A stretch of DNA of 49,977 bases from Thauera sp. (GCA_030603925.1 JAUVWV010000003.1:1-49977), one strand, 5' to 3'; positions 1-49,977 are shown, numbered from the stretch's first letter. Program-made: numbers and translations. The notes: a model not told the origin generated them from the letters alone.

Positions 1-1428
1 AACCGCGGCGACTGTTCGCAGGCCTGCCGGCTGCCCTACAACGTCACCGACCAGGCCGGGCGCATCGTCGCCCACCAGCAGCACGTGCTGTCGATGAAGG
101 ACAACGACCAGTCGGCCAACCTCGCCGCGCTGGTCGACGCCGGCGTGCGCAGCTTCAAGATCGAGGGGCGCTACAAGGACATGGGCTACGTGAAGAACAT
201 CACCGCCCACTACCGCCTGCTGCTCGACCAGATCCTCGCCGCGCGCCCCGGGCTGGCGCGCGCTTCCAGCGGACGCTGCAGCTTCGGCTTCACCCCCGAC
301 CCGCAGCGCAACTACAACCGCGGCGCCACCGACTACTTCGTCAATGGCCGCAAGGCCGACATCGGCGCCTTCGACGCGCCCACCTGGGCCGGTCTGCCGG
401 TGGGCCACGTGCTGGTCACGGCGCGCGACAGTTTCGAACTGGAAAGCGCGGTGCAGCTGGCCAACGGCGACGGCCTCACCTACTTCGACCTGCAGCGCAA
501 CCTGGTCGGCTTTCGCGCCAACAAGGTCGAACGCCTGGCGCAGCCGGGCAGCGCAGCGCAGCTGGCGCGCTGGCGCGTGTGGCCGGCCGACGGCATGGCG
601 CGCCTGAAGGACCTGCGCGCCGGCACCGAACTGTCGCGCAACACCGACATGGCCTGGGACCGCCTGCTGGAGAAGAAATCCGCCGAGCGCCGCATCGCCC
701 TGTCGATCACCCTGCGTGAGTGCACCGAGGGGCTGGCGCTGGACGTCGAGGACGAGGACGGCCACCGCGCCAGCGCCGTTCTGGCGCAGGCCTTCGAAGC
801 GGCCAAGGACGCCGTGCGCGCAGAGGCCGCGCTGCGCGAGCAACTCGGCAAGCTGGGCGGCACGATCTTTACTGCCGCGCACATCGCCATCGAGCTGCCG
901 CGCCCCTGGTTCCTGCCCGCCGCAGCGATCAACGCCCTGCGCCGCCAGGCGATCGAACAGCTCGAAGCGGCACGCGCCGCGGCCTGGCAGCGCCTGCCGC
1001 GCGCCGCTGCGGTGGCGCCGCCGGCACCCTATCCGGATGACAGCCTGAGCTATCTGGCCAACGTCTTCAACCACAAGGCGCGCGACTTCTACGCCCGCCA
1101 CGGCGTACAGGTCATCGAAGCGGCCTACGAGAGCCACGAGGAACTCGGCGAAGCCAGCCTGATGATCACCAAGCACTGCGTGCGCTACAGCCTCAGTCTG
1201 TGTCCCAAGCAGACCGCCGGCGTTACCGGGGTGGCCGGCACCATCCGTGCCGAACCGCTGGTGCTGGTCAACGGCAGCGAACGCCTCACCCTGCGCTTCG
1301 ACTGCAAACCCTGCGAGATGCACGTGGTCGGGCGCATCAAGAAGAACGTGCTCAAGCAGGCCGAAGGCGCGCCGCTGCAGTTCTACCGTACCCGCCCGCC
1401 GGCCGCCGGCCCGCGCGCGCAGCACTGA
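1..1428 (+). CDS. rlhA: RlhA-type U32 family protein, 23S rRNA hydroxylation (5' end outside window)
   Basis: The reading frame is open from base 1, so the N-terminal part lies outside the window; 475 residues remain. The visible start has NRGDCSQACRLPYNV, a cysteine-bearing U32 motif, then FKIEGRYKDMGYV. The C-terminus carries KHCVRYSLSLCPKQ and FDCKPCEMHVVG. These cysteine clusters and the long region after the U32 core fit RlhA (YdcP) rather than the shorter TrhP/YegQ. The family is known to be needed for hydroxylation of C2501 in 23S rRNA and was long annotated as a peptidase or collagenase. The full E. coli protein is about 650 residues, so roughly a quarter is missing. Family assignment is firm; the RlhA/TrhP choice is an inference from the C-terminal region. 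Confidence 0.82.
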   Translation, partial: NRGDCSQACRLPYNVTDQAGRIVAHQQHVLSMKDNDQSANLAALVDAGVRSFKIEGRYKDMGYVKNITAHYRLLLDQILAARPGLARASSGRCSFGFTPDPQRNYNRGATDYFVNGRKADIGAFDAPTWAGLPVGHVLVTARDSFELESAVQLANGDGLTYFDLQRNLVGFRANKVERLAQPGSAAQLARWRVWPADGMARLKDLRAGTELSRNTDMAWDRLLEKKSAERRIALSITLRECTEGLALDVEDEDGHRASAVLAQAFEAAKDAVRAEAALREQLGKLGGTIFTAAHIAIELPRPWFLPAAAINALRRQAIEQLEAARAAAWQRLPRAAAVAPPAPYPDDSLSYLANVFNHKARDFYARHGVQVIEAAYESHEELGEASLMITKHCVRYSLSLCPKQTAGVTGVAGTIRAEPLVLVNGSERLTLRFDCKPCEMHVVGRIKKNVLKQAEGAPLQFYRTRPPAAGPRAQH

Positions 1429-1453
1429 TCACCACACGGAGCCCCAGCTGCGG

Positions 1454-2137
1454 ATGAAACCGATTCCCCTGATCCTGATCGCGGTCGCCATCATCGTCAT
1501 CGCCCCCTTCGTCTACCTGCCCTTCGTCGACACCGGCGAGGAGCTCCCGCGCACCACCCTGCCCTGGCAGATCGAACTGGGCGGGGACGGCAGCTCGGAG
1601 GTCTTCGGCTTTACCCTGGGCGTCTCCACACTGGGCGATGCGCAGCGACGCTTCGGCAGCGATCTGGAGATCGCGGTGATCACCCCGAAGGAGGGCAGCA
1701 GTTCGCTGGAGGCCTTCAACGGCAGCGCGCGCGCCGGCTTCATCACCGGCCAGCTGCTGTTCACCGGCGAACTGCCGCAGGCGCAGATCGACGCGATGCG
1801 CGAGCGCGCGGCGAAGACCGCCTACATGGAAGGCACCACGCGCAAGGCCACGCTGCATGCGGACGACGTCGGCAACGCGCTCGCGGCGCCGATCCGCGCA
1901 ATCACCTTCATCCCCAGCGCCGATCTGGATGCGGAGACCATCCTGGCGCGCTTCGGCCAGCCGGCCGAGCGCCTGCGCAGCACCGACCACCTGCAGCACT
2001 TCCTGTATCCGGAGCGCGGCCTGGAGGTGACCCTGGACGAGCGCGGCAAGGAGCTGCTGCAGTACGTCGCGCCGCGCGACTTCGAACGCCTGCGCGCGCC
2101 CTTGCGCGAAGCCGGCGCGCAGCCGGTGGCTCAGTAG
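1454..2137 (+). CDS. membrane-anchored protein of unknown function
   Basis: I do not recognise a named family. The 227-residue product starts with one hydrophobic segment (MKPIPLILIAVAIIVIAPF), which is either a signal anchor or an uncleaved signal peptide. The rest is soluble, presumably periplasmic, with no cysteine and no obvious catalytic motif. The start chosen is the ATG directly before this segment; the longer ORF in the track only adds out-of-frame rlhA sequence. GGAG lies about a dozen bases upstream, so the ribosome site is weak. The gene follows rlhA by 25 bases and may be co-transcribed. Its 3' end overlaps the convergent slyX stop by 7 bases. Confidence 0.7.
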   Translation: MKPIPLILIAVAIIVIAPFVYLPFVDTGEELPRTTLPWQIELGGDGSSEVFGFTLGVSTLGDAQRRFGSDLEIAVITPKEGSSSLEAFNGSARAGFITGQLLFTGELPQAQIDAMRERAAKTAYMEGTTRKATLHADDVGNALAAPIRAITFIPSADLDAETILARFGQPAERLRSTDHLQHFLYPERGLEVTLDERGKELLQYVAPRDFERLRAPLREAGAQPVAQ

Positions 2138-2343
2138 TGCGGCGGAATCTCGTCGCGCAGGCTGGTGGCCGGCCCCGGCGCGGATACCGAGCGCAACTGT
2201 TCCTGTAGCTGCACGAGCTGCTTCTGCAGGCGCTCCATCTCGCGCTGCTGGCGGAACACCGTCATGTTCAGCGTCTCGAGCAGATCCTCGGCAAAGGCGA
2301 GCTTGCTCTCTACCTCGATCAGGCGGGCGTCCACGTCATGCAT
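2131..2343 (-). CDS. slyX: SlyX family protein
   Basis: The product is 70 residues and almost entirely coiled coil: RLIEVESKLAFAEDLLETLN followed by a Q/E/R-rich helix and a short tail ending IPPHY. Length and the LAFAEDLLETLN signature match SlyX (about 72 residues in E. coli), a conserved small protein with no settled function. The start is decided by GGAGG, which sits 9 bases before ATG 2343; the in-frame ATG at 2352 would directly abut that site. The start overlaps the end of the upstream GTPase gene by 8 bases, suggesting translational coupling. Confidence 0.85.
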   Translation of the reverse strand: MHDVDARLIEVESKLAFAEDLLETLNMTVFRQQREMERLQKQLVQLQEQLRSVSAPGPATSLRDEIPPHY

Positions 2344-3259
2344 TGCGCTCATCCTCCAGCGCGTCACGCGCCTGGTCGTCCGGCACGGCCGGCGAGGCCG
2401 CTGCAGCGGCCAGCATCGCGGCACGCGTCTCCGGTGTTTCCAGGCTGATGCGGCCGATCGCGCCCGAGCGGAAATCGGTGAGCAGCAGGCCGGCGGCCTT
2501 TTCCAGGTCCAGCCCGCCGCCCTTGATCAGACAGCCGCGCCGCCGCGCGACCTCCTCCACCACCGCATGCCCGTCCGCAGGCGCGCCCTTGAACTTGTAG
2601 CGCGCCGCCAGTTCCTGCGGATAGCGCGCCAGCAGGATGTCGCCCAGGAAGGCCGCGACCTGTTCGTCGATTACCGCATTGCGCCCGATCGCGTGGCAGG
2701 CGGCGAGCATGAAACCGTCCGCGTCGTGCGCGATCTTCGGCCACATCATGCCCGGGGTGTCGGTCACCGTCATGTGCCCGCCCAGGTCGAAGGTCTGCTG
2801 CGACTTGGTCACCGCCGGCTCGTCGCCCACCTTGGCCACGCGGCGGTTGAGCAGCGCATTCATCAGGGTGGATTTGCCGACGTTCGGAATCCCCATGATC
2901 ATCATGCGCAGCTGCCTGGTGCCGTCCGTGCGGTGCGGCGCCAGCGCCTGTGCAAGCTTGGGCACGCGCGCCACATCGCCCGGCTTCTTGCACGACAGGG
3001 CCACCGCCTTCACCCCGGGCTGGCGCTCGTAGTACGCCAGCCAGTCGCGGGTGGCCGCCGGATCGGCCAGGTCGGTCTTGTTGAGCAGTTTCAGGCAGGG
3101 GCGCTGGCGGAACTCGCGCAGCTCGCGGATCATCGGGTTGCAGCTCGCCTCGGGAATGCGGGCGTCGAGCACTTCGATCACCACATCGATGCGCGCCAAG
3201 GTTTCGGCAGCCTTCTTGCGCGCCGAGGTCATGTGACCGGGGAACCACTGGATGGACAT
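2336..3259 (-). CDS. ylqF: circularly permuted GTPase, YlqF/RbgA family (ribosome assembly)
   Basis: The 307-residue protein has GTPase motifs in the permuted order of the YlqF/RbgA family. G4 (NKTD) is near residue 60, the SCKKPG G5-like motif follows, then G1 (GIPNVGKS) near residue 125, and G3 (DTPGMMWPK) near 170. The N-terminus MSIQWFPGHM is a hallmark of the family. RbgA matures the large ribosomal subunit in Bacillus. The proteobacterial homologue is assumed to act in ribosome assembly too, but its exact role is less clear. The gene overlaps slyX by 8 bases. The MITE-like element ends 37 bases upstream of the start, so the promoter may lie in or be altered by that element. Confidence 0.9.
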   Translation of the reverse strand: MSIQWFPGHMTSARKKAAETLARIDVVIEVLDARIPEASCNPMIRELREFRQRPCLKLLNKTDLADPAATRDWLAYYERQPGVKAVALSCKKPGDVARVPKLAQALAPHRTDGTRQLRMMIMGIPNVGKSTLMNALLNRRVAKVGDEPAVTKSQQTFDLGGHMTVTDTPGMMWPKIAHDADGFMLAACHAIGRNAVIDEQVAAFLGDILLARYPQELAARYKFKGAPADGHAVVEEVARRRGCLIKGGGLDLEKAAGLLLTDFRSGAIGRISLETPETRAAMLAAAAASPAVPDDQARDALEDERNA

Positions 3260-3293
3260 GTGCAGCCTGGGGAAATCCGTCTTCGGGGCGCCA

Positions 3294-3536
3294 TTATCCT
3301 AGAAACCGCAGTTGACCGCTCAGATGTCGCCGGAACGCGCCGTGGCTATTGATGTTCTCGCCGTCGACAAGGCTCACCCGGGTGGTGAGTATGCTACGCG
3401 CCCGATTGCACGCCTGGCGCGCCGCCTGGCTGCGTTGCTCCTCCTTGCAGGGAACGACCATGCCGCGTCGTCGCGCCTTGCCAGTCAACGCGCCAGACGC
3501 ACACTCGGACACGTCCAACTGCGGTTTCTAGGATTA
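3294..3536. repeat. MITE-like element: 18-bp terminal inverted repeats with TTA duplication
   Basis: TCCTAGAAACCGCAGTTG at 3297-3314 is repeated perfectly and inverted at 3516-3533. Both ends are flanked by TTA (3294-3296 and 3534-3536), the pattern of a 3-bp target-site duplication. The TTA is partly ambiguous because A and T also continue the palindrome (ATCCTAG / CTAGGAT). The roughly 200 bases inside hold no convincing gene; the 60-77 aa ORFs in the track run through the inverted ends and look spurious. No transposase is encoded, so this fits a non-autonomous mobile repeat. It fills the gap between the ylqF start and the 3' end of a GGDEF-EAL gene. Confidence 0.75.
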
Positions 3537-3564
3537 TCGCAGTAATGCGACCGGGCGCCGCAGC

Positions 3565-5931
3565 TCATGGCAAGGCGAGTGCGGGCACCTGGCGCACAGT
3601 CAGCGCTTCGAGCGGCTGCGGCCGGCCGAACAGGTAGCCCTGGAAGGCATGGCAGCCGTGCTCCACCAGGAAGGCGCGCTGCGCCTCGGTCTCCACCCCT
3701 TCGGCGAGCACGTAGAGGCCGAGCGTCTGGCCCAGCGCGATCACGGTACGTGCGATGGCCGCATCATTGGGGTCGCTCAGCACGTCGCGCACGAAGGAGC
3801 GGTCGATCTTCAACTGGTCGAGCGGCAGGCGCTTCAGGTAGGACAGCGAGGAGTAGCCAGTACCGAAGTCGTCCAGCGCAAAACCCACGCCGTGCGACTT
3901 CAGCTGCACCATGCGCGCGATGGTCTCCTCCACGTTTTCCAGCAGCAGGCTTTCGGTGAGTTCCAGCTTGAGCTGCTGCGCGCTGAGGCCGCCACGCTGC
4001 AGCGCACCGAGCACGTTGTCGACGAAATCGGGATGACGGAACTGGCGCGCACTGACATTCACCGCGACACTCGGCGGCCGCGTCTCGTCGGCCCCCGGCC
4101 AGCGCGCCAGCTCGGCACAGGCGGTTTCCAGCACCCACTGGCCGAGCGGCAGGATCAGCCCACCGCTTTCGGCCAGCGGGATGAACTCGCCGGGCGGGAT
4201 CAGGCCGCGCTCCGGATGCGCCCAGCGCACCAGCGCTTCCACGCCGATCAGCGTGCCGCAGCCGTCGTACTGCGGCTGGTAGTGGAGCACGAACTGCCCG
4301 AGGCGCAGCGCCAGGCGCATCTCGCCTTCCAGCGCGGAGTGCGCCGCGACCAGCGCCTGCATTGCCGGGTCGAAGAAGCGCAGGGTATTGCGCCCCGCTT
4401 CCTTGGCCTGGTACATCGCCAGGTCGGCGCGCTTGAGCAGTTCCTCCACGCGCTGTTCGTGCTCGCCGAACAGCGCCACGCCGATGCTGGGCGTACCGTG
4501 GTATTCCTGCCCGCCGATCAGGTAGGGCATGTTGAGCACCGCGAGGATCTTCTCGCCGACCTGTTCGGCATGCGTGGCGACCTCGTCCTGGCGTTCGCCC
4601 AGACCCTGCAGCATCACCACGAATTCGTCCCCGCCCAGACGGGCCACGGTGTCGCCGCCGCGCACCGACTGGCGCAGGCGCTCGGCCACCTGCTGCAGCA
4701 GGATGTCGCCGCAGTCGTGCCCCGGGGTGTCGTTGAGCGTCTTGAAGTTGTCCAGGTCGATGAACAGCAGCGCGCCGCTGGCGCGGCTACGCCCGCTGGC
4801 CGCCAGCACCTGACGCAGGCGGTCCATCAGCAGGCGGCGGTTGGGCAGGCCGGTGAGCGGGTCGTAGAAGGCGAGATGCTTGATCTCTTCCTCGGCCAGG
4901 CGGCGGCGGGTCACGTCATAGGTGTAGCCATGCCACAACAGGCTGCCGTCCGGTTCGCGCTGCGGCGTGGCATGGCTGCTCATCCAGGCCTCCACGCCGC
5001 CATGCACGACGCGGTACTCGCACTGGCAGGGGGCCATGTCCTGCGCCGAGCGGCGCAGTGATTCCTGTACCTTCGCACGATCGTCCGCGTGGATGGTGCG
5101 GAACAGCGCCGCCGCGTCGGCCGCGGCCTCTTCCGGGGCAAGGCCGAAGTTCTCCTGCAGGCCGCGACTGGCGTAGGGACAGCTCGCCGCGCCGTCCGGC
5201 CGTTCGCGGTACTGGAAGATCACCCCGGGCACGTTGTCGGCGATGCGCTCCAGGCGCTCGCGCAGCTCGCGCTGGGTGTGCTCGGCGGCCTGCAAGGCCA
5301 GGTCGCGCGCGGTCAGTTCGCGGATGTAGCGTTGCTGGCGCAGCAGCAGCGCCGCGAGCGCCAGCCCCAGCGCGCCGAGCAGCACGATCATGGCCGACAC
5401 CGTGTGGCGCAGCCGTCCCAGGTGGGTGCGCTGGGCCGAGGCCTGCTCCATGGAGTGCTGGAACACGCGGTCGTTGAGCGCCTTCAGCCGGGTGAGCTGC
5501 GCCGCAACGCGCTCGACCAGCGGCAGTAGGTCGGCCGGCCCTGCAGCGGGATTCTCCAGCACCGCATCCAGCGCACCCAGCTCGGCGGCAAGTGCCTCCT
5601 GCAGCGGCGCAACCTCGGGCAGCGCCGAGTCGGCATAGATGCCACGATTGTCGCGGTGGCGCAGGATGGCCAGATCGAGGGCGAAGGCCAGCTGCTCGCG
5701 ATGTGCCGCATCCGGCGCGGCCGCCGCCAGGCGCAGTGCGGCCTCGAGCCGGCCGACGTCGTCGAGCAGCGCGGCGAAATCGCGCTCCTTGTGCAGCGAG
5801 GCGAGCGGCAGCGCCGCCTCGATGCGCGACACATTGGCCCACAGATGCAGCACGCTGCCGGTGACGAAAAGCAGCACGCAGGCGGTCAACAGCACGAAGC
5901 GATGCCGCCGCAGGCGGCCGGCGCCCCCCAT
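3565..5931 (-). CDS. membrane-bound PAS-GGDEF-EAL cyclic-di-GMP enzyme
   Basis: The product is 788 residues. TM1 is near residues 11-30 and TM2 near 178-198 (LGALGLALAALLL), enclosing a helical periplasmic sensor region. A PAS domain follows at about 225-355, then GGDEF near residue 430 (VARLGGDEFVVML) and an EAL domain at about 530-785. The GGDEF motif is intact, with an RGGD inhibitory site five residues before it. The EAL domain keeps VEALVRW, ELTES, LDDFGTGYSS and KIDRSF, so both activities are possible. Start 5931 is chosen because it lies 8 bases after the stop of the upstream gene; the track start at 5976 would overlap that gene by 37 bases. The pair probably forms an operon, making the upstream periplasmic protein a candidate input partner. 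Confidence 0.9.
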   Translation of the reverse strand: MGGAGRLRRHRFVLLTACVLLFVTGSVLHLWANVSRIEAALPLASLHKERDFAALLDDVGRLEAALRLAAAAPDAAHREQLAFALDLAILRHRDNRGIYADSALPEVAPLQEALAAELGALDAVLENPAAGPADLLPLVERVAAQLTRLKALNDRVFQHSMEQASAQRTHLGRLRHTVSAMIVLLGALGLALAALLLRQQRYIRELTARDLALQAAEHTQRELRERLERIADNVPGVIFQYRERPDGAASCPYASRGLQENFGLAPEEAAADAAALFRTIHADDRAKVQESLRRSAQDMAPCQCEYRVVHGGVEAWMSSHATPQREPDGSLLWHGYTYDVTRRRLAEEEIKHLAFYDPLTGLPNRRLLMDRLRQVLAASGRSRASGALLFIDLDNFKTLNDTPGHDCGDILLQQVAERLRQSVRGGDTVARLGGDEFVVMLQGLGERQDEVATHAEQVGEKILAVLNMPYLIGGQEYHGTPSIGVALFGEHEQRVEELLKRADLAMYQAKEAGRNTLRFFDPAMQALVAAHSALEGEMRLALRLGQFVLHYQPQYDGCGTLIGVEALVRWAHPERGLIPPGEFIPLAESGGLILPLGQWVLETACAELARWPGADETRPPSVAVNVSARQFRHPDFVDNVLGALQRGGLSAQQLKLELTESLLLENVEETIARMVQLKSHGVGFALDDFGTGYSSLSYLKRLPLDQLKIDRSFVRDVLSDPNDAAIARTVIALGQTLGLYVLAEGVETEAQRAFLVEHGCHAFQGYLFGRPQPLEALTVRQVPALALP

Positions 5932-5939
5932 CGCGCCGC

Positions 5940-6476
5940 TCAATCCGCGAGAACCTCGATGCGCCGCACCAGCCACACCCAGCGCAGGCGGTACAGCGTA
6001 TCGTGCAAGGCGGCGTCCATGTCGCGCGGATAGACCAGGCGCAGCGGTCCCTTGTCGCGCCGGCCGATCGGCCGGGCATCGCGCCGCGTCGCCAGCAGCA
6101 GCGGCCAGTCGGTCCAGTCGGCGCGCGGCAGCTCCTGTGAAAACCCGTCGAGCGCGCTGACGCGCACCGCCGTGGCCGCCGCATAGCCCGCATCCGCGAG
6201 CACGGCCGACAGCAGCGCGCCCTGATACACGCCTTCATCACCGGGCCAGAAGGTCGAGGTGGCCACTTCCCACAGCCCCAGCGCCTCGAGTTCTGCAAGG
6301 CTGTAGTGGCGCTCGCCGCCCGCGCCGCTGACGCTCAGCACCACCGGCCCGCCCGGCAGCGCCGGCAGGCTCACCGGCGCCGGCACCGCACCTGGCGCGG
6401 CCAGCGCGCGGCCGGGCAGCAGGGCGGCGCCGAGGATGAGGGCGAGGACGGCAAACGAACTACGCAACAGCATCAT
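5940..6476 (-). CDS. periplasmic molybdopterin-oxidoreductase-fold protein without a cofactor cysteine
   Basis: The 178-residue product begins with a signal peptide (MMLLRSSFAVLALILG, cleavage predicted after GRALA). The mature part resembles the small oxidoreductase molybdopterin-binding (SUOX-fold) domain: LSVSG near the start, an LAELEALG helix, a YQGALLSAVL segment, RVSALDGFS and a C-terminal WVWLVRRIEV strand. It has no cysteine, so the usual Mo-ligating residue is missing and catalysis with molybdopterin is unlikely. It ends 8 bases before the GGDEF-EAL gene, suggesting a ligand-binding or sensing role for that protein. The track's longer start uses TTG; the ATG at 6476 directly precedes the signal peptide. 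Fold assignment is by pattern recognition and only moderately certain. Confidence 0.7.
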   Translation of the reverse strand: MMLLRSSFAVLALILGAALLPGRALAAPGAVPAPVSLPALPGGPVVLSVSGAGGERHYSLAELEALGLWEVATSTFWPGDEGVYQGALLSAVLADAGYAAATAVRVSALDGFSQELPRADWTDWPLLLATRRDARPIGRRDKGPLRLVYPRDMDAALHDTLYRLRWVWLVRRIEVLAD

Positions 6477-6641
6477 GGGCAGACTGTCCAGGGTCGGCAA
6501 GGCGAGCGGGCGATACTACCTTGGAGCTAGCGCGCGAAACAGGGTCCGAGGTGTAACAGGCGCCCGTTCCGGGCAGCCCGGGGGAGGCGCAGCGCAGGCG
6601 CAACATCGACGCCGGGCCTGCGTGCAAGGCGGCGGTCAGGG

Positions 6642-6647
6642 TACAAT
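6642..6647 (+). promoter_or_regulatory. possible -10 element upstream of aroG
   Basis: TACAAT lies 32 bases before the aroG start in the non-coding gap. No good -35 hexamer is found 16-18 bases upstream, so this is a weak call by position and match only. Confidence 0.3.
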
Positions 6648-6678
6648 CCGCCTTCTTTGCTGCACTGCGGAGCGCGCC

Positions 6679-7758
6679 ATGTCTGTCGCCCAGACCGAAA
6701 ACCTCAACATCGTCGCCGTCGACCACATGCCGTCGCCGGAAGAGATCAAGGCCCGCGTGCCGCTCACCGAGCGCGCCGCCGCTACCGTGCTGGCCGGCCG
6801 GCGCGCCCTGGCCGACATTCTCGACCGCAAGGACAAGCGCCTGTTCGTGGTGGTGGGCCCCTGCTCCATCCACGACCCGGTGGCCGGCCTGGACTATGCG
6901 CGCCGCCTGAAGCAGCTCGCCGACGAGGTGGCCGACACCATGGTGCTGGTGATGCGGGTGTATTTCGAGAAGCCGCGCACCGCCACCGGCTGGAAGGGCT
7001 TCATCAACGACCCCTACATGGACGACTCCTTCCGCATCGACGAAGGCATGGAGAAGGCGCGCCGCTTCCTGCTCGACGTCTGCGAAATCGGCCTGCCCAC
7101 CGCCACCGAGGCGCTCGACCCGATCGCCCCGCAGTACTACGGCGACCTGATCGCATGGACCGCGATCGGCGCGCGCACCTCCGAATCGCAGACCCACCGC
7201 GAAATGTCCTCCGGCCTGTCCACCCCGGTGGGCTTCAAGAACGCCACCGACGGCGACCTGGAGGTGGCGATCAACGCCATCATCTCCGCCTCGCGTCCGC
7301 ACAGCTTCCTCGGCATCAGCGGCAAGGGCCAGTCGGCCATCCTGCGCACCGGCGGCAACCGCCTCGGCCACGTGGTGCTGCGCGGCGGCGGCGGCCGGCC
7401 GAACTACGACACGGTGTCGATCTCGCTGGCCGAACAGGCGCTGACCAAGGCCAAGCTGCCGGTCAACGTGGTGGTCGATTGCTCGCACGCCAACTCCTGG
7501 AAGAAGCCGGAGTTCCAGCCGCTGGTGATGAAGGACGTGATCCACCAGATCCGCGAGGGCAACCGCTCGGTGGTCGGGCTGATGATCGAAAGTTTCATCG
7601 AGGCCGGCAACCAGCCCATTCCGGCCGATCTGTCGCAACTGCGCTACGGCTGCTCGGTGACCGACGCCTGCGTCGACTGGGGCACCACCGCGGAGATGAT
7701 CCGCAACGCCGCAGCGGTGCTGCGCGACGTGCTGCCGCAGCGAGGAATCCCCGCATGA
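6679..7758 (+). CDS. aroG: 3-deoxy-7-phosphoheptulonate synthase (DAHP synthase, class I AroG type)
   Basis: The enzyme condenses phosphoenolpyruvate and erythrose 4-phosphate, the first step of aromatic amino acid synthesis. The 359-residue product matches the class I microbial family in length and motifs: VVVGPCSIHDP near residue 60, RVYFEKPRTATGWKG, IGARTSESQTHREM, GFKNATDG, and DCSHANSWK toward the C-terminus. The start ATG 6679 follows CGGAG by a short spacer; the longer track ORF adds low-complexity sequence from the gap. The stop codon overlaps the serB start in an ATGA, so the two are translationally coupled. Which amino acid gives feedback inhibition cannot be read with confidence. 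Confidence 0.95.
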   Translation: MSVAQTENLNIVAVDHMPSPEEIKARVPLTERAAATVLAGRRALADILDRKDKRLFVVVGPCSIHDPVAGLDYARRLKQLADEVADTMVLVMRVYFEKPRTATGWKGFINDPYMDDSFRIDEGMEKARRFLLDVCEIGLPTATEALDPIAPQYYGDLIAWTAIGARTSESQTHREMSSGLSTPVGFKNATDGDLEVAINAIISASRPHSFLGISGKGQSAILRTGGNRLGHVVLRGGGGRPNYDTVSISLAEQALTKAKLPVNVVVDCSHANSWKKPEFQPLVMKDVIHQIREGNRSVVGLMIESFIEAGNQPIPADLSQLRYGCSVTDACVDWGTTAEMIRNAAAVLRDVLPQRGIPA

Positions 7759-8585
7759 ACCTGGTCGTGCAGGGCGCCGAGGTCGACTCCCTCGCCCTGA
7801 GGACGCTGGCCAGCCTTACCGCCGCCAGCAGCATCGTCCAGATCACCCCCAGCGCCTTCCGCCTGGTGGATGCCGAGGCGCACGACGAGATCGGCGCGCT
7901 GTGCGCGCGCGCCCGGCTGGACTGGACCTGGGTGCCGGCCGGCCGCCGCCTGAGCGATTTCGGCCTGTTCGTCACCGACATGGACTCGACCCTGATCAAC
8001 ATCGAGTGCATCGACGAGATCGCCGACCTGCAGGGCCTCAAGGGCGAGGTCGCGGCAATCACCGAGGCCGCGATGCGCGGCGAGATCGATTTCCGCGAAT
8101 CGCTCACCCGCCGCGTCGCCCTGCTCGCCGGGCTGCGCGTGGAAGCGCTCGCCGAGGTCTACGAGGAGCGCCTGGCGCTCAATCCGGGCGCCGAACGCCT
8201 GATGCGCGGTCTCAAGGCCGCTGGCATCCACACCGTGCTGGTGTCGGGCGGCTTCACCTATTTCACCGAACGCCTGAAGGTACGCCTGGGCTTCGACGAA
8301 GCCTGGGCGAACGAGCTCGAAGTGGCCGACGGCCGCCTCACCGGGCGGGTCAGCGGCGCGGTGATCGATGCCGCCGCCAAGGCCGCGCACCTGGTGCGCG
8401 CACGCCAGACGCTCGGCCTGCGCGCCGAGCAGACGATCGCCGCGGGCGACGGCGCGAACGACATCCCCATGCTCAACGCGGCCGGCTTCGGCGTGGCCTT
8501 CCGCGCCAAGCCGGTGCTGCGCGAAGTGGCCGACTGCCGCCTGGATCACAGCGGGCTGGACGGCATCCTCAACGTGCTGAGCTGA
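7755..8585 (+). CDS. serB: phosphoserine phosphatase
   Basis: SerB removes phosphate from 3-phosphoserine, the last step of serine synthesis. The 276-residue product has the HAD motifs in order: DMDSTLINIECIDE (nucleophile Asp) near residue 76, VSGGFTYF near 160, and AAGDGANDIPML near 235. The region before the HAD core is short, about 70 residues against a longer ACT-like part in E. coli SerB. Translation starts in the ATGA shared with the aroG stop. The link with aroG puts serine and aromatic amino acid synthesis in one unit. Confidence 0.94.
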   Translation: MNLVVQGAEVDSLALRTLASLTAASSIVQITPSAFRLVDAEAHDEIGALCARARLDWTWVPAGRRLSDFGLFVTDMDSTLINIECIDEIADLQGLKGEVAAITEAAMRGEIDFRESLTRRVALLAGLRVEALAEVYEERLALNPGAERLMRGLKAAGIHTVLVSGGFTYFTERLKVRLGFDEAWANELEVADGRLTGRVSGAVIDAAAKAAHLVRARQTLGLRAEQTIAAGDGANDIPMLNAAGFGVAFRAKPVLREVADCRLDHSGLDGILNVLS

Positions 8586-8598
8586 AGCACGCAGCGCC

Positions 8599-10296
8599 AT
8601 GGACAGCGGCAAGCGGGGACTGGCGTACTGGCGCAGCCAGCTCTCGCAGGCCCCGCTGCCGGCCCTGAGCGACGACGAAGCGCTCGCAGCACTGCTGCTG
8701 CCCTCCGCCTCCCTGCAGCAGATCCAGGCCGGGCTGCAGGCCGACCTGCCGCTGGCACTCGACGCCGTGCTGCTTGCTGCACGCCTGCCGCGCATCCAGG
8801 GCGAGGTGCAGGGCCTGCAGCACGCGCTCAACGTGCTGGGTGCGGAAAAGGTCCAGCACCTGGTGCGCGCGCGCAGCAAGCGCCCGCTCGACCCCACCCG
8901 CCCCGCGCATCGCGCCTGCCTGCAGGCCATTGCGGTGAGCCGTTTCGCCGCCCGCCTGGTGGACAGCTGGGAACGCCCCAAGCTCGGCAAGGTGCCGGGC
9001 GGCAACCCCGAGTATCTCGAATGGGTGGCGCTGCTGCTCGGTCTGGCACGCTGGAAGCTGCCCCTGCTGGCCCCCGAACTGCACCTGCAGGTCGAGCGCC
9101 GCGCGCGTGCGGGCGAGCGCCGGGCACGCGTGGAGGCCGAACTGCTCGGCTGCAGCATCGACGAACTCAACGCCGCCCTGCTCGAAGACGCCGGCCTGCC
9201 CACCGATGCGCTGCTGCGCAAGGCGGTGACGCCGCACAGCGCCCTGCTCGGCGCGGCCGCCGGCCACGCGTGGACCGCCGCTCTGGCGCCCGAACTCCCG
9301 CCGGCGGTGGCGCGCTGGTTGCGCCAGCGCACCACGGTGAGCGTACTCGCCCACCTGCTCGCCTGGTCGATCCACGACGGCTGGTACAGCCGGCGCACGC
9401 TGCTCCTGCTGCGCACGCTCTCCGCCCACCTCAACCAGCCGCTGGAACGCGTGACCGCCGGGGTACGCGCCACCGCGCTGCGCGCCAGCCGCGCGCCCGA
9501 GTTCGTCGGCCGCGTGTTCGTGCCGGCACAGCAGCTGTTCTGGCCACCCGCGCCGCCGCGCAGCCTGCAGCGCACACGCCCTGTCGGCGCTGCAGGCGCG
9601 CTGGTGCCGCCCGCCACCCCTGCCCGCCCGGCGGCGACGTCAGCCGCCGCAGCCGCCGCCCCGGCCGCGCGCGAGACAGTCGTCTACAGCGGTTTCGCCG
9701 CAACGCCCACACCCGCCCCGGCCCGCGGCGCACCCGCGCCACATTCCGTTGCAGCGGCGGCAACGACCACGGCGCAGCCCGACGCCGACGTGGTGCACGC
9801 CTTCTCGCAGAACTGCCTGCACGGGCGCTACGGCGATCTGCGCCAGTTCATGACTGCCACCAGCCTGACGCTGGAAAAGGGCCTCGGCCTGCGGCGCTGC
9901 CTGCTGTTCCTGAAGGCGGCCAACACCGACCGGCTGGGATGCTACTTCGCCCACGGCTTCGATGGCCTCGTCGAGGCCCGCAAGCTGGGCGCACCGGCCG
10001 CGGACGACAACCTGGTAGCGCGCATCTTCGCGCGCAGCGGCGGTTCGCTGTGGATCGACCATGCCAGGGTGGCGGCCGCCCGCCTGCAACTGCCGGCGGA
10101 ACTCAGGCCCTACGCGCCGGCCGGCGGCTTCCTGCTCGGCACCATCCAGTTGAAGGAGCGCCCGGTCGGCGTGATCTGGGCGGACGGCGGCGATTGCAGC
10201 ACGCCCCTGGGCGCACAGCACTATGCCCAGTTCCGCCACATGATCCATCACTTCGGCAGCGAGTTCAGCCGCCTGACCAGCGCAATGCGCCGCTGA
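8599..10296 (+). CDS. HDOD-like signalling protein with GAF-like C-terminus
   Basis: The 565-residue product has three parts. Residues about 10-300 look like an HDOD domain: LPALSDDEALAALLL, a helical region with LQHALNVLGAEKVQHLV, and further helices including SVLAHLLAWSIHDGW. Residues about 310-395 are a proline/alanine-rich linker. The last 165 residues (from VVHAFSQNCLHGRYGDL) resemble a divergent GAF-type sensor domain, with RRCLLFLK and GTIQLKERPVGVIWADG. HDOD proteins are regulatory HD relatives that lack phosphohydrolase activity, and many link to motility or c-di-GMP signalling. The gene lies 13 bases after serB and may be in its operon. Domain calls are by eye; the molecular role is unknown. 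Confidence 0.72.
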   Translation: MDSGKRGLAYWRSQLSQAPLPALSDDEALAALLLPSASLQQIQAGLQADLPLALDAVLLAARLPRIQGEVQGLQHALNVLGAEKVQHLVRARSKRPLDPTRPAHRACLQAIAVSRFAARLVDSWERPKLGKVPGGNPEYLEWVALLLGLARWKLPLLAPELHLQVERRARAGERRARVEAELLGCSIDELNAALLEDAGLPTDALLRKAVTPHSALLGAAAGHAWTAALAPELPPAVARWLRQRTTVSVLAHLLAWSIHDGWYSRRTLLLLRTLSAHLNQPLERVTAGVRATALRASRAPEFVGRVFVPAQQLFWPPAPPRSLQRTRPVGAAGALVPPATPARPAATSAAAAAAPAARETVVYSGFAATPTPAPARGAPAPHSVAAAATTTAQPDADVVHAFSQNCLHGRYGDLRQFMTATSLTLEKGLGLRRCLLFLKAANTDRLGCYFAHGFDGLVEARKLGAPAADDNLVARIFARSGGSLWIDHARVAAARLQLPAELRPYAPAGGFLLGTIQLKERPVGVIWADGGDCSTPLGAQHYAQFRHMIHHFGSEFSRLTSAMRR

Positions 10297-10345
10297 GCCC
10301 GTCCGGATGCAGCGGCCTCGGCCGCGATCCGCGCGTGCTGGCGGG

Positions 10346-11239
10346 CTACTCGGTCTGCCAGTCCATGTACTGGATCATCTCTTCCATGCCTCGCCCTGCC
10401 AGGTCGCGGGCGCGCGCCTCGAAGGCGTCCACCGGGCCGGCCAGGTCAACGACGATTTCCACCCGGCGGTTGCTCGCGCGGCTGGCCGCGCTGAAGTTGT
10501 CCGCCAGCGGCCGGGTTTCGGCAAAACCATGCACGCGCAAGCGCTCGGCCTTTACCGCCCGGCTGGCGAGCAGTGCGTTGGCTACCGAGGAGGCGCGCGC
10601 GGCGGAAAGGTCCCAGTTGGAACGGAAGCGGGCGGTGCTGATCGGCACGTCGTCGGTATGCCCTTCCACCGCGATCTCGCCCGGCACGCGGGCGAGCGAC
10701 TGGCCGATCCGCCCGATCATGCGTTCGAACTCGGCGCTCAGCTCGGCCGAGCCCGAGGGAAAGGAGCCCTTTTCCTCGATGCGGATGACGATGCGCCGGC
10801 GCGCCTGCTCCATCTGCAGCATGCCGGCGGCCAGTTCGCCCTGCAGGGCGCTGCGCACCGCCTGCACGGTCTTCTCCAGTTGCTGTTCGGCGGCCTCGCG
10901 CACCCGCGCCTCGGCAGCGGCGTCCGCCGTGTGCGTCTTCAGCCTGGGCTCCTCGCGGCGCGTCTCCTGGCGCACGCTGTCCACCGGCGTGGGCTGCGGA
11001 GTGCCGGGCGAGAACTTGTCGAAGATCGGGCTGGTGCCCATCGGGATCTCGGTGGCCGGGATGTCGCGCTGCACGCCGAAGGCCTTGGCCATCTGCGCAG
11101 CGATCTCCTTGAACTTGATCGCATCCATCTCCGAGAAGGACAGCAGCAGAACGAAAAAGCACATCAGCAAGGACATCAGGTCGGCAAAGGTCATCACCCA
11201 TGCCGGGATGCCGGCCTTTTCCTCTTCGGGCAGGTCCAT
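10346..11239 (-). CDS. motB: flagellar stator protein MotB (PomB-like)
   Basis: The 297-residue product has a short cytoplasmic N-terminus, one TM helix (WVMTFADLMSLLMCFFVLLL) carrying the ion-binding Asp, a periplasmic linker with a charged helical stretch, and a C-terminal OmpA-like peptidoglycan-binding domain with VEGHTDDVPIS and NWDLSAARASSVANAL. It anchors the stator to the cell wall. The IPAWVMTFADLM form is shared with PomB-type sodium or mixed stators, so the coupling ion is unsettled. The gene starts 5 bases after motA. No other flagellar gene is in the window, so this is a detached stator locus. Confidence 0.93.
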   Translation of the reverse strand: MDLPEEEKAGIPAWVMTFADLMSLLMCFFVLLLSFSEMDAIKFKEIAAQMAKAFGVQRDIPATEIPMGTSPIFDKFSPGTPQPTPVDSVRQETRREEPRLKTHTADAAAEARVREAAEQQLEKTVQAVRSALQGELAAGMLQMEQARRRIVIRIEEKGSFPSGSAELSAEFERMIGRIGQSLARVPGEIAVEGHTDDVPISTARFRSNWDLSAARASSVANALLASRAVKAERLRVHGFAETRPLADNFSAASRASNRRVEIVVDLAGPVDAFEARARDLAGRGMEEMIQYMDWQTE

Positions 11240-11244
11240 CGCCG

Positions 11245-12003
11245 CTACTCGCCGTCTGCCTTGCGCTTCGCCGGAGGCAGGTAGCTGCTCAGCAACTGCT
11301 CGATGACGCGCGGATTGGTGCCGTTCTGGATCGAGCCGAGCGCGTCGAGCAGCAGTGCGTTCATGCGCGCCTCCTCGGTCATGCGCAGGTTGAGCTTGTC
11401 GGCCATCGGCAGGAACACCATGGTGGCCATCATTGCGCCGTACAGCGTGGTGAGCAGCGCCACCGCCATTGCCGGACCGATGGACTTCGGGTCTTCCATG
11501 TTGGAGAGCATCTGCACCAGGCCGATCAGCGTGCCGATCATGCCCATTGCCGGCGCCACGTCGCCCATCGCGGAGAACACCTTGGCACCCCAGCGGTGGC
11601 GCTCCAGGGTGAGCAGGCGTTCCTTCTCGAGGATGCTGCGCACCATCTCGGGCGGCTGCCCGTCGATCATCAGCTGAATGCCCTGGCGGAAGAAGGGCAC
11701 CGAGATCTCCTTGTTCTCCAGCGCCAGCAGGCCTTCCTTGCGCGCCACCTGGGCGACCTCGAGCACCTCCTCGATCAGTGCCTCGGTCGGCGGCAGGCGG
11801 AAGGCGAAGGCCTTGGCAGCCACCTTGAAGGCACCCAGGAACTGGTTCAGGTTGAACTTGGCCAGCACGACGAACAGGCTGCCGCCGCCGACGATCAGCA
11901 GTGAGGGCAGATTGAGGAAGATCAGCGCGGAGGCGCCGAGGACGATCGCCGATACGACGATCCCCAGCGAACCGAGCAGACCGAGAAGGGTTGCGAGATC
12001 CAC
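11245..12003 (-). CDS. motA: flagellar stator protein MotA (PomA-like)
   Basis: The 252-residue product has four membrane segments in the MotA/PomA pattern: LLGLLGSLGIVVSAIVLG, LPSLLIVGGGSLFVVL, VAPAMGMIGTLIGLVQML and the last one through LLTTLYGAMMATMVF. The cytoplasmic loop between TM2 and TM3 is large and charged, as expected for contact with FliG. Its length is nearer PomA (about 254) than E. coli MotA (295). It starts with GTG at 12003, preceded by GGGAG at about 5 bases. It forms an operon with motB, together making the proton- or sodium-driven stator. Confidence 0.93.
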   Translation of the reverse strand: MDLATLLGLLGSLGIVVSAIVLGASALIFLNLPSLLIVGGGSLFVVLAKFNLNQFLGAFKVAAKAFAFRLPPTEALIEEVLEVAQVARKEGLLALENKEISVPFFRQGIQLMIDGQPPEMVRSILEKERLLTLERHRWGAKVFSAMGDVAPAMGMIGTLIGLVQMLSNMEDPKSIGPAMAVALLTTLYGAMMATMVFLPMADKLNLRMTEEARMNALLLDALGSIQNGTNPRVIEQLLSSYLPPAKRKADGE

Positions 12004-12268
12004 ACGAACTCCCGGAGTCTATGCCGGAGCGCCCTGTGCAGGTGCAACATCCGGCGGCGGCGAATCATATCAACCGAAGGACATATGACGCGGGGCGAGC
12101 AGCGGCTATTTTTGCTGCACTGCGTAATAGTCGACACTCCGCCGCAGATTGCGCAATGCGGCCTCGCGGCTTGCCATGCACCGGCGAGGTGCCGATAATC
12201 GAAAAGTGCCGTACGCGCCGCGGCCCACACTCCGACAACCGGCACGCACGCCCCGACAGCGCGAGATC
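12004..12268. other. non-coding gap between divergent motA and moaA
   Basis: This 265-base gap must hold the promoters for motAB (leftward) and moaA (rightward). I see no clear -35/-10 pair for either. There is a small hairpin, GCCGCA (12141-12146) with TGCGGC (12157-12162), enclosing the palindrome ATTGCGCAAT. No gene is visible. Confidence 0.4.
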
Positions 12269-13348
12269 ATGAAGGTCATCCCCATCCAGCCGGCAGGCGC
12301 AAGTCCTGCCCTCCCCAGCGCCGCGCCGCTCCCTGCCAGCGACGGCGCGCTGCTCGACCGCCGCGGGCGCAGCGTGCGCGACCTGCGCATCTCGGTGACC
12401 GACCGCTGCAACTTCCGCTGCATCTACTGCATGCCGCGCGAGGTGTTCGACAAGGACTACCCCTTCCTGCCGCGCCAAGAGCTGCTCAGCTTCGAGGAGA
12501 TCGTCCGCGTGGCGCGCGTCTTCGTCGCACGCGGAGTGCGGAAGATCCGCATCACCGGCGGCGAACCGCTGCTGCGCAAGAACATCGAGCGCCTGGTCGG
12601 CATGCTGGCCGGACTGGACGGCGTGGAGCTCACCCTGACCACCAACGGCGTGCTGCTGCCGAAGCTCGCCCGCCCGCTGGCCGAGGCCGGGCTGCACCGC
12701 GTCACGGTGAGCCTCGATTCGCTCGACGACGCCACCTTCCGGCGCATGAACGACGCGGACTTTCCGGTCGAGCGCGTGCTCGAAGGCATCGCCGCCGCGG
12801 AGGCCGCAGGCCTTGCGCCGATCAAGGTGAACATGGTGGTCAAGCGCGGCACCAACGACCAGGGCATTGTCGACCTGGCGCGCCATTTCCGCGGCAGCGG
12901 CCACATCCTGCGCTTCATCGAGTTCATGGACGTGGGTGCTTCGAACGGCTGGAAGATGGACGAGGTGCTGCCCTCGCGCGACGTGGTGGAACGCATCCAC
13001 CAGGTCTTCCCGCTGGAACCGGTGGACCCCAACTACGAGGGCGAAGTGGCCGAGCGCTGGCGCTATGTGGATGGCGCGGGCGAGATCGGCGTGATCTCCT
13101 CGGTAACCCAGGCCTTCTGCGCCACCTGTACGCGCATCCGCCTGTCCACCGAAGGCAAGCTGTACACCTGCCTGTTCGCCCAGCAGGGCCATGACCTGCG
13201 CGGCCTGCTGCGCGCGGGCGCGGACGACGCGCACATCGACGCGGCCATCGCCCAGGTGTGGGCCGGCCGCGCCGACCGCTATTCGGAGATCCGCACCGCC
13301 AACACCGCCGCACAGCGCAAGATCGAGATGTCCTACATCGGCGGCTGA
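12269..13348 (+). CDS. moaA: GTP 3',8-cyclase MoaA (molybdenum cofactor synthesis)
   Basis: MoaA is a radical SAM enzyme that rearranges GTP in the first step of molybdopterin synthesis. The 359-residue product has the N-terminal cluster motif CNFRCIYC near residue 48 and the SAM-binding ITGGEPLLR. The C-terminal second cluster is [10 protein letters not shown] followed by LYTCLF. It ends with the Gly-Gly tail (SYIGG) needed for activity. An extra 30 or so residues precede the core ([12 protein letters not shown]). The start ATG 12269 has only a weak ribosome site. The last 16 bases overlap the convergent rmuC stop. No other moa genes are in the window. Confidence 0.95.
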
Positions 13349-14652
13349 GCCGCAACGCGCGGCGCCTCGCCCGCGCCGTCCGGCTCGTCGAGCCCGTCCA
13401 GGCGGGCCGCCTCGATCCGGTGAAAGTGCGCGCTGATCTTGCGGCTGGAGATCTGTACGTCCTGCACGTCCTTGCCGGCTTGCTCGATGTGGCGCGCGAG
13501 CGCGTTCATGCGCTCGTCGAAACGCTGGAAATCCTTCGCCAGCTTGCCCAGCGCGTCCTTGATGACGTGAATCTGTTTGCGCGTCTCGACGTCCTTCAGC
13601 ACCGCGCGCGCGGTGTTGAGCACCGCCATCAGGGTGGTCGGCGAAACGATCCACACCCGGCGCGCCTGCGCGTGCGCCACCACCTCGGGGTGGTAGGCAT
13701 GCAATTCGGCAAACACCGCCTCGGCGGGCAGGAACATCACCGCGCCGTCGGAGGTGACCCCGGGCAGGATGTACTTTTCCGCGATCGCATCGACGTGCCG
13801 CTTCACGTCGGCGCGGAAGGCCGACTGTGCCGCCCGCCGGTCCGCCTCGGCGAGCGTGGCGTCGAACATGCGGTGGTAGTTCTCCAGCGGGAACTTGGCA
13901 TCCACCGCCACCGCACCGGTCGGCGCCGGCAGCTTCAACAGGCAGTCCACCCGGGTGGCATTGGGCAGCGTGGCCTGGAACTCGCGCGCCTCGGGCGGCA
14001 GGGCGTTGCGCACCAGCGCCTCCAGCTGGACCTCGCCGAAGGCGCCGCGCGCCTTCTTGTCGCCCAGCAACTCCTGCAGGCTGACCACGTTGGTGGTCAG
14101 CCCGTCGATCTTCTTCTGCGCCTCGTCGATGGTCGCCAGGCGCGCCATCCCGTTGGCGAAGGTTTCGGTGGTCTTGCGGAAGCCCTCGTCGAGGCGCTCG
14201 TTCACCCGCCCGCTGATCGCCTCCAGACGCTCGTTGATGCTGCGCGTGAGCGTCTCGATGCTTGCCGATAGCTGCGCGGAGGCATTGCGCAATCCGCCTT
14301 CGAGCAGCTCGCGGTCGGCGCGCGCGTGCTCGGACAGCGCCTTCAGGGTCTGCCCGAGCAGTTCGCCGCGCAGGCGCTCCTGCGCACTGCCGAAGGCGGC
14401 GGCCTGTTCGGCCAGGCGCACGGCGAGCTCCTCGCGCTGCAGCGCGAAGCGTTCGCGCAGTTCCAGTTGCAGGCGCTGCGCGGCCTCGTCCTGCCGTGGT
14501 GCAAGACCTTCTTCGAGGGACAGGGCGAGCTGCTCCGGCAGCGCGCGCTCGAGGCGCGCCAGGCGCAGCGCCAGCCCGCCGACGGCGGCCACGAGCAGCA
14601 GCAAGACGGACAGCAAGAGCAGGGTCACGGGCTGCATGGCGTGCTCGAACAC
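13333..14652 (-). CDS. rmuC: DNA recombination protein RmuC
   Basis: The 439-residue product starts with a membrane helix ([20 protein letters not shown]), then a long coiled coil to about residue 190. The conserved RmuC core follows, with [51 protein letters not shown] and [16 protein letters not shown]. RmuC limits inversions at short inverted repeats and has a nuclease-like core. The GTG start at 14652 is supported by AGGAG six bases upstream. It is divergent from the EAL gene across 65 bases and convergent with moaA, overlapping it by 16 bases. Confidence 0.93.
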
Positions 14653-14717
14653 AACATTCTCCTGACGCAGATCATGCGGGATTATATCGATTGGGGTATC
14701 GTTCGCTGCTCTGCAAC

Positions 14718-16019
14718 ATGAATACCACGCTTGCGCTCCAACCGATGCACGCCCCTCTTGCCGACCGGCCGCTCCCCGCAGGCATCACCGACTTCGCCAC
14801 GCTCGACGCTGCGACCCGCCTGACCGGCGAGCGCCTGGCGCTCGACTGGGCCGGCTACACGCTGAGCAGCCACCTGCAGCCCATCGTCAGCTTCAGCCAT
14901 CGCCGCGTGGTTGGCCACGAGGGCCTGGTGCGCGCCGCCGACCCGGCCGGCCAGGCGGTACCGCCGCTCACCCTGCTGCGCCAGGCCGACAGCGCCGCCG
15001 AGCTGATCGGTCTGGACCGCAGCTGCCGCTATCTGCACATCGGCCAGGCCGCGCACTACGCGGCCGAAGGCTATCTCTTCCTCAACATGCACCCGCTGGC
15101 CTTCGCCAGCATGGAAAGCACCGACTGCGCCGGCTTCATGCACGCCACCACGCAGGCCTTCGGCCTGCCGCCCGAGCGCATCGTCATCGAGATCACCGAG
15201 GACGTGCTGACCGACGACTCGGCCTTCGAGTCCAGCGTGCACTACCTGCGCGAACTGGGTTTCCGCATCGCGCTGGACGATTTCGGCGCCGGGCACTCCA
15301 ACTTCGACCGCGTGTGGCGGCTGAAGCCCGAGATCGTCAAGCTGGACCGCGATTTCGCCGTGCGTGCTGCGGAAGACGAAGGCGCCCGCCGCCTGCTGCC
15401 GCAGATCGTCGAGCTGCTGCACGAGGCCGGCTCGCTGGTACTGCTGGAGGGCATCGAGAGCGCCGCCCAGGCACGCATCGCCATGTCGGCGGACGTCGAC
15501 TTCGCGCAGGGCTACTTCTTTGGCCGCCCGTCCGGCGAGCGGCCCGATCCCGCCCCCGCGGTGGCCGCCATCGACACGGTGTGGACGGACTACGACGCCT
15601 CGCAGGCCGACGACTCGCGGCGCTACCGCGAGCGCATTGCCACCTACCTGAACGCCATCGGCCACGCCGCCACCCTGCTCGCCGCGCGGCGCTCCGCCGA
15701 CGAGGCGCTGGAGCTGTTCCTCGGCCAGGACGGCGCGCTGCGCTGCTACCTGCTGGACGAACAGGGCTTCCAGATCAGCCGCAACATTCCGGCACACGGC
15801 GAACAGCTCGCCGAAGGCATCACCCCCGGGGTCGATGCGGCACGCTCGCGCTGGTCGCGCCGGCCCTATTTCCGCCGCGCCATGGAAACCCCGGGGCGGG
15901 TCTGCGTCACCCGCCCCTATCTGTGCATTTCCAGCGCGGTGCTGTGCGTCACCGTGTCGATCTGCTTCCACATCGACGGGCAGCGCCGCGTGCTGTGCGG
16001 CGACGTGGCGTGGACCTGA
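14718..16019 (+). CDS. EAL-domain c-di-GMP phosphodiesterase with C-terminal Cache-like domain
   Basis: The 433-residue product has no membrane segment. Its EAL domain spans roughly residues 45-285. The signature reads EGL (VGHEGLVRA), but the catalytic and metal residues look intact: FLNMHP, IEITED, LDDFGAGHSNF, KLDRDF, LLEGIES and AQGYFFGRP. The last 130 residues resemble a Cache/PDC sensor fold: WSRRPYFRRAM, PYLCISSAVLCVTVS, then an IDG...LCGDVAW ending. Cache domains are normally extracytoplasmic and N-terminal, so a soluble C-terminal copy with five cysteines in about 35 residues is unusual. The ATG at 14718 is used; the longer track ORF runs through the antisense of rmuC. Confidence 0.85.
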   Translation: MNTTLALQPMHAPLADRPLPAGITDFATLDAATRLTGERLALDWAGYTLSSHLQPIVSFSHRRVVGHEGLVRAADPAGQAVPPLTLLRQADSAAELIGLDRSCRYLHIGQAAHYAAEGYLFLNMHPLAFASMESTDCAGFMHATTQAFGLPPERIVIEITEDVLTDDSAFESSVHYLRELGFRIALDDFGAGHSNFDRVWRLKPEIVKLDRDFAVRAAEDEGARRLLPQIVELLHEAGSLVLLEGIESAAQARIAMSADVDFAQGYFFGRPSGERPDPAPAVAAIDTVWTDYDASQADDSRRYRERIATYLNAIGHAATLLAARRSADEALELFLGQDGALRCYLLDEQGFQISRNIPAHGEQLAEGITPGVDAARSRWSRRPYFRRAMETPGRVCVTRPYLCISSAVLCVTVSICFHIDGQRRVLCGDVAWT

Positions 16020-16040
16020 GGACGCAGTCGACGCATTGCC

Positions 16041-16146
16041 GCGGCAATCCGCATTACCGCCCGGGCTGAGCCTGTCGAAGACGGGTCGCCGCCAATGCCC
16101 TTCGACAGGCGAAGGGCGAGCGGTGTGGCGTAATGGGTTGCCGGGT
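16041..16146. repeat. REP-like palindromic repeat between convergent genes
   Basis: The core hairpin is GCCTGTCGAAG (16070-16080) paired with CTTCGACAGGC (16100-16110), a motif seen in many proteobacterial intergenic repeats. An outer imperfect palindrome extends it: GGCAATCCGCATTAC on the left and GTAATGGGTTGCC on the right. The gap lies between two converging gene ends (stops at 16019 and 16156), the usual REP/BIME setting. It could also act as a bidirectional transcription stop, though it has no T-run. Confidence 0.65.
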
Positions 16147-16155
16147 CAAGCAGTC

Positions 16156-17169
16156 TCAACGCAGCGGCGGCGGGAAGAACAGTCCGCCGTCGCGCCACAG
16201 TGCGTTGGCGCCGCGCGCCAGACCCAGCGGACTGCCCTGCCCGACGTTGTGCTCGAAGATCTCCGCATAGTTGCCGACCTGGCGGATCACCTCGCGCGCC
16301 CAGCCGTCCGCCAGCCCGAGCGCTTCGCCGGCACCCGGGCGGCGCCCGGCAAGCACCTCCAGCTCGGCGTTGGCGGCCGGCGCCAGGCGCTCCACGGACT
16401 GCGCATCGACACCATGCAGTTCGGCGATCAGGGTGGCATTGATCACCCAGCGCACGATGCCGAACCAGCGCTCGTCACCGGCACGTACGTAGGGGCCGAG
16501 CGGCTCGCGCGACAAGGTGTCGTCCAGGATGCGCCAGCGCGCCGGGTCCGGCGTGCGGGTGGCGCGCAGCGCCGCCAGTTCGGCGCGGTCGCCGCTGATC
16601 AGCTCGCAATCGCGGCGCAGGAAGCGCTGCAGGCGGTCTTCCGAACTGAGCGATTCGACCTGCACCAGTCCGAGCCCCCGACTGCGCGAAACATCGGCCA
16701 GGTTGGCGGCCGAGGTGGTGCCGCCCTGCACGCACACCCGCTTGCCCGCCGCATCGGCCAGCCGGCGTACCGGCGAATCGGCCCATGTCATCACCGCCTG
16801 GCCGTCGTGAAAGGTCGGCGCAACGAAGCGCACGCCCATCGCCGTGTCGCGCGCCAGCGTCCAGGTCGCCATGCCGAAGACGATGTCAACTTCGCGCTCG
16901 GCCAGCGCGCGGAACTTGTTCGCGGTGTTGATGCGCTCGATCTGCACCGCATCGGCGTGCCCCAGCACGGCGGCTGCCACCGCACGGCAGTAGGCCACAT
17001 CGATGCCGGCCGGCCGCCCGGCACCATCCAGTCCGCCGAAGCCCGATGTGCCATCCACCGCGCAGCGCACGGCACCGCGCTGGCGTACGTCTTCCAGCGT
17101 ATCGGCGTGCAGCCCGCCCGCCGCCCCGCCGAGCACCCCTACCGCCAGCGCGAAAAGCGCTCCCCGCAT
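16156..17169 (-). CDS. periplasmic amino-acid-binding protein of an ABC transporter (GltI/AapJ type)
   Basis: The 337-residue product has a signal peptide (MRGALFALAVGVLGGAAGG, cleaved before DTLEDV). A family-3 solute-binding protein follows: VRQRGAVRCAV, GIDVAYCRAVAAAVLG, FRALAEREVDIVFGMATWTLARD and KRVCVQGGTTSAANL. The C-terminal GNYAEIFEHNVG with LGLARGANALW is typical of the general L-amino-acid (AapJ/BztA) subgroup. The start at 17169 is preferred over GTG 17223 because it opens directly into the signal peptide and has GGAG upstream. No permease or ATPase gene is adjacent, so it is an orphan binding protein here. Confidence 0.88.
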   Translation of the reverse strand: MRGALFALAVGVLGGAAGGLHADTLEDVRQRGAVRCAVDGTSGFGGLDGAGRPAGIDVAYCRAVAAAVLGHADAVQIERINTANKFRALAEREVDIVFGMATWTLARDTAMGVRFVAPTFHDGQAVMTWADSPVRRLADAAGKRVCVQGGTTSAANLADVSRSRGLGLVQVESLSSEDRLQRFLRRDCELISGDRAELAALRATRTPDPARWRILDDTLSREPLGPYVRAGDERWFGIVRWVINATLIAELHGVDAQSVERLAPAANAELEVLAGRRPGAGEALGLADGWAREVIRQVGNYAEIFEHNVGQGSPLGLARGANALWRDGGLFFPPPLR

Positions 17170-17291
17170 TGCACTCCGCTTCAAAGCTCCACTCCTTGAA
17201 CTGGGCAGCGCAGGATCGCGCACCGCATTACCGGATAGCGCAAATGGTATAGCATGACGCAGCGCATCAGCCCACCCCTTCGATCCAACGC

Positions 17292-18668
17292 ATGCACGCT
17301 GCCGGCCCCGCCCCCGCCTCCCCGCAATCGATCAAGAGCCGCTTCCTGCGTTTCTCGGCGGTCATGTCGGTGGTGCTGCTGCTCGCCTTCGGTGCCCTGC
17401 TCGGCGTGCAGCTGCATATCCAGCGCGGTGTCGCGGCGGTGGAGCGCGACCACCTGCCGCAGTGGCGCGCAGCCCTGCAGCTGGAGATCGACATCCGCGC
17501 ACTCAGCCTGCAGGTCGCGCGCATTCCGCTGTCGCTGACCCATGCCGAGGCACGCACGCTGCGCGACCGCGTTGACGACGGCCTCGCGCTGATTACCGAC
17601 ACCCTTGCCGCAAGCCTGCCGGCGAACGATGGGAGTGCGGCACGCAAGGCACTGGCGCTTGCGCTGGCGGACCTGCGCGCCACAGTCGAACTGGCGACCG
17701 GCACCACGGCCCTGCGCATCGAGCTCGCTCGGCAGGTGACCTCTGACACAAGCGTGATCGGCGCGATTGCCGCAACCCGCCGCGAGGAGCGCGATTTCGC
17801 CCGCCGCCTGGACGACATCGGCCTTGCGCTGGCCAGCCAGGCCAGCATCATCGCCTTCGACAATCACAAGCAGCTCGCTGCGGAATACGAGCACATCGCC
17901 CGCCTGCGCTGGCTGCAAAGCAGCTTGATCGTGATCGCTGCCTTGCTGGTCGGCCTGCTCATGCTGGCGCAGTACCGCCTGATCGACCGCCGCCTGCTGC
18001 GCCGCATCGCCCAGTTGCGCGACAGCATGACCGCCGGCGCGGTGGCGCCCGAACTGCTGAGCGCGGGCCGTACGCGCGACGAGCTGGACGCCATGATGAG
18101 CGAGCTCGCCGGTCTGCTCGACCGCCTGTCGATACAGAAGCACGAACTGGAACGCCTGGCGGCCAGCGACCCGCTGACCGGGCTGGCCAACCGGCGCAGC
18201 CTGCTGGACCGCTTCGGCTTCGAACTGGCGCGCGCGCAGCGCTACCGGCGCCCGCTCTCCGTGCTGATGATCGACATCGACCATTTCAAGCGCATCAACG
18301 ATACCTGGGGGCACGCGGCGGGCGACCAGGTGCTGCGCAGCATCGCCAACCTGCTGCAGGAGTGCACGCGGCACAGCGACCTGCTGTCACGTCACGGCGG
18401 CGAGGAGTTCCTCATGCTGTTGCCGGAGACCGACGCTGCCGCCGCCTGCGAACTGGCCGAGCTGCTGCGCACGCGGGTCGAGACCCTCGCCCTCGACCTG
18501 CCGCAGGGCAGCCTGGCGGTCACCATCTCGGTGGGCTGCGCCTGCCTGCGCGAGGGCGACAGCATCGATAGCCTGATCGAACGCGCCGATCTGGCGATGT
18601 ACGCCGCCAAGCGCAAGGGCCGCAACCGCGTGGAAGGCGACCCGACGCCGAGCGGCATCGGCAGCTGA
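17292..18668 (+). CDS. membrane-bound diguanylate cyclase (GGDEF)
   Basis: The 458-residue product has TM1 near residues 24-43 (SVVLLLAFGALLGVQL), a helical periplasmic region of about 170 residues and TM2 near 212-232 (SSLIVIAALLVGLLML). A HAMP-like or coiled linker leads to a GGDEF domain over the last 165 residues. The active site reads HGGEEFLML and an RHSD inhibitory site stands five residues before it. DPLTGLANRRSLLDRF opens the domain. It should make c-di-GMP with product inhibition. The periplasmic part resembles a four-helix sensor but I cannot name its ligand. It is divergent from the binding-protein gene, with about 120 bases between their starts. Confidence 0.9.
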   Translation: MHAAGPAPASPQSIKSRFLRFSAVMSVVLLLAFGALLGVQLHIQRGVAAVERDHLPQWRAALQLEIDIRALSLQVARIPLSLTHAEARTLRDRVDDGLALITDTLAASLPANDGSAARKALALALADLRATVELATGTTALRIELARQVTSDTSVIGAIAATRREERDFARRLDDIGLALASQASIIAFDNHKQLAAEYEHIARLRWLQSSLIVIAALLVGLLMLAQYRLIDRRLLRRIAQLRDSMTAGAVAPELLSAGRTRDELDAMMSELAGLLDRLSIQKHELERLAASDPLTGLANRRSLLDRFGFELARAQRYRRPLSVLMIDIDHFKRINDTWGHAAGDQVLRSIANLLQECTRHSDLLSRHGGEEFLMLLPETDAAAACELAELLRTRVETLALDLPQGSLAVTISVGCACLREGDSIDSLIERADLAMYAAKRKGRNRVEGDPTPSGIGS

Positions 18669-18682
18669 GGCGCCCACCGTCT

Positions 18683-20437
18683 TCAGCCCAGCGCACGCAG
18701 GCTGGCGAGCGGCGGGCGCGCGAGCAGGCGGCGCACGCCCAGCCAGCCGCCGGCCAGCACCCCGAGGGCACCCAGCAGCGCGCCGCTGGCCACCGGCAGC
18801 AGGCCGGGCAGGTAGTCCATGCGGAAGACCTGGTCGGCCAGCACCCAGCCGATGGCGCTGGCGCCGATGCCCGCGAGCACCCCGGCCACCGCCCCGAGCA
18901 CGAGGAATTCGGCGAGCAGGGCATGGCGCACCTGGCGGTTGCGCGCACCCAGGGTGCGCAGCATCGCCAGTTCGTACTCGCGCTCGTCGTGCGTGGCCTG
19001 CAGCGCCGCATACAGCACCACCAGACCGGCGGCCAGCGAGAAGCCGAAGACGAACTGCACCACCAGGACCAGCTTGTCCATCATCGCCTGCACCTGGGCG
19101 AGCACCGCGGCGATGTCGATCACCGACAGGTTGGGGAATTCGCCCACCAGGCGCGCGGTGAGCGCATGCTGTTCCGGCGGCAGATGGAAGCTGGTGATCA
19201 GGCTGGCGGGATGGCCGTCGAGCACGCCGGGCGAGGCGATGAAGAAGAAGTTCACCCGCATCGAATCCCAGTCCAGCTTGCGCACGCTGGTGATCGGCGC
19301 CTCGACGGTCTGGCCGGCAATCTCGAAGGCGACCACATCACCGAGCTTGAGCGAGAAGGTGCGCGCCAGGCCCTCCTCCACCGAAAACTGCGGCGTTTGT
19401 GCCTCGCCATGCCACTGCCCGGCAACCACCTGGTTGCCGCCGGACAGCCGGCTGCCGTAGGACAGGTTGAACTCGCGCTCGGCCAGCCGCCGCGTGCGGC
19501 GGTCCTCGAAGGCCTCCGGATCCACCGCCTGGCCGTTGATGGTGGTCATGCGCCCGCGGATCATCGGCAGCAGCTCGGGCTCCGCCATCCCCGCGGCGCG
19601 GAACACGCCGCGCACGCCCTCCTGCTGGTCGGGCTGGATGTTGATCACGAAACGGTTGGGGGCATCCGGCGGAGCGGTCTGGCGCCAGGTGTCGAGCAGG
19701 TCGGAGCGGATCAGGGTGAGCAGCAGCAGTGCGGTGAGTCCCACGCCCAGCGCGGTGGCCTGGATCACGCTGCCGCCCATGCGCCGGCCGAGCGCGGCGA
19801 GCCCGTAGCGCCAGCCGCCGGCCGGTCCGCCGGCGCGCAGGCGGGCGGCCAGGCCGAGCACCAGGCGCGCAGCGAGGGCGAACACGCCGAGCGCCACGCC
19901 GAAACCGCCCGCCACCATCAGGCCCAGGCGCAGGTCGGCGGCAATCCAGAAGATGATCGCCAGCAGGGCTGCGGCACCGGCCAGCCAGGCCGCGCCCGAT
20001 ACCGGCTCCACCCCGCCCAGTTCGCGGCGCAGCACGCGCAGCGTGGGCACCGCGCCCAGACGCAGCAACTGCGGCAGGGCGAAACCCACCAGCAGCACCA
20101 GCCCCACCGCCACGCCGTGGGCGAGCGGCAGCAGCGAGGGCGTGGGCAGGGAGGTGGCGACCACCTCGGCGAGGATGCCCGCCAGCACGAACTGGGTCAG
20201 CCAGCCGAGCGCCGAGCCGGCCAGTGCGGCGATCAGGCCGAACAGCAGGAATTCGCCGACGAACAGGCGCAGCACCTGCGCCTGCCCCGCCCCCAGGCAG
20301 CGCATCACCGCGCAGCCGTCGAGATGGCGCTGCATGAAGCGGCGCGAGGACAAGCCCACCGCCACCGCGGCGAGGATCACGGCGAGCAGGGCGGCCAGGC
20401 GCAGGAAGCGCTGCGCCTGATCGAGCGCGTCACTCAC
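18683..20437 (-). CDS. YbbP-type permease, C-terminal fragment (after the amber codon)
   Basis: This is the 584-residue 3' part of the interrupted gene. It holds a membrane bundle at its start (RFLRLAALLAVILAAVAVGL), the FMQRHLDGCAVMRCLGAG signature and a second membrane bundle. A large periplasmic region follows (about residues 250-420). It ends with the C-terminal FtsX-like membrane domain, containing YAALQATHDEREYELAMLR and LGARNRQVRHALLAEF. The first possible start is GTG right after the TAG, without a good ribosome site, so translation would depend on re-initiation or readthrough. Confidence 0.7.
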   Translation of the reverse strand: MSDALDQAQRFLRLAALLAVILAAVAVGLSSRRFMQRHLDGCAVMRCLGAGQAQVLRLFVGEFLLFGLIAALAGSALGWLTQFVLAGILAEVVATSLPTPSLLPLAHGVAVGLVLLVGFALPQLLRLGAVPTLRVLRRELGGVEPVSGAAWLAGAAALLAIIFWIAADLRLGLMVAGGFGVALGVFALAARLVLGLAARLRAGGPAGGWRYGLAALGRRMGGSVIQATALGVGLTALLLLTLIRSDLLDTWRQTAPPDAPNRFVINIQPDQQEGVRGVFRAAGMAEPELLPMIRGRMTTINGQAVDPEAFEDRRTRRLAEREFNLSYGSRLSGGNQVVAGQWHGEAQTPQFSVEEGLARTFSLKLGDVVAFEIAGQTVEAPITSVRKLDWDSMRVNFFFIASPGVLDGHPASLITSFHLPPEQHALTARLVGEFPNLSVIDIAAVLAQVQAMMDKLVLVVQFVFGFSLAAGLVVLYAALQATHDEREYELAMLRTLGARNRQVRHALLAEFLVLGAVAGVLAGIGASAIGWVLADQVFRMDYLPGLLPVASGALLGALGVLAGGWLGVRRLLARPPLASLRALG

Positions 20438-21172
20438 CTACGGACGGGCGTTTTCGATGCTCTCCACCGCCTGCCCGCGCCCCAGGTTCTGCTGCGCCCA
20501 GCGCGCATAGGCGTCCACCGCCTGCGGCGTGCCGGCCAGATGGAGGCGCCAGGTGGCGCGGCTGCCTTCCACCAGCAGGCCGGTGGCCGGCAGGTCGGCG
20601 GCGTTGAACATGGCGCGCGGCAGCAGGCTGAAGAAGTTCGCCCCGCGGTCGGATTCGAAGGTGATCATGCCGCCCACGCGGAACTCGATCATCCCCAGGC
20701 CGACCGTATCGCCCACCTGCACGCCGAGCTCGGCGAACAGCCGCTCGTCCAGCCACAGCTCGCCTGGCGCCGGTACACGCCCGGCCACCGCATCCGGCTG
20801 GTTGGGCCCGGGGGCGATGCGCACCGCGCCGCGCAGCGGGTAGCCTGCCTCGACCGCCTTCACGCCGGCGAGCACCGCGCGCTCCTCGGTACTGGCCATG
20901 CTGGTGAACAGCACCGTGCCGGTGCTGTCCAGCCCGCGGCTGCGCGCCTCGTCGATGAAGCGCGCCGGCCAGGCCTGGTCGGCGCGCAGCAGCAGGGCGC
21001 CGCCGAGCAGCAGGTTGGCCTCGCGATCCAGCCCGCGCCCGACCCGGTCGGCGAGGAAGCCGACGCTGGTCAGGCTGGCCACCGCGATCAGGATGGCGAG
21101 TCCGAGCAGGTGGAGTTCGCCGGCGCGCAGGTCGCGCAGCATCATGCGGAAGGCAAGGCGGAAGGCGTTCAT
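20438..21172 (-). CDS. YbbP-type permease, N-terminal fragment (before the amber codon)
   Basis: The 244-residue 5' part starts MNAFRLAFRMMLRDLRAGEL, typical of the family. One TM helix follows (LHLLGLAILIAVASLTSVGF), then REANLLLGGALLLRAD and most of the first periplasmic region. Alone it lacks all later membrane helices and is unlikely to work as a permease. It begins 19 bases after the M20 amidohydrolase stop, so the two probably share a transcript. Confidence 0.7.
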   Translation of the reverse strand: MNAFRLAFRMMLRDLRAGELHLLGLAILIAVASLTSVGFLADRVGRGLDREANLLLGGALLLRADQAWPARFIDEARSRGLDSTGTVLFTSMASTEERAVLAGVKAVEAGYPLRGAVRIAPGPNQPDAVAGRVPAPGELWLDERLFAELGVQVGDTVGLGMIEFRVGGMITFESDRGANFFSLLPRAMFNAADLPATGLLVEGSRATWRLHLAGTPQAVDAYARWAQQNLGRGQAVESIENARP

Positions 21173-21191
21173 CGGTGGGTGCCGCAGCGGT

Positions 21192-22367
21192 TCAGGTGTT
21201 CAACGGACCCAGGATGCGGCGCACCAGTTCCACCCAGTAGCCCACACCGGGCGGAATGATCGCGTCGTTGAAGTCGTAGTTGGGGTTGTGCAGCGTGCAG
21301 CCGCCCTCGCCCGGGCCGTTGCCGATCCACACGTAGGCGCCCGGTTTGTGCTGCAGGAAGTAGGCGAAGTCCTCCGCCCCCATGCTGGGGCGCATGTCGG
21401 TGCGCACCGCCTCCGCGCCGGCCACCGTGCGCGCCACCTCGGCACACAGCGCGGCCTCGGCGGCGCTGTTGATGGTCGGTGGATAGCCGCGCCGGTAGCT
21501 GAAGTCCACGCGCACGCCGAAGGCCGCCGCAATGCCCTCGCAGATGCGCGCCAGATGACGCTCGACGTGGTCCTGCACATCCTCGGAGAAGGCACGCACG
21601 GTGCCGAACAGCTGGGCGCGGTCGGGGATCACGTTATAGGCCTCGCCGGCCTGGAAGCCGGTCACCGACACCACTGCGGCGTCGATCGGGTCCAGCGTGC
21701 GCGAGACGATGGTCTGCAGCGCCTGCACCAGCGCCGCGCCGGCGGTGAGCGGGTCCTTGCCCAGATGGGGCATGGCGGCATGCGCGCCATGACCGACGAT
21801 CTCGATGTCGAAACGGTCGGCACTGGCCATCACCGGGCCCGCATGCACAGCAAAGTGCCCGGCGGGCATGCCGGGCCAGTTGTGCATGCCGAACACGGCC
21901 TCCATCGGGAAGCGCTCGAACAGGCCATCCTCGATCATCGCACGGCCGCCGCCCTCGCCTTCCTCGGCCGGCTGGAAGATCAGATACACCGTGCCGTCGA
22001 AGTCGCGCGCGGCGGCCAGCGCCTCGGCCGCGCCGAGCAGCATGGTGGTGTGGCCGTCGTGCCCACAGGCGTGCATGCAGCCCTGGTGGCGCGACTTGTG
22101 GGCGAATTCGTTGCGCTCCTGCATGGGCAGCGCATCCATGTCGGCGCGCAGGCCGATCGCGCGCAAGCCCTTGCCGCCGCGCACCACACCGACCACGCCG
22201 GTCTGCCCGATGCCGCGATGGACCTCGATGCCGAGCCCTTCGAGATGACGGGCGACCAGTTCCGCGGTGCGATGCTCCGCAAAGGCCAGTTCGGGGTGCG
22301 CGTGGATGTCGCGTCGGATCTCGGTCAGCTTCTGGTGGCTGATGCCGGGAAGATGGGGGGTGCTCAT
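21192..22367 (-). CDS. M20 family amidohydrolase (hippurate hydrolase / N-acyl amino acid hydrolase type)
   Basis: The 391-residue product is a zinc-dependent M20D peptidase-like enzyme. Metal-site motifs are MHACGHDGHTTMLLG near residue 105 and FQPAEEGEGGG near 140. The dimerisation domain carries HGAHAAMPH, and MGAEDFAYFL stands near the C-terminus. Such enzymes release an acyl group from N-acyl amino acids, for example benzoyl-glycine; the true substrate here is not shown. Start 22367 is preferred because AGGTGA lies five bases upstream and MSTPHLPG is typical; the track start would add 70 unrelated residues. It precedes the split ybbP by 19 bases. Confidence 0.9.
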   Translation of the reverse strand: MSTPHLPGISHQKLTEIRRDIHAHPELAFAEHRTAELVARHLEGLGIEVHRGIGQTGVVGVVRGGKGLRAIGLRADMDALPMQERNEFAHKSRHQGCMHACGHDGHTTMLLGAAEALAAARDFDGTVYLIFQPAEEGEGGGRAMIEDGLFERFPMEAVFGMHNWPGMPAGHFAVHAGPVMASADRFDIEIVGHGAHAAMPHLGKDPLTAGAALVQALQTIVSRTLDPIDAAVVSVTGFQAGEAYNVIPDRAQLFGTVRAFSEDVQDHVERHLARICEGIAAAFGVRVDFSYRRGYPPTINSAAEAALCAEVARTVAGAEAVRTDMRPSMGAEDFAYFLQHKPGAYVWIGNGPGEGGCTLHNPNYDFNDAIIPPGVGYWVELVRRILGPLNT

Positions 22368-22588
22368 GGCGTCACCTGGCGTTGATGGTTTTCTGCTGGA
22401 GTGGCCTATTACACCATGGCGGACGCCCGCCCGGCAGGCCGGAATGGTGCGCACCGAAAGCGGGCATGCACGGCGGCGGTGCATGCGGCCGCGCCCAGGG
22501 GGTGCGAAATCCGCCCGAACTGCCACACTTGCTTCATGGCGCGGGAATTGCTCGATGCCCCGCAACCCTTTCCGCAAAGGACACTTCC

Positions 22589-25500
22589 ATGTCGATCCAT
22601 GTGGCCCTGCATCACCTCACCCGCTACCGCTACGACCGCCCGATCGGGCTCGGCCCGCAGATCGTCCGCCTGCGTCCGGCGCCGCACAGCCGCACGCGCA
22701 TCCTGTCCTACTCGCTGAAGGTGCTGCCGGCCAAGCATTTCATCAACTGGCAGCAGGACCCGCAGTCCAACTACCTCGCCCGCCTGGTGTTCCCGGAGCG
22801 GACCACGCATTTCGACATCGAGGTGGACCTGGTCGCCGAGATGGCGGTGATCAACCCCTTCGACTTCTTCCTCGAGCCGCATGCCGAGCACTTTCCCTTC
22901 GAGTACGAGGCCTGGCAGCGCGAGGAACTCGCGCCCTACTTCAAGACCCTGCCGCTGACCCCGAAGTTCAAGGCCTATCTCGACGCGGTACCGCGCGACA
23001 AGAAGCAGAGCGTGAACTTCCTGGTGGACCTGAACCGCGAGCTCTACGAACACATCCGCTACCTGATCCGCCTGGAGCCCGGCGTGCAGACGCCGGAGGA
23101 AACCCTCGACAAGCAGTCCGGCTCCTGCCGCGACTCGGCCTGGCTGCTGGTACAACTGGCACGCCACCTCGGACTGGCGGCACGCTTCGTCTCCGGCTAC
23201 CTGATCCAGCTCACCCCCGACGTCAAGTCGCTCGACGGCCCGTCCGGTCCCGAGGCCGATTTCACCGACCTGCACGCCTGGTGCGAGGTGTATCTGCCGG
23301 GCGCCGGCTGGATCGGCCTGGACCCCACCTCGGGGCTGTTCGCCGGCGAGGGCCACATCCCGCTGTCGTGCACGCCCGAACCCGGCTCGGCGGCGCCGGT
23401 GAGCGGCGCACTGGACGAGTGCGAGGTCGAGTTCGAACACCACATGGCAGTCACCCGCATCTGGGAGGCGCCGCGCGTCACCAAGCCGTACAGCGAGGCG
23501 CAGTGGCTGGAGATCGAGTCCCTGGGTCACGCCATCGACGCCGAACTGCATGCCGCCGACGTGCGCCTGACCCAGGGTGGCGAGCCCACCTTCGTCTCGG
23601 TGGACGACCCGGACGGCGCGGAGTGGAACACCGCGGCGCTCGGCCCCGACAAGAAGCGCCTGTCCACCGAACTGTTCCACCGCCTGCGGCAGAAGTACGC
23701 GCCGCAAGGCCTGGTGCATTTCGGCCAGGGCAAGTGGTATCCGGGCGAGCAACTGCGGCGGTGGTCGCTGAACTGCTACTGGCGGCGGGATGGCGAGCCG
23801 ATCTGGGAGGATGCCCTGCTGATCGCCGACGAGCACACCAAAGGCGGCGCCGACGAGAAGCTCGCCGGACGCTTCCTGCACGCGCTCGCCGAACGCCTGG
23901 CACTCGATCCGCAGCACATTTTCCCGGCATATGAGGATGCCTTCTACTACCTGTGGCGCGAACGCCGCCTGCCGGTCAACGTCGACCCGTTCGATGCCCG
24001 CCTCGACGACCCGCTGGAGCGTGCCCGCCTGGCGCAGGTGTTCAGCCGCGGGCTGGACCGGGTCACCGGCCACGTGCTGCCGATCACGCGCGATCCGGCC
24101 GGTGGCTGGCAGAGCGGCAAGTGGTTCCTGCGCAGCGAGCGCTGCTACCTGATACCGGGCGACTCCGCGCTGGGTTACCGCCTGCCGCTCGACGCCCTGC
24201 CCTGGGTGGCGGAAAGCGACTACCCCTGGGTGCACCAGCCCGACCCCTTCGACCACTATCCGCCCCTCGCGCCGCATGCCGCGCTGCGCCGCCAGTACGG
24301 CCCCGCCGAAGCGGGACGCGGCGGCTTCCACAACGGCACTGCCACGACCCGCGCGCCTGGCACCGCGGCAAGCGCGGCGGCCGATGCGCGCCTGCGCACG
24401 CCGGCCAGACACGAATCGGCCGCCTGGATCACCCGCACCGCGCTGTGCGCCGAAGCGCGCGAAGGCACGCTGTACCTGTTCATGCCGCCGCTCGCCCGGC
24501 TCGACGACTACCTCGAACTGGTCGCCACGATCGAAGCGGTGGCAGCCGAGCTCGGCCAGACCGTACTGCTGGAAGGCTACGAGCCGCCGCGCGACCCGCG
24601 CCTGGCCCATTTCCGCATCACCCCGGATCCCGGTGTGGTGGAGGTGAACATCCACCCGGCGTCGAACTGGGACGAACTGGTCGAGCAGACCACCCACCTC
24701 TACGAAGCGGCTCACCTGTCCCGCCTGAGCAGCGAGAAGTTCATGCTCGACGGCCGCCACACCGGCACCGGCGGCGGCAACCACTTCGTGCTGGGCGGCG
24801 CCACGCCGGCCGATTCGCCCTTCCTGCGCCGCCCCGACCTGCTGAAAAGCCTGATCGCCTACTGGCACAACCACCCCTCGCTGTCGTATCTGTTCTCCGG
24901 CATGTTCATCGGCCCCACCTCGCAGGCCCCACGCATCGACGAGGCGCGCAACGACTCGGTGTACGAGATCGAGCTGGCCTTCCGCGAGATGGCGCGCCTG
25001 TGCACGCCGGGCGCCGAAGGCTGCCCGCCGTGGATGGTGGACCGCCTGCTGCGCAACCTGCTGATCGACGTCACCGGCAACACCCACCGCGCCGAGTTCT
25101 GCATCGACAAGCTGTACTCGCCCGACGGCCCGGCCGGGCGGCTCGGCCTGCTGGAGATGCGCGCCTTCGAGATGCCGCCGCACGCGCGCATGAGCCTCAC
25201 CCAGCAACTGCTGCTGCGCGCCCTGGTGGCGCGCTTCTGGAAGACACCCTACGAACCGCCCCGGCTGGTGCGCTGGGGCACCGAACTGCACGACCGCTAC
25301 CTGCTGCCGCATTTCATCTGGCAGGACTTCTGCGACGTCATCGACGAGTTGCAGGTGGACGGCTACCCGCTGCGCGCCGAATGGTTCACGCCGCACCAGG
25401 AGTTCCGTTTCCCGAAGTACGGCGACTTCGCGGTCAAGGGCATGAGCCTGGAACTGCGCGCCGCGCTCGAACCCTGGCATGTGATGGGCGAGGAAGGCGC

Positions 25501-25948
25501 GGGCGGCGGCACGGTGCGCTCTGTGGACTCCTCGGTGGAGCGCCTGCAGGTGAAACTCAGCGGCGCCCCACCCTCCCGCTACCGGGTGAGCTGCAACGGC
25601 GAGACGGTACCGCTGGTGTCCACCGGCACGGTGGGCGAATTCGTCGGCGGAGTACGCTACCGCGCCTGGCAGCCGCCCTCCTGCCTGCATCCGAGCATCG
25701 GCGTGGACAGCCCGCTGGTGTTCGACATCGTGGACACCTGGAACGAGCGCAGCCTGGGCGGATGCCAGTACCACGTGGCACATCCGGGCGGGCGCAATTT
25801 CGACACCTTCCCGGTCAACGCCTTCGAGGCGGAAAGCCGGCGCCTGGCGCGTTTCTTCCGCATGGGACACACGCCCGGACGGCTGCGCTGCGGGGAAGCC
25901 CGCATCAACCCGGAATTTCCGTTCACGCTAGACTTGCGCCAGTCCTGA
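22589..25948 (+). CDS. transglutaminase-DUF2126 fusion, predicted amidoligase
   Basis: The 1119-residue protein has an N-terminal transglutaminase N domain ([20 protein letters not shown]), then a transglutaminase-like core with an apparent triad Cys180 ([11 protein letters not shown]), His229 (DLHAWCEVY) and Asp245 (LDPTSG). From about residue 310 runs the DUF2126 region, with [27 protein letters not shown]-like sequence, [13 protein letters not shown] and [13 protein letters not shown]2126 has been predicted to be an amidoligase of the glutamine-synthetase-like fold. AAAGGA stands about seven bases before ATG 22589. No signal peptide is seen, so it should act in the cytoplasm. It opens a three-gene cluster with ATP-grasp and a second transglutaminase. 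The substrate is unknown. Confidence 0.88.
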
Positions 25949-26002
25949 CCCGCCCGCCGCTCCCCGGAGCGGCATTACTTTTGGCCGATACCCCACCCAC
26001 CC

Positions 26003-28489
26003 ATGCCATCCGGACTCATCGAAAGCTACCCCCACGCCGTCGACCGCTACGACGAGATGCTCGCCGCGCCCGGCCAGCCGCGCCCGCACTGGCAGGCCTT
26101 CGCCGAGCGCCTGAGCGGCTTTCCGGAGGAGGCCCTGCTGCACCGCGCGGATTTCGTGCGCGGCGCGATCGAGGCCGACGGCGTGACCTACAACGTCTAT
26201 GCCGATCCCAAGGGCACCAAGCGCCCCTGGGAGCTGGACATGCTGCCCTTGATCGTCGGCGCCGCCGAATGGCAGACCCTGGGCGCCGCAGTGGCGCAGC
26301 GCGGCAGGCTGCTCAACGCCATCCTTGCCGACCTCTACGGTCCGCGCCACCTGCTGACCGAAGGCTTGCTGCCGCCGGCACTGGTGTTCGGCCAGCACGG
26401 CTACAAATGGCCCTGCCTGGGCGTGCAGCCGCCAGCCGGGATCTGGCTGCACAGCTATGCGGTGGACCTGGCGCGCGCGCCCGACGGCAAGTGGTGGGCG
26501 ATTGCCGACCGCACCCAGGGGCCCTCCGGTGCAGGCTACGCGCTGCAGAACCGCATCATCGTCTCGCGCGCCTTCCCGGACGCCTTCCGCGAGTTGCACG
26601 TGCAGCCGCTGGCGAGCTTCTTCCGCGCCATCCAGGACAGCCTCGCCCGCCTGGCACCCACCGAGGGCGAAGCGCCGCTGGCCGTGCTGCTCACCCCCGG
26701 CCCCTACAACGAAACCTATTTCGAACACGCCTTCCTCGCGCGCTACCTCGGCTTTCCGCTGGTCGAAGGACAGGACCTCACGGTGCGCGACGACACCGTG
26801 TACCTCAAGACCCTGCGCGGCCTGCGCCGGGTGCATGCGATCCTGCGCCGGCTGGACGACGATTTCTGCGACCCGCTGGAGCTGCGCGCCGACTCCGCGC
26901 TGGGCATCCCCGGACTGATGGGGGCGATCCGCGCCGGACGCGTGTTGATGGCCAACCAGCTCGGCAGCGGCGTGCTCGAGTCGGCCGCGCTGCTCGGCTT
27001 CCTGCCGCCGATCTGCGAGCGCCTGCTGGGCGAAGCGCTGCTGATGCCCTCGGTGGCCACCTGGTGGTGCGGCGAGGAACCGGCGCTGGAATACGTGCTG
27101 GAACACCTCGACGAACTGGTGATCAAGCCGGCCTTCCCCTCGATGCGCATGGAAGCGGTGTTCGGCCATGAGCTGAAGGGCGACTCGCGCCGCCGCATGA
27201 TCGAGCGCATCGTCGCCCAGCCGCACGCCTACGTCGGCCAGGAATGGGTGCGCCTGTCGCAGGCCCCGGTCTGGAACCGCAAGCTGATGCCGCGTTCGGT
27301 GGGCATGCGGGTGTTCGCCGCGGCCACCCCGGACGGCTACGCGGTGATGCCCGGCGCGCTCGGCCGGGTGGCGCCGCGCGCCGGCATGGAGGTGATCTCC
27401 ATGCAGCGCGGCGGCCTCTCCAAGGACACCTGGGTGCGGGCGGACGCACCGGTGGTGCGCACCAGCCTGCTCAAGCGCCGCCTGGGGGTGATCGACCTGG
27501 TGTGCGGCGGCGCCGACATCCCCTCGCGCGTCGGCGAGAACCTGTTCTGGATGGGACGCTACGCCGAACGCTGCGAGGCCAGCGCGCGCCTGCTGCGCGC
27601 CGCGCTGGTGCGCGTCTCCAGTTCAGACCCGGACACCGAGCTGCGCCTCTCGGGCCTGCTCGCCGCGGCACGGCGCGTCGGCGTGCTGCCGCCGCTCGCC
27701 GAGGAAAGCGGCAGCACGCCGCCCGCCCTCGAAGAGGAACTGCTCGCCGCACTGACCGATGTCGACCAGCCCGGTTCGCTCGCCGGCAAGCTGCGCGCGC
27801 TGGGGTTTTCCGCCGGCCACGTGAAGGAACGCCTGTCCTCGGACAACTGGCACGCCCTCAACCACCTGGAGCAACTGCTGGCGCGCCCGATCGCCACGGT
27901 CGACCAGGCGCTCTCCGCGCTCGACCAGGTGATGCTGTCCTGCATCTCGCTGGCCGGCTTCGCCATGGACGACATGACGCGCGACGAGGGCTGGCGCTTC
28001 CTCATCCTCGGGCGGCGCGTCGAGCGCCTGTACGGACTGGCCAGCCTGCTCTCGGTACCGCTCGAACCCGACGTGCGCGAGCGCGAACGCATGTTCGAGT
28101 GGCTGCTCGAAGCGGCCAACTCCATCGTCACCTATCGCGCACGCTACCGCCGCGTACCGGAGCTCCTGCCCCTGGTTCACCTGCTGGTGTTCGACACCAC
28201 CAACCCGCACTCGGTAGCGTTCCAGGTCGACGCCCTGCAGCGTTACATGGGGCGCACCGCACGCGAACTGGGCCATCCCTACCCCTCGCTGATGATCGAT
28301 CCGCTGGCACGCCGCCTGGCGGACTTCGACCTCACCCGCTTCGAGGCCGAGGACTGCGAGCTGGCGCTCGGCACCCTGCGCACCCTGCTCGCCGAAGCCG
28401 AGGACGTCGCCGGCAACGTTTCCGAGGAAGTGCATCGCCGCTTCTTCATCCACACCGTGCGCCCCATGCACCTGCGGAGCGTGGCATGA
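26003..28489 (+). CDS. circularly permuted ATP-grasp fused to Alpha-E domain
   Basis: The 828-residue protein joins two usually separate proteins. Residues about 1-500 are a circularly permuted ATP-grasp: ADGVTYNVYADPKG, LPLIVGAAEWQTL, LNAILADLYGPR, VLLTPGPYNETYFEHAFLAR, IKPAFPSMRMEAVFG and YVGQEWVRLSQAP. Residues from about 515 form an Alpha-E domain, opening IPSRVGENLFWMGRYAERCE and ending RRFFIHTVRPMHL. ATP-grasp enzymes form amide bonds through acyl phosphates, and this subtype is regularly found with transglutaminases and DUF2126 proteins. The fusion supports direct cooperation of the two domains. It follows the DUF2126 gene by 54 bases, and its stop overlaps the next start in an ATGA. 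Confidence 0.9.
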   Translation: MPSGLIESYPHAVDRYDEMLAAPGQPRPHWQAFAERLSGFPEEALLHRADFVRGAIEADGVTYNVYADPKGTKRPWELDMLPLIVGAAEWQTLGAAVAQRGRLLNAILADLYGPRHLLTEGLLPPALVFGQHGYKWPCLGVQPPAGIWLHSYAVDLARAPDGKWWAIADRTQGPSGAGYALQNRIIVSRAFPDAFRELHVQPLASFFRAIQDSLARLAPTEGEAPLAVLLTPGPYNETYFEHAFLARYLGFPLVEGQDLTVRDDTVYLKTLRGLRRVHAILRRLDDDFCDPLELRADSALGIPGLMGAIRAGRVLMANQLGSGVLESAALLGFLPPICERLLGEALLMPSVATWWCGEEPALEYVLEHLDELVIKPAFPSMRMEAVFGHELKGDSRRRMIERIVAQPHAYVGQEWVRLSQAPVWNRKLMPRSVGMRVFAAATPDGYAVMPGALGRVAPRAGMEVISMQRGGLSKDTWVRADAPVVRTSLLKRRLGVIDLVCGGADIPSRVGENLFWMGRYAERCEASARLLRAALVRVSSSDPDTELRLSGLLAAARRVGVLPPLAEESGSTPPALEEELLAALTDVDQPGSLAGKLRALGFSAGHVKERLSSDNWHALNHLEQLLARPIATVDQALSALDQVMLSCISLAGFAMDDMTRDEGWRFLILGRRVERLYGLASLLSVPLEPDVRERERMFEWLLEAANSIVTYRARYRRVPELLPLVHLLVFDTTNPHSVAFQVDALQRYMGRTARELGHPYPSLMIDPLARRLADFDLTRFEAEDCELALGTLRTLLAEAEDVAGNVSEEVHRRFFIHTVRPMHLRSVA

Positions 28490-29448
28490 ACATGCTGCCG
28501 AAGACCCCGGTGCGCTACCACATCCGCCACGACACGCGTTACCGCTACGACCAGCCGGTGGGCGAATCGCGCCAGCTGCTGCGCCTGACCCCGCGCGAGC
28601 TGCCGCAGCAGACCCTGCGCCAGCATCGCCTGGACATCGATCCGGAACCCGCGCGCCGCCAGCGCTTCACCGATGGCCTGGGCAACCTGGTCGAAACCCT
28701 GCACTTCGAGCGCGACCACGACGCCCTGCTGATCCGCGCCGAAAGCTGGGTCGAATTGCTGCCGCGCGAGCTTCCCGCGCTGGCCGATTCGCCGCCCTGG
28801 GAGACGGTGCGCGATGCGCTCGAATACCGCGCCGGCCGCACCCTGGACGCCGCGCAACTGGACGCCTGCGGCTACCTGTTCGAATCGCGCCATGTGCGGG
28901 TGAAGCGCGAGTTCGCCGACTACGCCGCAGCGGACTTCCCGCCGCAGGCCCCCCTGCTGGTCGGGGTGCACCGCCTGATGCGGCGCATCTTCGACGAATT
29001 CACCTTCGACCCGGAAGCCACCGACATCTCCACCCCGGTCACCGAGGTGTTCGAGAAGCGGCGCGGCGTCTGCCAGGACTTTGCCCACTTCATGCTCTCC
29101 TGCCTGCGCTCGCTGGGTCTGCCGGCGCGCTATGTGAGCGGCTACCTCCTCACCCGCCCGCCGCCCGGCAAGCCACGCCTGATCGGCGCAGACGCGACCC
29201 ACGCCTGGGTGTCGGTGTATTGCCCGGAGCATGGCTGGGTGGATTTCGACCCCACCAACGCACTGCTGCCCGACCTCGAACACATCACCATCGGCTGGGG
29301 GCACGACTTCGCCGACGTCTCGCCGCTGCGCGGGGTAATCCTCGGCGGCGGCGAGCACGAACCGGAGATCGCCGTCACCGTGGTGCCGGAGGACGAGTTC
29401 GAGACGCTCTACGGCGCGGCGGAACTTCCCGGCCTGCGGCTGGCCTGA
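28486..29448 (+). CDS. transglutaminase-like protein, cluster member
   Basis: The 320-residue product has the transglutaminase N-terminal beta region (IRHDTRYRYDQPVGESRQLL) and a core with an apparent triad Cys196 (GVCQDFAHFML), His239 (DATHAWVSVYC) and Asp255 (WVDFDPTN). Bacterial members of this group are thought to act as cysteine peptidases or amide-transferring enzymes. Here it probably cleaves or edits what the ATP-grasp/DUF2126 pair makes. It starts in the ATGA that ends the ATP-grasp gene. An alternative ATG two codons downstream cannot be ruled out. Confidence 0.9.
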   Translation: MNMLPKTPVRYHIRHDTRYRYDQPVGESRQLLRLTPRELPQQTLRQHRLDIDPEPARRQRFTDGLGNLVETLHFERDHDALLIRAESWVELLPRELPALADSPPWETVRDALEYRAGRTLDAAQLDACGYLFESRHVRVKREFADYAAADFPPQAPLLVGVHRLMRRIFDEFTFDPEATDISTPVTEVFEKRRGVCQDFAHFMLSCLRSLGLPARYVSGYLLTRPPPGKPRLIGADATHAWVSVYCPEHGWVDFDPTNALLPDLEHITIGWGHDFADVSPLRGVILGGGEHEPEIAVTVVPEDEFETLYGAAELPGLRLA

Positions 29449-29495
29449 GCGCTCATCAGCGCCGCCGCCTGCGCCCCCAGCCGTTTCGCCACCGC

Positions 29496-30419
29496 GTGAA
29501 GCTCTTCTACGCCGACCACTTCGTCCTGCCCCTGCCGCCCGGCCATCGCTTCCCGATGGAGAAATACGCCCGCCTGCGCCAGCGCCTGCAGGACGGCGGG
29601 CTGTTCGCCGCGCACGACTTCCTGGTGCCCGAAGCGGCGGACGACGCCACGCTGCGGCGCGCGCACGACGCCGCCTACCTTGAACGGGTGGCGGCCGGCA
29701 CGCTGGATGCGGCCGAGCAGCGGCGTATCGGCTTCCCGTGGTCCGCGGCCATGGTGGAACGTTCGCGCCGCTCCGCCGGCGCCACCCTGGCGGCCTGCCG
29801 GGCGGCGCTGACCGAGGGCTGCGCGGCCAACCTGGCAGGCGGCACCCACCACGCCCACCGCGACTTCGGCTCCGGCTTCTGCGTGTTCAACGACGCCGCA
29901 GTGGCCGCCCTGGCGATGCTCGCCGAAGGGCGCGCCCGCCGGGTGGCGGTGATCGACTGCGACGTGCACCAGGGCGACGGCACCGCCACCATCCTGGCCG
30001 GCAACCCGGCCACCTTCACGCTCAGCCTGCACGGCGCGAAGAACTTCCCCTTCCGCAAGGCGGCGAGCGACCTTGATATCGAACTGCCCGACGGCACCGC
30101 CGATGCAGAGTACCTGGCCGCCCTCGAGGGCGCGCTGGCGCAGGTGTTCGACGCTTTCCGCCCGGATCTCGCGATCTACCTCGCCGGCGCCGATCCCTAC
30201 CAAGGCGACCGCCTCGGCCGTCTGGCACTGAGCCGCGCGGGGCTGGCCGAGCGCGACCGCCGGGTGCTCGCAGCCTGCCGCACTGCCGGTGTACCGGTAG
30301 CCATCGCAATGGCCGGCGGCTATGCTCACCACATCGACGACACGGTGGCCATCCACGCCGCCACCGTGGAAACCGCCGCCCGCGTGTGGCGCCATCCTGC
30401 ACAGGACCTCCCCGCATGA
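29496..30419 (+). CDS. histone deacetylase-fold amidohydrolase
   Basis: The 307-residue enzyme has the HDAC/acetylpolyamine amidohydrolase signatures: LAGGTHHAHRDFGSGFCVFND (His pair), AVIDCDVHQGDGTA (zinc Asp and His), GADPYQGDRLG (second zinc Asp) and AGGYAHH. Bacterial members deacetylate small amides, polyamines or lysine side chains. GTG 29496 is used as start because VKLFYADHFVLPLPPGHRFP is the conserved N-terminus; the track's longer ORF runs back through the transglutaminase gene out of frame. The stop overlaps the next gene in an ATGA. Its position 47 bases after the amidoligase cluster suggests a possible link, not proof. Confidence 0.92.
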   Translation: MKLFYADHFVLPLPPGHRFPMEKYARLRQRLQDGGLFAAHDFLVPEAADDATLRRAHDAAYLERVAAGTLDAAEQRRIGFPWSAAMVERSRRSAGATLAACRAALTEGCAANLAGGTHHAHRDFGSGFCVFNDAAVAALAMLAEGRARRVAVIDCDVHQGDGTATILAGNPATFTLSLHGAKNFPFRKAASDLDIELPDGTADAEYLAALEGALAQVFDAFRPDLAIYLAGADPYQGDRLGRLALSRAGLAERDRRVLAACRTAGVPVAIAMAGGYAHHIDDTVAIHAATVETAARVWRHPAQDLPA

Positions 30420-31159
30420 CCGAAGAATCCCGCATCGCCCTGCTGATCGACGCCGACAACTGCCCGGCGGCCAAGATCGAGGTCATCCTCGACGAACTGG
30501 CCAAGTACGGCGTCACCAACGTACGCCGCGCCTACGGCAACTGGAAGAGCAGCGGCCTGAAGAGCTGGGAGGAAGTGCTGCACGAATACGCCATCCAGCC
30601 CATCCAGCAGTTCGCCTACACCAAGGGCAAGAACGCCACCGACAGCGCGATGATCATCGATGCGATGGACCTGCTGTACACCCAGCGCCTGGACGCCTTC
30701 TGCATCGCCTCCTCCGATTCAGACTTCACCCCGCTGGTGATGCGCATCCGCGCCAACGGCCTGAAGGTGTATGGCTTCGGCGAGAAGAAGACGCCGATGC
30801 CCTTCGTCAACGCCTGCTCCAAGTTCCTCTACCTGGAGACCCTCGGCGTGCAGGCGCGCACCGAGGAGGAAGCCGCCGCGGCCAGCGTGCAGAAGAGATC
30901 GGCCAAGGAACTCAAGGCCGACGCGAAACTGGTCAGCCTGCTGCGCAATGCCGTGGACGCCTGCCTGGAGGAAGACGGCTGGGCCAGCCTGTCGGCGGTC
31001 GGCTCACACATCACCAACCAGGCCTCCTTCGACCAGCGCAACTACGGCTACAAGAAGCTCGGCGACCTGATCGAGGCCACCGGCCTGTTCGAAGCCGAGC
31101 GGCGCGGCAGCCACCTGTTCCTGCGCGACAAGCGCAACGCGCGCAAGGGCGGCAACTGA
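30416..31159 (+). CDS. NYN-domain (PIN-like) protein with OST-HTH/LOTUS domain
   Basis: The 247-residue protein has an N-terminal NYN ribonuclease-like domain: ALLIDADNCPAAKIEVIL, RRAYGNW, NATDSAMIIDAMDLLY and CIASSDSDFTPLV. The acidic residues expected for metal binding are present. From about residue 170 it has a LOTUS (OST-HTH) domain, LVSLLRNAVDACLEEDGWASLSAV, and YGYKKLGDLIEATGLFE. This is the domain order of a group of bacterial proteins thought to cut or bind RNA. ATG 30416 lies in the ATGA shared with the HDAC-fold gene; AGGA stands upstream. A link of RNA handling to the upstream amidoligase genes is speculative. Confidence 0.92.
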   Translation: MTEESRIALLIDADNCPAAKIEVILDELAKYGVTNVRRAYGNWKSSGLKSWEEVLHEYAIQPIQQFAYTKGKNATDSAMIIDAMDLLYTQRLDAFCIASSDSDFTPLVMRIRANGLKVYGFGEKKTPMPFVNACSKFLYLETLGVQARTEEEAAAASVQKRSAKELKADAKLVSLLRNAVDACLEEDGWASLSAVGSHITNQASFDQRNYGYKKLGDLIEATGLFEAERRGSHLFLRDKRNARKGGN

Positions 31160-31479
31160 GGCGCGGGTCGCCAGGCACGCGGCATCCGGCCGGATAGCAT
31201 GACCGCGCGCGCCTGACCATACGACCTTAGTACAAGCACAGCGGGCTCCGTCAGACAGTTTCACATCCCCGGGGACCTCATAACCCTACCCGGCGCATGT
31301 CTTTGTTTGCGCTTTCGCACGACTTCCGTAATATCTCGGACTGAGCTGCTGGGCGCTGCACGCCGAGCCCTTTCGATCCGACTCTCGCCAGACGCCGTGC
31401 CCCGACACCTGACACCGCCCCGCCGCCCCGCCCGCCCCCGCCTGCCCACGCCCACCATCTCCGGCAGGACGGCCGCCGC
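31160..31479. other. non-coding region upstream of the PAS-GGDEF-EAL gene, with a weak promoter candidate
   Basis: No gene is visible in these 320 bases. TTTGCG (31306-31311) and TAATAT (31329-31334) are separated by 17 bases and could be a weak sigma-70 promoter, leaving a 145-base leader. The last 100 bases before the start are a C-rich run without structure I can name. No terminator hairpin is evident after the NYN-LOTUS gene. Confidence 0.35.
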
Positions 31480-33813
31480 ATGAGGCGCGCCGCGCGCGCG
31501 CGCGCCGTCCGCTGGCTGCTGCTCCCCTTGTTCTTCGTCAGCGCCGCGGTGCTGGCCTCGCTGGCCATCGCCCAGCGCGACTTGTTGTCCACCCTGTTCC
31601 ACCAACACACTTCGGTGATGATGTTCATCGAACCGGACAGCGGGCGCATCGTTGACGTCAACGCGGCAGCGGCGCGTTTCTACGGCTACAGCCCAAGGGA
31701 GCTGATCGGGCGCAGCATCGACGAGATCAACACCCTGGGACCGGACGAGGTGGCCGCCGAACGCGCGCGCGCGCGCGCCGAAGAGCGCAACTACTTCGTC
31801 TTCCCGCACCGCCTGGCCAGCGGCGAGATCCGCACGGTGGAGGTGTATTCCTCGCCGGTGCGCCTGGACGACGGCAAGCTGGTGCTGTTCTCCATCATCC
31901 ACGACATCACCGGCAAGCGGGTCGCCGAAGAGGATCTGCTGGCCTACCAGAACCGCCTGCAGGAACTGGTGGACCGCCGCACGCGCGAGGTCACCGACGC
32001 CCAGGCGCTGACGCGCAACATCATGGTCGGCGCGCTGCTCGCACAACTCGCGGTGATCCTGCTGCTGGTCGCCAGCATCCTGCGCAGCCGTCGCGCCACG
32101 GCCGAACTGGCGCGACGCGAGCAAGAACTCAGCACCCTCATCGACGCCCTGCCCGACGTGGTGCGCCTGAAGGACGGCAAGGGGCGCTGGCAGCAGGCCA
32201 ACCGCTACACCCTGGAACTGTTCGGCCTGACCCGGGTGGACTACCGCGGGCGCACCGATGCCGAACTCGCCTTCCAGCAGGACGATGAGCGCCAGGCCCT
32301 GCTCGGACACGAGAAGCCCGACGAGCAGGCCTGGGAAGCCGGTGAGGCGGTACGCACCGAGGAGAGCATTCCCACGCCGAGCGGCCAGTCCATGGTGTTC
32401 GACACCATAAAGGTGCCGCTCTTCCGCCCCGACGGCGCACGCGGCGGACTGGTGAGCATCGGACGCGACATGACCGAGCGCCGCCGCGCCGAGTCCGAGA
32501 TCGCCCGCCTGGCCTACTTCGATCCGCTTACCGCGCTGCCCAACCGGCGCCTGCTGCTCGACCGCCTGGCGCACGCACTGGCCGTTGCACGGCGCTCCGG
32601 GCACTACGGCGCCCTGCTGCTGATCGACCTGGACTATTTCAAGACGCTCAACGACGCGCGCGGCCACGAAATGGGCGACCTGCTGCTGAAGGCCGCCAGC
32701 AACCGCCTGCAGCACGAGCTGCGCGAGAGCGACACCCTGTCGCGCTTCGGCGGCGACGAATTCGTCCTGCTGCTGCCGGAGATCTCCCCCCACCAGCAGC
32801 TCGCCGCGGACATGGCGCGCAGCGTGGCGGAGAAGATGCGCGCCACCCTGGGGCGGCCCTTCGACCTGGGCGGCGAACAGATCGCCATCGGCGCCAGCAT
32901 CGGTGTGACGATCTTCCCGCCCAGCCAGGGCGGCGACGTCTCCGACCTGCTCAAGCAGGCCGACACCGCGATGTACCAGGCCAAGGCCGCCGGGCGCAAC
33001 ACGGTACGCTTCTTCGAACCGGAAATGCAGGCACGCGCCGAAATGCGCTTCATGCTGGAAGCCGAACTGCGCCAGGCCATCGACAACAACGAACTGCGCC
33101 TCTACGTGCAGCCGCAATACGACGGCGAGCGCCGCATGCGGGGCGCCGAAGTCCTGCTGCGCTGGCACCATCCGCGGCGCGGGCTGATCTCGCCGGCGAG
33201 CTTCATCCCGATCGCCGAGGAAACCGGCCTGATCGTCGAACTGGGCGACTGGGTGCTGCGCAACAGCTGTGCGCTGCTCACCCGCCCCGAACTGGCGGAA
33301 AGCACGCTGCGCATCTCGGTCAACGTCAGCCCGCGCCAGTTCCACCGCATCGGCTTCGTCGGCCGGGTGCGCGACATCCTCGCCGAAACCGGGGCGGATG
33401 CGGCCCGCCTGACCTTCGAGGTCACCGAAGGGCTGGTGATCGACAAGGTGCACCAGACCGTGGCAACCATGTCCGAGCTGAATGCGCTGGGCATCCATTT
33501 CTCGGTGGACGACTTCGGTACCGGCTACTCCTCGCTCGCCTACCTGAAGCGCCTGCCGATCGACGAACTGAAGATCGACCGCAGCTTCATCCAGGACGCC
33601 CCCACCGACCCCAGCGACGCCGCGCTGGTGGACACCATCCTGTCGATCGCCGCCCACCTGCATCTGGACGTGGTGGCCGAAGGGGTGGAGACCGAGGCCC
33701 AGGCCGCCTTCCTCGCCAGCCGCGCGCCGATGCTCTACCAGGGTTACCTGTACGCCCGCCCGGAACCGGCGGAAACCTTCCTGCAACGCCTGCGCAGCAC
33801 GCAGAGCAGCTGA
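31480..33813 (+). CDS. PAS-PAS-GGDEF-EAL membrane protein
   Basis: The 777-residue protein has TM1 near residues 12-31 (LLLPLFFVSAAVLASLAIA). A PAS domain at about 40-150 (MFIEPDSGRIVDVNAAAARFYGYSP) is followed by TM2 near 183-205 (MVGALLAQLAVILLLVASIL). The first PAS domain therefore appears to be on the outer face. A second, cytoplasmic PAS (ALPDVVRLKDGKGRW) comes next, then GGDEF (LSRFGGDEFVLLL, with an RESD inhibitory site) and EAL (signature EVL, VNVSPRQF, EVTEG, VDDFGTGYSS, LKIDRSF, YQGYLYARP). Both catalytic centres look intact. AGGA lies upstream of the ATG. A strong hairpin follows the stop directly. Confidence 0.92.
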   Translation: MRRAARARAVRWLLLPLFFVSAAVLASLAIAQRDLLSTLFHQHTSVMMFIEPDSGRIVDVNAAAARFYGYSPRELIGRSIDEINTLGPDEVAAERARARAEERNYFVFPHRLASGEIRTVEVYSSPVRLDDGKLVLFSIIHDITGKRVAEEDLLAYQNRLQELVDRRTREVTDAQALTRNIMVGALLAQLAVILLLVASILRSRRATAELARREQELSTLIDALPDVVRLKDGKGRWQQANRYTLELFGLTRVDYRGRTDAELAFQQDDERQALLGHEKPDEQAWEAGEAVRTEESIPTPSGQSMVFDTIKVPLFRPDGARGGLVSIGRDMTERRRAESEIARLAYFDPLTALPNRRLLLDRLAHALAVARRSGHYGALLLIDLDYFKTLNDARGHEMGDLLLKAASNRLQHELRESDTLSRFGGDEFVLLLPEISPHQQLAADMARSVAEKMRATLGRPFDLGGEQIAIGASIGVTIFPPSQGGDVSDLLKQADTAMYQAKAAGRNTVRFFEPEMQARAEMRFMLEAELRQAIDNNELRLYVQPQYDGERRMRGAEVLLRWHHPRRGLISPASFIPIAEETGLIVELGDWVLRNSCALLTRPELAESTLRISVNVSPRQFHRIGFVGRVRDILAETGADAARLTFEVTEGLVIDKVHQTVATMSELNALGIHFSVDDFGTGYSSLAYLKRLPIDELKIDRSFIQDAPTDPSDAALVDTILSIAAHLHLDVVAEGVETEAQAAFLASRAPMLYQGYLYARPEPAETFLQRLRSTQSS

Positions 33814-33844
33814 GCGCCGCAAGAACCGGACGTTCTTGCGGCGC
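33814..33844 (+). terminator. perfect hairpin after the PAS-GGDEF-EAL gene
   Basis: GCGCCGCAAGAAC and GTTCTTGCGGCGC pair over 13 bases around a CGGAC loop, starting right after the stop codon. There is no T-run, so it may slow RNA polymerase or protect the transcript end rather than terminate by itself. Confidence 0.6.
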
Positions 33845-33916
33845 ACCGCGTGGCGACACCTGCGCGCTACCCGCCCCTGCGCACCGATTCCGCCGCTACG
33901 CGCAGCACGCAAGCCC

Positions 33917-36622
33917 TCAACTGACGAAACGGCACTTTGACGCAGGGCTGCGGGTATCCATGTTGCGCCCGCGGTTCAGGTGGTCGTCGATTTCCGCCGC
34001 GCAGCCGAGCAGGCGCGCATAAAGGAACACGGTGAATGCGGCCGACTCCAGCGCCGCCTCGCCGATCTCCCCCGCCCGCCAGGGTTGCCAGGTCAGTTTG
34101 AGCAGCAGCGCGGCAATCACCGCGTCGAGAGTCACGCAGTACACCGTGCGCGACACCCCGGCATCACGCAGCGCCTGCACCAGTGCGCGGTAGAACTCGT
34201 GGAACACGTTGCTCTCGCCGCGCGCGGCCATCAGTTCGCGGATGAAGGCCTCGCGCGGATCGACGTTCACCGGGCGGTCCTTGAACACCGGGTGGTTCAC
34301 GCCGGGGATCTTGCGCAGATCGGCGCTGCCCGCAGCCTTGGCGCTGGCCTTGTACTGCGCATAGTCCTCGGCGCAGCGCACTGCGAGCGCCGCCACATCG
34401 ATGCCATGCGCGGGGTCGGCGGGATCGATGAGCGACGTATCGCGGAACTGCGCCATGAGGAACTGCACCCCTTCGAAACCGTTGCCGCCGTGCGCGTAGC
34501 CGGTGTGCGTGAGGAAGCCGAGCAGCGCCTTGTTGAGTTGCACGCGCTGCGGCGCCTCCGGGCCGTCGGCCGATACCGCGCCCTTGGCGCCCTGCGCGGA
34601 GATGGTGCCGGGACCGTTGGTCAGCAGGATGCCCACCAGGGTCTGGAAGGCGAACAGATCGGCCGCGGACGGGGCACGGTCGAGCAATGCACGGCAGGCG
34701 ACATCGGTGATAGAGGCCTCGCCGAGCAGGCTTGCCGTGGGGATCTCGCAGAAGGTGTCGGGGCCATGGCGCGCAGCATCGACCGAGGCGCCGATCGCCG
34801 TGCCGATCAGGCGCATCCAGGCCGGAAGGCGCTCCGCAGTGAGGCGCGAGACCCGTTTCCTTAGCAGCGGCCCCCAGGCCAGCGTGGTGGTGATCGCCGC
34901 CAGCACCGCATCGGCCGTGGGCGGTGCCCCCAGTCCGCGCAGCCAGCGCACGAACACCGAGCGCGCCTCGCGTGCGTCGAGCCCGGCCAGCATCGCCTCG
35001 GCCTGCGGGTCCGGGCCGTCGGCCAGCACCAGGCGGCGCAGCGCTGCATCGTCAGCCAGCGCGCCGAGGTCGAAGTCGTCATCCAGCGCATCGCGCAGAC
35101 CGGCCGCATGGAAGCGTTCGATCAGCAGCGCGGCGATCTCGCCCGCGCCCGCCGTGCGGCGCGGCCCGACGATGGCGAGCGCCGCGCCGAGTACGCTGTT
35201 GGGCGCATTGCCCGCATCGCGGGCGGCCTGGGCGGCCGCCAGTGCCGGGTCGCCGTGGAGGTTCAAGCAGGCGCAAAGCGCCACATTGACCAGTTTGCGG
35301 TCGTTCTCGCCGCCCGCTTCGCGCAGTAGCGCCAGGCTCACGTTGGCCTCCAGCGGCAGGCGCGCTGCCTCCAGTACCGAGACGCCATGCAGGCTGGAGA
35401 CCTGAGTCTGCGGGTCCATCTGCGAGGCACCGGAAGCATCCTTCAGCCCCTCGCGCGGGAACAGCGCGCCGATCTGGCGGGCCAGCTGGCCGATCTGCAT
35501 ACGGTAGGGTTCGATTGCGTCGACCACCGGCAGGTCGAGCGCGGCCGGCAGCTCGACACCGGCGTTGCCGCCGAACCAGGCCTTGAGCTCCATCGTGCCT
35601 TCCGGGGCGAAATCGGGCAGCGTGGCATTGGCGCGCATGACCTCGGTGAGCGCCGCCGGGATGTGGGCGATGTTGGTCACCACCGCGCCCTTGGCCGAGA
35701 ACACCGGATTCTCCGGCGTGTAGATCGCGTCCACGCCGAACTTGTCCATGAACCAGCGTTCCTTGGCCGCGGCGTCGTCCTCGCCGCCGGCCATCGCGCC
35801 GGCGTGACCCACGGCCCGGGTCAGCTTGGCCTTCCAGCGCCCCACCACGCAGGCCACCACCGGCTTGGTGAACTCGGCGTCGCGCTCGTAGTAGCCACCC
35901 GGCTCGCAGTACAGCACCGCGGCCTTGCTGCGCGCGTCGTTGGCGAGCGCAAAGGCGAACTCGGGCGCGGCGTAGTGGATGTACACGTCCTTGCCGCTGG
36001 AGACCAGCGTGGTGGTGCCCCAGCCGGCCATGCGCAGGTACTGCGCGATGGTGGTGGTGAAGCCGCCCGAGTTGGAGAGGATGGCGATCGAGCCGCGCTT
36101 CAGGGTGTCGCTCGGATTGTCGCCGCCCAGCGCACCGCCGATGCGCACTTCGTTCCACGCGTCGGCCACCCCCAGGCAGTTGGCGCCGAAGATGTCGATG
36201 CCGTGCTGCTGGCCCATCGCGCGGATTTCGCGTGCATCGTGCACCGCGATCTTCTCGGTGATGATGAAGACCTTCTTCAGCTCGGGATTGACCCGGATCA
36301 GCTCGGCCACACCGTCGCGTGCGGCCGCAGGCGGCAGATACACCACGCCGCAATTGAAGCGGTGACCCGCATCGAGCCCCTCGCGTACGCTGTTGTAGAC
36401 CGGAATGTCGCCTGCGGGGGTGGCGAGCACCTGCCCGCCCCGCCCCGGCGAGGTGCCGAACACCACGTTGCCGCCCGACCACGCGTGGCCGACCGGGGTA
36501 ACCTCGGAGGACTCGCCGCCGAGGATGTTGAGCACGCACACCCGGTCGTGGCGGGTGGCGATCTGCGAAAGCGAGCTGATGCCCACGAAGTACTTGAAAT
36601 CACCTGCTCCAGGCTGGTACAT
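33917..36622 (-). CDS. ATP-citrate-lyase-like alpha subunit (SucD-like plus citrate-synthase-like), enlarged
   Basis: The 901-residue protein begins with a succinyl-CoA-synthetase-alpha-like part (about 1-330): VYNSVREGLDAGHRFNCGVV, FIITEKIAVHD, SIAILSNSGGF and VGHAGAMAGG with the expected phospho-His at residue 273. The C-terminal third is citrate-synthase-like, with YAHGGNGFEGVQFLMAQF and IPGVNHPVFKDRP (His777). This is the AclA layout, which cleaves citrate to acetyl-CoA and oxaloacetate with its ATP-grasp partner. Known AclA is about 610 residues, so about 290 extra residues sit in the middle. They include a second CS-like stretch (LNLHGDPALAAAQAARDAG, then LIERF), possibly a degenerate duplicate. 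AGGAG lies seven bases before the start. The partner gene is 30 bases upstream. The exact substrate, citrate or a related acid, is inferred. Confidence 0.8.
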   Translation of the reverse strand: MYQPGAGDFKYFVGISSLSQIATRHDRVCVLNILGGESSEVTPVGHAWSGGNVVFGTSPGRGGQVLATPAGDIPVYNSVREGLDAGHRFNCGVVYLPPAAARDGVAELIRVNPELKKVFIITEKIAVHDAREIRAMGQQHGIDIFGANCLGVADAWNEVRIGGALGGDNPSDTLKRGSIAILSNSGGFTTTIAQYLRMAGWGTTTLVSSGKDVYIHYAAPEFAFALANDARSKAAVLYCEPGGYYERDAEFTKPVVACVVGRWKAKLTRAVGHAGAMAGGEDDAAAKERWFMDKFGVDAIYTPENPVFSAKGAVVTNIAHIPAALTEVMRANATLPDFAPEGTMELKAWFGGNAGVELPAALDLPVVDAIEPYRMQIGQLARQIGALFPREGLKDASGASQMDPQTQVSSLHGVSVLEAARLPLEANVSLALLREAGGENDRKLVNVALCACLNLHGDPALAAAQAARDAGNAPNSVLGAALAIVGPRRTAGAGEIAALLIERFHAAGLRDALDDDFDLGALADDAALRRLVLADGPDPQAEAMLAGLDAREARSVFVRWLRGLGAPPTADAVLAAITTTLAWGPLLRKRVSRLTAERLPAWMRLIGTAIGASVDAARHGPDTFCEIPTASLLGEASITDVACRALLDRAPSAADLFAFQTLVGILLTNGPGTISAQGAKGAVSADGPEAPQRVQLNKALLGFLTHTGYAHGGNGFEGVQFLMAQFRDTSLIDPADPAHGIDVAALAVRCAEDYAQYKASAKAAGSADLRKIPGVNHPVFKDRPVNVDPREAFIRELMAARGESNVFHEFYRALVQALRDAGVSRTVYCVTLDAVIAALLLKLTWQPWRAGEIGEAALESAAFTVFLYARLLGCAAEIDDHLNRGRNMDTRSPASKCRFVS

Positions 36623-36652
36623 GGCTGTCTCCTCGATTGTCGCCGGGCGGGC

Positions 36653-37942
36653 TCAGGCGGCTGCCGTTGCCTCGGTAATGCCCAGCCGGCGCGCCACCGC
36701 GGCGCGTCCGCCGGCCTTCATCCATTCGTTCATCTCGCGGGCGTAATCGACCACCTCGCTCATCGCCGAGTCGAAGCCGAACAGGCGGTAGGGCAGGCCG
36801 AGCGCCTCGCAGGTGTCGCGCAGCACGCCCATGCCGCGCACCAGGTTGGGCCCGCCGCGCCCGGCGACCACCGCCAGCGGCGTCGGGCCATAGGTGCCGA
36901 AGTGCTCGCGCAGCGCGTCGGCCATGGCGCGGAAGGTCTCGAAGATGTCGGTGTTGTTGGACTTGCCGCCGATGATGAACAGCACGTTGGCCTGGCGCAG
37001 CCAGTGCTTGAAGCAGATCGCGGCGACCGACTTCATCTTCTCGTAGGGCGGATTGCCGCCGAAGTCCGAGGAGATGATGGCGTCGTCGCCCAGCATCTCG
37101 GTGACCAGCGAGTTGGCGCCGCCGCCGAAGGTGGGCGCGAGGATGGTGCCGTGCTCGTTGATCACGTACACGTCGCTCTGCCCCTGGTGGGTGCGCAGCT
37201 GGTTGATCTCCTGCTCGAAGTCGGAATAGTCGGCGGCAAACAGGTGTGCCGGCAGGTTCAGGCGATGCCAGCGCGGGTCGTCGCGGTCGAAGCCGCACTT
37301 GAAGTCGCAGGCCACCGGAGTGAGCCGTCCGCGGCGATCCGCGCGCATGCGGATCGGGTTGAGTTCGAGCGTCGTCATGCCGAAGTCGTGGAACAGCTCC
37401 CACAGGCGCGGCAGGTGCTGCACCAGCGGGGAGATGATCTCCTTCGGGGCGCCGATGTCGGCCAGCGCGTTGGCCACCACGAAGGCCTTCAGGCCGGTCA
37501 GCGGATCGAAGGGGATCTGCGCCACCTGGGTCTTGTCGAGCTCCTCGATGTCCATGCCGCCGTGGTGGGTGAGGGTCATGGTCGGCGCACGGAAGCGCGT
37601 CGAGTCGGTGATCGAGAAATACACCTCGTGCTCGGCGGGCACGGCCCCCTCGAAGGTCACCCCGTTGGCCTTGGCCACCTGGTTGCCGTGGCGGTGCTCG
37701 ACGAAGTACAGGCGTTCCTTCTCGGCGAGTGCGGATTTCAGGTCCTTCGCGCGGCCGATCAGGCCCGCTTTGCCCTTCTTGCCTACACCCCCCTTGAACA
37801 CGGGTTTGACGAACACCGAACCGTGGCGCTCGATGAGGTCCTTGATCGCCTCTTCGCTGGCATCCGGGCCGAGCACCTCCGCAGCGGGGAAGTCGGCGAA
37901 GCGCAGCAGTGGCGATCCGTGAAGCATGCCGGTGACCTGCAT
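36653..37942 (-). CDS. ATP-citrate-lyase-like beta subunit (ATP-grasp plus citrate-binding domain)
   Basis: The 429-residue protein has a SucC-like ATP-grasp (VFVKPVFKGGVGKKGKAGLI, FVEHRHGNQVAK, TLELNPIRM) to about residue 240. A citrate-binding domain like that of eukaryotic ATP-citrate lyase follows: TFGGGANSLVTEML, LFIIGGKSNNTDIFETFRAM and VVAGRGGPNLVRGMGVLRD, where the Asn, Thr and Arg that hold citrate appear to be kept. Together with the downstream alpha subunit it matches the AclB-AclA order of Chlorobium-type enzymes. ATG 37942 is used, with AGGAG upstream; the track start adds 50 residues of leader. The leader GAGGAGACAGCCAT is the same as that of the alpha gene. Confidence 0.85.
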   Translation of the reverse strand: MQVTGMLHGSPLLRFADFPAAEVLGPDASEEAIKDLIERHGSVFVKPVFKGGVGKKGKAGLIGRAKDLKSALAEKERLYFVEHRHGNQVAKANGVTFEGAVPAEHEVYFSITDSTRFRAPTMTLTHHGGMDIEELDKTQVAQIPFDPLTGLKAFVVANALADIGAPKEIISPLVQHLPRLWELFHDFGMTTLELNPIRMRADRRGRLTPVACDFKCGFDRDDPRWHRLNLPAHLFAADYSDFEQEINQLRTHQGQSDVYVINEHGTILAPTFGGGANSLVTEMLGDDAIISSDFGGNPPYEKMKSVAAICFKHWLRQANVLFIIGGKSNNTDIFETFRAMADALREHFGTYGPTPLAVVAGRGGPNLVRGMGVLRDTCEALGLPYRLFGFDSAMSEVVDYAREMNEWMKAGGRAAVARRLGITEATAAA

Positions 37943-38040
37943 GATGGCTGTCTCCTCTGGTGGGTAGTACCGTCGATGCTGCCGCCGCGGGCTTTCGATC
38001 CGCTTTCTGCGACGGACCTGGGCCGATGGCGGGCGGTGAT

Positions 38041-38085
38041 GCGAAAAAGAACTCCGGACAGTCTGCTCCCCCAGCTGTCCGGAGT
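38041..38085 (-). terminator. Rho-independent terminator of the porin gene
   Basis: On the minus strand ACTCCGGACAG and CTGTCCGGAGT form an 11-bp stem (38075-38085 with 38051-38061) with a 13-base loop, followed by TTCTTTTTC. It separates the porin from the citrate-lyase-like genes, which therefore need their own promoter. Confidence 0.8.
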
Positions 38086-38138
38086 CGGTCAAAGGCAGCC
38101 GGTCGCCCGGCGCCCTGGAAACGGTCGTCGCTGCCGGC

Positions 38139-39176
38139 TCAGAACCTGTGCCGCATGCCCGCCATCACGACACGGACGGTGTCACCGGCCGCAGGCGTGA
38201 AGTTGAAACCGTAGTCGGCATTGGAAGCGTTGTTGATCTGGGAGTATCCGGCGTACAGCGTCGTGCGCTTGGAAAGGTCGTGCATGTAGTACAGGGACGC
38301 GCCCTTTGCGTCTTCCGCACCCGCCTCGCCGCTTTCGTCACGCACCCCGTAGGACACTGCGAGCGTACCCGCCGCACTGACCGGAATCGCGGCGCCGAGC
38401 GAGTAGCTGCGCGCCTTGCCGGAGCCCTGCGACCCGCTTTCCTTGTCACGGGAATACAGGCCGTACAGGGTGGCCACCCCAAGATCGTAGCTGCCGCCGA
38501 TACCGTGGGTGGTCGCGCGTCCGCCGGTGCTGTTGCTGATGAAGCTCTGCGTGGTTACCGCAGCCGCGAACGGGCCGTTCTTGTACATGCCGGTGAGGCC
38601 ATAGCCCCGCCCCTGCCGGCGCACGTCGCTGTCATCGCTGGCGATCTCCGCGCCGTTCCAGTAACCGACATCGAACGAGAGGCCGGCCATCGTGGGGGAG
38701 CGGTACTTGATCATGTTGTCGAAGCGCACCTGGTAGCCGCGCGTGACCGAACCGCTCTTGCGATGCAGCAGGCCCGCAGTCCGATCGGCACCGCCGGTCG
38801 CCTCGAAGGGATCCAGTGCGACGAACGCAGGCGAGTACTGCCGCCCCGCCGTGACCCGGCCCCACGAGCCCTCCAGCCCAAGGAAGGACTGGCGCTGAAA
38901 GCCGCTCAGGCCACCGACATCCGGGCTGATGCCGGCCTCGAGGGTATAGATCGCCTTCAGGCCATTGCCCAGGTCCTCGCTGCCGCGAAACCCGAGGCGC
39001 GAACCGTTCAGTTCGCTCGTATCCATCGCGCTGCGCCGCATGTCGCCGGCCCACTCGCGGGCCATGTTGATATCGATGAGGCCGTAGATCGTGACGTTCG
39101 ACTGTGCGCTGGCCGCCAGCGGCGCCGCGCCGGCCAACGCCAGCAGCGTTGCCCGGACGATGCTCGTCTTTTTCAT
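38139..39176 (-). CDS. general outer membrane porin (betaproteobacterial type)
   Basis: The 345-residue product has a signal peptide (MKKTSIVRATLLALAGAAP, cleaved after AASA), then QSNVTIYGLIDINMA, the usual first strand of trimeric 16-stranded porins in this group. It continues with SRLGFRGSEDLGNGLKAIYTLE, LGLEGSWGRVTAGRQYSPA and FDNMIKYRSP, and ends in phenylalanine (GMRHRF) as outer membrane proteins do. GGAGG lies seven bases before the ATG. It has its own terminator downstream and a palindrome in its leader. The solute preference cannot be told; its place before the citrate-lyase-like genes may be chance. Confidence 0.95.
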   Translation of the reverse strand: MKKTSIVRATLLALAGAAPLAASAQSNVTIYGLIDINMAREWAGDMRRSAMDTSELNGSRLGFRGSEDLGNGLKAIYTLEAGISPDVGGLSGFQRQSFLGLEGSWGRVTAGRQYSPAFVALDPFEATGGADRTAGLLHRKSGSVTRGYQVRFDNMIKYRSPTMAGLSFDVGYWNGAEIASDDSDVRRQGRGYGLTGMYKNGPFAAAVTTQSFISNSTGGRATTHGIGGSYDLGVATLYGLYSRDKESGSQGSGKARSYSLGAAIPVSAAGTLAVSYGVRDESGEAGAEDAKGASLYYMHDLSKRTTLYAGYSQINNASNADYGFNFTPAAGDTVRVVMAGMRHRF

Positions 39177-39198
39177 CTGTCTTCCTCCGAAAGTGGTT

Positions 39199-39222
39199 GG
39201 ATGTCCTGCAGCACGGACATCC
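39199..39222 (-). promoter_or_regulatory. palindrome in the porin leader
   Basis: GGATGTCC and GGACATCC (8-base arms, 8-base spacer) lie 22 bases before the porin start, just upstream of the ribosome site. It could be an operator or an RNA hairpin controlling translation. Further upstream CTTTCGA occurs twice, 11 bases apart (39258 and 39269), on the plus strand. Between there and the gdhA terminator is one more GC-rich hairpin (39360-39379) and nothing coding. Confidence 0.4.
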
Positions 39223-39380
39223 GCACCGCAGGGACGGCGCCATTGAACGCGGGGCACCTTTCGAACAACTTTCGATGGAAGACCGGACGCCGGGCATCGG
39301 CAACGGCCCGTTGGCGCCGCGCAGCAACCGCCCTGCGGCGAAAACCCCGTCCGCAAGAGCGCGCCCTGCCGGGGGCGCGG

Positions 39381-39413
39381 AAAAAAAAACCGCAGGAGGA
39401 TCCTGCGGTTTTT
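39381..39413 (-). terminator. bidirectional Rho-independent terminator after gdhA
   Basis: AAAAACCGCAGGA and TCCTGCGGTTTTT form a 13-base stem with a 3-base loop. On the minus strand it ends in a run of nine T, a strong terminator for gdhA. On the plus strand it ends TTTTTC, but no plus-strand gene precedes it. Confidence 0.88.
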
Positions 39414-39436
39414 CTGCTGCTGCGGAGCAGCTCGGC

Positions 39437-40780
39437 TCAGATCACGCCCTGCGCCAGCATCGCGTCGGCCACCTTGACGAAGCCGGCGACGTTGGCGCCG
39501 TCCACATAGCTCACCGAGCCGTCCGCGCGCTTGCCGTACTGCAGGCAGGCGTTGTGGATGCCGCGCATGATCTCCTGGAGACGGCCGTCGACCTCTTCGC
39601 GCGTCCAGGAGATGCGCATCGCGTTCTGGCTCATTTCCAGACCCGAGGTCGCCACACCGCCGGCGTTGGAGGCCTTGCCCGGGGCGTACAGCACGCCGTT
39701 GTGCTCGAACACCTTCACCGCTTCGGCGGTCGAGGGCATGTTGGCGCCCTCGGCGACGCAGATCACGCCGTTCTTCACCAGGGTGGCGGCGTCGTTGGCG
39801 TCCAGTTCGTTCTGCGTGGCGCACGGCAGGGCGATATCCACCGGCACATGCCAGGGACGCACGCCCGGCTCGAACTTCGCGCCGATGCGCGCGGCGTAGT
39901 CGCTGGCGCGGCCGTAGAGGTGATTCTTCACTTCCATCAGCTCGGCAAGCTTCTCGGCGGTGAACCCTTCCTCGTCGATCACCGTACCGCTGGAATCGGA
40001 CACGGTGATGACCTTGGCGCCGAAGGCCATCGCCTTCTCCACCGCATACTGGGCGACGTTGCCCGAACCGGATACCGACACGCGCAGGCCTTCCATGCTG
40101 CGGCCGGCGTGGCGCAGCATCTCTTCGGCGAAGTACACCGTGCCGTAGCCAGTGGCCTCGGGACGGATCAGCGAGCCGCCGAAGGACAGACCCTTGCCGG
40201 TGAACACGCAGTCGGCGCGGTTGGAGAGCTTCTTCATCATGCCGGCCATGAAGCCGACTTCACGCCCGCCCACACCGATGTCGCCGGCCGGCACGTCGGT
40301 GTCGGAACCGACATGGCGGTACAGTTCGGTGACAAAGGCCTGGCAGAAGCGCATCACTTCGCCGGGGCTCTTGCCCTTCGGGTCGAAGTCGGAACCGCCC
40401 TTGCCACCGCCCATCGGCAGGGTGGTGAGCGCGTTCTTGAAGGTCTGTTCGAAGGCGAGGAATTTCAGGATCGACAGATTGACCGAGGGATGGAAGCGCA
40501 GGCCGCCCTTGAACGGACCGATCGCCGAACTGTGCTGGATGCGGTAGCCGCGATTGACACGGACTTCGCCCTTGTCGTCCACCCAGGACACGCGGAACAG
40601 GATCGCGCGCTCGGGCTCCACCAGGCGATCGAGCAGGCCGTGCTCGGCGTAGCGCGGGTGTTCGGAGATGTAGGGCCAGATGCTCTCCATCACCTCGACC
40701 ACCGCCTGCAGGAACTCCGGCTGGCCGGGATTGCGTTCCTGCACGCTGGCAAGGAACTCTTCCAGGTTCTGATATTTCAT
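39437..40780 (-). CDS. gdhA: glutamate dehydrogenase, NADP-specific type
   Basis: The 447-residue product has exactly the length of E. coli GdhA. It shows GYRIQHSSAIGPFKGGLRFH, the catalytic-lysine region TTLPMGGGKGGSDFDPKG, PAGDIGVGGREVGFM and a Rossmann motif SVSGSGNVAQYAVEKA. It makes glutamate from 2-oxoglutarate and ammonium. The hexameric NADP type is inferred from length and sequence style. Start 40780 (MKYQNLEEFLASV) is used, with GGAAAGAG upstream; the track start adds 28 leader residues. A hairpin in the leader may take part in control. Confidence 0.95.
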   Translation of the reverse strand: MKYQNLEEFLASVQERNPGQPEFLQAVVEVMESIWPYISEHPRYAEHGLLDRLVEPERAILFRVSWVDDKGEVRVNRGYRIQHSSAIGPFKGGLRFHPSVNLSILKFLAFEQTFKNALTTLPMGGGKGGSDFDPKGKSPGEVMRFCQAFVTELYRHVGSDTDVPAGDIGVGGREVGFMAGMMKKLSNRADCVFTGKGLSFGGSLIRPEATGYGTVYFAEEMLRHAGRSMEGLRVSVSGSGNVAQYAVEKAMAFGAKVITVSDSSGTVIDEEGFTAEKLAELMEVKNHLYGRASDYAARIGAKFEPGVRPWHVPVDIALPCATQNELDANDAATLVKNGVICVAEGANMPSTAEAVKVFEHNGVLYAPGKASNAGGVATSGLEMSQNAMRISWTREEVDGRLQEIMRGIHNACLQYGKRADGSVSYVDGANVAGFVKVADAMLAQGVI

Positions 40781-40818
40781 CGTCTCTTTCCTTTCCGCCC
40801 TCTTCGGGCACCTGTCTG

Positions 40819-40841
40819 CGCCAAAAGAGTGCATTTTGGCG
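40819..40841 (-). promoter_or_regulatory. palindrome upstream of gdhA
   Basis: CGCCAAAA and TTTTGGCG form perfect 8-base arms with a 7-base spacer, about 40 bases before the gdhA start. This could be an operator for a dimeric repressor or a leader hairpin. No clear -35/-10 pair is visible around it. Confidence 0.4.
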
Positions 40842-40894
40842 GAAACGCCGATCTCACGCACCAACTTTGATCAATTCAATCCCTATTTCGGTGC

Positions 40895-40919
40895 AAAAAA
40901 GGCGCCCGCGGGCGCCTTT
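40895..40919 (-). terminator. Rho-independent terminator after the sulfide dehydrogenase pair
   Basis: The 16-base palindrome GGCGCCCGCGGGCGCC, extended by AAA/TTT, is followed on the minus strand by TTTTTTG. It ends the fccA-fccB transcript just upstream of the gdhA promoter region. Confidence 0.85.
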
Positions 40920-40940
40920 GCCTGAAAACCGACGAGCTTC

Positions 40941-42218
40941 CTATCCCAGCGTGTCGTTCAGGATGTTGAAAATCCACGCCACTGCCATGAAACCCTCCTC
41001 GCTGCTCGGCGCCGCCGACAGGCCGCCGGCGCCCGGCACCCCGACCATGGTGCGCTTGCCGGCATCGTAGTGATACACCCCGGCGACGTGGATCGCCTCC
41101 TTCTCGTTCACGAAGCTGTAGCAGGTGTTGGCCACGATGGGCTCGTCGCTCACCGGGCGGCCCGCCAGCAGGGCGGCGATCGCCGCGGCGCACACCTTGG
41201 CCTGCTGGTTGGCCATGTGGGCCGACTTGGGCAGACCGGGCGCCGAGGCCACCGAGTCGCCGATGATGTGCACGTAGGGCGCGACCCTGGATTCGTAGGT
41301 CAGGAAGTCCACCTCGCACCAGCGCTGATCGACGTTCGCCAGGCCGCTCTTGCGCGCGATGATGCCGGCGCGCTGCGGCGGGATGACGTTCCACAGATCG
41401 GCCTTGATGCCGGCCTGCACGTCGAAGCGCAGTTCGCCGCCGGCCGCGTCCATGCGCTCGAAACCGGCATTCGGCACGTACTCGATCATGCTCTTGTAGC
41501 GCGTGCGGAAGGCGTCGAGGAACAGATCCTTCTTCGCCAGCACGTCCGGATTGGCGTCGAATACCAGCACCTTGGCGCGCGGGTTGCTGCGCCGCAGGGC
41601 ACTGGCCACCAGGCAGGCGCGCTCGTAGGGCCCCGGCGGGCAGCGGAACGGCGCCTGCGGGATATGCATGGCAAACACGCCGCCTTCGGGCAGCGCACCC
41701 AGACGGCGGCGCAGGTCATGGGTCTGCTGCCCGGCCTTCCAGGCATGCAGGACCTTTTCCTGCGCAGCCGCGCCCTCCAGCCCGGGCAGGCTGTCGTAGG
41801 CGAAGTCGATGCCCGGCGCGAGGACCAGGCGGTCGTAGCTCATTGCACCGCCGCGCGCGAGGGCGATCTGCCGCGCGCCGGCATTGACCGAGGTCACCGT
41901 GTCGCGCACCACGCGCACACCATGGCGGCTGGCCAGGGTGTCGTGCGAACGCGTCAGGTCGCGCGTGCTCATCGTGCCGCCGATCACCCGGTTGCTCATC
42001 GGGCAGGCGACGAATTCCGCCGCGGCCTCCACCAGCACCACCTCGGCGCCCGGCGCCCAGCGCTTCAGATAACGCGCGCAGGTGGCGCCGGCAAAGCCGC
42101 CGCCCACCACCACCAGCCGCGCACCGCTGCCGTTCTGCGCCAGCACCGAGGCCGGCAGCGCCCCCGCAAGCGCGCCGGCACCAAGCCGGCGCAGGAATTC
42201 CCTGCGTTCGATCGCCAT
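40941..42218 (-). CDS. fccB: flavocytochrome c sulfide dehydrogenase, flavoprotein subunit (FccB/SoxF type)
   Basis: The 425-residue product has a Tat signal (ERREFLRRLGAGALAGALP, cleaved near VLA), so it is exported folded with FAD. The FAD site is RLVVVGGGFAGATCARYL, close to the new N-terminus. The redox-active cysteines of the family appear to be present (FVACPMSNRV and VANTCYSF). RLVLAPGIDFAYD and YVHIIGDSVA are also typical. The enzyme oxidises sulfide to sulfur or polysulfide in the periplasm and passes electrons to its cytochrome partner, whose gene ends 12 bases upstream. Related flavoproteins could use other reduced sulfur species; the family is clear, the substrate inferred. Confidence 0.9.
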   Translation of the reverse strand: MAIERREFLRRLGAGALAGALPASVLAQNGSGARLVVVGGGFAGATCARYLKRWAPGAEVVLVEAAAEFVACPMSNRVIGGTMSTRDLTRSHDTLASRHGVRVVRDTVTSVNAGARQIALARGGAMSYDRLVLAPGIDFAYDSLPGLEGAAAQEKVLHAWKAGQQTHDLRRRLGALPEGGVFAMHIPQAPFRCPPGPYERACLVASALRRSNPRAKVLVFDANPDVLAKKDLFLDAFRTRYKSMIEYVPNAGFERMDAAGGELRFDVQAGIKADLWNVIPPQRAGIIARKSGLANVDQRWCEVDFLTYESRVAPYVHIIGDSVASAPGLPKSAHMANQQAKVCAAAIAALLAGRPVSDEPIVANTCYSFVNEKEAIHVAGVYHYDAGKRTMVGVPGAGGLSAAPSSEEGFMAVAWIFNILNDTLG

Positions 42219-42230
42219 GCTTCGCCCCGC

Positions 42231-42536
42231 CTAGTTGGATGCCACGCCGAGCACATCGGCGATACGGCGCAGTTGTTCGTCGGAATAGCCCTGCGCGTGG
42301 CGATGCATGACGGTGGCCGCCCGCTTGCCGCTCTTGAAATCGATCAGGGCGCGGTAGATGCCGTCGGCCGACTGTCCGGCCAGCGCGGGCATGCCGCCGT
42401 CGGAACGCCCGTCGGGTCCGTGACAGGCGAAACAGGCGCTGGCCCAGGCCTCTGCCTTGTGGTCATCCTGCGCGAGCAGCGGGAACGACAGCCCCAGCCC
42501 GGCGGCGAGCAACACCGCGGAAACACAGTTCTGCAT
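42231..42536 (-). CDS. small monoheme cytochrome c, partner of the sulfide dehydrogenase
   Basis: The 101-residue product has a signal peptide (ending PLLAQ) and one haem motif, CFACH, early in the mature protein. PALAGQSADGIYRALIDFKSGKR and a later methionine (TVMHRHAQGYSDEQ) suit a class I cytochrome with His-Met ligation. Chromatium FccA is dihaem, so this single-haem form is the shorter type found with many FccB/SoxF proteins. Start: ATG 42536, with AGGAGG seven bases upstream; the track's M at 42539 is a TTG. It precedes fccB by 12 bases. Confidence 0.9.
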   Translation of the reverse strand: MQNCVSAVLLAAGLGLSFPLLAQDDHKAEAWASACFACHGPDGRSDGGMPALAGQSADGIYRALIDFKSGKRAATVMHRHAQGYSDEQLRRIADVLGVASN

Positions 42537-42608
42537 CAAGCATCCTCCTCACCGGCCGGCCTCGGCCAAAACGCGCACATCCTAGCCGAAATCGAACGTC
42601 ATGACACG

Positions 42609-42628
42609 AAAAAGCCCCTTGCGGGGCT
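42609..42628 (-). terminator. Rho-independent terminator after the ankyrin gene
   Basis: AGCCCC and GGGGCT form a 6-base stem with a 4-base loop; on the minus strand TTTTT follows. It ends the leftward transcript of the ankyrin gene, leaving about 70 bases for the cytochrome-sulfide dehydrogenase promoter. Confidence 0.8.
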
Positions 42629-42654
42629 CTTAGGCGGCTGCGGGGGAGGAATGT

Positions 42655-43311
42655 TCAGCGGCGAGCGGCGCCGCCCGCCGCTATCAGGGCGGCAATGTCG
42701 GTATTGCCTACCGAGCGCGCCCACTCCTCGGCGGTCTGCCCGCGGTCGTTGCGCAACTCGGTACGCGCACCGGCGCGCAGCAGCCGGCGCACCACTTCCG
42801 CGTGGCCGTTGCGCGCGGCGAGCATCAGCGCGGTGGCCTGCGCGGGGTTGCGCGCATCCACGTCGGCCTTGCGCGCGAGGAGCTTGTCCACCAGGCCGGC
42901 ATGGCCCTCGAAGGCCGCGTAGTGCAACGCCGTCCAGCCTTCGTGATCGACCGGTGCGCCAGCCTCGAGCAGCTGGTCGACGATGTCCTCGTGCCCCTTC
43001 AGCGCAGCGAGCATCAGCGCCGAATCGCCAGCCAGGTTGCGCGCCCCCAGACGCGGGCGGAAACGCAGCAGCGCGCCCACCGTAGCCGCATGGCCTTCGC
43101 GCGCGGCAAGGATCAGCAGGGTATTGCCCTGCGCATCGACGGTGTCCGGGTCGATGCCGCGTTCGAGCAGGGTGGCGAGCTGGCGGGTGTCGCCCAGGCG
43201 CGCGGACGACAGCGAGGCCTCGTAGCTGCCGCCCTGTGCGGCCGCTACGCCGAGGCTGAGCGCGGCACACAGGCCGACCAGGAAGCGGATGGAATCAGTG
43301 AGGGTGGGCAT
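42655..43311 (-). CDS. exported ankyrin-repeat protein
   Basis: The 218-residue product has a signal peptide (FLVGLCAALSLGVAAAQ), then about five ankyrin repeats from residue 50, such as GNTLLILAAREGHAATVGALL, GDSALMLAALKGHEDIVDQLL, GWTALHYAAFEGHAGLVDKLL and ATALMLAARNGHAEVVRRLL. It is a periplasmic binding scaffold of unknown partner. ATG 43311 is used since it opens into the signal peptide; the longer track ORF begins inside tatD. It overlaps the tatD end by 17 bases, so the two are probably co-translated. Confidence 0.88.
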   Translation of the reverse strand: MPTLTDSIRFLVGLCAALSLGVAAAQGGSYEASLSSARLGDTRQLATLLERGIDPDTVDAQGNTLLILAAREGHAATVGALLRFRPRLGARNLAGDSALMLAALKGHEDIVDQLLEAGAPVDHEGWTALHYAAFEGHAGLVDKLLARKADVDARNPAQATALMLAARNGHAEVVRRLLRAGARTELRNDRGQTAEEWARSVGNTDIAALIAAGGAARR

Positions 43312-44068
43312 GGCGGAACAGCCTGAAGAAGTTGTCGGTACTGGCCTGGGCGATGCGCTCCAGGGTTTCGCCGCGCAGGCGGGCGATTTCCTCGGCCACA
43401 TGCACCACGTAGGCCGGTTCGTTGGTGCGCCCACGATGCGGCACGGGCGCGAGATAGGGGGCGTCGGTCTCGATCAGCAGGCGGTCGAGCGGCACGCGCG
43501 TCGCCACCTCCTTGAGCGCCCTGGCATTCTTGAAGGTGACGATGCCGGAGAAGGAGATGTAGAAGCCCAGCGCGAGCGCCGCATCGGCGACCTCCTGCGA
43601 TTCGGTGAAGCAGTGCATCACCCCGCCGGCCTCCTCCGCCCGCTCTTCGCGCATCAGGCGCAGGGTATCGGCGGCGGCTTCGCGCGTATGGATGATCAGC
43701 GGCTTGCCGGCACGCCGCGCGGCCCGGATATGGGTGCGGAAGCGTTCGCGCTGCCACTCCGGGGCGTCTTTCTGCCAGTGGTAGTCGAGCCCGGTCTCGC
43801 CGATGGCGATCACCTTCGGATGATCGGCCAGCGCGACCAGGCGCGCCTCGTCCGGCTCCTCGCAGTCATCGTTGTCCGGGTGCACGCCCACCGAGGCGTA
43901 CAGCCCGGGATGGCGCCCGGCGAGCGCAAGCACGCGCGGAAAGTCTTCCAGCTTCACCGACACGCACAGGGCATGGCGGACAGCGGCCGCATGCATGGCG
44001 GCGATGACTTCGTCCTCGCGCGCGATCAGGTCGGGAAAATCGAGATGGCAGTGGGAATCGACGTACAT
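43295..44068 (-). CDS. tatD: TatD family metal-dependent hydrolase
   Basis: The 257-residue product has the TatD metal-binding motifs: MYVDSHCHLDFPDL at the start, IGETGLDYHW near residue 90, PLIIHTREA near 125, VMHCFTES near 150, and LLIETDAPYLAP near 200. TatD-type enzymes are DNases and peptidases of the amidohydrolase superfamily. The gene lies 109 bases after the pilZ stop and could be part of that operon, as tatD often follows holB and pilZ. Confidence 0.93.
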   Translation of the reverse strand: MYVDSHCHLDFPDLIAREDEVIAAMHAAAVRHALCVSVKLEDFPRVLALAGRHPGLYASVGVHPDNDDCEEPDEARLVALADHPKVIAIGETGLDYHWQKDAPEWQRERFRTHIRAARRAGKPLIIHTREAAADTLRLMREERAEEAGGVMHCFTESQEVADAALALGFYISFSGIVTFKNARALKEVATRVPLDRLLIETDAPYLAPVPHRGRTNEPAYVVHVAEEIARLRGETLERIAQASTDNFFRLFRHAHPH

Positions 44069-44177
44069 GCGGGCGCTTCTGGCTTTGTCGGAACTTCGGT
44101 TGCGGGCGCAGGATCAGACCGCGCCGCGACGTACCGGTTCGCCGGCACACCACGGCGCGCTGCGCGCGGCGCGGGAT

Positions 44178-44543
44178 TCAGAGGGTGTGGGTGGGGCGAT
44201 TGGAGCCCAGGTGCCCGGCGAGGATCTGCTCGATGCGGTGCTTGACCGCCTTGCCGGACTCCTCGTTGCTGAAATGCACGCCCACGCCCTGCGTCTTGCC
44301 GCCCTGCGCACCGTGCGGGGTCACCCACACGACGGTGCCGGCCACCGGATGCTTGGTGGGGTCATCCATCAGCTGCAGCAGCATGAACACCTCGTCGCCC
44401 AGCGCGTGGTTCTTGGGCGTGGGCACGAAGATGCCGCCGTTGAGCAGAAACGGCATGTAGGCGGCGTAGAGCGCCGACTTGGAGTTGATGTTCAGCGACA
44501 GCACGCTGGGGCGTGCCACCTGGGGCCGGTTCTGGTCACTCAT
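44178..44543 (-). CDS. pilZ: PilZ domain protein (type IV pilus control)
   Basis: The 121-residue product matches the small PilZ of Pseudomonas and Neisseria type in length and content: RPSVLSLNINSKSALYAAYMPFL, GGIFVPT, ALGDEVFMLLQLMDD, VAGTVVWVTPHGA and GVGVHFSNEESG. This class lacks the RxxxR c-di-GMP-binding motif, and none is seen here, so it is likely to act in pilus assembly by protein contacts. It overlaps holB in an ATGA. The order holB-pilZ-tatD is common in this phylum. Confidence 0.9.
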   Translation of the reverse strand: MSDQNRPQVARPSVLSLNINSKSALYAAYMPFLLNGGIFVPTPKNHALGDEVFMLLQLMDDPTKHPVAGTVVWVTPHGAQGGKTQGVGVHFSNEESGKAVKHRIEQILAGHLGSNRPTHTL

Positions 44544-45595
44544 GGTCTGGGTCCGGTAAGCGCGCGCGCATAGCGCATCAGCATGTCTTCCAGCATCAGC
44601 CTGGCATTGAGCGGATGGCTTGCGACCCGCCGAATCTGGGCGAATTCATTGTAGCAGTTGCTCGCCCCGGCAAGGCTGCAGCGTGCCGCGAGCGCCGCCA
44701 GCAGGCCTTCGTGGGCGGGAAAGAAGCGCACCCGCCCGCCCAGGCGCAGCGCCGCCAGGTCCGCCACCCAGCGCTGCATCCAGTCCACCAGCACCACCAT
44801 GCCGAAGCCGGCGGCCAGCGCCTCCTTCGACTTCAGCCAGCTCTCCCACTGGCCGGCCAGGCGCAGCGGATCGCCGTCGGGTAGCTGGGCGAGATCCTTC
44901 ACGAAGCGGGCGTACAGCGCGCTGGCGCCCTGCTCCGCCAAACGTTCGGCGGCCAGCGGCAGCCCGCCGCTCAGCGCCAGCAGTTCGGCCGCGCGGGCGT
45001 CATGCGCGGCCAGCCAGGGGGCGAGCGCCTCGGCCGGCGGGCGCGCGAAGCTCCATTGCTGGCAGCGGCTGCGGATGGTGGGCAGCAGGCGGCGCGGCGC
45101 GGAAGACACCAGCAGGAACACGCAACCGGCCGGCGGCTCCTCGAGCAGCTTGAGCAGCGCGTTGGCGGTGAACACGTTCATCGCTTCGGCCGGATCGAGC
45201 AACACCACGCGGCGGCTGCCGTGGTGGCCGGTGACCGTCAGCGCCTCCTGCAGCGCGCGGATCTGTTCGATGAGGATCTGCGCGGACTTGGCCTTGCCCG
45301 CCGCGGGCTCCGCCGCGCCTTCGCCCTCGGCCCCCTCGGGCGCGGCCGCGTCGGCCGCCGGTACCACGCGGTAGAGATCCGGGTGGTTGCCCGAGAGGCG
45401 CCACTGGCAGGCCGGACAGTGGCCGCAGGCATGACCGTCGGGTGCCGGGGCGTCGCACAGCAGGCGTGCGGCGAGCGCCTCGGCCAGGTCGCGCTTGCCC
45501 AGCCCGGGCGGTCCGACCAGCAGCAGCGCATGCGGCAGGCGCTCGCCCAGTTCGAGCAGGCGCTGCCAGGTGGAGGCGAGCCAGGGGTGGATCAT
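44540..45595 (-). CDS. holB: DNA polymerase III delta' subunit
   Basis: The 351-residue product belongs to the clamp-loader AAA+ group: [20 protein letters not shown] (P-loop) near residue 25, a zinc module [45 protein letters not shown] and [20 protein letters not shown]. The delta' subunit is part of the complex that loads the sliding clamp. An alanine/glutamate-rich insert stands near residues 85-100. It overlaps tmk and pilZ by 4 bases each (ATGA). Confidence 0.94.
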
Positions 45596-46224
45596 GCGAA
45601 CCAGCGCTCGGTGACGATGGACGCCAGTTCGGCGCGGATCTGCTCCGGCGTGCGGCTGGCGTCGATGACGCGGATGCGCTCCGGCGCACGGCGCGCGCGC
45701 GCGAGGTAACCCTGGCGCACGCGCTCGAAGAAGTCGCGCTGCTCGCGCTCGAAGCGGTCGGGCGCCGCGCCGGTGCCGGCCACGCGCGCCGCAGCGACTT
45801 CCGGCGCGAGATCGAACACCAGGGTCAGATCGGGCTGAAAGCCGGGGTGCACCCAGCTTTCGAGGGCATCGAACCTGTCTTCCGCAAGACCACGCCCGCC
45901 CACCTGGTAGGCATAGGTAGCGTCCGAGAAACGATCCGACACCACCCAGCGGCCCTCGGCCAAAGCAGGCAGGATGCGCGCGGCGAGGTGCTCGCGGCGC
46001 GCCGCGAACATCAGCATCGCTTCGGTCTCCAGATGCAACGGCTCGTGCAGCAGGAGTTCGCGCAGACGTTCGCCCAGTGGCGTGCCACCCGGCTCGCGGG
46101 TCTGCTCCACGCTGAGCCCGCGCCCCTGCAGCAAGGCCACCAGCGCAGCGATCTGGCTGCTCTTGCCGGCACCGTCGATGCCTTCGAAAGTGATGAAGCG
46201 GGCTTGCCGCACGCGCTCGTTCAA
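45592..46224 (-). CDS. tmk: thymidylate kinase
   Basis: The 210-residue product has the P-loop [12 protein letters not shown], the DR-type motif [30 protein letters not shown], and the lid region near [14 protein letters not shown]. It phosphorylates dTMP to dTDP. It starts in the ATGA ending mltG and its stop overlaps the holB start, giving a tightly coupled run. Confidence 0.95.
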
Positions 46225-47225
46225 CTGCCTCTCCCCCCGCGCTGATAGCGGTTCACGGCCCGGTTGTGATCGGCAAGGTTGCGCGAAAATTCGCTGCTGC
46301 CGTCACCGCGGGCGACGAAGTAGAAAAAATCGGTCTTCAGCGGCTGCAGCGCGGCAAGCAGCGATTCGCGCCCCGGCATGGCGATCGGCGTGGGCGGCAG
46401 GCCGGCCCGCGTATAGGTGTTCCACGGATGGTCGGTGTCCAGGTGATGGCGGCGCAGGCGGCCCTCGAAGTCCGCACCGTAGCCGTAGATCACCGTGGGA
46501 TCGGTCTGCAGGCGCATGCCGATGCGCAGGCGGTTGATGAACACCGATGCGACCAGGCCGCGCTCGTCGGCGCGTCCGGTCTCCTTTTCGATGATGGACG
46601 CCAGAGTGAGCGCCTCGTAGGGCGTCTTCAGCGGCAGGTCCGGATGGCGCGCCTCCCACACCCGCTCGAGCTGCGCCTGCATCGCCAGATAGGCGCGGCG
46701 GTACAGCGCGAGCGCGCTGGAGTGCTTGTCGAACAGATAGGTATCGGGGAAGAACAGGCCCTCGGGATGGGTCTCCGCGGCACCGATGCGCTGCAGGATC
46801 TCCGCGTCGCTCAGTCCTGCGGCATCCTGCAGCAGGAAGGGATGCGCCTCGACCATCGCGCGGAACTGGCGGAAGCTCCAGCCCTCCACCAGGGTCAGGT
46901 CGGCCTGCGAGACATCGCCGCTGGACAGTTTGAGGATCAGTTGCCAGAGCGTGAGCCCGTCATGCACTTCGTAGCTGCCGGCCATGATCCGCTCGGCCTT
47001 GCCGCTCGCCCGCGCGATCCAGTACAGCGCCTCCGGATGCACCGCAACGCCGGAAGCGGCGATGGTGTTGGCGGCCTGGCGCATGTTGTGGCCGCGCGCG
47101 ACGGTGAAATCGATCACCGGCTCGGCAAGCGGCAAGGGACGCAGCACCACCCACCAGAACGCCCCGGCGGCGGCAACGGCAAACAGCATCAGGAGAAGGA
47201 CAAGACGGACCAGCAGGGATTTCAT
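46221..47225 (-). CDS. mltG: endolytic murein transglycosylase MltG
   Basis: The 334-residue product has an N-terminal membrane anchor ([21 protein letters not shown]), a LysM-like region and a YceG catalytic domain. That domain shows [36 protein letters not shown] (catalytic Glu) and [18 protein letters not shown]. It cuts new glycan strands in the periplasm to set their length. ATG 47225 is used as the typical [12 protein letters not shown] start; the longer GTG start in the track lacks a better ribosome site. It is divergent from ygfZ and heads the mltG-tmk-holB-pilZ run. Confidence 0.93.
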
Positions 47226-47307
47226 TCGGAACGGACTCGATCGGACGGACACCCGCGTCAGTCCGTGCGGCGGGGCACGGCATCGGCTGCGCGGGCCGGC
47301 TGGGCCC

Positions 47308-47313
47308 TATAAT
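47308..47313 (+). promoter_or_regulatory. -10 element of the ygfZ promoter
   Basis: A perfect TATAAT lies 46 bases before the ygfZ start in the divergent gap. A matching -35 hexamer is not obvious 17 bases upstream. Its reverse strand reads TATTAT and could also serve mltG. Confidence 0.5.
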
Positions 47314-47359
47314 ACTTCATCGTCCTGCCCCTCCCCCCGACAAACCGGACCACAGACCC

Positions 47360-48376
47360 ATGAACAACGCCTGGACCGACTTTCTCGCACAAGAAGGCGC
47401 CACCGTCGCTGCGGACGGCGTCCATTTCGCCACCACCCCCGCCGAGGGCGCATGCACCGTGGTGCCCCTGCTGCATCTGGGCCTGATCCGCAGCCGCGGC
47501 GAGGATTCCGCCCCCTTCCTGCACAACCTGCTGTCCAACGACGTCAACAAACTGGCCGCCGACGCGGCCGAGCTGAACAGCTTCAACTCGCCCAAGGGGC
47601 GCATGCTGGCCAGCCTGCTGATGTGGCGCGAGCCGGATGGCCACCTGATCGCGCTGTCGGCCGACATCCAGCCCGCGATGCTGAAGAAGCTGTCGATGTA
47701 CATCCTGCGCAGCAAGGTCAAGCTCACCGACGCCGGCGACGAACTGGCGCTGCTCGGCGTGAGCGGCCCGCAGGCCGATACCGTGCTGCGCGCGGCCGGT
47801 CTGGCGCTGCCCGAAGCGCCGCGCAAGCACACCGGCGACAGCGCCACGCGGGTGATCCGCCTCACCGCCGACAGCTATCTGCTGGCCACCGCCCTGCACG
47901 AGGCGCCGGCCCGCTTTGCCGCGCTGCGCGATGCGGGTGCCGTGCCCGCCGGCACGGCCAGCTGGACGCTGGCGATGATCCGCGCCGGACTGCCGCTGAT
48001 CACCGCCGCCACCCAGGAAGCCTTCGTCGCGCAGATGCTGAACTACGAACTGATCGGCGGGGTGAGCTTCCACAAGGGCTGCTACCCCGGCCAGGAGATC
48101 GTCGCGCGCACCCAGTACCTGGGCAAGCTGAAGAAGCGCATGTTCCGCGTGGCCGTCGACAGCGCGCAGGCACCTGCAGCGGGCGCGGACCTGTATGCAC
48201 CGGACTTCGGCGAACAGTCCGCCGGCCAGCTGGTAAACGTCGCCCCGGCGCCGGGCGGCGGCTTCGAGGCGCTGGCCGTACTGCAGACCAGCAGCCGCGA
48301 GGCGGGCGAAGTCCGCCTGGGCAGCCCGCAGGGCCCCGCACTGCGCTTTCTCGACCTTCCCTACGCGATTCCCTGA
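47360..48376 (+). CDS. ygfZ: folate-binding protein YgfZ (iron-sulfur cluster repair/assembly)
   Basis: The 338-residue product resembles the glycine-cleavage T-protein and has the family motif KGCYPGQEIVART near residue 234, with the conserved cysteine. LLSNDVNKL and FNSPKGRMLASLLMW are also typical. YgfZ helps maturation of Fe-S enzymes in a tetrahydrofolate-dependent way. The start ATG follows CCACAGACCC without a clear ribosome site. The next gene begins 3 bases after the stop. Confidence 0.93.
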   Translation: MNNAWTDFLAQEGATVAADGVHFATTPAEGACTVVPLLHLGLIRSRGEDSAPFLHNLLSNDVNKLAADAAELNSFNSPKGRMLASLLMWREPDGHLIALSADIQPAMLKKLSMYILRSKVKLTDAGDELALLGVSGPQADTVLRAAGLALPEAPRKHTGDSATRVIRLTADSYLLATALHEAPARFAALRDAGAVPAGTASWTLAMIRAGLPLITAATQEAFVAQMLNYELIGGVSFHKGCYPGQEIVARTQYLGKLKKRMFRVAVDSAQAPAAGADLYAPDFGEQSAGQLVNVAPAPGGGFEALAVLQTSSREAGEVRLGSPQGPALRFLDLPYAIP

Positions 48377-48379
48377 GCC

Positions 48380-48685
48380 ATGGATACAAGCAGCGAAGCG
48401 GTCAGCTACTACATCTACTTCCGCATCCGCGCGGACATCGACACCGACGCCGCCGCCGCGGGCATCCGCGCCATGCAGCTCGCGCTGGCTCGCACGACCG
48501 GCGTCGAAGGCCGCCTGCTGCGACGGCTGCACGACGCATACACGTGGATGGAGGTGTATGAGGCGGTCGGCGACCCGGGCGCCTTCGAGCATGCGCTGGA
48601 CGCCGCCGTGGCGGCCCACGAACTGGGCGCGATGATCGAGGCCGGCAGTGCGCGGCACATGGAACGCTTCATCGAATGTGCCTGA
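48380..48685 (+). CDS. DUF4936 family protein
   Basis: The 101-residue product starts MDTSSEAVSYYIYFRIRADI and continues with RLLRRLHDAYTWMEVYEAV. This fits the small betaproteobacterial DUF4936 family, whose function is unknown; the alpha/beta pattern suggests a ferredoxin-like fold. It lies 3 bases after ygfZ, and its end overlaps the next gene by 10 bases. Confidence 0.8.
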   Translation: MDTSSEAVSYYIYFRIRADIDTDAAAAGIRAMQLALARTTGVEGRLLRRLHDAYTWMEVYEAVGDPGAFEHALDAAVAAHELGAMIEAGSARHMERFIECA

Positions 48686-49473
48686 TCGTGCTGGCCTGGC
48701 AGGTCCACCCGGATTACCCCCTGGTGGTGGCCGCCAACCGCGACGAGTTCCTCGCGCGACCGGCCGCCGCGGCGCACTGGTGGCCGGACTATCCCGAGGT
48801 GCTGGCCGGGCGCGACCTGGAAGGCGGCGGCACGTGGATGGGCCTGAGCCGCAACGGCCGCTTCGCGGCGCTGACCAACTACCGCGACCCCAGCCAGCGC
48901 CGCCCCGGCGCGCCGTCGCGCGGCCTGCTGGTGCGTGACTGCCTGCGCGCAACCGAGGACGCACGCACCACGCTCGACGGCATCGCGCCGCATGCGGCGC
49001 GCTACCCCGGCTTCAACCTGCTGCTCGGCGACGGCCGGCAACTGGGCGTTTTCGAGAGCACCACCGGGCGCACGCGGATGCTGCCCCCCGGGCTGTACGG
49101 CCTCTCCAACCATCTGCTCGACACGCCCTGGCCGAAGGTGGCGCGCGCACGCGAGCGCCTGGCCGCGGCGCTGGGCGGCGAACCGGACGAAGCAGCGCTG
49201 CTGGCCCTGCTGCGCGACGACACGCCGGCGCCCGACGAACTGCTCCCCAGCACCGGGGTAGACGCCGACTGGGAGCGCTGGCTGTCGCCGGCCTTCATCC
49301 GCGCACCGGGCTACGGCACGCGCTGCTCGAGCCTGATCACCCTGCGGCGCGACGGACAGCTGCGCCTGCGTGAATGGACCTGGGACGAAGCAGGCGAACT
49401 GGCCGGCGAGGCGAGCCACGGATTTCTCGTCGCGGACACGCCGCACGGCACGAGCGACCCGGCACCGCACTGA
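48676..49473 (+). CDS. NRDE family protein (TANGO2-like)
   Basis: The 265-residue product opens MCLIVLAWQVHPDYPLVVAANRDEF, with the Cys2 and Asn-Arg-Asp-Glu signature of the NRDE/TANGO2 family. GRDLEGGGTWMGLSRNGRFAALTNYRDP follows, then GLYGLSNHLLDTPWPK. An N-terminal-nucleophile-like hydrolase fold is predicted for the family, and haem handling has been proposed for relatives. The exact role is unknown. It overlaps the DUF4936 gene by 10 bases, so they are probably co-translated. Confidence 0.88.
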   Translation: MCLIVLAWQVHPDYPLVVAANRDEFLARPAAAAHWWPDYPEVLAGRDLEGGGTWMGLSRNGRFAALTNYRDPSQRRPGAPSRGLLVRDCLRATEDARTTLDGIAPHAARYPGFNLLLGDGRQLGVFESTTGRTRMLPPGLYGLSNHLLDTPWPKVARARERLAAALGGEPDEAALLALLRDDTPAPDELLPSTGVDADWERWLSPAFIRAPGYGTRCSSLITLRRDGQLRLREWTWDEAGELAGEASHGFLVADTPHGTSDPAPH

Positions 49474-49518
49474 ACGCGCGCTGCGGCACCGCCTACGGGC
49501 AGCCCGCGGAACACTGCC

Positions 49519-49959
49519 CTACAGGCGGCGGCGCATCGTGCGGTGTTCGATGCCGGCATCCATGAACACCCCGCCTTCGGCGACGAAGCCGTGCGCGCAA
49601 TAGAAGGCCTGCGCCTGCAACTGGGCGTTGAGCACGACTTCGCCCATGCCGCGCGCGCGCGCCTCGGCCACCAGTGCCTGCAGCACCTGCCCGCCCACCC
49701 CGCGGCCGCGCCAGGCGGCATCCACCGCCATGCGGCCGATGTGCCCATCCGGCAGCAGACGGCCGGTACCCACCACCCGGCCGTCGGGCAGTTCGGCCAC
49801 CGCGTGGCGGCACAGCGGATCGAATTCGTCGCGTTCGAGTTCGGCCGGCACGCCCTGCTCGACCACGAACACCTGTTCGCGCAGCGGCATGGCCAAGGGC
49901 TCGGCCAGTGCCCAGTCGAGGATGCGGATGGTCGGCCGTTCGCCCGCGTGCGCGCTCAT
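49519..49959 (-). CDS. GNAT family N-acetyltransferase (ElaA-like)
   Basis: The 146-residue product has the GNAT acetyl-CoA loop (IGRMAVDAAWRGRGVGGQVLQAL) at about residues 74-96 and the conserved start LREQVFVVEQGVP of the ElaA-like group. AQAFYCAHGFVAEGGVFMDAGIEH ends it. The acceptor is unknown. The gene converges on the NRDE gene across 45 bases. Confidence 0.88.
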   Translation of the reverse strand: MSAHAGERPTIRILDWALAEPLAMPLREQVFVVEQGVPAELERDEFDPLCRHAVAELPDGRVVGTGRLLPDGHIGRMAVDAAWRGRGVGGQVLQALVAEARARGMGEVVLNAQLQAQAFYCAHGFVAEGGVFMDAGIEHRTMRRRL

Positions 49960-49977
49960 GCGTTCACTCTCCGATGT

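Follow-up and report, generated by a model that had tools for sequence, protein, structure and literature searches.

A 49,977-nucleotide stretch of Thauera sp. DNA (the window) carries two adjoining genes whose products resemble the beta and alpha subunits of ATP citrate lyase (ACL), with an alpha subunit much longer than that of the type I enzyme. Which enzyme does this pair encode, what occupies the extra ~290 residues of alpha, and what would it do in a betaproteobacterium? An earlier note had described an ACL-like pair with an enlarged alpha, perhaps a distinct type serving a reductive TCA (rTCA) cycle or a reversal of citrate export; domain matches and gene coordinates bear out the pair and its 901-aa alpha (Table 1), while size, novelty and role come out differently, as set out below.

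The gene pair and its family

Alpha lies 30 bp downstream of beta on the same strand and, because beta is upstream of alpha on the minus strand, position 37942 is the beta start. A GAGGAGACAGCC ribosome-binding stretch precedes both starts, and a terminator-like hairpin between beta and an upstream porin gene suggests that the pair is its own transcription unit.

Table 1. Features of the locus, in window coordinates
Feature	Position	Strand	Details
Beta (AclB-like) gene	36653..37942	-	429 aa; ATP-grasp and citrate-binding domain; motifs GGKSNNTD, GRGGPN
Alpha (AclA-like) gene	33917..36622	-	901 aa
Alpha residues 1-330, acyl-CoA synthetase (SucD-like) part	35633..36622	-	phospho-His273, Glu123
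Alpha residues ~331-395, less conserved linker	35438..35632	-	low pLDDT
Alpha ~396-617, degenerate CS/citryl-CoA-lyase-like copy 1	34772..35437	-	profile self-comparison and predicted fold
Alpha 618-901, CS/citryl-CoA-lyase-like copy 2	33920..34771	-	His711, His777, Asp833, Arg870
Terminator-like inverted repeat ACTCCGGACAG...CTGTCCGGAGT, then CTTTTT	38043..38086	-	porin-beta gap; direct sequence reading
Gram-negative porin, upstream of pair	38139..39197	-	Pfam Porin_4 9e-54

The domains and motifs that the earlier note had read in beta are present, with Pfam matches to ATP-grasp_2 (1.5e-13) and Citrate_bind (4.6e-15; PF16114, above cut-off), the latter being expected of type I AclAB as well. 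The top PDB match of beta is the large subunit of citryl-CoA synthetase (6hxq_B, 4.4e-30), followed by ATP citrate lyase (6hxi, 1.9e-22), and its citrate-binding loop, SNNTD, resembles the ANNTR of citryl-CoA synthetase, unlike the human loop, ANFTN. In alpha, residues 26-304 match CoA_binding/Succ_CoA_lig/SucD models (Pfam/NCBIfam), and the SucD-like part aligns with the small subunit of citryl-CoA synthetase (6hxq_A, 3.9e-36), the GHAGA motif falling inside the alignment. For both subunits, then, the closest PDB structures are those of Hydrogenobacter citryl-CoA synthetase (CcsAB, 6hxq), with ATP citrate lyases and succinyl-CoA synthetases next; curated SucC, SucD and malate-CoA ligase models were not passed (NCBIfam 44-121 bits vs cut-offs of 336-604). 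His273, in GHAGA, exists as previously noted and is kept with Glu123 in 62 of 62 homologous sequences; the linker that follows is ~50% identical between clades.

The size of alpha, at first taken for an anomaly, proves to be normal for its family: ~60 full-length homologues of 898-913 aa have the same layout of ~900 residues, all with the lyase-like copies fused within alpha and nearly all with the beta gene alongside. A genome scan returned 34 homologues, mostly full-length and 68-86% identical, in Aromatoleum, Thauera, Azoarcus, Variovorax, Ramlibacter, Rhizobacter, Rhodoplanes and other genera; plasmid-borne homologues occur in Paraburkholderia, Caballeronia, Microvirga, Sinorhizobium, Aminobacter and Gemmobacter; and a phylum sample yielded 38 further genomes (~54-57% identity where measured), with matches spanning 900 profile positions. 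Alpha is 54-57% identical along ~900 aa to proteins of Magnetococcia-like genomes, and a single-contig genome of the phylum sample, with its homologue at 4.57 Mb, is presumably that of Magnetococcus marinus MC-1. Across the order the enzyme has a low prevalence (G000 and 2 of 399 sampled). It is uncommon in betaproteobacteria, as the earlier note held, but not unique among them, occurring in many genera and on Burkholderiaceae megaplasmids. In the tree, a beta- and alphaproteobacterial clade that includes the window (the window clade; support 1.0) stands apart from the Magnetococcia-like group, and one betaproteobacterial genome, G028, groups with the latter, outside the window clade.

A type II ACL has been postulated (Hugler and Sievert 2011, as cited in PMC3522073 and PMC6783814), with Mmc1_3638/3639 of M. 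marinus MC-1 as postulated genes, and citrate cleavage activity has been reported for Magnetococcus (PMC6783814). The window pair shows full-length co-linear homology to the type II enzymes of M. marinus MC-1, of the Riftia, Tevnia and Escarpia symbionts and of Thioflavicoccus, and has in common with those of Magnetococcus and the tubeworm symbionts the large alpha of ~900 aa, the adjacent ATP-grasp/citrate-binding beta, the tandem layout described below and the primer-site peptides: the published type II primers acl2F1/acl2R1 encode VAKEEWF and NGFEAIA (PMC3522073), which align with AAKERWF and NGFEGV in the window, with several mismatches at the DNA level. Full-length homology, layout and primer peptides together place the pair in this already named type, in which a large alpha is the rule, and comparison of sequences makes its identity as a type II ATP citrate lyase likely. 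With type I AclAB (Chlorobium, 6hxj) and human ACLY it shares the ATP-grasp and citrate-binding beta, the SucD-like phospho-His part and a C-terminal citrate-synthase-like (CS-like) lyase module, whereas type I, recognized by an alpha of ~600 aa (~610 aa in these enzymes), has a single CS-like module and the window's 901 aa appear to hold two. The pair is thus of a distinct type in being separate from type I, but not of a new one. Among the papers open to our search, that is, outside subscription, we found no description of tandem CS-like copies, no purified type II enzyme and no biochemical work on this subfamily.

The citrate-synthase-like part of alpha

The C-terminal segment, copy 2, is proposed as the active copy and bears a distant CS/citryl-CoA-lyase signature, HGGNG (His711), NHPVFKDxPxNxDPRE (His777) and Asp833; these three residues and Arg870 are invariant in 62 of 62 homologous sequences, which substantiates the His777 of VNHPVFKD singled out earlier. 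The order of the motifs is that of citrate synthase (PF00285; HGG...GHRVYK..DPRA...D vs HGG...NHPVFK..DPRE...D in the window) and both have a helical fold, whereas the window's domain has diverged far, is part of a fusion and is present twice, one copy being apparently dead. The Pfam Citrate_synt model matches 21 of 28 homologous C-terminal segments (E up to 0.1, best 1.4e-7). PF00285 gave no match above cut-off in the window alpha itself, a PDB profile search with copy 2 found no citrate synthase and no significant match, and hhalign of copies 1 and 2 against 16 real citrate synthases was weak. The CS-like end is therefore real but remote, escaping detection by Pfam in the window protein.

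Comparison of the profile of the middle of alpha (copy 1, 396-617) with that of copy 2 (618-901) gave an hhalign Prob of 97.7 (E 2e-12) over 197 co-linear columns, against a Prob of at most 0.7 for 30 column shuffles and below 1 for reversed and unrelated controls. Residues 400-632 modelled alone with AF2 (pLDDT 92, pTM 0.89) adopt a predicted fold whose first Foldseek match is the citryl-CoA lyase of Hydrogenobacter (Ccl, 6hxp), followed by ACL lyase modules, and the top 50 matches are all citryl-CoA lyase, ACL, citrate synthase or methylcitrate synthase (E-values 2e-3 to 0.7, TM ~0.4-0.6). The AF2 model of full-length alpha (pLDDT 64, from 27 similar sequences), which we used for the helical middle only, gave poor global Foldseek scores.

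Might the middle instead be an unrelated helical insertion that owes its CS likeness to helical composition? Such an origin would accord with the modest Foldseek E-values and TM scores, with an insignificant direct profile match to citrate synthases and with a PDB profile search in which copy 1 retrieved nothing significant. We consider it very unlikely, given that shuffled and reversed controls stayed below Prob 1 where the real pair reached 97, that the alignment is co-linear throughout its length and that only CS- or lyase-type proteins appear among the top 50 fold matches. A tandem of one live and one dead CS-like domain is the likely arrangement. Copy 1 has residues other than His at the equivalents of His711 and His777, and the equivalent Asp is unconserved; identity between clades is 68% in the synthetase half, 56% in copy 2 and 42% in copy 1. 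Loss of the catalytic positions and the weaker conservation across clades make a dead second copy the best reading of the middle. The second, degenerate stretch that had been predicted for the extra residues is thus supported by profile and fold, at ~396-617 rather than 400-560. In Hydrogenobacter the lyase Ccl is a separate protein, whereas in the window the synthetase subunit itself carries two lyase-like copies in the same chain.

Gene neighbourhood and physiological role

Besides forming a separate clade, the window branch differs from the type II enzymes of Magnetococcus and tubeworm symbionts in that tricarboxylate uptake genes, and not rTCA genes, are found close to roughly half of the loci sampled from it. 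Uptake or sensing genes (TctA/B/C, TcuC, TcuAB, TctE-type kinases) occur near 21 of 43 window-clade loci, several of them short, vs 0 of 21 Magnetococcia-like loci, these being raw counts without a random-locus background; they include the tricarballylate/proton symporter TcuC (NCBIfam 4.6e-229), and a YciA-like thioesterase lies near some of the loci. In the window itself no transporter adjoins the pair, only the porin, which is found in the equivalent position at 7 other Rhodocyclaceae-type loci (55-63% identity) and may be a route for tricarboxylate entry; the window's MAG encodes TctABC and a TctE-type kinase on another contig. Tricarboxylate transporters are, however, common in Burkholderiales, which weighs against reading a role from this context. 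A search of the literature found no prior report linking ATP citrate lyase to tricarballylate, Tct transporters or Paraburkholderia. RuBisCO gave one weak match in the window's MAG, containing a stop, which we take as a possible RuBisCO-like protein.

The reading that fits this context best is that imported citrate is cleaved at the expense of ATP, a reductive TCA cycle being less likely, and we regard a catabolic role for the window-clade enzyme as plausible; reversal of citrate export is unsupported, since the neighbouring genes indicate import. A part in autotrophy through the rTCA cycle, as proposed for Magnetococcus and the tubeworm symbionts, would find some footing in the 2-oxoacid:acceptor oxidoreductase alpha subunit encoded in the window's MAG, but such enzymes are also used for aromatic degradation in Thauera and Azoarcus, and window-clade members are mostly known as heterotrophs. 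No kor/idh/acn-type rTCA marker genes occur in the window or near any window-clade locus, where uptake genes are found instead, and citrate synthase is retained in 16 of 16 relatives carrying the enzyme, so the rTCA role is weakly founded for the window clade and, in our judgement, quite unlikely. The sole rTCA-like cluster seen is that of G028, a betaproteobacterium of the other clade, in which the type II genes cluster with genes for a 2-oxoglutarate:ferredoxin-oxidoreductase-like enzyme, an HdrA-like protein, monomeric isocitrate dehydrogenase and aconitase, an arrangement akin to the rTCA clusters described for tubeworm symbionts (PMC6315080).

The window's MAG has no Citrate_synt match, which would be expected if the type II enzyme replaced a missing citrate synthase and ran toward citrate synthesis. 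That MAG, however, is 86% complete, with sucD also cut or missing, and citrate synthase is present in all 20 related genomes as well as in the 16 enzyme-bearing ones; we therefore dropped this extremely improbable idea, and the gap probably reflects incompleteness. A substrate other than citrate, such as 2-methylcitrate, citramalate, hydroxycitrate or a tricarballylate-derived acid, is suggested by the TcuA, TcuB and TcuC family genes that adjoin some members, by the resemblance of the SNNTD loop to that of citryl-CoA synthetase rather than human ACLY, and by the apparent waste of cleaving citrate with ATP when it normally goes straight through aconitase. Yet the best matches of beta are the Citrate_bind family and citryl-CoA synthetase, the product of TcuAB, cis-aconitate, feeds into the TCA cycle at a point adjacent to citrate in any case, and it is citrate that Magnetococcus, a carrier of the same enzyme family, is reported to cleave (PMC6783814), making an analogue unlikely.

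Proposed mechanism and its bearing

Cleavage of imported citrate by a type II ACL, with copy 2 catalytic, copy 1 a dead pairing or scaffolding domain and a catabolic role in the window clade, is on the whole probable. In the activity, substrate and direction that we infer, beta would bind ATP and citrate, and phosphate would pass to His273 of alpha and on to citrate; CoA would then displace the phosphate, giving citryl-CoA, which the C-terminal lyase-like copy (His711/His777/Asp833) would split into acetyl-CoA and oxaloacetate. The dead middle copy is probably a partner of, or a scaffold for, the active one, standing in for a contact that a second subunit provides in type I enzymes. In the window clade the substrate would be imported citrate or a close tricarboxylate, normal citrate synthase being retained. 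A study of human ACLY places cleavage in the synthetase half and assigns the CS domain an allosteric role (PMC10115795), an argument by which the catalytic step may be independent of copy 2. The live-plus-dead lyase tandem would lend itself naturally to testing whether the CS-like module of all ACLs is catalytic or allosteric, a point under debate.

More broadly, and tentatively, the window clade may represent a widespread, horizontally mobile type II branch, carried in part on megaplasmids, that cleaves tricarboxylates for catabolism in heterotrophs with a built-in live/dead lyase pseudo-dimer. Type II ATP citrate lyase is used as a marker of CO2 fixation through the reductive TCA cycle; should heterotrophs use the enzyme of the window branch to cleave tricarboxylates that they import, its gene by itself would be no evidence of autotrophy. 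On Burkholderiaceae and rhizobial megaplasmids, genes of this branch carry the annotation 'CoA-binding protein'.

Annotation of the probable type II ATP citrate lyase

In plasmid records L044, L045, L046 and L048 the RefSeq-derived annotation calls the alpha product either a 'CoA-binding protein' or a 'hypothetical protein', which makes the enzyme invisible to annotation-based surveys. A compact reductive-TCA-like cluster that includes type II acl occurs in G028, a betaproteobacterial relative.

Central carbon and sulfur genes

A search of the whole of G000, the window's own MAG, found no citrate synthase (PF00285), an enzyme present in all 20 related genomes (20/20); its absence probably reflects assembly gaps. 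The same MAG holds a weak RuBisCO-large match interrupted by one stop codon; it may encode a RuBisCO-like protein or reflect a broken reading frame. In the window, a flavoprotein gene near the beta–alpha pair hints at sulfide oxidation in this organism.

Coordinates and content of the features discussed
Location	Coordinates	Strand	Content
Window	22382-29448	+	Gene cluster: transglutaminase-like/DUF2126 amidoligase; circularly permuted ATP-grasp plus Alpha-E; second transglutaminase-like protein, followed by histone-deacetylase-family protein
Window	40941-42218	-	Flavocytochrome c sulfide dehydrogenase flavoprotein
G028 C1 (L097)	2522300-2541900		2-oxoacid oxidoreductase; HdrA-like and associated iron-sulfur proteins; type II acl; monomeric isocitrate dehydrogenase; aconitase B
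G000 C141 (L124)	6904-7644		Weak match to RuBisCO-large
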